NCBI GenBank assembly: GCA_020746835.1
Contig: JAGPNK010000001.1
Coordinates: 620,001-684,000, forward strand
Direction: 5' to 3'
DNA from: Stachybotrys elegans
Taxonomy: Eukaryota > Ascomycota > Sordariomycetes > Hypocreales > Stachybotryaceae
Length of the DNA stretch: 64,000 nucleotides
Below the pieces are notes generated by a model. That model worked only from the letters and a program-made list of their open reading frames with translations. It had not been told where the DNA came from and did no database searches. How positions within the stretch are numbered: position 1 is the first letter of the stretch; every line of letters begins with the position of its first letter. Positions 1-64,000 of this stretch are shown here, in pieces. A program made the translations under genes and the position numbers.

Positions 1-1480
1 GTCAACATTATGGGGGCAGAACAGGAGGGAGTGTTGGGCGCGACGGAGGCTTCCTTGCTCGCGCAAAAAAATGGGTGAGTGAGTGGTATTTAGTGTAAAG
101 CCTGAGCAATAATGTATTGCATGTATACAAACAAGTAAGCTTGGCAGCTCCAGCAGCAGTTGAAGGCCAGGTGGTGTGGTTGTGGAAGCTGGAAGCTTGG
201 GACGAAGTTTAATGGAAGAAGGAGCGCGGATCCGTGCCGGACCCACAGCATGCATCACCCCTGGACTTGGGTCAGTACCATCAACAGTCCTGACACACTT
301 GTTTTAGACATGGATGATTGCTAGAGGATACTCATGCGAATGCTGCGATGGCAGCCATCTACAGGGTCTGTGTGGGTAGATGATTAACATTGTTTACTGC
401 AGACCAGAGGGAGGGGGAGGCCACGACGCTCATTGTGACCAATGAATTATGCCATGTCAAGCAATCACGCGTTGCCGCGTTGCCCTTGCCGGATACTCTG
501 ATTCGCGCAGCATGGGATGATTCATGCGGCCTACAAGCCTTTCGTTTCTTGGTTTTGAAACGAGCTCCATACTGTATTGCGTACTCGATCTTGGTCTCGG
601 CCATGAGGGAATTATGCCGCGTTCAGATGGCACTGTATACATTTTACTTGGACATGTAGGTAAGTAGGTACGTGGTTTGATACCTCTACTAAGTCAAGTC
701 CCGGGTAGCAGCCCCTCCCACCAAACAGCTCAAGTTACCATTAGGTACATGGTAATGGTATCACCTGCCTACCATCTGCATAATACCTTCCCGACTGGTC
801 AACAACTTCAGCTTCCTTTCATCTCCACCCATCCTCGTCGTCAGATGGCTTCTTTGGATATTGGAGGTTGAATTGGTTGCCGCTCTATTAACAACCGCCG
901 ACTCAGCAAAGCGTTCCCAGCGCGGAGTCCCACTGCGATCGTGTCCAGCGCGCTCTCGCCTTCATATTCGCACCCACGCCCGTAGCTGCTTGCCTGCGTT
1001 TCGTCTCGACGCCCGGGTGCCATATTTAGCAAAGACAGGCATTGAAGACATTGCTTCACCATCGTCCTCCGGGTTTTGGCCTACTCATCGCATTCTTCAC
1101 AAGAGTCTCTTGTCGTCGATATTCATGTCACAACTCCACCCGAGGTAGGTGAGTGGGATAGGCAGCTTGCATGTTCATGCTCGCTCGATAATCGGGTAAA
1201 GAAGAGAAGAGAGGGTGGGAAAATACGCAATCGACGCGTCCTGCAGTAGATGTAAAGAGGCTGTCCAGCTTACGCTCTACTTGCACGTTGCTTTTTCGGC
1301 TCTACTCCTCACTCACGGTGCTCTTTATTGGCCCATGCCCTGCCGGCACACAAAACCGCCCAGCTATCTCCAGCTCCAGGCTTCCATGACTACTCTCAGC
1401 AAACAATCCTTCCCAGCCCCCTGAGCTCGCTCCCACTCATCTTGCATCGTATCGATTCGCCACCGACATAGCATAGGGCC
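1..1480. other. intergenic region left of the MMS1_N-domain gene
   Basis: No convincing coding region. The open frames here are short, overlap on both strands and show no recognisable motif. The stretch just before base 1481 is pyrimidine-rich and should contain the promoter and 5' UTR of the next gene. Confidence 0.6.
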
Positions 1481-4400
1481 ATGGCCTTCGAGACCAGCGT
1501 CCTCCGGGACGGCCAATGGGTCACGGAAACCGTCAATGTCGAAGCCGCCTTGAGGGCCTCCATGGCGCAGCCGGTCCTCGAAGCGCCGCCCGCACAGCCG
1601 CCCAGCTGCGGAGTTATGTCCAAGACTATCGTCGAAAGCCCTATCATCCGCTGGGTCCTTCCCGTGCTTCTCAGGTCCAAGCAGCACAACGATGTTGCTT
1701 TCGTCGGTGTAAGTCCGTCCGAACCTTCTCCCCAGCCTTGATCGCGTAGAGCACACGCCCAGAGATCGGAGAGTTGCCAGTGGTGCCGATCCATCACTCG
1801 TGGTTTCCTGCTCTTCCTGACAAATCCCCTCTGGCTTCATACTACCTACAAGCGATGCTCCAAATCGCAGCACAGACTGGCTTCAGCTCCGCGCCCAAGC
1901 AAGTCACACTGACCTTGCACCCTCTAGACAAATTATGTTCAGATTAGCGAGGTTGATTCCGAAGGTCAAGTCCACGAGGTCCTACGCAAGGATGATTTCG
2001 ATGTGCGAATTCGAAACGCTGTCGTCCTTGGCCAGGGACTCGATCACAGCATCGAGGAAGATGGCCCCGAGGATCTCATCAAGCTCGAAGAACCCACCCA
2101 GCAGTCGCAAGAATTCTCCAGGTCGTCCGAGAGCGCTGGTCAAACACGGCACTTCCCTCCCCAGTTCCTTGCCCTCATCCTCGAGACGGGCGATTTGGTG
2201 TTTCTCTTCATCCGGGTACGCTTGGATGGTCAACTTGAATTCGTCACTGCCCGCCACAGGCACGTCGCCAACCTTGAATTCCTGGGGCACGAGTTCTCGG
2301 TAGATCCGTCATCCCGCTACCTCGCTGCCGCATCTGTCGGCGGCGCCTTGGTCGTATATCACCTAAGGTCCATGTCCGATCTTGCGGCTCAGTATTCCCG
2401 CGAGGGGACAATCGACCCCATTAAGTCTTTTCGAATCCGCATCGTCAACGCCGTCATCCATAAGCTCGAGTTCCTCTATCCTCGACCCCAAGACAATTAC
2501 CACATCATCCTTCTACTATATGTTGTTCGCAGGGAGAACCTGGCCCCGAACCCAGTCTCCCGACTTGTCGTCTATGATTGGGAAGAAGGTGACTCTCTGG
2601 AGCAAGTTCTCGCTGCGGAAAAGGTTGGAATTCGGCTCCCAGAGGAACTAACACCACCTATGCTACTTATCCCTCTCAGGTTCCAGAGCGCCTTCTTCTT
2701 TGTCTCGGAAGACTACATCGGCATCGTGAAACGTGTTCTGTCTGGGTCTCCCATAATCGAGACATCGCACACTGCTCCCCCTGGCCCGACCGAGTTGTTC
2801 CATGGCCTAGGTAACCCGCTCTGGACTGCCTGGTCGCGGCCTTTCCGAAGAAAGAAGTATTTTGAGCGGACTGACATTATTTTCCTTGCGCGCGAGGACG
2901 GTGCTATCATCCATGTCGAGATTGACTCTGCAGATGTTAGCCCAACCGTGTCGAATGCAGGATGCGTCTCTGCTAACATCAACACTGCCTTTGTCGCTAC
3001 CTTTGACAGGTTCAGCGACGTCTTGATCATCGGGGGCGACTCAGGCCCTGGAGGTGTGTGGAGGGTAATTCATCCATCACGCTGCTCCAACGTAGAGGGA
3101 TTGCTAACGATGCGCATTAGTTGGCTCCTCGCAAGGATCTCGAACAAGTGGCCGTGATACCTAATTGGTCTCCAGTTGTCGACGCGGCCACCTCGACTGA
3201 CTTGTCATCCTGGGATTCTCCGGTAGAAGACAGCATTGTGAATAGCCGGAAGAAGAGAGCTGTCTCTACCCCGATATCCAAGCCGGGCATCATATATAGC
3301 ACGTCTGGGAGGGGAGAAAATGGCTGCATTGTCGAGTGGAGAAAAGGAATTCAAGCCCGTATCGGCCTTGACATTGAAACTGAGGAGCTCATCAGACACT
3401 CGTGGGTCTTCTCCTCGGACGAGTACCCTATCGAGGGCTTGTTGGTGTTGTTGGCAGTACCGCAGTCGACGGTTGCACTTCACTTCTCGGAGGATCTCGC
3501 CCAGGCAAATGCCTTGTCAGCCGAAGAAACACCTTTTGACCTTGGTTCAAGCACCCTCTGTGCAACCTGCACGCCATCGAGGACTGTGGTTCAAGTCACC
3601 GAGACAGCAGTAACTCTGATTGATAATAACGCCCAAAGGTCTGTACTGTCTCCGATTTAATGTTGGAGCTCTGTGGTTTAACCAGCCGTCAGCGTGCGTT
3701 TCCAACTCGCAGATATTCTCAGTGAGGGGGACTTGATCGGCCACGAAGCGTTTTGTTCGGACAACATCATCATGGTGTATACACTCCAAGACCAGCTCTC
3801 TCAATTGCATACCTTGAAAATTGAGGGGTTGACTGTCACTCACGTCAGTTCATGGGATCCGGGACACACAGTCACCTCCTTGTCCTTGTTCAGTCACCTG
3901 CAGCGACAGTATGCTGTTGCGAGCTTCATTTTGGATGACTCGCCAATCGTTTCGATCCACTTCTTAGACGGCACGAGTGTGGCATCTATCACGCTCGACC
4001 CTACTCAAGAAGGTATGGTTCCGTCACACCTTCTGATGCGATGGCTAATATCCCAAAGATGGCTTTGTGCATGGAGAAGCTGGTGATGGGGGGGCCCGAC
4101 TGGAAGCCCTGACCAGCATATGCATGGTAGGAGAGACCCGTGATGGCGTGCATCTCATTGCGGGAACACGTTGCGGTCATGTCGTCACCATTCGACTTTC
4201 GGACGAAACCTCTCCTCCTGTTGCATGGCAGGCCGAGAAGCTGGGCTTGATGCCTGTCACGGTTTTCGCTATGAATGATGATTCCCAAGGGGGGCGGGCG
4301 GCGTTTGCATGCTGCGACAACCGTGCAATCCTGATGAGGAATCCCGATAAAGGTACTTACGCTTTCAAGACGAAGGACATCATATGGCCCACGGACTCGA

Positions 4401-5911
4401 ATGATAGTAGCATCGCTCCTCCGGCCGTGCACTCGCTCCATAATTTACGACACAGCCTATACAGGGAGCCTGGTCATATGTCCCTGTTGTTGATTGCCGG
4501 TTCAAGGATGCTATTCACAGATGTCTGGCCACAGTCTACGGCTGTGCCCAGGTGCATACCGGTCGGGGGGACCCCGACCAGGGTCTTGTACTCCAAGGCG
4601 TGGCAGTGTCTAGTTGTGGGCTTGTCAAGACATGGGCAGACAACACTTGCTTTCATTGACCCGAAGTCGGGAGAGAGCGTTGCTACCCCCACAGATCAGG
4701 ATAAGAAGCCCAGAGATTTCATCTCCGGGCTGGGTTTCCGCAACGACAAGATCTATGGACTCTACGAGTGGCTCTATGTCAAGGACGGTAGAACTTTTGC
4801 TTTCATCGTCGTGACAACCAAGGGAGGCCATCTTCTGGTGGTGTCTCTTGAAGCGGCCGAGTCACAGCCAACAAGTACCTTTCCTCTGGGACAGTTACGC
4901 TACTGGACTCGTCTCAAGGAAAAGTTCAATATGCCTATTATGGCAATAGCCGGCAGTGCCGATGGAATATTGTTCAGTGTTGGGAACGTTCTACACTGGT
5001 ATGTCGTCGATTTGGTCGAGAAGAGGTTGAAGCCAGTCAAGAAGCTGGCCATGGGCTCGACCGTCACAGCTCTACGAATGTCCGAGGGAAAGATATTTGC
5101 CCTGACAGCCAAGGAGTCCTTGCAGGTCGTTGACCACCAAGCAGAGTGGAGTGAGAGTGGCATCGATCGTGTAGGGAATACCAGGGAGAGGAGCAGCACC
5201 ATGGCCGTATTGCACTCAGACAGTGTGGCGCGTTCTGCCATGCACATGATTGACGTTGGCGATGCGACGGACAATGTGACCAAGTGGCCTATCATGCTTG
5301 TGTCCGACGCCATGTGTGGCATCGCAGGGGTCTGGGCCGATTGGGGTTGGCGGAATCAGCCGTGCAAAGTCATCTTCGAGGGCGTCCTGCCAGTGACAGT
5401 CAGAAGGTTCCTGCGCGTGCGCAGCAGACCGCCATGGACCACTCAACAGCGGGCAAAGTACCAATGCCTTCCGAGTGCCACGAACGGTGCCGAGATACTC
5501 GGAGTCGCCGTCGGGGGCTCCTTGCAGCACTTTACTCTTCTGGGTGTTGATCTTTGGCGCTTCCTGTATTTTGTGCAGCAGCTGGCGCGAAGGAACGCGA
5601 CATTGTGCCCCTTTACGCACATGAAAGAGTGTAGGATTGCCGACTTTGATGACATGCAGTCCGACTTGGATCCCAAAGACAAACACATCGACGGGGATCT
5701 CCTCCAACGATGCTTGGACCAGCGAGGCCTTGAAACCCTGGTCAGCGCAGGGGATGGCTACATCAAGTTCCGCAGTTGCCTCGATGTGCTCACCAATGGC
5801 GCCATAGCCAACAGCATCAGTTATTCCGGCGGGGAGGGCTCGGCACGGAATTCAGAGTACTTTGCACTGGGGTACGATATTCTAGAGTTTCTCCTAGAGC
5901 CCGTTCTATAG
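1481..5911 (+). CDS. MMS1_N domain protein (DDB1/CPSF160/Rse1-like beta-propeller family)
   Basis: Five exons fit: 1481-1708, 1928-3064, 3121-3638, 3693-4012 and 4059-5911, giving 1351 residues. The start lies in a good context (GGGCCATGG) and is the first ATG of a frame that splices in phase throughout. From about residue 95 the protein reads like the MMS1_N domain (mono-functional DNA-alkylating methyl methanesulfonate N-term), the propeller-rich N-terminal region of DDB1, CPSF160, Rse1 and Mms1. Seen motifs include DFDVRIRNAVVLGQ, a run of hydrophobic beta strands (HIILLLYVVRREN) and a propeller junction, VIPNWSPVVD. No signal peptide or membrane segment is evident. Family members scaffold cullin-4 ubiquitin ligases or splicing/polyadenylation complexes. 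Which role applies here cannot be told from sequence; fungal orthologues are often just called MMS1_N or 'thermotolerance' proteins. Intron 1 (219 bases) is the longest in the gene. Confidence 0.85.
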
Positions 5912-6563
5912 GCAACATGGCAGGTCCAGTTGCTTGACGGTTTGGTGAGAACGGGGTACCATATTCAATACGCTGGCAGTACATCAACACATTACTTATA
6001 TGGCAAAGAGTACAAGGGTGTTTTATGGCAGTTGCGCGGATGGAGCCCGGTTGGGACTTTGTATCAACCAGATATCAATCGAGGCGTCAATTGCATTGGC
6101 AACCATGCCTTTGCTAACCAAGTAGATTACCGGCAAGACTACTTCTTACAACGCAGCTATAGCAAACCAAAATGGGTTGGATCAACTCGCAAGCCACGTA
6201 CTACCATTCGTTTTAAAGTCAGTCACATGCAGTGATTGATTGCTGTTACCATGCATATGTAGGCAAATAGTATAGGTATGTTTGTGATATAGGGTAACTG
6301 CTAGTAGCCTAGCCTCAGTGACGAATCATACCACCATCCACCCCCGCCATTTCCCACCGGCTCGGCGCGGCCCAAGAACCGGAACCCACAACAATCCACC
6401 CTTGCTTTCCTTCACCTGCGACTCATCGTCATCCAAAACCCGCCATTGCAGCCGAATTACAACTAACACTCTCCTCCCCACCACCGCTCTCACGAATCAG
6501 AAGGGGGAAGGAAGCAAGAAGAAGAAACCGGTGGCAGATTCGCATGCGCAGCGATATGCCGTC
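5912..6563. other. intergenic: 3' UTR of MMS1_N gene and promoter of kinase gene
   Basis: About 650 bases between two same-strand genes. The second half is C-rich. An in-frame extension without stops runs upstream of the kinase ATG but encodes a low-complexity His/Thr/Pro-rich stretch, so I do not include it. Confidence 0.5.
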
Positions 6564-7960
6564 ATGACGAAACTGCTCCCCCGGCCGCTCGGTCCTCCGC
6601 GCTTCATCCGTCGCCGCATCGGCGGCATCCACGCCCGCTTCTTCTCGGCCTCCTCCTCCTCTACCGTGACCGACGCAGAGATTGCCTCGCTCGCCCGCAA
6701 GCACCAACACTCCCTGAGCCTCGCCGACCTCGTAAAGTATGCGCGCGCGCGCTCGTACGCTTCCATCATAGCTGACTGACTGACTGACTGAACTCTTTCC
6801 ACAGACATGGCCGTCCTCCCCTCTCCGAGACGTCTCTCCTCTCCTCGGCCAACTTCACGCTCTCGCTCCTCCCCATCCGGCTGGCCCACCGCCTCCAGGC
6901 CCTCCGCAACCTCCCCTACATCGTCGTATCCAACCCAAACATCTCGCGCATTTACAACAACTACCTGCACTCGCTGTCCATCCTCCTCCCCTACATGAAG
7001 GCCGCCGCCCAGGGCCGCCCCATCTCCTCCCTCGACGACGAGATCAAGTTCACAAAGGTCCTCGCCGAGCTCGTCGCCACCCACACCGACACCATACCCA
7101 TCCTCGCCAGGGGCTTCCTCGAGTCTCGCCGCTACATATCCCCCGCCGACGTCACGCGCTTCCTCGACGCTCACCTCCGCGCCCGCATCGGCACGCGCCT
7201 CATTGCAGAGCAGCACATTGCCTTGCACTTCAGCAGCCAGCCGCACTTTGACCCCCAGGCCAGCCCTACCCCTTGCCCGGACCACCCTACCTACATCGGG
7301 GTCATCGACACCGCCCTCAAGCCTGCGCATACGATTGAGTCGTGTGCCGGCTTTGTTGCCGACATCTGCGAGCTGCGGTACGGCTCCAGACCCCTCTTGT
7401 ATATCGACGGCGAGCCCGACACCACGTTTGCCTTTGTGCCCATGCACCTCGAGTACATCGTCACCGAGCTGCTCAAGAATGCCTTCCGCGCCACCGTCGA
7501 GAACAGGTCTCGCGAACCCGTTGTCGTCACCGTGGCGCCAGAGCCACCCTTGCGGGACCAGCCTGGCACTGTACCCGATATCAAGGCTTCACCAGAAGAG
7601 CGCGGCAGTTTCAAGAGCGACGATATCCGCCCTCTGGATGACAATGCACCGGGCGTTACGATTCGCATCCGTGACCGCGGCGGTGGCGTGGCGCCCGATG
7701 TCCTCCCCCAAATATGGTCCTACTCCTTCACCACCTTCTCCGACGACGACGAGTTCCCCGGATCCAGTGGTAACGACGGCCTGAGTGCTATAGCAAGCGC
7801 TAATACCGGTGTAAGCTCCATCGCCGGCCTTGGATACGGGCTGCCCCTCAGCAGAGCCTACGCCGAGTACTTTGGTGGCGGTATTGCTGTCCAGAGTCTT
7901 TACGGATGGGGCACTGATGTTTACTTGAGGCTCAAAGGCGTTGGTAGTATAGACAAATAA
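6564..7960 (+). CDS. mitochondrial pyruvate / branched-chain alpha-ketoacid dehydrogenase kinase
   Basis: Exons 6564-6736 and 6805-7960 give 442 residues, normal for the PDK/BCKDK family. The family phosphorylates and switches off the E1 subunit of mitochondrial alpha-ketoacid dehydrogenase complexes, using a GHKL-type ATPase fold rather than a eukaryotic kinase fold. The Arg-rich start (PRFIRRRIGG, then ARFFSA) looks like a mitochondrial presequence. Visible motifs are the helical-domain EQHIALHF (about residues 190-197), the N-box TELLKNAFRAT (Glu and Asn near 279 and 283), the G1 box DRGGG (about 348) and the G2 box GLGYGLPLSRAYAEYFGG (about 399-416). The tail GTDVYLRL resembles BCKDK more than mammalian PDK, so the substrate is left open. 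The intron splits a Lys codon in phase 2 and carries tandem TGAC units at its 3' end. An open frame on the opposite strand is a GC-rich shadow. Confidence 0.92.
6772..6791 (+). repeat. tandem TGAC tetranucleotide inside the kinase intron
   Basis: Four to five TGAC units lie 10-30 bases before the acceptor ACAG at 6801-6804. CTGAC is the usual fungal branch-site sequence, so this tract offers several overlapping branch points. Confidence 0.8.
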
Positions 7961-8353
7961 GGACATTGCTATGCCATTAAATTATTCAAAAACCCTACTA
8001 GGCGCTGCGCCTAATGTAATTACGATCTGGCTGTATCTCCATGAGGTGGCTTCTATGTGACAAAAAAGAAAACGTGACGTAGATAAGCGATGAAAGGAGA
8101 GACGTGACCATGCCTACAGGCACGATGAATCCAGGTTTATATCCAGTCCTGGACCAAACAGCTTATGAAGGTAGTAGATGTGGCAACCCATGATTATGTT
8201 CCCTCCCCCCAGCTCCCATGATAGATAAAAAACAAACGCCTGCGTCACCTGCTGCTAAAGCATGCAAAACAATGTACACAGCCTCCAAAGGACCTTCGTC
8301 TTTTCCAAACTTTCTTTTTTCTCTCTTGGTCCTTTTCTCTCACGCAAACCGCA
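7961..8353. other. convergent 3' region between kinase and csmB-type genes
   Basis: About 390 bases between two converging genes. It is AT-richer than the flanks and contains no gene. It presumably holds the 3' UTRs and poly(A) signals of both. Confidence 0.6.
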
Positions 8354-11300
8354 TTACATGCTTTCCAATTCACGATCAATCTGCTTGTCCATGAAGGTGC
8401 GTCGCTCGCCCACAAGCTCCGTCTGTAGGCGCTGCTCGACAAGGGCCCGGACCTGCTTTTTCGTCACTGTATCTAGGTCGACCTCGCGGAGAACCGCCTG
8501 GATCGTCTCTGTGATGGCAATGTCGTCTGGTCCCGCGTGGCCTCGCTGGAAGTCAAACGAGGTAGTCGACTGCATCGCGTCGGCCCCGAGAGGCGAGCGG
8601 TGGCCGCCACCGAAGCCGAGCGCCGTCGAGGATCTACCCATGCCGAGGGGCGCGGGGGAAAGGTTTGATTGACCTCGGAGATTTGCCATGCTGCTGCGGT
8701 GAGCTGGGTGGTCCTGGTACGGAGACTGGCTGCGCATGTCGTGGATACCGGTGCCCATCGACATCATGGACTGTCTGTGTTGCATGAGGGGGGCCTCTTG
8801 CTGGAGACCAGTCATGGTAGATGATCGGTAAGGTTGAGCGAACGAGGCAGGAGACTGTGGTGGCATGTACGTGTTACGACCAGGCATGCCAGTGAGAACG
8901 GATGCAGCGGGACCAGCCGAGTAGACGGATCGCATCTCATCCATCTCATACTCGTTGTAGGTGTACTCTGCCTTCTCCTGGTAGTTGCCGCGGCGACCCG
9001 GAAGGTTGTTGGCCATGGCGTAGTCGTCCCATCGCTGAAGCGGGATCGAGCGGGGGTCGAAGCCCTCGTCGTCCACCGCCACAACCTGCTTGTTGCCCTT
9101 CTCACCAATGACGATACGCGTGTTACCCCAAGTGAAGTTGTCCTGGTTCCAGAAGGAGTAGACGGGAAGGATCAGGGAGTAGATGGGGAAGGCGAGGATG
9201 TAAATGACCATCCAACCAATGTGCTGCCACTGGCGCTTGAGGATGAAAATAAGAGCCTGGAGACCGTACACAGCAGCAAGAATGATGAGGGAGATGAGCG
9301 GGAATGGTCCAGTCCTGGTGGCGATGCGGTAGAGAAGGAATGCCAGGTAACCGCAGGTTGCAGGTAGAATGATGGTACCAAAGAGATCGATAAAGACAAC
9401 GAATCGCATACTGAAGCAGCAGAAGCCACACATCTCCTTGAGTCGCATCAGCTCGACCAGATTGTGGATAGTTGAGTTAATCCAACGACGACGCTGGGAC
9501 AGAAGGACATTCCACGACTCGGGCGCCGCGGTCTGGCACTGAGCATCCGAGATGAACTTGTACGACATGTAGGGGAAGTGCTTCGTCATCAAGGTAGTGA
9601 GGTATCGATCCTCACCGAGAGACAGAAGGTTCTTCTTGTGCAGAGTATCAACATCGCAGACGCCATACTCACGAATGACGGAGTCAGAAATGATGAGAGG
9701 TTTGCCCTTGTCTGCGGTTCTGAGACGGTACATGGTGAAACTACAGCATGTTAGCGAAGGGAGAAGATGGAGGAAGCACATTTGGCAACATACCAACCAG
9801 GCAAGCAAGTAACGCTGCCGAAGAGTGACTCGAAAGCCTTGTTCAGGTGATGGGAAATGAAGTACTCGTAAACCTGAATCATGGTCCACCACGACTTTTC
9901 ATCGTTCTCCAGACTCGTCTCACCGCAAATACCGGCGATCTTGGCGTTGTGGGCACAAGCAGCAACCAGACGGTTGAGGGAATCCTCGCTGACCTGGGTA
10001 TCGGCGTCGACCATGAGGAGATACTCGTACAACTCAGGATCCACGCCGATAATGTTGTTGATCTGATGGAAAATCTCGAGCTCGAGGGGGTTCATGGCGG
10101 AGCGGTGGTGGACGCGGTTGAGGAAGCTCATGAGGAGGATCTGAGAGTCTCGCTTACCACGGTTACCCGGCTTTGCCTTGGACTGCTCCGATTCCTTGCC
10201 AACCTTGACAATCACAATGTAGGGGACAACGTTGCCTTCGTACTCGTAAAGACCAGAGTAGACCTTGCCATAGTTGAGCTGGGCACTGCCTTCTCCGACA
10301 GAGCGGAACGGAAGTGCAGGTGGGTCAACCTTGGGGTCGACACCGAGAATGTCAAGGACAATCTTGGGCGTGGGCCTGTCGTTGCCCTGACCGACAGTGA
10401 CACCGTCGCAGATGACGCAGATGAGCTTTCGCTTGTTGTCATATTGGAGAGCCGTCAGAGAATCGAGAGCCTTTCGGAGCGAATCTTCACCCTCAGTGTA
10501 GGCTGGCACTTGGCAGATGACAAACTTGTCCTGGGGCGAAGGCTTGCGCTTGGAGCCGAATTGAAGAGCCGAGACGAACTTGATGAGAATGACGGAGGCG
10601 AGGATAATGGTGAACGCCAAGAGGAAGTAGTTGAGGACCTGGCATCGAGGGCTGTCGCGGAAGTCGATGATGCCCTTGTATCCGATGTTCTGAATACAGT
10701 TCCAGCTGTTGGAGATCTGGATGAACTCCGTCTGATTGTCTCTCGAGTTTTCAAGTAGCGCATCGAGCTCCCGCTTAATGTCCCGTCCAGGGTTGTTGTT
10801 CCAGAGATCAGATACACTCTCGTGCAAGAACTCGTACATGGGTACATTCGGCTGAATGTCCAGAGTATGGAAGTAGTTGGTAAGGTCGTAGACCTGGTTG
10901 CCGTACCTGGCCCACTTGTGCTGGTTGTCAAGGCCGTCACGAGCGACAAAGTTGGCACCCCAAACCAGATCACCCTTGTAGTACTCGTTGAGCTTTCTGA
11001 GATAATTCTCCGTGTACCAGTTGGCATTGCGGGTGACGCTGCGCACATCTCCGAATCGTGGACCAGACCTGTGCTGGGCAAGCGGGAACTCTGGGGTGTT
11101 ATTGAGAAACAGCTGCGTGGTATCGGCAATGCCGAGTTCAGGGCAGGCGAGGAAGAGAGGAGGGACGACGTAATCGTCCATGTCGGCACCGGCGAGGGGC
11201 ATCATGCGGTCGTTGGTGGTGCGGATATCGGTATCACTGTGTTGTTGTCTCCAGAAATCTGTCAGGTCGTAGACGCGTCCTCGGTTACTGACCCAGTAGT

Positions 11301-13814
11301 CATTCTCTCCGGTGTGCTGTGCAACCTCTGAACGGGTCCAGGCTCTGTCGAAATCCGGGCAGAGCACGTTACCGAGACCGGCGATGACGAAAAGAATGGC
11401 AGCGTTGATCAGAGCAATGAGGAATACCAGGACGAGCTTTTCTCGCCATGCCATGCGGACATCTGGACGCTTCATGCGGCCGATGTATCTCAGCGTGAAG
11501 GAAGGGATCCAGAAGGTAAGGCACCAAACGAATATCACCCAGGCCCGGCGACGAGCCGTGACGGGAACCGTCTCTACCTTCTTACCCTTTGCCGTCTCGG
11601 GGTCGAGCATATTGGCAAGGTCACCATCGTCCCAAAGCGTGTCCTTGTCGGGCTTGTACGTGTCGCCCTTGCTGCCGAGACCGTAGTCACCAGCGGCTGC
11701 GTTGCGCATCGCGGTAGGAGCAATAGATGGCGCAGCCTGAGGATTCTGCCCCAAGGTAATATGGCTCATGTTGCCCTGGCTGTAGTTGCGGTTGTGCATC
11801 ATGGGCTCGCCACTTCCGTGGAGGCTGCTCTCCACACCGGCGGGAGGAGGAAAGTAGCCACTACCGTTGTTGGAGTAGCTTGTATCAAAGCCACCGACGA
11901 ATGGGTTGGTGTGGGCTGGCTGCATGTGGGCTTCAGGCTTCAGGTCAAGCATGCTTTCCGCCTCCCACCAGGCACCCTCGCGTAGCCACACACGCTCCTT
12001 GCCAATGAAGACCTCACCGTTGCTCCACCCACGCTCCAGGATCCAGCTTTCGATGCCGTCCTTGCCGTCCTTGCATCCAAGAACAGAGTAACGCTGGACA
12101 AACTCATCCAGGTCGAAATCAGCAGTAAAATCGAGGTTCCTGTTTCTCCGGTTGGCCCACTCTGGCAGTCTCCACGAACGTAGTTGTCGAGACACGGTCC
12201 CGGCAGACCAGGCAGATGTAATGGAAGGCAGAGAAGCCAGGCTGGCGGGGGAGTCGTCGGTAGGATGCAAGGCCAGGTGGTGCCAGAGTCGGTTGGAGGT
12301 AAGCACAGCTCCGAGGTCAATGCGACCCTGGCGGCCAAGGTTGATGCCCTGACCTCGAACTGGGAACAGCAGCTTCTTGAGGAATCCCTCATCGTCAGAG
12401 GCGAAAGCCACCTTTTCGAGGACTTCTTCTCGCTTCTCTAGTTCGTGCTGGCGCTCGCGACCTTGAGGAGTGGTCATGATGCCAAGATCGGGAGCAACCT
12501 GAGAAACGGCTTGCTGCATTTCTTTAACGATGGATGACCCAGCAGGTGTTACGTCGACACCGTCCTGGATCATCTCGGCATTAATACCTTGAGAGTCATC
12601 AAAGACAGAGCGCATGGCAATTGCCTTGCCAAGGAGCGGGTCCGGGACTTCGATGACGGTGATGGCAACCGTGTCGCCGTTGTCCTCTCCCGAATTGGGT
12701 GTCGAGATGCCGCGGCCGTCCACGGACTCCTCGCCGTCCTTGATGCGAACCATTTGGGCAGCAATCGTGTCGTTGGCCTTTGAGATGACCCAGTCGACGA
12801 GCGCCTCGTACAAACCACCCACCAGAGTGCGGCGGTCCTCAGTGCTGAGCTGTTGAGCCAGGATCTCGGGCTCCATTCCCAGAAGGCCGCCAACATCCTC
12901 ACAAACCTCTTCAAGATCATCAGAATCAGCGCTGTAGTCCAGCGTGTTGCCGAGCTTGAGGAGTCCAGCAAGAGTTGAGATGAAGTTTCGGTGGGCGGCG
13001 CCCTTGATGCCGATATCCTTGAGGGCCTGTCGGAAATCATCGGCCGAAGCACCATCATCCGCGGTGGGGAGATACTGCGGCGGCTCATATGTTCCGGAGC
13101 GAGAGAGTAGAGCATAAGTCGAAGCCGACTTGAGGCTGAGAAACTCCCTCTCAGCCGGGGTCGAAGCCGATGTCAGCAGATAATAGAAGACGTCAAATGC
13201 TCGATAGCCAGCCTCTGCCGGGATGTTGATCAAGCCATTGGTAGTATCAATGCCACCCTGGGACAGGGCAATCGAAGCAGCGGTAACATTGCCAGCGAAA
13301 TTGAGGGTGAGGGTAAGACCTAGGGCACTTTGACGAGGAGCAGAAGGGTTGTAGGGCGTAACGCAGTGCAAAAGGGGACGGACGGCCTCAAGCGATTTCT
13401 GGATGGTCGAGGGGATAGCAAACGGAAAGGTCGAGAGGAAAGGAGAAAGAATTGAGGGCGTGGACTGGTGAAGAGAGCTGTTGATGGTTAACACATGTAT
13501 CGGGTAAGAGACGGCAGTGTATGCAATCCTTACCTTAGAATAATGCAGCCATCCTCGGCACGGCGGCGGGCGTGTTCCCAGGCTCGCGTTGCCAGAGACG
13601 GGTCTACGGCAGCACCGCTCTGAACGGCCGTGAGCCAAGTGTTGACGACAAGGCTGGTGCTGGAGTCGAGCTGATGGGGCTGAGAAGACAGGTAGATGTT
13701 GTGGATGGCATTGAGGAGAGTCGTCGTAGAGACTTGGGCAGTCTGAGGACCAGTACCCTGAGCTCCGCCGAAAGGCTCCGAGGCCATCGAGAACATGGAC
13801 ATGCGGCTCGTCAT
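8354..13814 (-). CDS. csmB: chitin synthase with degenerate myosin-like head (CsmB type, class VI/VII)
   Basis: Three exons on the minus strand (13814-13534, 13477-9794, 9740-8354) give 1783 residues. The enzyme polymerises UDP-GlcNAc into chitin at the plasma membrane. Order: a shortened myosin-motor-like head (about 1-620), membrane segments near 700-770, a cytochrome-b5-like segment (near 814, [11 protein letters not shown]), a further membrane segment, the GT2 chitin synthase core with EDRYL and QRRRW (residues 1404-1408), C-terminal membrane helices, and a DEK_C-like end ([18 protein letters not shown]). Where the class V partner has GESGSGKST this protein reads SSLHQSTPS, so no ATP-binding P-loop remains. 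The last intron falls inside the CLPGC motif. It is divergent from the class V gene at 17700. Literature numbers this class VI or VII depending on the scheme. Confidence 0.95.
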
Positions 13815-16800
13815 GGTGACGGGATGCGAGGTCGAGCAGCGATGCCCCCTATGGGACTATCACCGGCACCTGGCAGTTTATACAGACGAAGCGGGCACCC
13901 GCGTGCTATGTAGGTTCGAAACGGCTTCACGGCGGCCTTGAAGCAGGAGTCAAGACGTCGGTATGGCTGAGTGACGGAGTGAGCCGAGATGTAGCGAGTG
14001 ACGAGGAATTAATAAGACGCGTCTGATGAAGGTCGGGTAACGAAGGCGATGGCGGGATGTCGCTGAAGCAAGCCAAACCTCCTATTCTAGGTATGTTGAG
14101 GACAAGGAGGACCGAGGCAGCGAGCGTATGGGTTGAAGGAGAAGCTACCGAAGCGAGTGAGGCAGACTTCAGAAATTGCAGTATGCAAGAACAAGGAAAA
14201 GAAGGAGGTTACAGAAGCAAGTCTCCCACGAAGAAATTCCCCCACGAAAACGTAGAAGAAAGGAGTCTGAAAGACTTGGAAAGAGGATCACCAGTCTGGT
14301 GGCCAGGCCAGTACGAGGAATCAAGCAATGGAGCCCAGCTAGGTAGGCCTGGGAAGGCTGGTACGTACCACAATGTCCGGAGGGCTACAGGAGCCAAAGA
14401 TGCAAAAGTCAATGGGCAGTTTGTACTCCTTAGGTGTATGCCCCCGTCGTTTTAGGCCCTAGGGGCCGTGTTAGCGCAGGTCCACCTGCTGGCCAGCCCG
14501 TGATGTGCACGCTGAGCTTGGTCTGGAGAGCGGGTTCAGCAGGCTTGACCCCATCATCCACGACCTATCTAATTACATTCATTGAATTCATGCCAAAAAC
14601 AGGACCCGATCCGTGCCACTGCCATCTGCCATCTGCCATCAGTGTCGTGCAAACGGCCTGCCAGCGAAAATGCTCCAAGACGACATGTTCCCCTGCGATG
14701 GTGCAGTCTTGTATCCGGAGGGTCGCTTGGACGCGGGGATCGTGTCTAAGACGATGCTGCGAACCCAGCGCACTCCAGCGTCCCACGCATAAACGGCCAG
14801 CCAGGACACGCGCCGCAGGTCCTTGTTCGAACCGGTTAGGCAGGGCCGCTCTGCTGCATGTCTGTCTGTCTGCACAGTGTGCCAGTGTGTGTTGGTGCAG
14901 CAGCGTGGAGGTGGTGTGCGTGGCGGGTGGCGTGTGTCTTGTTGTGCCTGGTGTGGTACCTTCAGTACCTGTGGGTGGTGTTTGGTAAGGCGGAGGCGCC
15001 GGAATACGAAGCGAGAGGCGAACTGGTGGACAACAGCCATCCATTTTGCTGCAGTCACTTGGCCTGGTGTGGCCAAGATTGGCTCGTATTTCCTTGATAC
15101 GCTGGTGTCGGCGAGGCTGTGCACGTCCTCGGGATTGTTACGCCAATCCCACCCCATTTGTGACACATGCATGTAGCATAGTAGGCTCTGTGAATTTCCC
15201 GGGCATAAACACCCCTCCCAACCTTTATTATTATTCCATCTATTGCAGGACATTACAGGGACTCTGCCTTGAACTGCTCACTTGTGCTCCATCCCGCCCT
15301 CGCCGTGCCCAGTCTCACTTGGTCTTGATCCGTCAGCCTGGAGTGTATGCGGAGCACACGACGAAAGCTTGATTGCTGAGTACAGCCTTGATCGTCGCGT
15401 CGTTTGTATGCGAGCAAGTAGATACATACATCATCCAGACCAGGCTATGGTCAATCCTTTTCCCGTATGGGCACGCATATCGTGACCCTGCCCCTCTCAG
15501 CCGCATACAAGTAGGGGCACACGCAACTCAATCGCGTCCTGCCAGCGTGCTTACACATCCCGTATAGAATCCTTTCGTGGCTTTCCCAACATCCGAGTCC
15601 CGAGCTCACAGCATTCCCTGCAGTGCATGCCTTGGTCGACACTGTACCCCGTTCTGTTGACGTGGACGGGTTGGAGGTTTTGTTGTCATGTCTCTCACTT
15701 CCAAGACAGGGATTTTCAACACACGAGACACGAACAGGCTTGTATCCAATATAGTAATCCCCGAGCGTCTGACACGCTTCTAATACCTGCACTACCTCAA
15801 CTCGAGAAAAGAAAAGAGGTGTTCATACCTAGAGGTAGGTACTAGGTAGGAAGTGTTTTCTTCTTCTTTTTTCCTTCACTTGAAGGTAGGTACCGAGTAC
15901 CTGCCATGTCCAACCTTTGCCATGGCCCTCTTGCCCATCCTTCTTTGCTTCCTTCCTCCTCTACCTTCTCCCCCCTTTCCCCTTTTAGAACCCCTGCCGC
16001 TCCAGAGCCAGCAGGCCGACTAGTAGCACTAGCATCGTCGATTGCCCACTCAAATCCTGCAAAGGAAGAAAATTTAGAAAAAAAGTATAATCAATGCTCC
16101 ATCCATGTCCGTCACGCCGATATTGTACGGAGCCCACGATGGGCATGTTTTCCGCTCTAGAATATCTAGGCATCGAATGCTTGGTTGGGATCCGCTGGTC
16201 GCCCAGTGTCCCATCTCGACCATTATATCATCAGCGATCACCGATTGATGATCCTGCCGCCGTTTGCGTCCACCCAACTAGCCGTTCATCACATCCCCAG
16301 AGACTGGCCCAACATGTGCAAATGCCGGCTTTGGCTTGGAGGCTTCCTAAACCCAGGCACATGGTGAGTTACACTACCTCAGCACTAGACGTGCAAGTGC
16401 CGCGCTGAGGGTTGCTCCGGTAGGCCGAGCCATGGACGTCCGAAACTTGAATCAGCAAATTTATTTCCATACTGAGAAGCGCTACGCAAGCCTCCTGGTT
16501 GGCATGACCTACGACGTAATGTCGTCACAACAAACCACATTGATGGCCGGCTGCAGGGTACGCATCGCAGCACGCACTCGGTCAAGCCACGACTCAGGCT
16601 CACGCCAGGCAGGCACTCCGATGCCTACCAAATAATTACCATTCCCAAACTCTCGAATGGCATTGACCATGCTTGCAAGGGGACTGGCCTGTTCAAGCTG
16701 CGTGACCGGGGGAGGCGGCCTAGCCAGCCGGGCCTCGCTAGTACGACCCCTGAAGGCCATCCGGAGATGGTCCAGAATTTTTTTCTTGTCATGCTTTCCC

Positions 16801-17699
16801 TCTCTGTGTCTACTACGATCGATCAACCCGCTGGAATGGCCGTCTGGGGGACTCGCACACATCAAGAGTACCGACTACAGTGATGAGCAGCCAGGAACAC
16901 AGGGACATGAAGCAAAGGGCGGTAGAAGCACCTGCGATTAGATTGGCATGAAGCCTCTTCCACTCTTATGAGACACCGCTGGGCCTGACTGAGGCTAGCA
17001 GCACCTGATCTGAACCTCATAACAAGAAATACAACGGGGCCAACACGCAGTGGCATCCCCTTCACATCAACGCGCGTGCTACGGTCACGGCCTACCCGCC
17101 GCAAGCTGTAGCCGCTTGGATACGTGCCTTGCTCTATCCCTAGCAGCCAGAACGCTTCATCCCGAGGTACCGACCCACCGTGTAGCGCAATACATGAAGT
17201 GACCTCGTCCGTTTCCGTCCTGCTGGGTGGGCACATCCTGTACACCTCGTACAGGGCTTGCTGCGCCACTGGTCTGTGTCGTCGACCGTCCAAGACGAGC
17301 TTGGCTGTGTGTCTTTGTGCCACTCAGGACGTAACCCCTTCCCCCTAAGGGAGACTGTTATCGAGGACGAACTCTCACAATCGTTTGCTACGCCTTTACA
17401 ACAACTCTTCATAGCTTCACGGGCATAGAGACGGCTTTCGATATTGTCGAGCCTCTCTTCGCCTTCTTTTGCTTCTTCCAGACATTCGTTTGTTTGTTTC
17501 TTACTCGTTTTTAATCTTTGGGCATCGCTCGTTACCTCGCCCCGAGTCTCGAAATCCAGCATAAAGACGATTCAAACCACACGCCGTGTCTTCATCCTTC
17601 CGACGCCGAATCTCTAATTCTCCTGACACAACCCCTCGCATCGCTTCCACACATCTCTAGCATCGTGGGAAGAGTTAGCCCTTCGGCTTGTCGCCCATC
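13815..17699. promoter_or_regulatory. shared 3.9-kb divergent upstream region of the two motor-head chitin synthases
   Basis: Both flanking genes read outward, so both promoters must lie here. Several open frames of 100-200 codons occur but overlap each other on both strands, lack splice-consistent extensions and have no recognisable domain; I treat them as noise. The region before 17700 is strongly pyrimidine-rich, and GGTAGGTA-type short repeats appear around 15833-15895. I could not identify specific transcription-factor sites with confidence. Confidence 0.6.
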
Positions 17700-20600
17700 A
17701 TGGCTATGAATCTCCCGCCCCTTGCCACGGGCAGTGGAGGGGCTCACAATCAACCTTCGCTGCCATCGTTGCCAGCCCATCTCCAGTCCGACACTCACCT
17801 TACCGCTCACCTCGCCAGCCGTTTTCATGTGTCTCATCCCACGGCCAAGCTCTCCTCCCATGCTCTCATCTCCTTGAACACATACACGTCTTCCACCAAG
17901 GGCCCTGATGGTGGTAAGGAAGGTAGCGCCATGGCTGGCGCTGAGGATATCGCCGACAGGGCGTTTCTCCGCCTCGGCCACCGCTCTGAAAGCCAAGCGA
18001 TTGTTCTTCTGTACGTCGACTCCGATGCCAATTGATTGCGGGGATCCCAAATAGATATGTGCTGACACGTTACTCAGGGGAGAGTCTGGCTCTGGCAAAT
18101 CGACCATTCGTTCTCACCTGCTCACGGCCCTCCTCAACAAGTCCTCGACGCCCCTGTCAACCAAGATGTCGCTTGCGGCCTACGTCTTTGATACGCTGAC
18201 TACGACTAAAACCGCTACGACTCCCACTGCCTCCAAAGCCGGCCTTTTCTACGAGCTTCAGTACGACACCTCGACTACAACACACCCCATTCTCATTGGT
18301 GGCAAGCTCCTGGATCACAGGCTGGAACGAAGTAGGATAGCAGATGTTCCTACTGGCGAGCGTAATTTCCATGTTCTTTACTACTTGCTGGCCGGTACTA
18401 GCGACGCCGAAAAGGCCCATCTCGGCCTTGACGGTGCTGTCAACGGTGCTGCCAAACGGTGGAAATACCTTGGCCACCCCACGCAGCTCAAGGTGGGCAT
18501 CAACGACGCCGAAGGTTTCCAGGTCTTCAAGAATGCCTTGAGGAAGCTCGAGTTCCCCAGAAGCGACATCGCCGAAATTTGCCAGGTTCTGGCCAGCATT
18601 TTGCACATTGGTCAGCTCGAATTCGAGACTGCGAGTGTGACCAGCGCTGGTGGTGACGATAGCGGTGGATTCTCGCACGAGGGCGCCAGCACATTCACTG
18701 CTGTTAAGAACAAGGATGTTCTTGCCATCATCGCCGCTTTCCTCGGCGTGAGTGCAAGTGATCTCCAGACCACTCTGGGCTACAAGAACAAGATGATTCA
18801 CAAGGAGCGTGTAACCGTCATGCTTGACCCCAACGGTGCTCGTGCCCACGCCAACGAGCTTGCCAGAACTCTGTACGCACTTCTGGTTGCCTGGATCCTG
18901 GAGAGCATCAACCAGAGACTGTGTGCTGTCGAGGAGGCTGTGGCCAACACGGTTTCCATCGTTGATTTCCCTGGTTTCGCTCAGCAAAAATCTACGCAAT
19001 CCACCCTGGATCAGCTCCTGAACAACGCAGCCACCGAGGCCATCTACAACATGACCCTCCACCACTTCTTTGACCGCAGGGCTGACATGCTCGAGTCCGA
19101 GGAAGTCAGCGTTGCTCCGACGAGCTACTTTGACAACTCGGATGCCGTCAAGGGTCTTCTCAAACCGGGCAATGGCTTGTTGAGCATTCTCGATGATCAG
19201 ACCCGCCGCAACCGTACCGACATGCAGCTTCTCGAGAGTCTTCGAAAGCGATTTGAGGGCAAGAACGCTGCCATTGACGTTGGCTCAGCCACCGCTCGAC
19301 TGCCCGGAAGCAACTTCATGACCGAGAACACTGCCGCCACCTTCACTGTCAAGCATTTTGCTGGAGAAGTTGACTACCCGGTAAAGGGCCTGATTGAAGA
19401 GAACGGCGAAGTCATTAGCGGCGATCTCATGAACATGATCAACTCGTCGAAGAGCGAGTTTGTTGCCCGACTATTCGGCCAGGAAGCTCTGCAAACGGTT
19501 ACCCACCCTGCTGAGCGCAGCACCATAATGCAAGCCACCATTAGCTCAAAGCCCATGCGAGCGCCCAGTGTCATGTCTCGAAAGGGCACTCGAGCCAGAG
19601 CTAGCATCGCGAGCCGACGACAGCAGCAAGAGGCTCTCGAAGCAGCCGATGTCGCCAGCGAGGCGGGTGAGTCTAGGCGCGGCACTCGGGTTGCATCTGA
19701 GCAAGGCGCCTCGGGTCAATTTCTTGCATCGCTCGAGAACGTCCAAAATGCCGTTACCGACCCATCTACAAACTCTTACTTCGTCTTCTGTCTCAAGCCA
19801 AACGATCGTCGTATCGCCAACCAGTTCGACAGCAAGTGTGTCCGGATGCAAGTCCAGACCTTTGGCATCGCTGAGATCAGCCAGAGACTTCGTTCTGCTG
19901 ACTTCAGTCTGTTCTTGCCCTTTGGCGAGTTTCTGGGCTTGACCGACTCTGAGACACTCCTGGTTGGCAGTGAGCGCGAGCGAGCACAGTCTGTCATTGA
20001 GGAGAAGCGATGGCCAAGCAACGAAGTCCAGGTTGGCTCTACTGGCGTCTTCCTGAGCGAGCGATGCTGGATGGAAACAGCCAACCTGAGTGAGAACATG
20101 GCGTCAAATCCCTTTGGCACGAACGCAAACTCGGACCAGGGTGACGGAATCACTCCTGGTGACCATGGCCCATTCATGTCCTCCAAGGAACGCCTCGGCT
20201 CAGGCGGTAACACGCCTCTCATGTATGGCGAGAAGGGCAAGGGTGGCTACTTCGCCGATGACACTCGTTCTGAAGCTGGAGTCTCTGCCTTTGGCGCAGG
20301 TGACATGTTCAAGAACCTTGAAACCCGCGAGCAGATGGCCGAACGTGGCAACGAGAAGTCGCTCGAGGAGGTTGAGGAGTTCAGGGACAGCCCAAGCCGT
20401 AAGCGCTGGGTTTTCATGACGTACTTCCTCACCTGGTTCGTTCCCGATTTCGTCGTTCGATTGGTTGGCCGCAAGCCACGAAAGGATGTCCGAATGGCTT
20501 GGAGAGAGAAGCTGGCCATCAACATCATCATCTGGCTGATGTGCGGTTTCTCTACCTTCTTTGTCATTGGTTTCCCCCGTCTGATCTGCCCCAGGCAGAA

Positions 20601-23398
20601 TGTGTTCAGTGCTGAGGAGCTGTCAAGCCACAACGGAGACGACGGGAACACCGCCTATGCAGCCATCCGCGGAAATGTCATTGATATCGGTGCATTCTAC
20701 TACAACCATGTCCCCAACTACATCCGACAAGACACGTTCCTTAACTATGCCGGCCAGGACATCAGCGCTTTGTTCCCCGTTCAAGTCAGTGCCCTGTGCC
20801 GTGGCCGCTATGGTGACATCGACCCCTCAGTCACTCTTGACTACAAGAACACAAACCTCACTGGCTCCCCCACCCTGGTTCGACCCGAGGATGTCACGTT
20901 TAAGTACCACGACTTCCGCCACTTCACCAACGACAGCCGACCCGACTGGTACATTGAGCAACTGATCATGCTGCGAGACCTCTATGGAAAGGGCAAAGTG
21001 GGCTATTCTCCTCAGTACATCAGGACGCTCTATGAGCGAGACCGCCAGCGAATCGCTTCCATTAACGGTCGTGTGTATGATTTGACGACGTACTTCCTCG
21101 AAGGTCGCCAGATGAGGGCTCCTCCCGGAGAGCAACCTCCCACGGACAGATCTCTGACCGACTTTATGCACAGCTCGGTTCTCCGACTTTTCCAGGATCA
21201 TTCCGGTGGCGATGCTACCAGATACTGGAACTCGCTGAACATTGATGAATCCACCAGGAACAACATGCGCCGATGTCTCGATAACCTCTTTTATATCGGT
21301 GACGTTGATACGCGATCCTCAGTTCGCTGCCAGTTCGCCGAGTATCTCGTCTTGGCCGTCACTATTCTTCTTGCTTCCGTCATCGCCTTCAAGTTCTTTG
21401 CTGCCTTGCAGTTCGGAAGTAAGAATATGCCTGAGAACTTGGACAAGTTCGTCATGTGCCAGATTCCTGCCTACACGGAAGACGAGGAATCCCTCCGACG
21501 TGCCATCGACTCGGCTGCCCGCATGCGCTACGATGACAAGCGCAAACTGCTCATTGTTGTCTGCGACGGTATGATTATCGGACAGGGCAACGACCGCCCA
21601 ACTCCCCGAATCGTTCTGGACATTCTTGGAGTGTCTGAGACCGTCGATCCAGAGCCTCTTAGCTTTGAATCTCTCGGCGAAGGTATGAAGCAGCACAACA
21701 TGGGCAAGGTCTACTCTGGTCTGTATGAGGTCCAAGGTCACATCGTTCCTTTCCTTGTCATTGTCAAGGTTGGCAAGCCTTCCGAGGTCTCGCGTCCTGG
21801 TAACCGTGGCAAGCGTGACTCTCAGATGATTCTCATGCGCTTCCTCAACCGCGTGCATTACAACCTTGCCATGAGCCCTATGGAGTTGGAAATGTACCAC
21901 CAAATTCGCAACATTATCGGCGTCAACCCCACCTTCTATGAGTTCCTTTTCCAAATCGATGCCGACACCGTTGTTGCAGCCGACTCGGCTACTCGCATGG
22001 TTTCCGCCTTCTTGGACGACACTCGTACCATCGCCGTCTGCGGTGAGACTGCTCTGTCTAACTCCAAGGCCTCCTTCATCACCATGATTCAGGTTTACGA
22101 GTACTGGATGTCGCACAATCTGTCCAAGGCCTTCGAAAGTTTGTTCGGTTCAGTCACCTGTTTGCCCGGTTGTTTCTCCATGTACCGTGTCCGCGCAGCT
22201 GATTCTGGCAAACCTCTCTTCGTCAGCCGCGAGGTTGTCGATGCCTACGCCAACATCCGTGTTGACACTCTTCACATGAAGAACCTGTTGCACTTGGGTG
22301 AAGATCGCTACCTGACGACTCTTCTCCTCAAGTACCACTCGTACTACAAGACCAAGTACATCATGTCTGCACACGCCTGGACCGTTGCCCCCGATAGCTG
22401 GCAGGTTTTCCTGTCTCAGCGTCGACGATGGATCAACTCAACTGTGCACAACCTGATCGAGCTTATCCCAATGGCCCAGCTCTGCGGATTCTGCTGCTTC
22501 AGTATGCGTTTCGTCATCTTCATCGATCTGCTCAGTACCCTTATCCAGCCCGCCGTCGTTGCTTACATTGTCTATCTGATTGTCACCATCGCTCTCAACC
22601 CCTCGATCGTGCCCATCACTGCCTTCATTCTTTTGGGTGCCATCTACGGTCTCCAGGCCATCATCTTCATTGTCCGCCGCAAGTGGGAGATGGTTGGATG
22701 GATGATTCTGTACATTGTCGCCATTCCCATCTTCAGTTTTGGTATTCCCTTGTATGCCTTCTGGCATATGGACGATTTCAACTGGGGTAACACTCGTGTT
22801 GTCGCCGGTGAGAAGGGCAAGAAGATTGTTGTCAGTGACGAGGGCAAGTTTGATCCCAGCTCCATTCCTCGCAAGAAGTGGGAGGAGTACCAGGCCGAGC
22901 TGTGGGAGATCCAGACTTCCCGCGACGACGTGCGCTCCGAGATCTCTGGCATCAGCTATGGCACCCGCGCCATGGGCCCTTTCAACTCGGAGTACGCCGG
23001 TTCCGTCACCGGCCTCGTCCCTCCCATGCCCAACGCACCTTACGACTCGCGCAACATGTCTCGTATGTCTCTGGCCCCCTCGGAGATGCACGGCAACCGC
23101 ATGAGCCAGTTTGGCGGCTCACAGTTCTTCTCTCCCGATGACATGGTCGGTCTGCCAAGCGACGATGCCATCCTGGCTGAGATTCGCGACATCTTGAGGA
23201 CTGCCGACTTGATGACCGTTACGAAGAAGGCCATCAAGCAAGAGCTGGAGCGACGCTTCGGTGTTCCTTTGGATGCCAAGAGGGCATACATCAACAGCGG
23301 TAGGTTTCCACCCTTCTCTCCTGACTGACCTCTACGCTTTCGAATTCAGACTAACTTTGTTATTAGCTACCGAGGCACTTCTTTCTGGTCAGCTGTGA
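17700..23398 (+). CDS. csmA: class V chitin synthase with myosin motor-like domain
   Basis: Exons 17700-18010, 18078-23299 and 23367-23398 give 1854 residues, the usual size of CsmA/ChsV proteins. The protein couples a myosin-like head to a GT2 chitin synthase and builds chitin at hyphal tips and septa. The head (about 1-780) keeps a P-loop GESGSGKST (105-113), a switch I-like TASKAG segment and a switch II-like VDFPGFA. Next come membrane segments (about 880-920), a cytochrome-b5-like domain (about 945-1010), a second b5-like RVYDLTTYF near 1097, a membrane segment near 1195, and the catalytic core with EDRYL and QRRRW (1551-1555). Several C-terminal membrane helices and a DEK_C-like domain (about 1795-1854) follow. 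Intron 1 enters in phase 2 exactly before the P-loop. The 32-base last exon supplies the ending [10 protein letters not shown]. An upstream in-frame TTG is not used as the start. Confidence 0.97.
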
Positions 23399-23813
23399 TC
23401 CACGCATATAGATTTTTACCGTTTATTGGACGTATGAACATCAGAATGAGCAATTTTTGAGAGAAAAGGAAAAGGGTTTATTTATAAGCCATTTAATAAG
23501 CATACGATGCTGTCGTGGCCATCATCACAACAGGCTGTTGCACCGCCATGGATATCGGTCATTTAGGAAAGGTTCTACTTTATTTTTGTTTTCGTCATTT
23601 GGCAGTTTGTGCTTGGTGTTTGGATATAAATAGGATGTCGATAAGCTTCCGTTCTTACAAGTCTGTACATCTCTGTCTCACTCTTTCTTGGCAGATACTT
23701 GATGCAAATCAGATTGATGTCCCCCTAAACTAGCTTGTCCTTTCACATGTGCCATGAGCGAAACGCCTGTTCTCTGTGATTTTGTACATCTTTCCCCCTC
23801 GTATTGTACGCCC
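23399..23813. other. convergent 3' region between csmA and URB1 genes
   Basis: About 415 AT-rich bases between converging genes, with no gene. AATAAG/TATAAG-like sequences could serve as poly(A) signals. Confidence 0.6.
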
Positions 23814-26800
23814 TCAAATGTTTTCTAGCAACTTTTCCACTCCGCCCTTGCTCCACTGCCTCACTCTTTCCTGATCGCAGGTATCCCAGACGCGCCTCAT
23901 GAGCGCCTCGTACACAACCGTCTCTTCCTTGACATCCGAGCCGGCGCGCTGGACATCAAGCCAGGTCATGATGCCAAAGCGGGTGATGAGCGTGGTGCTG
24001 CCGGCATCGATGCACGTGGCGCGGTAGACGATGCGCAAGATGCGGCTGCGCAGGTTGAAGCGCAGATAGGGGTTGCTGCCAAGGACGAGTATCTTCTCAA
24101 ACCAGCGCTTCTTGTGCAGCACGCCGAGATCAAAGGGCGTGCGCAGGGAGTCAAGCAAGTAGGTCAACAGCCAGGTGATCTCAGTGTAGTATTTGTCGTC
24201 CTCAGAGGGCTCGCCGTGGAGGATGTCGTGCGCAAGGGGCAGCTTCTCTAGGGGCCAGACGGGGCTGCGGGTGAGGTATGTGTTGATCTTGGGGTAAAGC
24301 GGGTGCAGCGGGTTCCTCAGGATTTCAAGAGCATGGATGGAGAAGGCTGTGAAGGTGGAGGGCGCTGGACCGGTATCGACGCGGGCTCGGGAGGACTCTG
24401 CCAGCTCGGATAGGAGTAGCCACACTTGCTCCTTTTCCTCGTAGTTGGACTCTTTGATCTTGGCGGCCATCTTGAGAAGGTTGGTGAGAGCTTCCTTGCG
24501 AACGTACGTATGCTGCGAGGACAATAGGCGGATCACCTTGGCGGTCCAACCATCCTCCACAAGATCCTCTACGTTTTTGGAGACCCATTTGGTCAATGAG
24601 GAAGCATCCTCTTCATCCAAGAACGGTGTGTGCAACAGTTCTTCTAAAGACGACTCGTCCATGTGCGCCCGGTCCGTGGATGCCTCGGTGCTCGTTACTT
24701 CACTGTTGTGGTAGTCCGCCTCATCTTCGTCAAAGGACTCCATGATATCTTCCAAAGCGGGCAACTCGACCGAGGCAGCTGCAAAGTGTTTGCGAACCTT
24801 TTCATACGTGCTTTCCACAAAGACCCTCTTCTCCGATGCTTGGCTTAGCGCGCTGAAATACAATGACAGGAACCGAGCGAGGACAGCCTTCTGATCGTTC
24901 TTCATCGATGCCGTTGCGTAGTCCAGCTGCTCTACCATAGTGACTGCAAGTAAGGAGGGCGATGAGCTGCTGGAGGATTCAACTCCGCCTTTCAAGTAGC
25001 CTTCTAGAAGATCCAGGTATTTTATGGGAGACGATGCACAGCGGTTGATGCAGTTGTCAAGAAAGGACCACGCCGGCTCCATTTTGGCTTCGCCGCCTTC
25101 AGTAGAGATGTGCCGTAGTACCTGGAGCAATGGCCTCAGATCACTCGAGCAAGAGATGAGTTGATTCTCTGCTGCGACCTCACCCAAAACCTTCCTAAGC
25201 TGTCCCAGAGGCGTGCTCTGATCACTGGCGCAGAGAAGTTTCAGCAGTGCAGAAAAAGGCGACGACGACGCCCTGTTGGAGCCAAGCTCGACTCTTGCAA
25301 ACCATCTCATTCCTGGCGAGTAGCTGGCGATAGAGACAAGGTTCTCCAACTCCATGATGCGAAGCGCTCGGATATCCGCTCCTGTGCTCTCCTCGTCCAA
25401 GCTATTGAGCACATCCACAAAACAAGGCGAGACATCAAAGTTGGCAGCCAGGGCCACTCGTGGGATCACCTCGTAGTAAAGGCGCAAGAGTCGACTCGTG
25501 ATCGACTTTTGCAAGGCGTTTTCGGGTGGGATACTTTTGTAACATCGCACAATCTCCTTCATGTCCGGGATGCGCTGGCAAAAGGCATCCAGAACCCTTC
25601 TGGACGCCTCTGCCCAGGTTGGGTTGCCAGCTTTATCCGTCGCGTCGAGCATCTTGAGGGCCACTGTCAGCTTCTCCAGTGCAAGGACAAGAATCCTCGC
25701 AGCGAAGAAGGAAGTGAGGTGCGACTTTGGCGAGAGACATCGCACAAGGACTTTCTGATTAATGGGGAGAGGCAGGAGGTTGTCAAGGAGAATGGAAGTG
25801 GGGGGCGGCATCTTTGCGTAGCGAACTCTGTCGCCAAACGATTGAGGCACGGGTATCATCATTGTGTTGAAGAGAAAGGCGGCGTAGCCAATCCAGGTCA
25901 TGGACAGCTTCGGTTCAAATGTGAAGGACCGGTTGTTGAGGAAGTAGTCTGCGATCAGCTCGGGAGCGGCCGTGAAGATGGAGACCAATAGTTCGCTGTG
26001 CTTTATGCTGGACCAGGGGCGTAGTTTTCGCGCAAACTCGGAGAGCACAAAGTTGAAGACCGGGATGCCGTCGGTGAACTTTCCATCCCAGAGATGGGTC
26101 TCTGCTCCGGTCACGGCCTTGGAGATGCGACTGATGGGTGCATCTCCCGATTCCTTGGGGTACAAGCCGGTCGAAGGGTAGAGGATGCCGGCCACAGGAT
26201 TGGTACACACGAATGTTAGGAACTGGTGTGCCTTTTCGCTGACGGGGACACTGTCTGAAGAGCTCTCTGCGGACTCATTGTAGGTGTAGAGGGCGAGGAA
26301 GCGCATGAGGGTCTTTGTGTTGAAGCCGCGAAACTTGATCTCCCGAGGAATCTTTTCGTCCATGAGGACGTGAGTCTTGAGCGCATCGAGAATTTCCGTG
26401 ACGATGTAGGGAGGGTCCGTTTTGATCATGAACGTCAAGTGAGATAGCAACTCCTTCTGCAGAAGCAATTCTTTCTTTCCATCGGCATGCAGGAATTTCA
26501 AGCAGCTCAGGAAGAACCGCACCGCGTTTGTTCGGACGGAAGACTTGCGCACATCTTCCGGGGCGTCGCCCACAGGTCCAATCTCCAGATTCCTGCCCAG
26601 CGACGCGAATGTTGACTGGCGAGCCCTCACAACGCGCTTTGCGTAGGCTCCTCCGTCCAGACACACGGCCTCCCTCAAGAGACGCAGAGTCGGGGATATC
26701 ACGAAGCCCTTGTTCTTTTCCGATGACAGGTTCCTAGCAATCGACTTTAACTGTCGGTCCTGGAGGAGCGTCTGGCAGATGCCGAGGCCGTGGGGGACAA

Positions 26801-27271
26801 GCTCAAGCGAGTCGGAGATGATGCGGAGCAGCAAGGAGAGAACGACCGCGACGGAGGACATGACACCGTCGTTGTTGACCTGCAGGGCAAAGGACCACAT
26901 TTCCATAATATCTGGCAGCCAAACGGTCTCCTCGCCAACATCTCTGGGCCTCACGCCCTCGAGGTACTGCCGTAGAATGGCGAGTTTTGACGTGCGGTCG
27001 CCATTGTCGGAGAGGGACTCGTCGAGGAGTTTCTTGAACGACTGAAGACCTAGAGAAAAGTCAGCGCCAGTCCCCAAAATACAGTCAGAAGAGCTCAGGG
27101 GGGAGGGGGCATACCGTGCCTCGCGCGCTGCAGGTCCTGGTCAAAGGAAAGAAGCTTGCGCAGCTGGTCGACAGACACGACATCTTCTCCAGCGGGTATT
27201 TCGTGGACAATCTTTTGGCGCTTCCGGAATGCGGCGTCGCCGTCTGTGTTTCTGGAGCCTCGCTTCCCCAT
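23814..27271 (-). CDS. URB1: nucleolar pre-ribosomal-associated protein Urb1/Npa1
   Basis: Two exons on the minus strand (27271-27115 and 27049-23814) encode 1130 residues. Urb1/Npa1 is a helical-repeat nucleolar protein in very early pre-60S particles, needed for 25S rRNA folding and processing. The short basic N-terminus (GKRGSRNTDGDAAFRKRQK) suits a nucleolar protein. The region after the intron (LQSFKKLLDE, then QYLEGVRPRDVGEE) matches the start of the Npa1 'ribosome 60S biogenesis N-terminal' domain, roughly residues 75-420. The C-terminal third (about 850-1060) resembles the NopRA1 domain. An acidic stretch (ESFDEDEADYHNSE) separates them. The protein is shorter than yeast Urb1, as expected of filamentous fungal versions. 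The start is the first ATG of the upstream exon and splices in phase 1. Confidence 0.88.
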
Positions 27272-28316
27272 TGTGTGAAAATTCGGACCGTCTAAAGGAC
27301 GGGTTCCTGGGTATCAGGAAGTACGAGGCCTGTTGGTCAAGGCCATCGCCAAATTCCCAAGAAATTCAGATACTGCCACAGCTCACCGCCGCCCCGCCTT
27401 CTTGATGCAGCTAGCGCAAGAGCTATCATGATAACTGGAAGGTGCCTGTCAAACTTCCTCAATTCATCAAACCACGACGTAGTAAGCTGTCTATGGAGGA
27501 AGGAAGCATCTGGCATGTAGAGTAAAGGCGCCTTGCGCTGGCAGTCATTCACGAGACCATCAATCATTGATCATCGACCACCAACCACCGACCCTCGTTT
27601 TGGATTCCAGTTGAATTTTATTGTACAAAATTGTCGGCGTACTACATGTACCAACATAAGCCCACCGGGGAATCTCCCACCTTGGATTCATGAACGCAAG
27701 GAGGTGGATGCGGATACTGGGAATAGCTTCACTCAGCCTGCCTCTACCCAGCACGGACTAACCATCATCAACTGTAGCCGTGAGCCTGGTCCATGCTGAC
27801 TCGACTGCTCATCATCTTCTGCTTGCGTTAGCGACACATGACAAGATTATGCACGCAATACTCTCCCTTTTGCAACTGCCGAGCCTCAAGAGGGAAGAGA
27901 ACGCCTCGCCGCAGCCAATGTCTCAGACATTGATGCAATAGTGGTGCGTTCTCTTGTAGAAGCTGCAGTCTAGTGGCAACCTGCTTGGGTTCAATCCTGT
28001 TCTGTCCTGTGGTTGGAGCAAAACTTTTCCGCGCTGCCAAGCCCTGGCGAGTCGAGCTCTGCCCTCATGCAGACGGGAAACGGAGCAAGGAGCTGCGGCA
28101 GAGGTAACCTCACAACCCTCTCTTACGTTACAGTTGCAGCGGGAAGCGGCTGGGTCGCCTCGCCTCCACACCACCATCAGCTCCCTCTTCTCTTCTCTGC
28201 CCACCTGAGTATCACGGACCAGCATAGAGTTCGTGATGGGACCGGCCGGACCGGACAGGAACTGCATGATCCATCAAGTCGCCTCCCGTTCTCAGACACC
28301 ACCATGGCGAATCATC

Positions 28317-28348
28317 CGTCTTCGTCCGTCTTCGTCTTCGTCTTCGTC
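28317..28348. repeat. CGTCTT-type microsatellite
   Basis: Imperfect tandem copies of the hexamer CGTCTT in noncoding DNA. Confidence 0.75.
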
Positions 28349-28976
28349 ACCCCTGGCTTCACGAGCAAGAGGCGATGCAGCAGCAGCAGCATCGTGTGGC
28401 CCCTCACCACCAGCAATAATTCCCACTTCTTGCCTACTTAGACTGCCCGACGGCCGCTCCGCCGCCTTTCTTCCTTGGAAAAAGTGAGACAAGCATAAAA
28501 AGGATCAGTGGGAACACGAACGACTCCCAATGGAAAGAGAAGAAGAGGGGAAATTTCACCTCTGGTCTCCCCAATTGTGGCGGCCACCCCATTTTGGTCA
28601 TGTCATGTGTCGTCTCTCAATTCTCATCGCCCGCCTCTGCTAACCCTCTAAGCAGCTCGATCTGTCGAGCCAGCATCGTCATGGCGGCGGGTATCATTGT
28701 ATTCTTAGAAAATAGGCGAGTCATTCAAGAATACGGCCCGGCAAGGGGAACCACACACGCGCGCGCACACCCTCAAGGCGAAATGGGAACATCCCGGAGA
28801 CATCATCTTGTTTGTCATCTCATCCCAACGCAAACAGCAACATCATCACACGCACCCTCTCATAATATTCCCGTACTCCGATAAGCTCAGCTGCGCCCCT
28901 CCCTGCAAGTGGCCCACTGCTAGAGTCACGGTCTTGCACTGCAGCAAGTATGGGGATACAAACAAACAAACAACCC

Positions 28977-28995
28977 AAAAAAAAAAAAAAAAAAA
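28977..28995 (+). repeat. A19 homopolymer
   Basis: Nineteen consecutive A residues, preceded by AAC repeats. No coding sequence with target-site duplications precedes it, so it is more likely a simple tract than a retroposon tail. Confidence 0.85.
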
Positions 28996-30121
28996 TGAAA
29001 GCGCAGAATAAGATCTCGAGCGTGGGGGAGAGCAAGCAACCAGAGCCTGTCGCGCGGGTGGTGCACAGAGTAAAAATCCACTTCCGTACATCCACGGTGA
29101 TACGTGGTACAAGCTTGTCACCGCCAGGTGGCAGGGTCAGCATGGTTCGCGGTAGAAAAAACAGAAGAAAAAAAACACACGCACAAGTACCGAATAAAAC
29201 GAGGCAGTGGAGCCCAACAGGTGTGCGGGACCCTCGAGAAGCTGTCGAGGCCCCAGACGCCAGGAAAACCTCTGCCAAGGCGAAACACGGCTGTCACCAA
29301 ACGTGAAGGCGTCAGACGCGCCGACCAATACCGGCGAACCACGAGACCCCCCTCAGCACATTGCCATGCGCGGCCATGTACTATGCCGTCGTGGGAACAG
29401 GTGGTAAGGCGATGCTGGCTGGATTGGACTGGGTCTGGCTGCTGACCCTGGTCGGATCCGTCGTGTGCTTCCCTGCGCTTCCCTGTCCTTGCCTGCTTTG
29501 GCCTGGGTCGTCGAGGCCCGGCTTGGGCGTCGTGGTCGTGTTGCTTGGCTGCCGCCATGGCACCGCCAGACTCCCAAGGCAGGTATCCAGTCTGTGGGTG
29601 ATGCAAGACATCGACTCGCTGTCCTGGGTTGGTCGTCTTACACCCAAGGGGGTGTGGGCCAGCTAATCTTGGAGGTAGCGCCCAATCATCCAGACCAAGC
29701 ATCCCTACGCGCCGACTGGCCGGGCCTTCGCCGCCCTTCAGCCTATCATCATGTCGATCTCCCTCCCCGTCTCGTCACCCGCCGCCGGGTGGGTGAAGAA
29801 CCACCAGAGACGTCGAGGTGCCCGTCCTGAAGAAGGATAATAGGGTCCTGGCCCGTCCAGGTGGCCATGTTTTGCTTTCCCAAGCTCATGTGGCTGCACA
29901 GCGTTTTCATTGATCTGCCCTTTTCCCTGGTCCCTTGTTCCCTGCGCCGTTCCTCTTCCTGTTGTTGCTGTTGCTTGTTCTCGTTCCTCGTTGGTCGCCC
30001 ACTTACACGCTTGCATCTTATACGAAATACTTTATTTCTGGCCGTCGCCGCCTCCGCCTCCGCCACCTCTCGCCGCTCGCTCATTCGTTCTTTGCCTCGT
30101 TTCTTATTCATCTGCCGCGGC

Positions 30122-30160
30122 ATGAATCCGTTTATGCTTCGACACCGTTGGGAAGCATGA
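30122..30160 (+). promoter_or_regulatory. upstream ORF whose stop overlaps the main start (ATGA)
   Basis: A 12-codon ORF begins at ATG 30122 and its TGA (30158-30160) overlaps the ATG of the next gene (30157-30159). If transcribed in the leader, ribosomes would need reinitiation or leaky scanning to reach the main ORF. Confidence 0.45.
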
Positions 30161-31698
30161 AGGACTCGCCTGCTGGCTTTTCTGAGGCCTGTTCAACATG
30201 GCTCTCCTCATTCTGTGCGCCGCTGGCCTCTTGCTTCAGTGAGGAGCCGCGTCGTCGTAAGTCCTCATCATCCACCGCCGCCATCTCTTGGCCTCTTGGA
30301 CGATCCGGCGACCACGACTTGCTGATCGACCAAGACGACGAAAAGGATTCCTTTCGAGTCGTCTATGACCCCCAGCTATCCAGACACGACCTGTGTTGCC
30401 TGCTCCCGAGACCATGTCTCAGCATTCCGGTCGCAGAAAGAGGTCCTCCAAATGGAAGGGTGGTTCGAGTTGGACAGGCTTCTCTGTGAGAAGCTACTTC
30501 AAGGCAGATGCCTCTCTGCGCCGGCCGCAGATATCCGCCCCCTCTGACTTTCGTCACGTCTCCTCCGCCTCCTTCCAGTTCCCCCCTCAAGAAGAGCATC
30601 GCCAGCTCCGCCAACCACCAGCCGCGAGGCCCTCGTCCTTTAGGCCTTTGGAGCTGAGCATTCATATGCCAGAGAACCACGTCTCTCCAATCCTGCCGCA
30701 TTTTGATTATTCCCGCCGCCTCGCCACGCCGCCACCCGCTTACATTCCCCGTCATTCTGATGATGACCATCAACTTGTCCATGAGACCAGTTATTCATCC
30801 TTTCCCACCTTCCACATCCCTCGTAGGCCGACCGTCGACAGCTCCCCGTCGAGCGTTGAGAGCACGCCACCCCGAATACCACCAAAAAGCCCAGGGCGAG
30901 CACGCGCACATACCTCGCCCGATATGGACAGAATTAAGGAACGGGTCGCGAATGCCATGATTGAGATGGAGAAACTCCAGAAGCAGATTGACGATGTCAT
31001 CGAGCGCCAGAGTTTGTACACCGCTAGTCGGCCATCCACTGCCCACTCTATGGCCAGGACACTTCCCGGTATGTCTCTGTGAAACATTGCCTGTTGGTAT
31101 TAGTGTCATTACTGACTGTGTGTAAGATCTTGAACCGATGCCGTCTATCCCAGCTCTGCCACCGGCTGCGCCGTCATTCGCAGAGCGTCTTTACTTGGAT
31201 GTTGAGCGTCCCCAGACGGCTCCGATCAGGTCGCCAATTCCATCTCCTAGTCATACCGAGCGCGGCGCCAGCGCTGCAAAAAGGCCGCCGCCCACGAGGC
31301 GCGACAATGGGCCGTTACCGCCGCCCTTGCCACTGGTGCTTCGGCCTCCGCTGCGCAAGAAGAAGTCCTTCTCGCGGGTGTCGAACTGGCTTACGGGCGG
31401 CGAGCACAGCCGCGACATGAGCCTCGACTCTGTCACTAATCTTCCACGCCCCGTCAGGAACGGGGATGGCTTTTACCAATGCGTACCGGCCGGCGGTCGG
31501 AGCTATGCCATATCAAGCTTCGAGTCTCTTCAGAGTGTGTCGTCTTGGGAGACGAGTGACAACATGGCCACGGCGCCAACGGCGTGGTCATTGTCGCCGC
31601 AGAGTACGCCCAGATCGAGGAAGGGCGAGCCGTTGTTGGAACGCACAGCCACGTTTGGGTCGAAAGACGGACGTGGTACAGTTGGCGTTGCGTTTTGA
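30157..31698 (+). CDS. unrecognised Ser/Pro-rich, largely disordered fungal protein
   Basis: Three exons (30157-30256, 30376-31068, 31127-31698) give 454 residues. The first join uses a perfect GTAAGT donor and is the only acceptor nearby that restores the frame; the second uses GTATGT and GTAAG. I do not recognise the family. The N-terminus has a Cys/Trp/Ser stretch, then a basic patch (GRRKRSSKWKGG) before WTGFSVRSYF. Most of the rest is Pro/Ser/Arg-rich and probably disordered, with likely SH3- or kinase-type motifs (PPRIPPKSPGR, PPPTRRDNGPLPPPLP). One predicted helix or short coiled coil lies at about residues 215-245 (DRIKERVANAMIEMEKLQKQ). Near the C-terminus, LRKKKSFSRVSNWLTGGEH resembles a short conserved motif in fungal proteins of unknown function. 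No signal peptide or membrane span is seen. Confidence 0.65.
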
Positions 31699-32835
31699 AG
31701 GATACCCCCAAAACCCCACCTTTTGTCTTTCCATATCTGTACATAATTCCGTGATACCAGTGTAACATAGCGTGCATGCGAGCATGCACTGGAGGATACC
31801 CTGGCGGCAGGAACTTGGCCTCTTTGCATATAGAGAGAAGTGCCCTGGGGGGCATGGCACACAACCTTTTATTTTCTTTTTCCCTTTTCATTCTCTTCAT
31901 CTTATTGTCCTAGACTTGGACCTGGTTGGATCTTGGTTGGATCTTGGTTGGATCTTGGTAGGGATTCGGTTGGCTGATTGGGTATAGGAACAAGCAGACT
32001 GGCGTTCTGCGGGGAACCGAGCGAAACAGTTCCAGAGTATCGAAGATCGGTGAAGCCCTGGGAGGCGCTCAGATCAGCGTTTTATTTTATTTCATGCCCA
32101 GTGGTGTTTCGCAGATGAGCTATGCAGACATAGAGGAGTATTCAATAGATGAATCGCCGTGTATCTGCGAAACAATATTTTTGCAGTGAAACGCTCAGCG
32201 GGTAAGAGCATGAAATCTGGGGAAGGTCATGCCATCATGGTATCATGGCATGCGTGGCATTCATTTTGATTTACGCTTGCCATGGTTAGTCACTGTGGAA
32301 GTCACGCCAAGCCGAAGTTGCCAGGTGGGAAGGAACCACTGGTGATAACGGACCATACCTCAGGCTCCTACTCCATACTTCTCAGTACATAGTACCTCGC
32401 CTGCCTTAGTATGTAACACGCTTGTCTCATTCCAGAGGTCGTCCCTGCCTCTTCCACTATAGGTACGCAGAGAGGCTAATTATATCGTGGTGTAAGTATT
32501 AAAATGAAACAGCGCTTCCGCCTACGGTTTCACATCCATCATCTTGATGGTTAGCCGCCAGCATTCAAACAACGGGGGCCCCCGGTTTCTTGGGGTCATT
32601 CTGGCCTTGGTTAATTCGCTTCAAAGACCAGGGGGGCTTAAGCTTATTAGTACACCCTCCGCCCAACCAGGAACCCGACCCAAGCAACCAATCAACCTCG
32701 ATCGTCGACACGCCAACTGGTGGGACAACTTCCATGTTCTCCAGGCCTGACTGACTTCTCGCACCTGGCCTCGGCAGCAATCCGTCAAGCTGCGCACTCA
32801 TGAATTCACCACCCTACTGATCCTTCATCGTCACA
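31699..32835. other. intergenic region with 11-bp triplicate repeat
   Basis: About 1.1 kb between same-strand genes: 3' UTR of the disordered-protein gene, then the promoter of the phosphatase gene. Apart from the short tandem repeat listed separately I see nothing notable. Confidence 0.55.
31924..31956 (+). repeat. three perfect tandem copies of an 11-bp unit
   Basis: GGTTGGATCTT is repeated three times without error, followed by a partial GGT. It lies about 230 bases after the stop codon of the upstream gene. Confidence 0.85.
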
Positions 32836-34409
32836 ATGGCGCTGCGCCGGTTCATCGACTCCAACAAAGTCTACTTGTTTGGCCAGCGCCATCGTTATAC
32901 AAGCCTGCCTTCACTACCCGGAGAAAGAACGCCACGACACCGACATTCGCACTGGTATGACCGTGGGCAGAAGGCAGGGATTGCCGCTGTTTGCGTGGGC
33001 GCCATCCTGCTCTTGATCTCATTCACCTGCCTGTTCATCCTGTAAGTCCATAACCGTACCCGTCGCCCAGTCAAAGGCCACAGCTAACGGGGAAAGCCAG
33101 TCGCCGAGATGGCCAAAGTTGCGAAGAGCTGGGTCAATGCATGGACACGCCGCACGACTTATGGGGTCAATATTCGCCCTTCTTCTCAGTCCCGTCAGAT
33201 ATCGATCCGTCGACACCCCCGGAATGCGACTTAACCTTTGGTCAAGTCCTCTCCCGGCATGGCTCTCGAGATCCCACCTGGCGCAAGACTAACGCTTACG
33301 ACGCTCTCATCTATCGCATACAGAACTCAGTCAGCGAGTATGCCCCTGGCTACGAGTTTATCGCAGATTACGACTTCCCTCTAGGCAAGGACCAGCTGAC
33401 TCTGTTCGGGCAGCGCGAGATGGTGGAGTCGGGCAAGGCATTCTATCAACGATACAAGAACCTCGCTGACGACTCTGACCCGTTCTTCAGAGCAGCTGGC
33501 GCCTCCCGTGTTATCGAATCAGCATACAACTTCACGCATGGCCTTTTGGAAGCGCAAGGTCGTAGTGACGAGATTCACCTTCCCAAAGACATGCTCATTT
33601 TACCCGAAGTCCGAGGCTTCAACAACACCCTCAATCACGGTGGATGTCCCGAATTTGAGAGCAGGTCCTTCTCAGAGATCAAGCACGAAATCCAGGACAC
33701 TTGGAAGCGGGTGTGGCTCCCCCCAGTCACGGAGCGTCTGAACAGAAAACTACCCGGTTCCAAGATCACGCTAGACGAGACCATCTACATGATGGACCTA
33801 TGCCCCTTCCACACAGTTGCTTCCCCTGACGCAGTAACGTCGGATTTCTGCAGACTCTTTTCGAAGAAGGAGTGGCGGAACTATGCCTACTTTGAGTCTC
33901 TGGACAAATGGTATGGCTATGGTATGGGCAATCCGCTGGGTCCAACACAAGGAGTGGGATTCGCCAACGAACTGATTGCACGATTGACGGGCACTCCGGT
34001 TCAGGATGAGACGTCGACCAACAGCACTCTGGATTCGTCGAAAGACACATTTCCTCTCAACCGGACCTTGTATGCTGATTTCAGCCACGACAACCTGATG
34101 ACCTCGGTCTTTGCAGCCTTGGGGCTGTACAACGCGACCAATGGCCTTTCGCCTACGCACGAGGAGTCACCGGAGCAGAACAATGGTTACTCGGCAGCTT
34201 GGACCGTGCCATTTGCGGGACGTATGTACGTCGAAAAGATGCGGTGTAGCTCGGACGATGAGGAGCTGGTGCGTGTACTGGTCAACGATCGAGTGGTGCC
34301 ACTACATAACTGCGGAGCAGACAACCTGGGCCGATGCAGGCTTGGTGCGTTTGTCGAGAGCCTGTCGTTTGCGAGGAACGGCGGACTTTGGGATGCATGT
34401 TTCACTTGA
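32836..34409 (+). CDS. membrane-anchored histidine acid phosphatase, phytase-like
   Basis: Exons 32836-33041 and 33101-34409 give 504 residues. It belongs to histidine phosphatase clade 2 (phytases and acid phosphatases), which hydrolyse phosphomonoesters through a phospho-histidine. The active-site motif is RHGSRDP (residues 121-127; His122 is the predicted nucleophile) where phytases normally have RHGARYP. The proton donor lies in SHDN (His398-Asp399). The segment LTLFGQREMVESGKAFYQRYKNL and RAAGASRVIESAYNF match PhyA-type phytases. Instead of a cleavable signal peptide the N-terminus has a basic stretch of about 45 residues, then a hydrophobic helix (about 49-69), suggesting a type II membrane protein with the catalytic domain outside or in the lumen. 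Several N-glycosylation sequons and paired cysteines (SCEELGQC) fit. True substrate unknown. Confidence 0.88.
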
Positions 34410-35732
34410 TTTAGACTTGGGAGCCGGGCGTTTTGCTGGAATGGGACTACCCTTTGATAACAAACGATACCTGATGACATAAAAGTCAGATACACAAATG
34501 TAGACATGGTCTGGTCGGGCTGCAATGCCCAAGCAGGGGTTTATTTTCTACCTTGATTGCTCACCATCATTGACCATGTTCCGTGAGATGGAATCGGCCG
34601 TGCATGTCTCACCAAAAAGGGACTTATCTTGTGGATGAGGCGTAATCTTCGGGGGCCGACTCGTCGCGAACCATTGATGGGTATGGAATGTGAGACCTGC
34701 AGAGGGGCGAGGCATGGAGGGACTGGCCTGGCCGTTTTGATTTGGACCTTTGATGGTCAGCCTGCGGCATATATGTTCTGCTGTTATTTGGGGGCTGGCT
34801 ATGTAGACATCTGGCGAATCAGACGGCCGTTTCAGGGAGTTGCTAATGGAGAGAAGAGGGGAAGTGAGACATGAGTGAGCATCATTGCCTTTACTTGGGC
34901 TAGAAACTAGGCTGTGCTCACGACTTCTTACTGATGGCTTATCCGATGCGCGGAGCCTTGATACAAAGCTCCAGCGACGTTATTAGGCACTCACTTATAG
35001 CCTTTGTGTTGCAAGACATTGTTGCCATGAACCTACCATTAAACCTCAGCTGAGAGTTTGTAAACCGGCGTGTGTACAGACATATACCACTCAGTCAAGA
35101 AGCAATAAAATAGCCCTGAAATAGGGAATCAACAAACACTTAGGACACTGTGTTCGTCTGTTCTTCTGGAATGAGTGAGAGCCGTTGATCCCAGGCTCCC
35201 TTATTTCCTACGCGATGATTGGATCGTGTCTCCAAGGCACTGCCTGCATTTTGTCTGGTGGCTCCAGGCTCTAGACTGCTCCCTGCCACTGCCACCCACT
35301 AACTATAGGGCCCCACTTGGCACCTACCCCAGCTTGTTAGCTTTGCCCAGCTTACCCGGGCTTATCTCAACCGCAACCAACCAACCAACTCAACTAACAA
35401 CTATCCCAAAGCGTCATCGGCTCCAAATCCAAATCCAACATTCGACCGACGACGCAGCAACCTCACCTCCTGCGCAAACCAACCAACCAAACCCCGGCAG
35501 CCCTCTGCGTGTCTCAGTTCACGAGAGAATCCATCCTCCTCCTCCTTTTTTCTTCTTCTTCTTCTAGCATCGTCATCGTCATCGTCATCTGACGACCCCT
35601 CATGGTCTGCGCATAGGTGCTGCGCCCGCCCACCAGCCTGGACCCTCGATCCGCGATACCCGATTATCCATCCCACTTTCGCGTCGCAACCTCTCGCGCG
35701 CCTCGCGATCGCAAAGCTCGCCTCGCTCCAAA
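34410..35732. other. intergenic region
   Basis: About 1.3 kb between same-strand genes. No gene seen. The last 200 bases hold a pyrimidine tract with TTC repeats (35533-35565), then an ATCGTC-type repeat (35569-35589), probably in the promoter or 5' UTR of the next gene. Confidence 0.55.
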
Positions 35733-36471
35733 ATGGTGTCCACCGCCGGAGGAATCGCCATCGCCGTCGTAGTGCTGCTGCTGGCCGCTGCGATTGGATG
35801 GGTCGTGTACACTCAGATGCGAGCCCGTAGGCTTGGCGTAAGTTATGATTTCCCACCTTGCCCTTGTTCGGCCATCAGCAGCTTTCCAGATGGGCAATCA
35901 CACTCCATCAGAATGGGTCACTGACAGTCAACGCTAGCTACCTGCTCCCTCCTTGTCCTCGTATCTGCCATGGTCCAAGTCGGACCAGTCGTACGGGCCG
36001 CCGCGCCCAGCTCCGGGTGGCATTGTCGGCTGGTTCAACGACAAGATCCGCAAAATGCGCAACCCCAATGCGCGCTCCGCCGCCGGCTCCTATGAGCAGC
36101 CTTTCCAGGGCAGCCGCCGTGGCTTCGGACCCCTCGACCCCGACGAGGCATGGGACACGCGAGTCGACCACGAAGCCGGTTCCTACGGCTACTACGGCGA
36201 GCAGGAGCTCGACACTCGAACCAACACGGGCGGGCAGTATGGCATGAACGTGCCGAGTGCAATGGATGATGACCACGAGCAGCGGGGCCGCAAGCCGAGC
36301 CGCGATGTTGGCCCGCCGCCGGGCGCCAGGAACCCCTTTGACGACGACGGTGAGGCGAGCTTGAGAGGCGTCAGCCCAAGGCCTATGGAGCATGGAAGGC
36401 AGGCGCCCGATCAGATGAGCTTGGATCACGACAGATCTGAGAGGAGGTCGGTCTTCAGGGAAGACGTATGA
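35733..36471 (+). CDS. small single-pass membrane protein, conserved fungal type
   Basis: Exons 35733-35837 and 35938-36471 encode 212 residues. A hydrophobic helix covers about residues 5-27 and is followed by basic residues (QMRARRLG), so the protein is probably N-out/C-in, with a long cytosolic tail. The tail is rich in Pro, Gly, Arg and Asp, contains the conserved-looking PRPAPGGIVGWFNDKIRK, and ends in acidic/basic disordered sequence (GARNPFDDDGE). The NPFDDD element looks like an NPF endocytic EH-domain ligand; that is inference. I recall close fungal relatives under the loose label 'acid phosphatase-like', but no phosphatase motif is present here. Function unknown. The GTAAGT donor and CTAG acceptor give a clean phase 0 join. 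Confidence 0.8.
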
Positions 36472-37495
36472 GGTCTGGTTCCAATAGCCGCATGATATAT
36501 GATGATGGCCTTTTGGAGCATCCGCGCTGGACATATGTGCGCGCACATACAGCGGCCTTGGGGGAGGTGAGTATGCTGAAGGCAAGGGACAAAACAATCT
36601 GAAAAATATCGATGTACGCTTGTGTACAAGATATATCATCAGCGACCAGGATTGAGGCTAGGGGCCTCCATGCTCAAACACCACGGGGGCTGGCTTCTTG
36701 AAGAATCATGTATACGAATGGGGATTAATGATATGAAATAGGGCGTTGGGATGGGTTGGCAAAGCCTTTTTTAGTGCGCGAGATATTTATATAGCTGTTG
36801 TATCATGACTCTTCAATACATATTTCCTTATGGCAACCTGTTGATTGCTGGTTAGCAGACAAGGTCTTCGGTATTTTAGAGTGTATTACGAGCATGATGA
36901 GGGAAATGGCCTCTTTCAAGCCCCTGATGAAGCTCCTCGAGCCATTAGATGAAAACGTTGACTGCCATTCCCGGCCATTGCATTTCCTCATCGTGTTCCT
37001 CGTCATCACCGTGTATCCCATCGTCAAGTGTACAGGGTAGCCCACTGGCCTACAAAGGGCGTCCGAAGTACCTGCATATCTACTGACCCGTTCACGCCAC
37101 TTATGCTGTCGCCTCATATGGGGATTGGATATGTAGGTAGTTCGGCCTTGGTTCATGCATTAAAGGCGGTGCTGGCTGCGTTGTGTAAGTACTATGATAT
37201 AACAGCCGGAGCTGAACCCGGGAAAATGCTCTCTGATCGTAACCGAAGTCATTGACAAGGTGCCTGCCTCTGACTGAGCAATTGGCTTCGCCAAAAGCAG
37301 CACATTCCTGAGCAACCCATCGTCATTAGTACCTGTTCACTACGTACTACCCCACCATTGCAGGGAAGGTGCCATCAACCCCTCACCTCATCCATCTAAT
37401 ACATATATCTACAGCTTTCGCATCCATTTCTTTTCTCCCATCAAGCTTCTGCCACGCGAGACGAATAGCTCTCGACCATCAGCTCACACGCAATC
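36472..37495. other. intergenic region
   Basis: About 1 kb. AT-rich 3' end of the upstream gene, then the promoter of the inositol monophosphatase gene. No other feature recognised. Confidence 0.55.
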
Positions 37496-38532
37496 ATGGC
37501 AGTCAACCTCCAAGCCGTTCACGATGAAATGATCCAGGTCGCCTACGAGGCCGGCCGCATGATGCTCGCCGCCAACCCGGCCGACATCGACAAAGGCACC
37601 AAGCTCAACTGTACGCGCCCGACCCGCCCACTCGCACGCCGCCCACGCTGATCCCCGACCTTTGCGGCTCTCTCTGCAGCTGTCGATATCGTCACCGAGA
37701 CTGACCAAGCCGTCGAGAAGATGGTCTCGGAGCGTCTTTCCGCCGCCTTCCCAGACATTGCCTTCATGGGCGAAGAAACGTATAAGCCGGGCATGAGGGT
37801 CGGCCCCGAACCGACCTTTGTTGTCGATCCCATTGACGGTACTGTCGCTGTCTCTTCGCATCCCACGTATCAGAACCGGCTGACCGTCTGGGCTCGTTTC
37901 CTTTCCGGAAAATAGGCACGACCAACTTCGTCCACTCATTCCCCAGCGCCTGCATCTCCCTCGGGCTTGCCATTGATCGCTCCCCCGCTGTTGGCGTCAT
38001 TTACAACCCATGGCAGGACTTGCTATTCACGGCGATTAAGGGACAGGGCGCTTACATGACACGAGTCAAGGGCACCACCCCCCAGAAGCTCCCGCTGGCC
38101 AGGACGCCACGACCCCTCCAAGGCCTCGACACAGCCCTGGTAGCCATCGAATGGGGTTCCGGCCGTGACGGTGTCAACTACCAGATTAAGACGGACGTAT
38201 TCAAGAAGCTCGCCGCCACCAAGGAGACTGGCGGCGCCATGGTCCATTCTTTGCGCTCCCTCGGCTCTGCCGCCCTTAACCTCGCGTCGGTTGCCGCCGG
38301 TCAGCTCGACATGTACTGGGAAGGTGGCTGCTGGGCGTGGGATGTTTGCGCCGGCTGGTGCATTCTGGCCGAGGCTGGTGGAATCATGGTCAGCGGCAAC
38401 CCAGGCAACTGGGAGCCCGCACTGGAGGAGCGCGTCTACCTTGCCGTGCGTGGTGCTCCCAGCGGCCAGAAGGAAATCGTTGATGAGTTCTGGAAGGTCA
38501 TTGGCGATGGAAAGATGGACTATTCCGTATAG
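37496..38532 (+). CDS. inositol monophosphatase family protein
   Basis: Exons 37496-37610, 37680-37838 and 37916-38532 give 296 residues, the standard IMPase length. The enzyme removes phosphate from myo-inositol monophosphates, using Mg2+ and typically inhibited by lithium. All family signatures are visible: VDIVTETDQAVEK near the start, the metal-binding GEET (about residues 79-82), DPIDGTTNF spread across intron 2, and the C-terminal WDVCAGWCILAEAGG. Intron 2 enters after the first base of the Gly codon in DPIDG, so splicing is needed to build the catalytic motif. Fungi also have a quinate-cluster paralogue (qutG/qa-x), but no quinate genes lie nearby, so I call a general IMPase. No targeting signal seen. 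Confidence 0.93.
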
Positions 38533-38990
38533 CGTGAGGATCACTCCCTCGGATTCTTCAATTCACGTGCGGTTAAAACAATGTGCTTTCATTTGTCCTT
38601 CAATTGCCTTTCAGGCCCATCCATTGCCGAGGAAGGGGAACATGACTACAAAACGTTCGCGTATTCCACCACTATGACGATTCATTGCCTAGCGAGACAA
38701 CAGTATACTGAAAGGAAGCAGCCGTAAAATGACCATGCCCTAAAACCCGTGACGAAAATATGCCATGTTTGACAGACTTGGCCGTTGTCTGAAAGTGTGG
38801 TGGGTGGGTGTATGTGTGTGTGTCAACCCTCCGAGCCTCTTCTTTGGCTTTGTTTGTTTGAATATCTTTTTTTTTTCTTGTGTAATGAGTACTTGGTATC
38901 CGTATTGACCCATGATGCCTTAAGAGGAAAAACGAAACTCCATGCGCTTGATTTGCGTGTCCCTTAGAAAATTTCACGCGGCGGCGGCGT
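38533..38990. other. convergent 3' region between IMPase and La genes
   Basis: About 460 bases with no gene. It contains a GT dinucleotide run (about 38808-38823) and a T9 tract, and probably the poly(A) signals of both genes. Confidence 0.6.
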
Positions 38991-40344
38991 CTATGCCGTA
39001 GCCTCCTTGACGTCGACCTTCTTGGCGGCGGGGGCACCCTCTGGTACACCGTCGTCTTCACGGGCTCGCTTGCCGTGGGCGGCGTCGACGGGGGCGGCGT
39101 CGGAGGCGGACTTGATGGTAGGAGGGGCGACACTGGCGATGGTTAGTCTATGGAAGGGCATGGGAGGCATGTGGTATGTGTTGCTGTTGACTTACTCGTT
39201 GGAGCTTCGGGGCTTCTCATCACGCCTGTCGCGTCCGTTGCGATCGTCGCGTCCACCGCGACCGCCACGACCACCTCGTCCGCCGCGACCGCCACGGCCT
39301 CCGCGGCCACCGCGGAAACCGTTCTTCTGGTCGTGCTCCCGTCGCTTCTTCCAGTCGTCCGAGTTGCCCTTGAAGCCGCCGCGGCCGCGGGGCTTGCTTC
39401 CGTCTCGTCCCTCGAAGAACTTCTTAGGTCCTTGGCTATTGGGCTCAAGCTTGCCCTGGCGGATGAGGTCGCTCTTCTCCTCGCAGTAGGCGTGCTTGGA
39501 CATGATCTTGAGATCGTGATCCTGCCACTTGGGGGCGGGGTCGAGGGCGATGAACTTTTGCGCGTTCTCCTCGTCGGAGAAGGTGACGAAGACGGAGCCC
39601 TTGAAGAGACCCTCGTTGGTTCGGCGGAGCTTGATGCCCTTGACGTCGCCGTGAGCGCCAAAGAACTTCTCCAGCTCGAACTGCGTCTCGGGGGTCTCGT
39701 CGCCGAAGCCCTTGACGTAGACGGTGGCGGCCTCGGACTTGGCCTTGGAGGCGGGCATGGGCTTGTAGGCGACCTTGCGCTTCACCACCTCCTCGCCCTC
39801 CTCGCCAGAGACCTCGAGGAACTTGCTTTCACGGAGAGCAGCGACGACGGCGCTGTAGGGCTGGAAGGTGCGCATGCGCTTGAATTTGTGGATCGTCGTG
39901 ATGGGCATGGGCTTGTTCTCCGCTCCCTCACACGACTCCCACATGAACTTATCCTGAGGGAAATTCCAGTCGCCAAAGTAGAATTCGACCTGCGGGGGGA
40001 AGTATCCAGTCAGCAGCGCGTCCTAGAACCAGTGACAATCGTTGGCTTTGCCCTACCTGCTTGCGGATTGCCTCGGGGTCATCAGAGACCTCGCGGACGC
40101 TGGGGTCAAACTTTCGGTTGTTGCGGGGGTCATTGCGGTCGATCTGAGCCGAAGTCTTGATCATCTTGGTGCTGGCCTCATCCTTCTTCTCAGCAGAAGG
40201 CTCGGTTGCGGACTCGTCCTTGGCAGCGGCAGCGCCGTTCTCCTCGGCCTTCTCCTCGACTGGCTTTTCTGCGACGGGCTGAGTCTCGACAGCCTCAGCA
40301 GGCTGAGCCTCGACGGGCTTAGTGGCGACGTCTGCCTCGCTCAT
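38991..40344 (-). CDS. La ribonucleoprotein (Lhp1-type RNA chaperone) with RGG box
   Basis: Three minus-strand exons (40344-40057, 39989-39196, 39132-38991) give 407 residues. La binds the UUU-3'OH ends of new RNA polymerase III transcripts and assists tRNA maturation in the nucleus. An acidic Ala/Glu-rich N-terminus (about 1-60) precedes the La motif (about 68-172; RKQVEFYFGDWNFPQDKF, ITTIHKFKRM, FLEVSGEEG). An RRM follows (about 182-265; ATVYVKGFG as RNP2, GSVFVTFSDEE as RNP1). After it comes an uninterrupted RGG array of seven GGR units, and finally a tail with basic clusters (GKRARED, AAKK) fitting a nuclear localisation signal. The terminal exon was placed by a GTAAGT donor and a phase 2 join. 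Arginine methylation of the RGG box is likely but inferred. Confidence 0.93.
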
Positions 40345-41855
40345 GGTGGTTTTGGGGCGAAATGTGTAGATTGAAAGGGATGAAGCGTAGAGGAGAGAAG
40401 ACTCGGCGGGCGAAGGTCAAGTGTGAGTAACACGGCGATCGATTAAAAAAAAAGAGATGGCGGGGTAGGAAGAGTCACCAGCGGCAGGCAGACAGGGTGA
40501 GACTCGTTTGCGCAGAGGGGATGGGATGACAGGGATGGATCGCGACCCGAGTAGAACTGCTCAATGGGGGAGGTCGAGGGTTGGGGAGGCAGACGCGAAA
40601 TCCAAGTTGTGTGCGCCCGCGGATTCAGATGGAGTTGAGGCGAAGAAAAGTATGCGAAATTCTGCCGCTGGGAAGAAAAAAACCAAGCGACGACGGCAAA
40701 GTTAGTTGCGATTTCACCGCCTTGTGCTAAGGCTGTATGTACTATTCGCCCCGCTTACTACGGAGCATGTACCTCGACACTAGCGACAACCCCACCATTG
40801 CTCAAGACAGAGCTGTACCTAGTAGTGAAGAGATGCACAAATAAAGGATAAGTTATGTAGGATAGTATAAAGCTTCGGCTATCAGGCGTATGACCTGGAT
40901 AAGAACATAACTGTTGTGCCAGGCATGCACATGCTCTAGTTGATGGCAGAGCACACTGGCCTGCATAAATACTTGTACCAAGGCTACTAAACGCATAGTG
41001 GGTAGGTACCTGCTACCTACATAAGTACAGACAATGGTGAAATTTGTGACAAGCTGGAGTGAGCTCGATTTGTCGATTCAACATACTCCTCTGAAGACTC
41101 AGAATAAATCATGTAGAATATATAGAATATACTCGGCCTGTGTCTGTGTCAAGTCTCATCAGCTGTCACAAGGATACCTTGCCAAGGCCTGCACCTCCAT
41201 TTTGGCCGCTTTTGGAGTCGCTGGTTTGAGCTTAATCCCAACCTAGGCTTGCATAACTCAGACCATGGGCCAGGTAGCATTGGCGAATCGCAGGGCCAGA
41301 AGCCAGAAGCTCCCCTGCTAAGAAAAGGGAGGTGCAGCGCAGGTGTGCGGCCCGGGCAGATCAGCGCAAATTCCCCTCACAGATCCGCACATCAAGACGC
41401 ACGGAAAGCCTGTGACTAGCTGCCAGGCACTTACTTGTCAGGCACCTCCAGCGGGTCAGCAAGACCTTTGCTACTTCTCCAGGCCAGCATCTTTGATGAT
41501 GATTTCATGACGAATTGATCATGATGGTGGCGCGGGGAGCTTGTTGCTTTGGTAGGAGATGCCTGTTTCTCTTTCCTCTAGCCCCTCCTCTTCCCTGATT
41601 GGCCCTCATGTCTACATGTAAGGGTCAGACAGTGTCCATGACATCAGACCAAATCAGATCCGGAAAGGCGTCGCCAACACCTCATACCTTCCGAGCTCCT
41701 GCACGACATGCCCAAAACAGCTCAACCTTATTTTGCGACTTCTTGATTCCTCTTCTCCCTTGCCCTCGTAAACGTGTCAATTTCCCGCTGTCCGAACCTC
41801 GTCTGCTGCCACCGCTGCCTATCATGCCAATTCGCACCGTAGGCGTAATACGAAA
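40345..41855. promoter_or_regulatory. 1.5-kb divergent region between La and phospholipase genes
   Basis: Both flanking genes read outward, so both promoters lie here. No convincing gene. The middle (about 40720-41260) is AT-richer, with GGTAGGTACCT-type short repeats. Confidence 0.5.
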
Positions 41856-41859
41856 ATGA
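41824..41859 (+). promoter_or_regulatory. upstream ORF whose stop overlaps the phospholipase start (ATGA)
   Basis: An 11-codon ORF starts at ATG 41824 and ends with TGA at 41857-41859, overlapping the phospholipase ATG (41856-41858). It lies only 32 bases upstream, so it is very likely within the leader. Confidence 0.55.
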
Positions 41860-44330
41860 GACGGCTCACCGACCCTTTCCGAAGCTTGATGCTCCTCCGA
41901 GCTCGGCTGCCTGCTAGGCGCAGAACCTCGGCCATCTCCAAGCCGCAGTTTCGAGGCTTCTTCACCCGAGGCGATACGAATCCTGTACGCTCACCCGCCC
42001 CTTCCTCGAGCGTCCCCCTCGCCTTGGTTACAGGCGGCATTTTCATCTGGCTCCTGTACCCGTCCGATGAGTTTGCCCGGCTGTCGCGCGATGAAAAGAG
42101 GTCCAAGGCTCATCTTCGCCAGCATGACGCCAGCCAGGGAGATGCTGCCGATAACGACCAGCAGCCCAACCAACCTGCCTGGACCAAATTCGCAAGCCGC
42201 TTCGAGCTCTTCACATCCATGTCGGATGTACAGTGGTCCCTACTATCCGACAAGCTCGTCGATTACATTCTCCCAGAGTGGTCAAAGACCTTGCCCTCGT
42301 ATATAAAAAAGCTTCAGAGGGAGATGTCCATGTCCCCCGGCTCTCTGGCTGATGAGATCTGGCAAGAGGCCCAAGATCCCACCATCAACCCCGAGATACA
42401 GTACGCAGCCCAAGTCAGGGTCTCCGAGGAACTGTGCGAGGAGGAAAGGGAATACCTCGCGCGTCGCCGCAGAATCACCCAAGCCGCCTTGGCACGATAC
42501 CTCGACATTGAGGAGAAGGACATCCATCCAGATGACATACCCACCATTGCTGTATGCGGCTCTGGTGGAGGGCTTCGTGCTCTCATTGCAGGCACCGGCT
42601 CGCTTCTAGCTGCTGACAGGGACGGGCTCTTCGATTGTGTCACGTATACCTCTGGCGTCAGTGGGAGCTGTTGGCTGCAGGCACTCTACCTCAGCTCCTT
42701 CAACAATGGCAGCCTGGGTTCTCTGCTCGAGCACCTCAAATCGCGTGCATCCATTCACATTGCGTACCCGCCCGTCGCTTTCAATGCCCTGATTTCTCTC
42801 CCGACGAGCAAGTACATTCTTAGCGGCCTGGTTGAGAAACTCAAGGGTGACCCCAATGCTGATTTTGGCCTCGTCGACGTTTACGGCCTCTTGCTGGCAG
42901 CAAGGTACTTGGTTCCGAAGGGGGAGCTGGGCGTCAATGAGCGAGATTTCAAGATATCCAACCAGAGGGACCAGATCAAGTACGGTCAACACCCATTGCC
43001 CATTTACACCGCTGTTCGACATGAGATTCCCGAGGCGGAAATTGCCGAATCTGACAAACAAAGCTCGCCATCAGAGGTGGGCAAAGCTGGGGATGAGATC
43101 TGTGAGGCTTGGTTTCAATGGTTCGAGATCACACCGTACGAGTTCTTCTGCGAGGAGCTAGGGGCAGGCATTCCTACGTGGGCCCTTGGCCGCAGATTCA
43201 ATCGTGGTGTCGACGTGCTTCCGGACCATGGCTATCACCTTCCTGAGCTTCGCCTTCCGCTGATGTTGGGCATCTTTGGAAGCGCATTCTGTGCGACCCT
43301 GAGCCACTACTACAGGGAGATTCGGCCCATCGTGCGCAAGATCTCAGGGCTCGATACTGTTGACCAGGTCATCTCTGGGCGAGACGATGATCTGAGCAAG
43401 GTTCACCCTATAGAGCCTGCCCGAATCCCCAACTTCGCCTACCAGATGCAAGGGATGCTACCACCCACAACCCCGCCAAGTATTCTGCAAAACGAGTACA
43501 TCCAGCTCATGGATGCCGGCATGTCCAACAACCTCCCCATCTATCCTCTCCTCCGCCCAGGACGCAATGTAGATATCGTCGTGGCATTTGACGCATCGGC
43601 TGACGTCAAGACGGACAACTGGATTTCTGTTGTTGAGGGATACACGAAGCAGCGAGGAATCAAGGGCTGGCCTGTCGGTATCGGTTGGCCCAAGCCCGGC
43701 GAGCCAGTCACCAAGGTTCGCAAAGAGTTGGAAGCTGCGGAAGCAGACACCGAAAGTGAAGTTGAACGCAAGCTTGGAATAGCGAAACGCAAGCAAGAAG
43801 AGGCCCGCCGTAGACAAGGCTCTCAAGAAACCAAGGCTTCTGGGGCGGACGGAGAGAAGGCAGAGAAGGAAAGAGCATTCTCTCCCGGAAACGAGGAAAC
43901 GGGTGATCTCGGTTACTGTACGGTTTGGGTCGGGAGTATTGAGGAACGCTCCTCAGATCCCAGGGCACCGTCCAAGGCCATCGCACATGATGATTCGTGG
44001 AGGCTCACGGAGCCCGACGCTGGCATCGCCGTGGTCTACCTCCCTTTCCTCTCCAACGACAAAGTTCCCGGCATCTCCCCCGGCACGACAGATTTCCTGA
44101 GCACTTGGAATTTTGTCTACACTGCGGACCAGATCGACGATGTAGTGCGGCTTGCCCAAGCAAACTACGAGGAGGGCAAGCAGCAGATACGATCCACTGT
44201 CCGCGCAGTCTATGAGCGCAAGAAGAAGCTCCGACTAGACGCAGAGAAGCAGCTGCGCATGGAGAAGTACCGCGACATAGCTTCGCGTGGCGAAGAGAAC
44301 CTGCGGGGCGAAGGGGATCTCTTCAGTTGA
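41856..44330 (+). CDS. cytosolic-type phospholipase A2 (cPLA2 family), probably mitochondrial
   Basis: A single exon encodes 824 residues. cPLA2 enzymes cleave the sn-2 acyl chain of phospholipids with a Ser/Asp dyad. The oxyanion-hole motif GSGGG is at 235-239, the nucleophile is Ser269 in TSGVSGSCW, and the catalytic Asp is Asp553 in LMDAGMSNNLPI. The N-terminus is Arg-rich and almost lacks acidic residues (RRLTDPFRSLMLLRARLPARRR), then RGFFTRGD, followed by a hydrophobic helix at about 53-68, so import and inner-membrane anchoring is likely. This fits my recollection that the Aspergillus nidulans PlaA relative is mitochondrial. A charged, Glu/Lys-rich insertion (about 620-680) looks disordered. 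It lacks the C2 domain of animal cPLA2-alpha. Two neighbours to the right also encode mitochondrial proteins. A short uORF overlaps the start. Confidence 0.92.
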   Translation: MRRLTDPFRSLMLLRARLPARRRTSAISKPQFRGFFTRGDTNPVRSPAPSSSVPLALVTGGIFIWLLYPSDEFARLSRDEKRSKAHLRQHDASQGDAADNDQQPNQPAWTKFASRFELFTSMSDVQWSLLSDKLVDYILPEWSKTLPSYIKKLQREMSMSPGSLADEIWQEAQDPTINPEIQYAAQVRVSEELCEEEREYLARRRRITQAALARYLDIEEKDIHPDDIPTIAVCGSGGGLRALIAGTGSLLAADRDGLFDCVTYTSGVSGSCWLQALYLSSFNNGSLGSLLEHLKSRASIHIAYPPVAFNALISLPTSKYILSGLVEKLKGDPNADFGLVDVYGLLLAARYLVPKGELGVNERDFKISNQRDQIKYGQHPLPIYTAVRHEIPEAEIAESDKQSSPSEVGKAGDEICEAWFQWFEITPYEFFCEELGAGIPTWALGRRFNRGVDVLPDHGYHLPELRLPLMLGIFGSAFCATLSHYYREIRPIVRKISGLDTVDQVISGRDDDLSKVHPIEPARIPNFAYQMQGMLPPTTPPSILQNEYIQLMDAGMSNNLPIYPLLRPGRNVDIVVAFDASADVKTDNWISVVEGYTKQRGIKGWPVGIGWPKPGEPVTKVRKELEAAEADTESEVERKLGIAKRKQEEARRRQGSQETKASGADGEKAEKERAFSPGNEETGDLGYCTVWVGSIEERSSDPRAPSKAIAHDDSWRLTEPDAGIAVVYLPFLSNDKVPGISPGTTDFLSTWNFVYTADQIDDVVRLAQANYEEGKQQIRSTVRAVYERKKKLRLDAEKQLRMEKYRDIASRGEENLRGEGDLFS

Positions 44331-44633
44331 AGAAGCAGAATACAAATTTTTCTCGAAAGGCCAAGGAGTATAGGAAACCATGTCATGTATTTAGATACCC
44401 CACAAAGATTTGCTAGACAAAAGCCACATGTTGCATTCACATCAAGAGCCTGTAATTGTTCTACATTGTAATTTAATTGTACAAAAGATTTGGGTTACCC
44501 GGCGTCAGCATCACGAGAACCGCTCATATAACCCTCCCGCGGGGTTGATTGTATACACAGCCCGGCAGCATGGGCGAATTATCACAAACAAGGGGTGCAC
44601 GGAGCTTCTAGTCGTCTGCTACGCAGCAGCAGC
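44331..44633. other. convergent 3' region between phospholipase and mL44 genes
   Basis: About 300 AT-rich bases without a gene; 3' UTRs of the two converging genes. Confidence 0.6.
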
Positions 44634-45782
44634 TTAGACGATCTCTCCGGGGTCGATGTGCGGCGCCTTCCATGGCTCGGCGCCCTCCTCCATCATGTCA
44701 CTAGGCACACGGACTTTGTTGCCAGGGCTATACAGGTACCAGGCCTTGAGGGCGGCCATGGAAGCCTTCTGACGGGCCAGGTTAAGGCTAGGGCCAGCCG
44801 CCTCGCCGAGCTTGGAAGTGCCGCTGTAGATTCCGACGATGAAGACGGGCGTCCGCGACAGGCGACCCGACTCGCTCTCGAGGTGTGCGACGGGGGGCTC
44901 GAAGCCCTCGCGGGCGCAGAGCATGGTCAGCTCGCGAGTTGGGTCCTTGAACTCGAACATGGCCGAGAGGTCGACCTGCCGCGAGAGGATATGTGAGGTG
45001 ACAAAGGACTTGGCGGCATCGCGGCCGCAATGAGCATAGATGGCGCCCACCACGGCCTCGACAAAGGAGCTGTACGAAGCGGCCTGCGACAGGGCCTCGT
45101 CCTGTGCAGGATCGGCGCTGCTGTCAGCCACCTTGTCGCCGAATTCGTCGTCATAGACGACACGACTGCTCATGCCGCGGCGCACGTGGAACTTGCGAAC
45201 ATCCTCGGAGCGGATGTAGCCGGTCTGAAGGGACTGCTTGAGGAGCGCTCTGTCGACGCTCCACTGCAACAGACCCGGGTCGACCTCGTGGCCGGGGGCG
45301 GCGGCGCTCTCGACACCCCACTGGCGGGCGACGAGGTGCAGGGTCTCGGGCCCAGCATATGCGCGAATGGCCTCGTAGAAGATGGGCGTGGGGAGACGAG
45401 GGTACTTGCACATGAGGTACTCGATGACATGGAAGCTGACTATGGACCTGCCGAGCCGGGCGAGGGACGTGTTGTTGAAGTTGGCGTGCGAGTCGGCGGA
45501 GATGGTGACGAGGGCTCGCGCGAGCGTCTCCAGGGGGATCTTGTTGGAGAGGGAGAGTCGGGCGTGTAATGCGGCGAGCTTGGCGGACGAGGCGGCTTTC
45601 GAGGGGCGAGGAGAGGGCGGCGACGGCGGCTTGATGTCGTCCTGGTGGCTCTCTTGTGCCAGGGCGGCAAAGGTTCGTCTGTGTACGGGGACCGACAGCG
45701 CTGCTGGTCTAGAGGGAGCTGCAGCTCGCGGACGGGCTGCGAGCAGTGGCCCGCTGCATCTTGACAGCCGCACCCTCTTCAT
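44634..45782 (-). CDS. MRPL3: mitochondrial large-ribosomal-subunit protein mL44 (MRPL3)
   Basis: An intronless minus-strand gene of 382 residues. mL44/Mrpl3 is a structural protein of the mitochondrial large ribosomal subunit built on an RNase III fold plus a dsRNA-binding domain. The N-terminus is a mitochondrial presequence (MKRVRLSRCSGPLLAARPRA). The RNase III-like domain runs from about 70 to 270; SYSSFVEAVVGAIYAHCG corresponds to the second catalytic region of RNase III. The C-terminal part (about 300-365) has dsRBD character, ending in LARQKASMAALKAWYL. The frame stays open upstream to an ATG at 45944, but that 54-residue extension looks like leader sequence, so I start at 45782 where the presequence begins. 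Confidence 0.88.
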   Translation of the reverse strand: MKRVRLSRCSGPLLAARPRAAAPSRPAALSVPVHRRTFAALAQESHQDDIKPPSPPSPRPSKAASSAKLAALHARLSLSNKIPLETLARALVTISADSHANFNNTSLARLGRSIVSFHVIEYLMCKYPRLPTPIFYEAIRAYAGPETLHLVARQWGVESAAAPGHEVDPGLLQWSVDRALLKQSLQTGYIRSEDVRKFHVRRGMSSRVVYDDEFGDKVADSSADPAQDEALSQAASYSSFVEAVVGAIYAHCGRDAAKSFVTSHILSRQVDLSAMFEFKDPTRELTMLCAREGFEPPVAHLESESGRLSRTPVFIVGIYSGTSKLGEAAGPSLNLARQKASMAALKAWYLYSPGNKVRVPSDMMEEGAEPWKAPHIDPGEIV

Positions 45783-46197
45783 GAGTTCAGACCTTCGGGG
45801 GGGAGGGCGGGTAAGCTTCGTAGGAGATGTCGAGCGCAAGCAATTCAGGGAGATGAATTGATGCAGCTGCTGCGCGCGGGGGAGGAGGGGAGGAGAATTG
45901 GTCGAGGAGGACGGAACTGGCAATTCGATATCTGCCTGGCCCAAGATCCGTCGTGCTGGGGAAAAAAATGTTCGGAAGTCGTGTGAGGGTCCCCTAGGGA
46001 GGGCCGTTTGGCGCTAGCACGTCGGAACATTCTCGGCCCGCCTGCTGTCCAATGGGTTCCAGTGGGCGGATGGTGCAGTTTATGGGAACTTCATACGGGC
46101 AAGTCTTGGAGCGAGCTTTCCCCAATCCCGCATCATCGAAATCTTGCCATTGAGCACCCGGCTCCATCTCTCCTCGTTCGTTGGTCAATCATTCAAA
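45783..46197. promoter_or_regulatory. 415-bp bidirectional promoter of two mitochondrial-protein genes
   Basis: This short region separates the divergent mL44 and probable complex I genes. It contains CCAAT on the plus strand at 46049-46053 (about 145 bases before the plus-strand ATG) and on the minus strand at 45897-45901 (about 115 bases before the minus-strand ATG). CCAAT is bound by the HAP complex, a known activator of respiratory genes in fungi; its action here is inferred. Confidence 0.6.
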
Positions 46198-46688
46198 ATG
46201 GTAAGTCCTCTGCTGCGCAGCACGAGTCGCATGGTGCTAACACGGAGTGCAGGGTGGCGGTGGAAAAATCCCGTAAGTGACCGGACGCCGAACGACGACC
46301 TCCCCCAATTCGACAGGCGCACAAATGTTTCTAACGAGCGAGCTCGCGCCCCCCCTGCGCAGGTACCCCAAGCACGTCTGGTCGCCGGCCGGTGGTTGGT
46401 ACGCTCAGCCTCACAATTGGAAGGCCAACACGGTCGTGGCAGGCGCCGTCATGTTCGGCATCGTGCTGTGCACGTGGAAGTTCAGCGCTGAGAGGGAGGA
46501 GTGGACGCGCAAGCCCGAGCCCGGCGAGTGGTACCCCAGTCGGCAGTACGTTCCAATATCCAGATTGAAGGGGGGAGAGTGTGTGTGTGTGGACGCTAAC
46601 AATGTTCTGCAGCTGGTCGAAGCAACTCATTGCGTGGGACAAGGAGGATAAGCTCAAGGCGGAACAGAACAAGGAGGGGAGCGCATAG
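46198..46688 (+). CDS. small inner-mitochondrial-membrane protein, probable respiratory complex I accessory subunit
   Basis: Four exons: 46198-46200 (the ATG alone), 46253-46272, 46363-46545 and 46613-46688, encoding 93 residues. All three introns have canonical ends, and the joins restore a single frame: MGGGGKIP, then YPKHVWSPAGGWYAQP, one membrane helix (about 31-46), SAEREEWTRKPEPGEWYPSR and HWSKQL. I recognise the G-rich start and PYPKHVWSPAGGWY block as typical of a short, fungal-conserved single-span protein that I associate with complex I accessory subunits (NUUM-like). That identity is recollection and only moderately sure. The shared promoter with mL44 supports a mitochondrial role. 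The coding first exon consists only of the start codon. Confidence 0.72.
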
Positions 46689-49419
46689 AGGACAAGCACA
46701 GCTTTGTACAGTTACCGGCGAAACTCAATACATTGGGACTTTTCTTTTCGACCATGCATGCCCTCGGCTCGGGCTCTACTTGGTCGCCGTATAGTGGTGC
46801 TGTGACGTGAAGGTGGACGCGATATCACTCGGCTCATCGGGGTGAGCTATAGACCCGCATCTACGAGATATCTTTGGCGATAGACAGCACAGGGTTGGGA
46901 TCAGACGGGTGAGGATTTGCCGGCTTGGAGTTGGACGTATGCCACATGTGTTCCAGAGCCATTGAAGCCATGGTAATGCACCATGAGCTGCACGGCAGTG
47001 TCAATACAGCTACCCACAACCACCAAAGTTCTCTGGGTGATGATTCTGTAACAGAGACGCACACAATTGCTCGCTGCTGCTTCCATTGGGATGGCCAAGA
47101 AATGCAGACTGAATGAATAGTGCCTCTCATGGCTGGCTCGTCATCCGCTGGAAGCCAAGCTGCAAGCGTCGATGCCGGAGTACACTCACATTCGTTGCAA
47201 ACATACGTCAGCATTTGTGTGAGAGTCAGAGGTCAGGCCTAGAGGGAGCAGAAATTATTCTCCCCTTGGATCCGACACCACACAGCCTCGGATTACCGCC
47301 TCAACGGATCGCCGCAGTGTAACACAGCACAACGTGATGGCAAGTCTTGTTCAGCCAACAGGCGTCCTCCCATTTTGCTACGCAAACAAATACATACGAT
47401 GTCATGTTCAAAAGAGACATCGTGACCCTTTCGGCTATCGGTGTAGCATCATCCCGCTGCACAATGACTTAGTGGCGCCGACAAAACGGCAAGCTGAGAT
47501 AGGTAGTTTGTTGGATGAGCTGGCTTGTCCCCCTCTTTTGTTTTCTTTTTCCTTTTCCTTTCTCTTTTTATTTTATTTTATTGTTCTTCATTTTTGCTTC
47601 TTCTGCCAGCTTTGAGAGGGATTGTGGCGGGCGTATTGGTCAAGCCTGGTGCTTTTGCTGCACATTGCACTGGGAAATTCTACGGGTGGTGATTGGTTGA
47701 CGAGCAGGGACGCTGTGACAATAGCTTCCGGATAGGTAGACATGGGCTTGCACTCCGGATTTGGTACCCGTCCATCATCGCAAAGCTCCGACCACGCCGT
47801 TTTTCAGGATGGATGGATGCCTGGAGGCGGCCGGGCAGCCTCACCCGAGAATCACGCACACAGCCATAACGTCTCCATTCTCGGGCAAGATGGGGAGAGG
47901 GCGTCGGTGATTGCAGTGACCTGTTGGCCGTCGACGCATGCCAACAAAAGTCGTGCAAACCACATCACAGCCGTCTTGGTAGGCTTTTTCGGTGAATGTG
48001 TGTGCGGTCGAGTTCGAGTCCCCTCACAGGACCTCCGAGATGCAGTGCCGATCCCAGATGCTGACTCGGCTGAGATGGTCGCGCAGCTCACGACGCTCCG
48101 GCACTTTGCGTCGCGATCCATCACAATTCCCATCCACTTGGTCCATGTAGAAAAAAATAGAGAAGGGAAAAAAATAGGTGACAAGGCAGGTAGAAGTTTT
48201 GTTAATCAAGGGTGACGTGCAATGGGCAACAGCGCTTGAGGTACCCCTGTCTCAGGGTCTACGTCGGTTGTGGCTACTTGGGCTGGCCCAGGCTTCCCCC
48301 ATCAAGGCCCGGTACCTGGAACATTCTAGACTGGCATCTGCATGTACTAGGAGGTATCGACATGCTGCAGGCAAGCGTCACGGGTCAACAATTAGAGGTA
48401 CCTGTTGGGAGGCTCCAGCCCAGCCGTCTTGTGGACTTGGAGGTTCCCTGTCAGTCAGATCCGGATACCAGTACTTTAGCTGCTCCTCTCTTCCTCCCTC
48501 TCTCTGCCTATCACTTGCGTCCATCCATTCATCTATCCATCCATCTCCTCCTCCTTCTCCCCTCTTCTTAATATTTCTGTCCTATCGTTACCACATGCCC
48601 ATCTTACGACCTCATACTATCCTCATTCCTACTATTCCCTCGCAGCATCCTCCGTCTCCCACCTTACTTGCGCCACCACCCATCTTTCCGTACCTTACAT
48701 TGGGCTCTACTTGGCAGGCTGATATTTCTGGATTGTCACGCTACCTATCCACCAAGCCCGCTTCTTAATTGTTCTGGTAAGTGACAAGCGGCCTTTCTGC
48801 CCTCCTTTGTCTGCCTGGGTCTCGTTTCTCGTCACTGCTTCATTCACGCCCTTTCTGCCTGCACCGCGTCCACGCGACATTGTACATCTAGCCTAGTTAG
48901 ACTCGAATACCTCCATTGTTCCCGATCCTCGGCCTCCGGGTACTAACCCAACTGTGCCTACAAACCTCTCTCTCTCTGCCTTGCCACCTGATTGCCTCCG
49001 AGTCCACTTACCTAAGCTCACCTCAGCTTCTCGGCCTATGATATTCATCTCTTCCTCTTGCCTAATAACCTCGAAAACACTCATTTTCCATTTCTTTCCA
49101 CGCCTTTTTTCTTCTTCTTTTCTTCTTATTCTTCTCTCCTCTTTCATGACCTACCTGCTGATCTTCTAATCCTCTCGGCCAGGCTGCTACGATCTTCGGC
49201 CTGGGGTCCTTGAAAGGAGAGCTTAGCTTGCACCAGACCCCCCCCACCAGTACCTACATCACTACTACAGCCTTTCAGCCTTCGTCATTATCTCCCCACC
49301 TGCCTATCCAACGTCCAACAACCACAACGCCGTATACCACACTGGCTTTCCGCGCATTACCTTTTGCTGGCCTTGCCATAGGCCTCGGCTTGCTCGCCTT
49401 CGGAACCGGCCGTGCGCAG
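46689..49419. other. 2.7-kb intergenic region
   Basis: No convincing gene. The largest open frame (about 196 codons, 48178-48768) is low complexity in its second half and matches nothing I know. The stretch from about 48480 to 49370 is strongly pyrimidine-rich and probably includes the promoter and a long 5' UTR of the RING gene. Confidence 0.5.
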
Positions 49420-51177
49420 ATGGACACCCCAAGTCCCCCCACGGGGCATGGCGAGCCCAGGGCCCGTGAGCTGGTCTACTGTCACCAGTGCGGTCAAGAG
49501 TGGTACCGCGCCGACCATGGCCTCCTCTGCCCTTACTGCGAGGGAGATTTTACTGAGATTGTAAGTCAACCATCATCCTGCCTGCAGATCCGTTGGATCT
49601 CTTTGCTCACGGGTTGCTAGATATCTCCGGAGCCTGAACCCGAACCCTCCTCCGCCTCGACGTCGCCCGAGATGCCGCCCTATCACCCCGGCAGTGGCGA
49701 TTCAGACCCCGATGAGGCCGATATAGAAGAACACACGGGGCCTCACGGCTTCCACTACCGCCGAAGCGTCCTGAGCGGCCCCAACCGAGACCATCACCAA
49801 CCAGAGGTTGAGCCCGTGCTGGAGCGCTTCGTGAGCATGATCAACACCTTCGGACCTCCTCAGAGACCAGCCGAGGAAGCGCCTCCGGTCCATCAATATT
49901 ACAGCCCCTTTGGCGAAGCACATGTCCGTCACGCGACTGTGAGCACCTCGGGTGGCGGCAGAGCCTCCTTTACTTTTGTATCTGGGCCAGCCCCAGCCAG
50001 GGCCTTTGGGGAGGCTCACCAGGGGGAGCCCCGAACGGCCGATACCTTCCAAGCGTACGATCAGCCCTCTGCAGACCCGCCCGACCTACCCGGGCCATCG
50101 CGTGTAATCATCATTGCGAGGCTGCCAGCTAACACCCAGTTCAGACTACTTGCCAGCATCATGCGCGACCTGGGGCCCCCTGATGAGCCTCAGCCCGCTA
50201 GCCGTCCATTGCCTCCATTCACCAGGAACCTTCGGGAGATACTGAACCTCCTAGGCAATTCCATCGGCGAGGCCCATGGAGACGCCGTGTATTCCCAGGA
50301 GGCCCTCGACAGAATCATCACCAATCTCATGGAAACTAACCCTTCCAGCAATGCCGCCCCGCCCGCATCCGAAGAGGCCCTTGGGAAACTGGATCGGCGC
50401 CCGATGGATCAGAGCATGATGAACAGTGACGGCAAGACAGAGTGCACCATCTGCATCGACGACATGAACTTGGGCGATACGGCCGCCATCCTGCCGTGCA
50501 AGCACCTCTTCCACGAGGAGTGCGTGCTGTTGTGGTTGAAGCAGCACAACACATGCCCCGTATGTCGGGCTCCCATTGAAAAACAGGAGAGGTCGCCGCC
50601 AGTGCCTGCTCAGGGCTCCACAGATACAGCCTCCATTTCTATGCCCACCGGCGCCGGCCATTCACCTGCCTCTGAACCCGTCCCCGACTACACCGACGGC
50701 GAAGGCTCTAATCGCCCGTTTTCGTTCGGCGGTGCTTGGTTGGGATCCCCTGCGACGCGCATGTCCAGCTTCGGCCCGCCCAGCCCAGGAGAGCAGAGTA
50801 GCGCCAGCCGTCCCGCGAGGCTGTCTCGGCCTCCCAGTCAAAGCCAGAGCCGGTTGAATGAAGCTATGCGCACTCTCTCCTCCAGACAAATGGACCGGGA
50901 GCGGGAGCGGACACGCGATCGTGCGACGTCCTCGGGAACGAGCTATGACTCGCCGTTCATGTCACGACGCAACTCGCTTTCTCCCACCAGCCCTAGGGCT
51001 GGTGACCAAGCCTCGCGCATCCGGCACCGCAGCCCTTCATCGAGCAGCCGTCGCACCGGGGACAGCGACTCTCGACGGCAAGCATCAAGTCACGGGCCCA
51101 TTAGCTGGCTGCGAGACAGATTCTCAGGCGGAGGGAGTTCTGGCAGCGGGCCATCCCGCGAGGGGAGGCGAGGCTAG
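49420..51177 (+). CDS. RNF126/RNF115-like RING-H2 E3 ubiquitin ligase
   Basis: Exons 49420-49560 and 49621-51177 give 565 residues. It should transfer ubiquitin from an E2 to substrates; RNF126-type ligases act in cytosolic quality control of mislocalised hydrophobic proteins. The N-terminus has a zinc ribbon with Cys21, Cys24, Cys37 and Cys40 (YCHQCGQEWY...LLCPYCEGDF), diagnostic of this group. The RING-H2 domain is at about 319-361 (CTICIDDMNLGD, PCKHLFHEEC, CPVCRAP). The middle (about 180-260) includes a conserved-looking block (EILNLLGNSIGEAHGDAVYSQEALDRIITNLME) just before the RING, as in BCA2/RNF126. The C-terminal 200 residues are Ser/Arg/Pro-rich, disordered and probably phosphorylated. 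Only the acceptor at 49620 keeps the frame; an earlier AG at about 49587 leads to a stop. Confidence 0.9.
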
Positions 51178-52549
51178 TGGGCGGCAGTTAGCATCACGAC
51201 TTCACAAGGATTAATGAATCGAGTGCGCCTTGTATGGCATTGGCATGAAATTGAAATGGTACGGAATCGGGGCGACCTCTTTGTGTTTTTTGTTCTTTGG
51301 AAGCTTTCTCTTCGACCCTTGTTTTGCTACACACGAATACAGATATGGCAGGAGAGACTTGGGTTATCTACATTCACATTCTCGACGTAGGTCGGACAAC
51401 AGGCTTTTTTCCAACTCCTTTTTTGTCCCCTTGCCCCTTTCTCATTCTTCATTTTTTCTTCTTCTTCTTTTTCTGGTTCGATGAGATACGACCCTTGGCT
51501 GAGCGATGGAGTTATGCAGCACGCAAGTGGGAGGGAGAGAACGATTTATAACATCCCCCCAAAGCTAGCAGGATTATCAGCAGCTGCTTCGGTGGTAACT
51601 CACGTCCATGTACGATGGTAGCAAGGTACGCCGTAGAGGTAGGCGATTCAATGACAACGCGGCAACCGCATTCATCCGACCTGGGCGATCCTGTGGTCCT
51701 GTTCGACTTCGAGTCTTATCTTTTAACACGCCGAGTAATTACTACCTGTAGGTCCTGAGGGCCAGTCACGACGTCATCATGCCAAGGCGCATCGTGATCT
51801 CCCCAGGTGTCCTTTAGCCATGTCGTCCTACCTACCCTGAACTGCACGATGCTTACCTGGTGGTGGGGTTAGGCACCTGGACCGAGTCAGCCAGTGCAAG
51901 GCGGCCGACGTCATGTCCGTATCCCCGGGAAGTTTTATTTTATTCCTATATTGATCGATTTTCGTATCATTGCCTTCTTTCGATGTCGTGGGGCAAAATT
52001 AGAGAAATCCGTGACGGAAACTTTCCAAGCGTCAGAATCATGAGACATCTGCTAAGAAGTGTGGTACGGGCCAGCCTTTTGATATATTTCTAATGTAGTG
52101 ATACTTTGATAGTCATAACCTGTAAAGCATAAAAAGGAAAAGAAGACTTGCAAACATAGGGGAAAAAAGAACAAGCAAAGGTAACCGATCTCCATGCTAC
52201 TCGTCACGGCGAGATAAGTAGAAAATCCTCCGAGTGCAACCAACAAAGGAAAACAGTCCGTCACTGGCCGCGTCATGTCGATGCCAAGACTTGTGTGGCA
52301 TACCGGAGATAACGGATGCGCAGTCATGGCACCGTGGCCCCTCAAATCCATTACCTCCCTCCTCGTCTCCTAGAATTCCACCTGAGCGACCTGTTCCCCG
52401 AACGACATGAAAGCAAAACACAGCTCCCCCCTCAAAGTAATCTGCAATAAATTTGGTGGTATCTTGTTATCCGAAACCCATAACATCATGAAATAGAAAA
52501 CAAAGGCAAACTCTTCGTCTCTCCTCGACTCGGCCAACGACTTTCTGAC
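51178..52549. other. convergent 3' region between RING ligase and ErdS genes
   Basis: About 1.4 kb without a recognisable gene. It includes TTC-rich tracts near 51445-51475. It is long for a convergent spacer, so a small noncoding transcript cannot be excluded. Confidence 0.5.
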
Positions 52550-55492
52550 CTAGTCCTGGAAGAACTTGATAATCTGCTGCAGGTCGCGCAGGCCAACACC
52601 GTGCCTCGGGTAGCAGATGTATACCTCTTCACCCAGAGCACCAAACTTGCTTCGGAAATCGGCCTTCTTGCGCAGACCCAAGCTTTCCACAATGGAATTG
52701 TAGGTGGTTGCGAGGAACTTGGCACGGATACCGTTGAGGTGCTCGCCTGGGGTGAGCTTCTCCGACACGCCGACGCCGAAGGTAACCTGACCCGAGACGG
52801 ACGAGAGTGCGAACTCGACCAAGACCTCGATGGCGCCGTTGACAGAGTTGGGGAAGTCGAGCGCCCACTTGACCTGCCAGCCGTAGCGAGGCGCCAGCTT
52901 GGCCAGAACAACCATGGACAGCACGCGGCCATCCTTCTCCGCGGCAAAGTAGCGACGGTGCTCCTTGTCGACCCAGGGTCGGACCTCGGTCAGATGGACC
53001 TGCTTGCCCTTGGTCTTGCGAGAAGCCCTCCACTCCTCAATGGCAGCGTCGGCGCGCTTGATAAAGTCATCATCGAGCTTCACCTCATGAATCTTAACGC
53101 CCTCACGCTCGACACGCCGTGCCTTGGGTCCTCCATTCACACTCTGATGCTTGTCGGCATCGACTCGCTGCTCCTCAGTGCATGACAGCGTTCTCCAGCC
53201 CATCTCATGAGCGAGGATTCCCTGGACGTCGTAGGAGACGAGCATCCAGATAGGGACCAGGCGAAGCTCCGACACAACGAACTTGACAAAGGCATGGAGC
53301 ACCTCCTTGTACTGGGTCTTGTCGCAGAGAGGGTCGCCGGTGACCATGGCGAACTTCTCTTGAGGGACGTATCCGACAGCGGCGCCGTTGGGGTGGCGCC
53401 AGATCTGGAAGCGGTCATCGAGCCAAGAAGTGTTGGTGGCATCGCCATAATTGGCAATAAGCTTCTCCACCGGCGGTAGCTCTCCCTCGGCGTGGGGCTT
53501 GGTCGTGTCGGCCTCCGGGTGGGGCAGACCGGGCTTTCGCTCGGGCAGGGACTTGGGATCACGGTGGAACAGCGAAGCATTTCGAACATCGCCAAGCTCG
53601 AGCATCCAGGTGACGATGCGCTCCAGCCCCAGGCCAGCACCACCATGAGGGGGTGCGCCCAGGTCGAATCCAGACATGTAATCCTCCATGCCCTCCTCTG
53701 ACATGCCGGCGGCATGCATGTTCTTTCGGAGCTGCTCGGCGTCGTGGATGCGCTGGCCTCCGGAGCAGATTTCCTGGCCACGGATGAAAATGTCAAATGA
53801 CCGGGTGAAGAAGGGGTCTTCAGGATCCTTGTAGGTGTAGAAGGGACGAGCGCTGGCGGGGAACTTGTCGAGGATGTAGTAGTCGGTGTCGAACTTCTCC
53901 TTGACCAGTTGGCCAAGTCGGATCTCATCGGGAGTCGAAAGATCCTCCATCTCTACGTCGCGGCCATCGTCGCGCAGCATCTGGATGCCGTCACGGAAGT
54001 CGAGGATGAGCGTCTCATCCAACCACTTGAATTCGCCGCTAGGCCAACGCTTCTGGACAACCTCGACCTCGGGCATGGCGTACACAGCAGCGAAGACCGA
54101 CTTGAGGAACTCGTCGATAACATAGATGACCTCGTGGTAGGTCTCTGAAATTTCCATCTCAATGTCGAGACCGGTGTACTCGGTCAAGTGGCGATGGGTG
54201 TTGGAGTTCTCAGCACGGAAGACGGGGCCTACTTCAAAGACACGATTGAAGTCGGCAGAGATGGACATTTGCTTGGCCAGCTGGGGACTCTGGGCAAGGA
54301 AGGCATTGCGGCCAAAGTAGTTGACCTTGAACACGGCAGAGCCACTCTCGGTGGCGGCGGGCTGCAGCTTGGGGGTGTTGATCTCGACGAAGCCATTGTT
54401 CTCAAGTGTCTCTCGGAACTTGCGAGTCACCATGGAGCGAATGCGGAACAAGGCTTGGTTGGCAGGGTGGCGGAGGTCGAGGATACGGGCCGTCATGCGG
54501 TTGCGCAGAGTCTCTGGGGGCTTGTAGTTGTTGAAGGGAAGGTTGTGGGCCGCGTTGACAAGGTGGATGGACTGGATGTCGACTTCTATGCCAGAGTGGC
54601 TGGTAGAACGAATGGGCGAGGGGGGCTCCTTTAGGATGCCGCTGACCTGAACGAGGGACTCGGGGTGGAGTTTCTGAACCCACTTGACCATGTCCATATT
54701 CTCACGGGACAAGACACCCTGGATGGAGTGCTCCTGGTCACGGAGGAGGAGGAAGTCGAGGGCCTTGGAGATGGGCCTCTGGGTGTGAATACGGGCGCGG
54801 AAGCTGACCTCGGTGCCGATGGGCAGCCTGTCGAGCTGGGCAATGGTATTGAGCTCATACGGGTGGGTAGGCAATTCGGAGCTGGCGCCCGTCTGGCCGC
54901 TCTCGAGGGACGTCTTGGAACGGATGTGGGCGGTGGAGCGCATGATGTCGGCACTCGAGCGCACCATTTCGGAGCTGGAGCGCGGCGAGCCGTTCTTGAG
55001 CTCAACAGCGCTGTCGTTCATCTTGCCGAAGATCTGCTTTCGGAAGTCTGGCGAGAGAGGCTGGATGGGGGAGTCGGGGACTGACTCGTTGAGGGCGACG
55101 TGGCTGCCGCTCACAGCGAAGGGGTTAGAAGGAGGCGCGGGGGACGAAGGCGACTTCTTGTGCCTACGGCTCACGTCGGAGGCGACACTGTCGGGACGAC
55201 TAGGAGGTGCAGAGGTATCGACGGGGCTTTGAGGACCACGCTCATGAGTTTTGTTGCTGCGGCTGCTGCCGGGTGTGTTGCGTCTGGGAGACTGGCCATT
55301 GTGGATGGTCTGGTGGATGGCATTGTCGCTATGCTCGTGGTTTGGAACACGGCCGTGATTCGAGTCGGCATCTCCCACGGGCTCGGGCTGGGTATCATCA
55401 TCCGTCTTTGCCTTGGAAGCCTTGTGCCTGGACCCAATTGGGAAGCGTAGTGCCGAGGCGACAGGCCCCAGAATACCGGTGGCGCTTGGCAT
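52550..55492 (-). CDS. erdS: ergosteryl-3beta-O-L-aspartate synthase: AspRS-DUF2156 fusion (ErdS)
   Basis: A single minus-strand exon encodes 980 residues. Residues 1-205 are a disordered Ser/Pro-rich tail. An anticodon-binding OB fold follows (about 225-315; FRARIHTQRPISKALDFLLL). The class II AspRS core spans about 330-646: AQSPQLAKQ (400-408), motif 2 FRAENSNTHRHLTEYTGLDIE (425-445), Asp-pocket SGGQRIHD (577-584) and motif 3 GLGLERI (620-626). After a linker, residues about 672-975 form a DUF2156 domain (YVPQEKFAMVTGDPLCD at 708-724), the fold that transfers amino acids from tRNA in bacterial MprF. Established knowledge: this exact fusion is ErdS, which charges tRNA-Asp and then moves Asp to the 3beta-OH of ergosterol. 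All AspRS motifs look intact, so it should be bifunctional. A separate housekeeping AspRS is expected elsewhere. The partner hydrolase lies divergently to the right. Confidence 0.93.
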   Translation of the reverse strand: MPSATGILGPVASALRFPIGSRHKASKAKTDDDTQPEPVGDADSNHGRVPNHEHSDNAIHQTIHNGQSPRRNTPGSSRSNKTHERGPQSPVDTSAPPSRPDSVASDVSRRHKKSPSSPAPPSNPFAVSGSHVALNESVPDSPIQPLSPDFRKQIFGKMNDSAVELKNGSPRSSSEMVRSSADIMRSTAHIRSKTSLESGQTGASSELPTHPYELNTIAQLDRLPIGTEVSFRARIHTQRPISKALDFLLLRDQEHSIQGVLSRENMDMVKWVQKLHPESLVQVSGILKEPPSPIRSTSHSGIEVDIQSIHLVNAAHNLPFNNYKPPETLRNRMTARILDLRHPANQALFRIRSMVTRKFRETLENNGFVEINTPKLQPAATESGSAVFKVNYFGRNAFLAQSPQLAKQMSISADFNRVFEVGPVFRAENSNTHRHLTEYTGLDIEMEISETYHEVIYVIDEFLKSVFAAVYAMPEVEVVQKRWPSGEFKWLDETLILDFRDGIQMLRDDGRDVEMEDLSTPDEIRLGQLVKEKFDTDYYILDKFPASARPFYTYKDPEDPFFTRSFDIFIRGQEICSGGQRIHDAEQLRKNMHAAGMSEEGMEDYMSGFDLGAPPHGGAGLGLERIVTWMLELGDVRNASLFHRDPKSLPERKPGLPHPEADTTKPHAEGELPPVEKLIANYGDATNTSWLDDRFQIWRHPNGAAVGYVPQEKFAMVTGDPLCDKTQYKEVLHAFVKFVVSELRLVPIWMLVSYDVQGILAHEMGWRTLSCTEEQRVDADKHQSVNGGPKARRVEREGVKIHEVKLDDDFIKRADAAIEEWRASRKTKGKQVHLTEVRPWVDKEHRRYFAAEKDGRVLSMVVLAKLAPRYGWQVKWALDFPNSVNGAIEVLVEFALSSVSGQVTFGVGVSEKLTPGEHLNGIRAKFLATTYNSIVESLGLRKKADFRSKFGALGEEVYICYPRHGVGLRDLQQIIKFFQD

Positions 55493-55796
55493 GGTCGCTC
55501 AACGCTTGTGCGAGGACAATCGATGATGTATGTCTGGGTACAAGTATAAGTGGGATGAATGATGAAAGGGTGGGGCACAGCATGTGGGTGTGAACGAGTG
55601 ACAAACAGCAAATGGACAGACAAACTGGGGGTGGGAAACTGACCTTTCTTGCAAAGCGTTGGGAATGCAGACTGGATTGTCAGCGAGTCGACGTCGAGTT
55701 CGAGGATGCTGCGGTGACAGAAATACGGATTGCTGGACCGATGTGCAAGGACTGGGTTGCTTTTCGTCACCACGTCGCAACACACAGGGATTTTCT

Positions 55797-55813
55797 GGGG
55801 GGGGGGGGGGGGG
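55797..55813 (+). repeat. G17 homopolymer
   Basis: Seventeen consecutive G residues about 300 bases upstream of the erdS start codon (C17 on the transcribed-gene strand). Confidence 0.85.
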
Positions 55814-56470
55814 TATCTTGGAAATGCTGAGAGAGAAGAGAGGAAGCCGAGGGCAGCGCGATGTTGGTCTCTCGAGATCAACTCAAGCTGCAGATCAGGA
55901 CAGGGAGGTAGGTTGTCGAAAGGGGAATCGCTGAGAGACAGATGATGATGATGGAAGAGCAGAGCAGAATAGGATGGGGATGGGCAAATAGATATTGGAA
56001 GTCCCGGGGCAAGGCAGTTAAATATGATCCACTGGTTCGAGCGGGCTACTAGAAAGAGATGGAAGGCGAGCAAAAGTAGGTGGAAGCGAGAGAAAAGAGG
56101 TATGTTTTATGGTACAATGACCCGTCTAGGAACGGCAAGGTAGGGTAGAAGGCGTGAAGTCAGAAGTCAAGAGACAAAAGGTCTAGGCCGCTAACGATAT
56201 GCCATGGCAGAGGTAGTTCTCGGCACGAGTCGATGCATTGATGGAACAACACATTCTCACACCCCCCCACACACCCCCCCTTCCCTTCCCTCTTTCCCTA
56301 CCACCCCGTCCCTACCTATACTATTATGTACGTTCCTGCCTTGCCCGCTGCGATTGGGACAACTAAACACGATCGCCACAGCTTTGCGATGCGGAATGAG
56401 GTAGGTATGTACGCAAGTGTCGGGCAGGAGCACCCAGCCGCTACTAATGTGGCGGACGCTCTAGACCATG

Positions 56471-56503
56471 GCCTTCCAACAGCCTTCCAACAGCCTTCCA
56501 ACA
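56471..56503 (+). repeat. three perfect tandem copies of an 11-bp unit
   Basis: GCCTTCCAACA is repeated three times, followed by a partial GCCT. It lies between the two divergent sterol-aspartate genes. Confidence 0.85.
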
Positions 56504-57818
56504 GCCTGCTGCCAGTCAATGGCCTGGTGCTGGAACAGGCAAAATAGCATACATGCATACCGCGCCCGTCACAGGCCAAAGCATGCCTCATGGGATGCAT
56601 GTACAGTACTTCGAGGGACGTCCCGGAGGTACGTCCGCCCCTGCTGGTGGAGCACATGCTAGCCCTCTTTCCCGCATCCCGTCTTGGCCGCTTTGCCGGT
56701 ACTCCGTATTCACACGACCCCGAGACGTGCGAGACAGGTCTGGCTTTTACACGGGCGGGATGCGTCATACTTTCGGAGAAGGGCCAGTCATTGGGATGCA
56801 AGCAGTTGGCGGCTGGTGCCACAGTGGATTGGTAAGCGGTTCTCTATCGCTGTGGCTTGAGCCTGGGCATCCACGGGTCCGGTCCTATCAAGACAGGCCT
56901 GTGTTGGTGATGCAGATTGATCTCTTACATACACATGCAGGACGTCATCGAACTGCCGCTGCTCTTGCAGGTGCTGCCTGCCCCTTGTGTCCGCAATTTT
57001 TTCAAGTCTTGCTTTTCGCTCTCCGTCAAATTACCTCAGCGCAGCAATCGACAGGCACACTCGAGCCAATGAAGGGATGAAACGAGTTGCTTGGCTTGCC
57101 CATGTGCCCTCTAGCTGGTCGATCGATGTGGCGCTAATGAACCTGGCTGTTTATCACTGGTACCTGTGGCTTGACTCTGCGACTACTGACAGAGGCGTTG
57201 GAAGCCGTGCGTTGGGGTTGTGGGGCCATTTCATCCCGATAAAACACCACAACCATGTTGGAGTGGGGTGTGGGCTGTAGCCATGACGTCAACACCTCCG
57301 ATCCTGCCGTGTGGCGCCGATTCAACCACCACCATGAAGCGCTCACGCAACTTACCCAAGCTCCCCTTGCTCAACTGCCTGAGGTGAAGCCGTCCCCCAC
57401 AATCCCCCACGACAAACTACATCATAGGTATCACCTCAACCAACCTCCCTGCAATCACCGGCTGCTTTGCTCCGGCCCTTTGTCTGACAATTCACTTGCT
57501 CTGACGATGTCACATACGTCCCTGATGCACCTGAAAGTTCGATTGATCGATTGTTGTCTCCATTTTCAATTTCAGCCTGCTCAGGTGGTTGTTTCCCGGT
57601 CTAGTGGTAAGGTGGCTGGGTGGGCAGGAGGTAGGTAGGCACAACCTTAGAATCTAGGCAAGCAACCTAGTAGCTCATCTGCCCAACCTGGCAGGCAGGT
57701 TAGTATGCAGCTGTGGCTGTCTTAAATTACTCCAGGTATCGTGTAGCTCGACGTCACTGCTATGGGTAAGCTGCTCTGTTCTGCTTGGCTGCCCTTTGTC
57801 ACCTCGCCTCCAGCTCCC

Positions 57819-57842
57819 CCTACGCCTACGCCTACGCCTACA
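57819..57842 (+). repeat. CCTACG hexamer repeat
   Basis: Three perfect CCTACG units and a fourth ending in A instead of G, about 550 bases upstream of the hydrolase start. Confidence 0.8.
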
Positions 57843-58384
57843 GCATCCGTACTTGCGCCGAGGAACCAACGCCCATCACACCACCTACGGCCCTTTACCT
57901 CGCATCGCCTCACCTTATCTGATAATTAAGGCACCGAACCTTGATCCCCTCATGGTGTCGGCGCATTGGCATCGCTACTGATCTTGAGTTCTGCCCCGCC
58001 ACCGCCTATTTCCCACATGTTTTTTTCCTGCCTTGATTCATGCTCCCTCTCCAGTAGCATATTGTCTGTCACTGGCCCCCTCTTGTCTTTTCCTTTGGCC
58101 ACGGTTCAATAGAGCTCGAGAATATAGAAGAACCAAACAAGCATCGCAGGCCACCCCGGGTTTAACTGTCACGTACCGCCCACACAGCTTTTTTAAGCTA
58201 CAACAAGCTTTTCGGCACGTCACCTCCCACCTTTCCCCCCCGGGCCCCATTTCGCTCTGCAGTCTGCTTCGCTTTACTGCGCTGGGTGACGGACTGACGG
58301 CACCTTCTTGTCATCCGAGACATCTTTGATGTACTCTGTCTACACTTACCTGTCCACCTGATACGCGCGCCTCTACCGCACCTA

Positions 58385-59524
58385 ATGGATGCAATCGTCG
58401 CAACAGAGAGCAATCCCACAACCCCGGAGCCCCCCGGCTATGTGAACCCTCTTGAGTCCAGCTCCCGGTGGTATCTCGTCGCTCGAGCCCAGGCTATTCG
58501 GTATGCCGCCAGCCTGGGCTTCAGCATCGCAAACCGCATGGACCCTCCGGCTCCTTCGCCATCCGACGAGATCTGGCTGGATTCTACCTTGTCTGAATAC
58601 AAGGGCAAGCAGAAGATCAAGGTCGAGGTGTGGAAGCCCCCGAGGCTCTGTGTCGGACCTCGGGCAGCAGTCATCACGTTTCATGGGGGAGGCTGGATCC
58701 TGGGTCAGGGCACCGACGACGCTCGATGGGCCGGTGCCGTACTCAGCTGCCTCGATGCGGTCGTCTTTACTGTCAACTACCGCCTTGCTCCGAACTATCC
58801 GTTCCCCAATCCCATCGAGGACTGTGTGGATGCCGTCCTCCAGATAGCCTCCCGCGCTAGCGAATTTGGAATCGACCCCACGCAAATCATTCTCTCTGGG
58901 TTTTCTGCGGGCGCCTCCAACGCCCTAGCCAGCTGGGTCATCCTCAACGACCCTTCGGCCTGGGGCTACAAGCTCCCATCCCCGCCACCTGATATTGCTG
59001 GGCTCACCTTATTCTACCCCGTGTTGGACTGGACCATTTCTCGCCCAGAGAAGCGCCAGACGTGCTCCAAACCAGAGCTCACCCTCCCCAAAGGCTTGAC
59101 GGATTTGATCGATGCCTCCTACGTCTACCCGCCCATCCCCCGCGAGCAACGGACGGATCCGCGGCTCTCGCCGGGGCTCATGTCTACCGAGTTGTTAAAG
59201 AAGCTACCCCCTATCCACCTCTGCCTGTGCGAATATGACATGTTGCTTGCAGAGGGCATGAGGTTTGCCAAGCGACTTGAATCAGAAGACAAGCCCTTCA
59301 GCCTACGAATCGTCAACGGGGAGAGGCACGCATGGGACAACCCACCCCCCATGGCCCCCAAGGAGAGCGTCAACATAGAGTACTCTGAGGCCATTCAATC
59401 TATGGCTGGCTGGCTGGGCCAGACTGGCGACACTGACAAGGAGTCAGTGAGCTCTATGAAGACGAAGAGACCTGCCCTACGCCGCCCCAGATACCTGACT
59501 TTTAGGTCTAGGACGGTAAGATAG
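58385..59524 (+). CDS. erdH: HSL-type alpha/beta hydrolase, candidate ergosteryl-aspartate hydrolase (ErdH)
   Basis: A single exon encodes 379 residues. The hormone-sensitive-lipase family motif HGGGW (100-104) forms the oxyanion hole. The nucleophile is Ser174 in GFSAG (172-176), the acid probably Asp285 (CEYDML) and the base His315 (GERHAWD). No signal peptide or membrane helix is seen; the C-terminus is basic (RPALRRPRYLTFRSRTVR), which could aid membrane contact. Established knowledge: ErdH is an alpha/beta hydrolase that removes Asp from ergosteryl-aspartate, and its gene is often near erdS. Inference: this gene, divergent from erdS in the same window, is that hydrolase. The HSL family is large and includes many unrelated esterases, so the fold is certain but the substrate rests on context. 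Confidence 0.78.
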   Translation: MDAIVATESNPTTPEPPGYVNPLESSSRWYLVARAQAIRYAASLGFSIANRMDPPAPSPSDEIWLDSTLSEYKGKQKIKVEVWKPPRLCVGPRAAVITFHGGGWILGQGTDDARWAGAVLSCLDAVVFTVNYRLAPNYPFPNPIEDCVDAVLQIASRASEFGIDPTQIILSGFSAGASNALASWVILNDPSAWGYKLPSPPPDIAGLTLFYPVLDWTISRPEKRQTCSKPELTLPKGLTDLIDASYVYPPIPREQRTDPRLSPGLMSTELLKKLPPIHLCLCEYDMLLAEGMRFAKRLESEDKPFSLRIVNGERHAWDNPPPMAPKESVNIEYSEAIQSMAGWLGQTGDTDKESVSSMKTKRPALRRPRYLTFRSRTVR

Positions 59525-61430
59525 GTATTAGCGGACTCCATCCCCCCCACGGCCTGAGTTAGTACTAGATGGAAAGAATTGGTGGAAACTTTGCAGTTAG
59601 TCATGCTTGTTTACCGGTACAGCTTGGCGGGACTGGAGCATGGCGTTGGTGCTTACAGAACTGTTTCTTTGTTGCTTACCTATAGACAATCCATTTTAAG
59701 TGTAAATTATCAATCAACTAAATTGGACGCAACGTTCGATGTAAGAGCCCGTGTGGATGGCTGGTCTCATGTCTACTTTACTATGCCAGGTGATGGCACC
59801 AAGATTAACTTTCCATCATCCACTTGTTTCTTCTGCTATACCAAAGACGGTAAGACGGATGGTATTTCAGGTATTCTAGGGCCAGCCTTACGAGGAAGCC
59901 GTTAAAGCCTCGAACTCAATAGTGCCGTCAGATGCTGACCCGCCATGATGCCCAGGCGACGGGAATCTCTCTGACCCCGAGAAAGTTGACCAGGTGACAG
60001 AAAAGCACAGGGCTCGCTGTAATCAGGTTTCTTCTGTATTTTGGAAACAAGACAGAAGTGGGACCTCCTCGGTTTGCGGCAGACTGAGGAAAGCCGAAGA
60101 TTCCGTTGGTTAGCCTCGTCTTTTTTTTTGCGGCGGCGGCGGCGGCCGGTGATGCCGACATTCACCGGCATAAATAAAACCGGGCCCCGCCCTTTGTGCG
60201 GCATGTGCCATGCGAGTTGCGCCACCAGTCCCCCGGCGGAAGCAACGGGAAAAACGCAAAGCGAAACGAAAAAGCAAAAGGGCAGTTATTTGCCGCACAT
60301 GTACTGTACATCTGATGCCGGGGGAGGGTGGGCGTATGAAAAAGAACTATTTAGAAAGAGAGGGGGGGCTCGGACATTCCAAGGACATGCGGAACCCTTG
60401 CTTTTGGAGGGCCGAGGATAGGCTTCGCGGGTGGGAGCTTGATGCCGCAATGGGAGGAGAGAAGAAAGGTAAAGAGTTTGGGTTCTTATCTGGGAGGATT
60501 GCCATGTGGGAGGGCGAGCTTTGCCATCTTGCCACTACGCTGGAGGTCGGATTGCCATCCTAACTCTGTTGTGCTTGGGCATTGAAGGTTGAACAAGGTT
60601 CGAGGGGAAGCTTTGTGGTGGCATTTGGGTTTTGCCTACTCTAGCTATTTGGAACCGTGACGGGAGCATGGTGTAAGCAAGATGGCATGGAGTGCCTCCC
60701 CCAGAGATAAGGGGAGCGGCTAGCAACGCCTCAAAGCTTCCAGAGGCTTGTTGCTTGATCGAGACCAGCCTTTGGGGATGTCTGAGTGTTGGGAAGCAGG
60801 TTCTAGAAGGTAAGGTGTGGATCTGTACATGCCGAGTGCATTCCTTGTGCGAAACCTCGGCTTTGTATATTAGGGGAAGATTCCTGGCATGGATGATTTG
60901 GCGGGCTGGCTTGTCCAAAGGAGAAACAGAGTCCTGTCGATCCTCAATAAGCTTAACGCAAAAAATTGGTCCAGACGTACGAGGGAGATATAGGATGTGA
61001 GTGGTGCAGATCCCCCTCGATGCCTGCTTGATCATCTTCCATTACCGACTGGCGGCATGCTCTGGACATCGTATTATTAGTATAGCCACAGCAAACGCCT
61101 ACTTCGCCTCGCCGGCATATCTACACAAAGCGATCCTGGGCATTCAAGCTACCGGGTAGGCCATGGAGAGGAACCGATATTAGGAGAATCAATGTCACGG
61201 CAGCGCTGTGGAGAGTATCGGATGGCATATGCAATCATATATTCGTGCCTATTTCATGTTATCGTTGGTAGCTTCTCTGCCCAAGCTCAGCATGCTGGTC
61301 AGAGCGGGCACGGGGCTCCATTGACAAAGTATGAACAGGTTTATCCGCTCGTACGTTGTCAACAGTACACGGGCGCATGACAGTTGTTGGCTCAAAAGCG
61401 TGTGCAATGTACAGATCGAGTCCGTCCCGT
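59525..61430. other. convergent 3' region between hydrolase and HET-C2 genes
   Basis: About 1.9 kb with no recognisable gene. Open frames are short and overlapping. A T9 tract followed by GGC repeats lies at about 60120-60147. Confidence 0.5.
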
Positions 61431-62291
61431 TTACCACTTGGCCTCCTTGCTCTCGACGAAGCCCTTGAGGATGCCGACAATCTTATCGAGGGCAGCGAGC
61501 CAGGGGCGCAGGTCAGCCTCGACCTTGTCGGTGTCAGAGCCGAGCTTGCCGTAGAAGTCCTTGCGGTAGGGGCAGGCGCTCATGGCGGCGCTGAAGACAG
61601 GCTTGACGAGGAAGCTGTGGTGAGGCTTGAGGGTGTTGCTGTAGGCGCCGCGGAAGGAGTCGGCGAGCTCCTCGCTGGGCTTGGCCAGGTTCTGGCTGAG
61701 GGCGATGCAGGTGAACTCGAGACCACTGGTGCAGAGGAAGCTCACGGTTAGTTTATGGGACCTGGAGAGGGATGAAAAGGGGGCGGGGAGGAGGGGATGT
61801 ACCGGACCAGCCAGAGGAGACCCTCGGTGGCGGTGTGCTTCTTGGTCTTGAGCTCGTTACGGCAGAGGTCCTGGATGTTCTCCGACTCGGCGGGGGCAGC
61901 GAGCTGGCGTTCACGGAGCTTCTATTCAAAGGGATCGAAGCGTGGTCAGCGAGGAGGACTCGTAACAGGATAGGGGGCCACCGGCGGTTGGAGGGGACGG
62001 GGAGGGGTCGAACCTTGACGTTGCCGAGGATGTCGTTCTTGACGGGAGCAAAGGTCACGGCACCGAGGACATCTGCACACAAAGACAGTCAGAACAGGGA
62101 GCTCTTGGCTTGTCAGTAAAAGGGGGGGGGGGGGGGGGGGAGTTACCAAACATGGTGGTGAGGGACTCGGCAGCATCGAGAAACTGCGTGGTGCCGATGG
62201 CATTGCCATTGTCTGCGTCAATGGGGACGTCGACGAAGCTGGCCTTGAAGGTCGACACGAGCGTGCCACCGGGAGGGATTGCAGCAGACAT
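61431..62291 (-). CDS. het-c2: HET-C2 glycolipid transfer protein (GLTP fold)
   Basis: Four minus-strand exons (62291-62147, 62072-62014, 61921-61803, 61725-61431) give 205 residues, the usual size for fungal HET-C2. GLTP-fold proteins carry glycosphingolipids between membranes in the cytosol. All head-group-binding residues of the family are visible: Asp62, Asn66 and Lys69 (NDILGNVKKL), Trp105 (LLWLVRGL) and His144 (KPHHSFLV). In Podospora anserina the orthologue het-c is a heterokaryon-incompatibility locus with polymorphic alleles; whether it acts so here is unknown. Intron 2 has an unusual GTTCGA donor, but the join NVK/KLRERQ is exactly what the family requires. Intron 1 contains a G19 run near the donor (C19 on the gene strand). 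Confidence 0.93.
62122..62140 (+). repeat. G19 homopolymer inside HET-C2 intron 1
   Basis: Nineteen G residues (C on the gene strand) starting about six bases after the GTAACT donor of intron 1. Confidence 0.9.
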
Positions 62292-63829
62292 GATGATGGA
62301 GTTATAAGGGGGATTCGAGTCCTTTGGGAGGTAAGAAATATTTCTGGCACGTTGCTCGAGGAGAGGGAATGTGTGGCAGCAGCTCGATAGCAGTCAAAGC
62401 CACAGCAAAGAGCCAGGTAAGGGGGCGGGCGGGCGGGCGAGGAGGTTAGGTGGGGTTTTGCTGGTGTCCCTCCTTGTGGAGGAGGTACCTCCAGGGTCCT
62501 GCAGATTTGCATGGCGGACGAGGTCACTGGAAATTGAGGGGTAGCAGCACACGCAACGCACGCAACGGCAGGCGGGTAGCGAAAGGGTCTCGATGCAAGT
62601 GGGGACCTTGAATTGTATCAATTGCAGCGTGTGGTGAGCGTGAACCAGTCAATTAACTGCCTTGCCTGGTATTACACAGCGGACAGAAGAATTTCATTTT
62701 GAACGTGGAATTGGGAAAACGCAGATGCAGAAACAAATCCGGGAATCCAACTTTATAACAGTCATTTGCTTCTGATCCCCATTTATTACCGGGTAGGTAG
62801 TTATTATTAGTGAAACCTGCTTTTTGCCCTGCCTTCTTTCTGTCTTAATAACCCACCTCCATAACATAAATCGCTACTATGGACATTAACAGCAAGAGAG
62901 CATCACCGCCAAGTCCTAGATTCCGAACCGAAAAGCAAGCAACAATGACGTCAATATAGCCCCCCCCCCCCCTCCCCCTCCATCCACACGCTTCTCCCTC
63001 CCTCCCTCGCTTTTACCCTTACCCAGGACAAGACAAGGGTTGCAGCTGGCCAAGCCTTCACCCATTTCATGTCTACGACAAAAAAACGCCAGCAATTGAT
63101 AACCACGAAACCCCAAAATATACAAAAAGTACAGTGGGGGAGGGGGTGCAGGAAAGCTTGGCTGGCCCCCCGTGGTCCGTTTTTTTGCCTGCGTCAGGGC
63201 CGGCGCCATTACGTCTCGGCTCACACCAGAACGGCATCTTCGAGCCGTCTTGGTAGTTGCTTGTTCCATGGAAGCTCACCTTGACAGCACGGATTACTGT
63301 TTTCTCGGGAGGGGGCCTTGTCTTGCACGTTACCTCACCGTGCAGACCCATCCTTACCCCCCTCCCTTCCCCGTCTCTCTCCGTGGGCTGGTTCGGGATG
63401 CCTTGGCTTTTGTTGTCCCTGCCAGGTGCCATTGTTGGTCTCTTGTTGCCGTTTTTACACATCTGAGATCATTGGCGGGACTCGTCCTCGGACGCAGGAA
63501 CCACGCTGCCAAACATGCGCCCCATGGCGAGCCGCTGACCTACCTCTTCCAGGGAACCAGTCGCCTTGTTACAGCCATTGATATAAACTTACTACCCGAC
63601 TTCCTAGCTCTATTTCATCTTAGTCCTGGAAACCCGTTTTCTCCCTCCTCTTCCCCTCCCTCCTCCTTGGTCCAGTCCTGTGGCATGCTACCTTGGTCGT
63701 GCTTATTTACTATTGCTACGCCGCCACTGTCCTTAGATGACACCATCATTTCCATCCTAGATCAAAAACACCTCCCCGTCCAATTCAATTACCACGCCCC
63801 GTCTACGCTGCCACCTTTGCCGTTGCAGC
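62292..63829. promoter_or_regulatory. 1.5-kb divergent region between HET-C2 and the right-edge gene
   Basis: Both flanking genes read outward. No gene recognised. It contains a C13 run (62960-62972) and a long pyrimidine-rich stretch (about 63340-63680) probably forming the promoter and leader of the right-edge gene. Confidence 0.5.
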
Positions 63830-64000
63830 ATGGCCGCCGCCGTGAAAAGTGAAAAGGAAGGTGGCCTGCATGGCTTCATCGACGATCTTAGAGACAAGCT
63901 GCATGACACCAAGCTGCATGACGCCAAGATCGCCCTGGTCCACAAGAAGTTCGTCGTCGCAACAGCTTGACTGAGACCGCACATCGCTAACTTTCTCCCG
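63830..64000 (+). CDS. 5' part of an unrecognised gene, cut by the window edge
   Basis: An ATG at 63830 in a good context (CAGCATGGCC) opens a frame that reads MAAAVKSEKEGGLHGFIDDL and then a near-duplicate LHDTK/LHDAK. The unspliced frame stops at 63968-63970. A consensus branch site (GCTAAC, near 63986) and a pyrimidine tract follow right at the edge, so I think an intron begins near 63940-63955 (GTTCGT or GTCGTC) and its acceptor lies outside the window. A charged amphipathic helix is likely. I do not recognise the family. Confidence 0.5.

Follow-up and report, generated by a model that had tools for sequence, protein, structure and literature searches.

ErdS and ErdH were reportedly described by Yakobov et al. 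(2020) as the ergosteryl-3β-O-L-aspartate synthase and hydrolase, respectively. ErdH is a serine hydrolase of the HSL type, a family whose esterases vary in substrate. In Aspergillus fumigatus, ErdS is encoded by AFUA_1G02570 (PMC11619415), and its function is described in a review in which we found no mention of ErdH (PMC9437257). A related enzyme, the ergosteryl-3β-O-glycine synthase ErgS, uses Gly-tRNA provided by an independent GlyRS (PMC10449517), and LysX of Mycobacterium combines a synthetase with a lipid transferase for the synthesis of lysyl-phosphatidylglycerol; bacterial DUF2156 enzymes act on glycerolipids (PMC9437257). Aminoacylated sterols link tRNA charging with the chemistry of the fungal membrane.

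We analysed a window of 64,000 nucleotides from Stachybotrys elegans, in which two divergent genes would encode the ergosteryl-aspartate writer and eraser of this Hypocreales fungus from the Stachybotrys group, a reading to which we give a probability of about 0.85. The AspRS part of the synthase would charge tRNA-Asp, its DUF2156 part would transfer the aspartate from Asp-tRNA to the 3β-OH of ergosterol, and the hydrolase would cleave the aspartyl ester, giving back ergosterol and aspartate. We infer both reactions from published work on ErdS and ErdH. Fungi are already known to have this pathway, so the locus is an ordinary, well-preserved example of it.

The synthase resembles ErdS of A. 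fumigatus in having an N-terminal tail, an AspRS and a C-terminal DUF2156 domain, and in being distinct from the housekeeping AspRS. With ErgS it would share the same kind of sterol-specific aminoacyl-tRNA transferase, but ErgS is a transferase with no synthetase domain of its own, whereas here DUF2156 and AspRS are joined in a fusion. As in LysX, synthetase and lipid transferase lie in a single chain; LysX, however, carries a LysRS rather than an AspRS and acts on another lipid, and the window protein scores 88.8 bits with model NF002821, whose cut-off is 742. The second gene encodes, like ErdH, a serine hydrolase of the HSL type.

The divergent gene pair and its neighbourhood

Both reading frames were recovered in a check of the open reading frames of the window, and they are divergent. 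The ErdS-type gene, an AspRS-DUF2156 fusion of 980 aa in one open frame, with full-length relatives and domain matches, occupies positions 52550..55492 of the minus strand. The candidate ErdH, an intronless gene for an HSL-type α/β hydrolase of 379 aa, recognised by its fold, triad, relatives and comparison with the rest of the genome, occupies 58385..59524 of the plus strand. The two start codons are separated by 2,892 bp (55493..58384) with no recognised gene, in agreement with the head-to-head arrangement about 2.9 kb apart given in the first-pass annotation. Chance reading frames are excluded by the number of relatives found at E 1e-30, 494 for the hydrolase and 1867 for the synthase, of which the best 120 were listed in each case.

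Among these listed relatives, the gene tags of synthase and hydrolase are one or two apart in five of the six assemblies that print both, the exception being Cordyceps sp. RAO-2017, where the two tags are distant from each other and belong to separate short contigs. In addition, 26 pairs of synthase and hydrolase rows lie on contigs of identical exact size, nine of them under 35 kb, and the organism agrees in each of the 14 pairs with names for both rows. The erdS-hydrolase neighbourhood recurs, among the listed relatives, across genera of the Hypocreales. A GLTP/HET-C2 lipid-transfer gene adjoins the pair in the window. This gene and the repeated neighbourhood are modest additions to the known pathway.

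The first-pass annotation also suggested that the shared upstream region would allow co-regulation. We consider it slightly better than an even bet that synthase and hydrolase are instead neighbours by inheritance only, a reading that is compatible with a writer and an eraser, and concerns the co-regulation claim alone. The gap is long, and 2.9 kb suffices for separate promoters. The four open reading frames wholly or partly inside it gave no Pfam hit that would indicate a further gene, and its only repeats are weak, in two copies. Exact scans with the consensus sequences of two sterol-regulator motifs found no site in the gap, and the numbers in the whole window (3 found vs 3.92 expected, and 4 found vs 2.01 expected) show no clear excess. 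Around the sole other ErdS locus with readable DNA, L057, the 10 kb on each side contain no such hydrolase. On the other hand, a neighbourhood repeated from genus to genus would be more easily kept if the linkage mattered.

The hydrolase as a candidate ErdH

The hydrolase contains an Abhydrolase_3 domain (Pfam) at residues 96-317, with E 1.9e-41, and the best fold matches of its structure model (pLDDT 90.1) are HSL-type esterases and lipases. The oxyanion-hole motif HGGG (residues 100-103; 58682..58693, plus strand) lies in conserved columns. By analogy with the family, the catalytic residues on the same strand are predicted to be Ser174 in GFSAG (58904..58906), Asp285 in CEYDMLLAEG (59237..59239) and His315 in ERHAWD (59327..59329). 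The motif and the three residues are identical in 120/120 listed relatives (best 120 of 494). The 110 further rows from a profile search also agree fully wherever a letter is present, with the exception of His315 in one row and Gly101 in two, while one to four of the 110 have gaps at these columns. The plus strand encodes an HSL-type α/β hydrolase with an intact triad, as first proposed.

The identification with ErdH draws on the fold, on names, on the genome and on the neighbourhood. The nearest listed relative, P0001 (best 120 of 494), is 95% identical and bears the source name 'putative ergosteryl-3beta-O-L-aspartate hydrolase', which is weak evidence because it is likely an automatic annotation. 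The jgi names are less specific, 'acetyl esterase/lipase' being all that is given in six of seven cases among the listed relatives (best 120 of 494) and in 13 of 16 in the profile search (best 120 of 1081). When the whole genome was searched with the hydrolase, it matched itself with 873 bits, and the 13 other matches were partial, with at most 70.4 bits and 26-39% identity. The converse comparison used as yardstick the 120 listed relatives (best of 494) and the 110 further ones from the profile search (best 120 of 1081), set against 30 fetched of 51 Abhydrolase_3 matches and 9 synthetase/DUF2156 loci of the same genome: 230/230 of these relatives match the window gene best, by a margin of at least 20 bits. 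It is also the first whole-genome match of P0322, a distant relative with the ErdH name. Neither these two whole-genome searches, one using the window protein and one using P0322, nor the comparison of fetched loci with relatives revealed a better ErdH candidate elsewhere in the genome. The 379-aa protein is a candidate ErdH, and very probably the eraser.

The rows named ErdH nevertheless fall into two groups. Clade A, which includes the window hydrolase, consists of Sordariomycetes together with Cryptococcus/Kwoniella, and three other ErdH-named rows belong to group B; as both carry the name, it does not settle function. A first tree was built with 46 relatives and nine own paralogues, two of which form long branches, and it was rebuilt with 35 of the 46 relatives and five of the nine paralogues, the four omitted being the pair with long branches and a further two. 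The rebuilt tree neither demonstrates nor rejects group B as a single clade (AU p 0.487). Because an unrooted tree of three clusters always lets the own paralogues form one side, we relied on path lengths and best matches rather than on that branch. The short-profile search for an Aspergillus ErdH extended to Tremellomycetes, Pezizomycetes, Dothideomycetes, Lecanoromycetes and Orbiliomycetes, as judged from the organism names, and no row named Aspergillus appears among its best 120 of 1081.

These data bear on whether the synthase is ErdS while its neighbour is an HSL-type esterase for some other substrate, such as acetyl or other steryl esters or xenobiotics, rather than the eraser. Substrates of HSL-type enzymes vary and the family name proves none of them, names such as arylesterase, arylacetamide deacetylase, lipase or acetyl esterase/lipase are common among the listed relatives, and clade A stands apart from group B with the ErdH name on both. 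We nonetheless regard this alternative as unlikely, given that the nearest listed relative is named ErdH, that the searches of the genome revealed no better-fitting gene and that the erdS neighbourhood is repeated over Hypocreales genera. The proposal of an ErdH beside the synthase stands in these respects and in the HSL-type fold; the split of the ErdH-named rows tells against it. The two genes and their architecture were confirmed as first described, while their interpretation as an ergosterol-aspartylation pair is partly supported, and the 'complete module' of the first-pass annotation is what the two sequences would suggest.

A bolder and distinctly doubtful idea is that ErdS of the Hypocreales travels with a hydrolase lineage of its own, clade A, unlike the ErdH-named group B of other Pezizomycotina. 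Together with the adjacent GLTP/HET-C2 gene the locus would then form a three-part unit to make, move and unmake an aminoacylated sterol, with a hydrolase specificity differing from that of group B. The recurrent pair is, in any case, a simple place to test sterol aspartylation as a controlled cycle, and to ask which of the two hydrolase groups reverses it.

The AspRS-DUF2156 fusion

The minus-strand protein has the order of tail, AspRS and DUF2156 that had been claimed for it. The tail (residues about 1-217; 54842..55492, all coordinates in this section being on the minus strand) is predicted to be disordered, the block means of pLDDT being 23-35 as far as residue 210 or so, although the structure model is poor overall (pLDDT 56.2), and matches to the solved relatives begin no earlier than residue 218/219. 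An OB-fold anticodon-binding domain (PF01336, residues 229-310; 54563..54808) was detected with E 5.2e-5, its 23.5 bits lying under the curated Pfam cut-off of 27. It is followed by the class II AspRS catalytic domain, tRNA-synt_2 (PF00152, residues 331-644; 53561..54502), with E 3.3e-74, and by the DUF2156/LPG_synthase_C aminoacyl-tRNA transferase domain (PF09924, residues 686-961; 52610..53437), with E 1.1e-12, above its cut-off. Residues 226-649 exceed the cut-off of the AspRS equivalog TIGR00458 (401.9 vs 368.4 bits), whereas the protein stays under those of the AsnRS and LysRS models. The FRAEN...EYTGLDIEM and GAGLGLER stretches are invariant or almost so in 35 aligned sequences, including the window protein, which bears out the intact AspRS motifs noted at first.

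The solved chains 9w9e, 9w9f and 9w9g match from residue 218/219 to the end (980) in one stretch, with E 5.1e-240 to 3.4e-232. They are labelled just aspartate--tRNA ligase, and we infer that they are ErdS. In the solved 947-aa chain the match begins at residue 131, compared with 218 in the window protein, which has the longer tail. Structure searches with the ErdS model back the AspRS part only and are uninformative on DUF2156, and 9w9e-g are not among the best 50 rows of either search.

Over the whole genome, the 12 tRNA-synt_2 matches fall, by our grouping, into seven places. One of these, on contig C2 (G000:C2:1073272-1074319), holds a separate AspRS that lacks DUF2156 and has the yeast AspRS 1eov/1asy as the nearest match of its last exon, and the window fusion is a paralogue alongside this housekeeping gene. 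Neither the family search of the genome, in which the window gene was the only match out of two candidates, nor the protein search found a second DUF2156 gene. Because of this architecture, the match to the solved chains, the sole DUF2156 gene found and the separate AspRS elsewhere, the identification of the 980-aa protein as a predicted ErdS is well supported.

That the fusion came from bacteria or archaea was considered and rejected: among 80 loci kept of 562 confirmed in genome_contigs, only L057 extends past query residue 686, and we took it for a mislabelled contig because this Deltaproteobacteria-titled record reads to us like fungal DNA. In a scan of viral_contigs with the fusion, none of 27 pattern matches was confirmed as a relative.

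That the fusion charges tRNA-Asp, yet has a DUF2156 part that is inactive or acts on some other lipid, is highly improbable: DUF2156 enzymes do differ in lipid and amino acid (PMC10449517, PMC9437257), and sequence alone cannot reveal the product, but this part aligns with the solved fusion up to the last residue, shows many invariant columns when aligned with 34 relatives, and belongs to a protein with two relatives, P0139 and P0199, source-named 'ergosteryl-3beta-O-L-aspartate synthase' (2/120 listed, best 120 of 1867). Another synthase relative, P0122, has 978 aa and 77% identity, with 100% of the query covered. In the source records the pathway is hidden behind names such as 'aspartate--tRNA ligase, cytoplasmic', 'dps1' and 'acetyl esterase/lipase'.

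The divergent synthase and hydrolase frames

The genome that holds the window (43.4 Mb in 61 contigs) carries two divergent, uninterrupted reading frames, whose start codons are 2,892 bp apart: the synthase gene on the minus strand (52550-55492, 980 residues) and the hydrolase gene on the plus strand (58385-59524, 379 residues). The first-pass annotation was correct in its coordinates and domain order, as both frames were recovered where it had placed them, with the Pfam domains in the order it had claimed. In the synthase, tRNA-synt_2 (residues 331-644) and LPG_synthase_C (DUF2156, residues 686-961) are above cut-off, and an OB fold (residues 229-310) is slightly below it. The protein passes the cut-off of the NCBIfam AspRS model TIGR00458, while the AsnRS, LysRS and LysX models stay below theirs, and an alignment of 35 sequences, the window synthase among them, shows little or no variation in the AspRS motif regions. 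Residues 218/219-980 match the solved chains 9w9e, 9w9f and 9w9g (862 and 947 residues long) as a single stretch, with E-values of 5.1e-240 to 3.4e-232. The structure table names these chains only 'Aspartate--tRNA ligase, cytoplasmic', and their DUF2156 half suggests that they are ErdS. The source name ergosteryl-3beta-O-L-aspartate synthase is given to 2 of the 120 listed relatives, and others are called aspartate--tRNA ligase or aspartyl-tRNA synthetase; the closest named relative among the matches listed is from Stachybotrys chlorohalonatus (77% identity).

The tRNA-synt_2 family has 12 matches in the genome, which we grouped into seven places. The synthetase on contig C2 has a last exon closest to yeast AspRS and ends without a DUF2156 domain, so ErdS is an additional enzyme alongside the housekeeping AspRS. 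Neither a family search nor a protein search found a second DUF2156 gene in the genome, which therefore offers no candidate for ErgS, the ergosteryl-3beta-O-glycine synthase.

The hydrolase is an Abhydrolase_3 protein (Pfam). Its predicted model, built from 68 sequences, has a pLDDT of 90.1, and the best 50 solved Foldseek matches are HSL-type esterases and lipases that share 19-25% identity with it, 7wol and EST2 among them. HGGG100-103, Ser174, Asp285 and His315 are present in all 120 listed relatives; among 110 further listed rows from a core-profile search, His315 differs in one and Gly101 in two, with gaps in one to four. The nearest relative among the matches listed, P0001 (95% identity), bears the jgi name 'putative ergosteryl-3beta-O-L-aspartate hydrolase', and the other six jgi-named rows among the 120 (57-78%) are called 'acetyl esterase/lipase'; our guess is that the names come from automatic annotation at different dates. 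The closest named relatives, among the matches listed, are from Stachybotrys, with S. chartarum at 83%; the relatives of the two proteins thus place the fungus near Stachybotrys within the Hypocreales. Some Fusarium species have close relatives (P0040 and P0041, 72-73%), and some have diverged ones (P0265 and P0296, 46% and 41%).

Hydrolase candidates and the two groups of relatives

A whole-genome search with the hydrolase gave 873 bits for the gene itself and 70.4 bits (29% identity) for the next gene. With P0322, a distant relative also named ErdH, the window gene again came first, in two pieces (94.5 and 89.3 bits), and the next gene had 59.4. When the best 30 of the 51 Abhydrolase_3 matches in the genome were compared as loci, the window gene was the best for 230 of 230 listed relatives, by at least 20 bits. 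Judged by its relatives, there was thus no better ErdH orthologue found elsewhere in the genome. Two other HSL-type genes (G000:C22:213017-213667 and G000:C6:176655-177305) are nearly identical on different contigs, with near-zero branch lengths between them in both hydrolase trees; either the gene was duplicated recently or the assembly contains it twice.

Distant relatives were gathered with a 205-residue core profile, and a tree of 41 rows, including five other HSL-type proteins of this genome, separates two groups, whose fungal classes we take from organism names. Clade A (support 100/99) contains the window hydrolase, other Sordariomycetes, Cryptococcus and Kwoniella. Group B, which did not resolve as a clade in this tree, contains Pezizomycetes, Orbiliomycetes, Dothideomycetes, Lecanoromycetes, one Daldinia and one sequence filed under Moniliophthora. 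The ErdH name occurs in both, on P0001 in clade A and on P0322, P0326 and P0349 in group B. The mean path length from the window gene is 2.86 to group B, versus 6.69 to the five other HSL-type proteins.

Proposed cycle and shared upstream region

ErdS is described, in two papers (PMC9437257, PMC10449517), as charging tRNA-Asp and then moving the aspartate onto ergosterol. The window synthase would charge tRNA-Asp and put aspartate on ergosterol in this manner, and the window hydrolase would take it off, completing the cycle; in the primary ErdS/ErdH paper, ErdH reportedly removes the aspartate. The locus fits this cycle: the pathway itself is known, and its observation in this further genome is sound. 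The analysis shows the sequence, the architecture, the catalytic residues, the hydrolase fold, searches that found no better candidates and the repeated linkage, and we infer the chemistry of both enzymes from the published work on ErdS and ErdH. Co-regulation through the shared upstream region is conceivable, and 2.9 kb is also enough space for two separate promoters. An exact scan of this region for two sterol-regulator motifs gave no match.

Gene neighbourhood in other fungi and in the window

The gene neighbourhood across Hypocreales and the two hydrolase groups may be of use to a specialist. Locus tags, from which orientation cannot be read, were printed for both genes in six assemblies (120 listed relatives per gene), and in five the tag numbers follow directly on one another or differ by two: Claviceps citrina (E4U41_003766/003767), Claviceps sp. 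LM454 (E4U14_000754/000755), C. lovelessii (E4U54_006204/006203), Hirsutella minnesotensis (HIM_02719/02718) and Cordyceps javanica (V2A60_003001/003003). The exception is Cordyceps sp. RAO-2017, whose tags are widely separated and sit on contigs of 8,190 and 3,552 bases. Among the 120 listed rows for each gene, 26 synthase/hydrolase pairs have a longest contig of exactly equal size (9 below 35 kb, 15 below 125 kb), a proxy for the same contig that does not imply closeness on megabase contigs; the organism is identical in all 14 pairs with both rows named. Five of the tagged assemblies recur among these pairs, and the two counts are therefore partly shared.

A counter-example is locus L057, with an ErdS of 47% identity in the best segment, where the window hydrolase and 24 relatives had no match within 10 kb on either side; in the rest of its 7.3-Mb record, which may be only partly fungal, two hydrolase queries gave only 27-31% matches. 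The contig of L057 (NYXK01000071.1, 315 kb) bears the title Deltaproteobacteria bacterium CPC1; it has a seemingly intron-broken AspRS-DUF2156 gene with fungal-looking genes around it, and is probably a fungal contig within a bacterial assembly.

In the window, the other flank of ErdS is a plus-strand RING-H2 zinc-finger protein gene (49210-51177). Its frame spans 49672-51177, and a zinc-ribbon exon that is below the Pfam cut-off may precede it in 49210-49620. The next recognised gene past the hydrolase is a minus-strand glycolipid transfer protein (GLTP) gene (61431-62291, start read by eye), whose last exon matches Pfam PF08718 (E 6.1e-21) and HET-C2 3kv0 (E 9.3e-45). A lipid-transfer gene thus adjoins the lipid-modifying pair.
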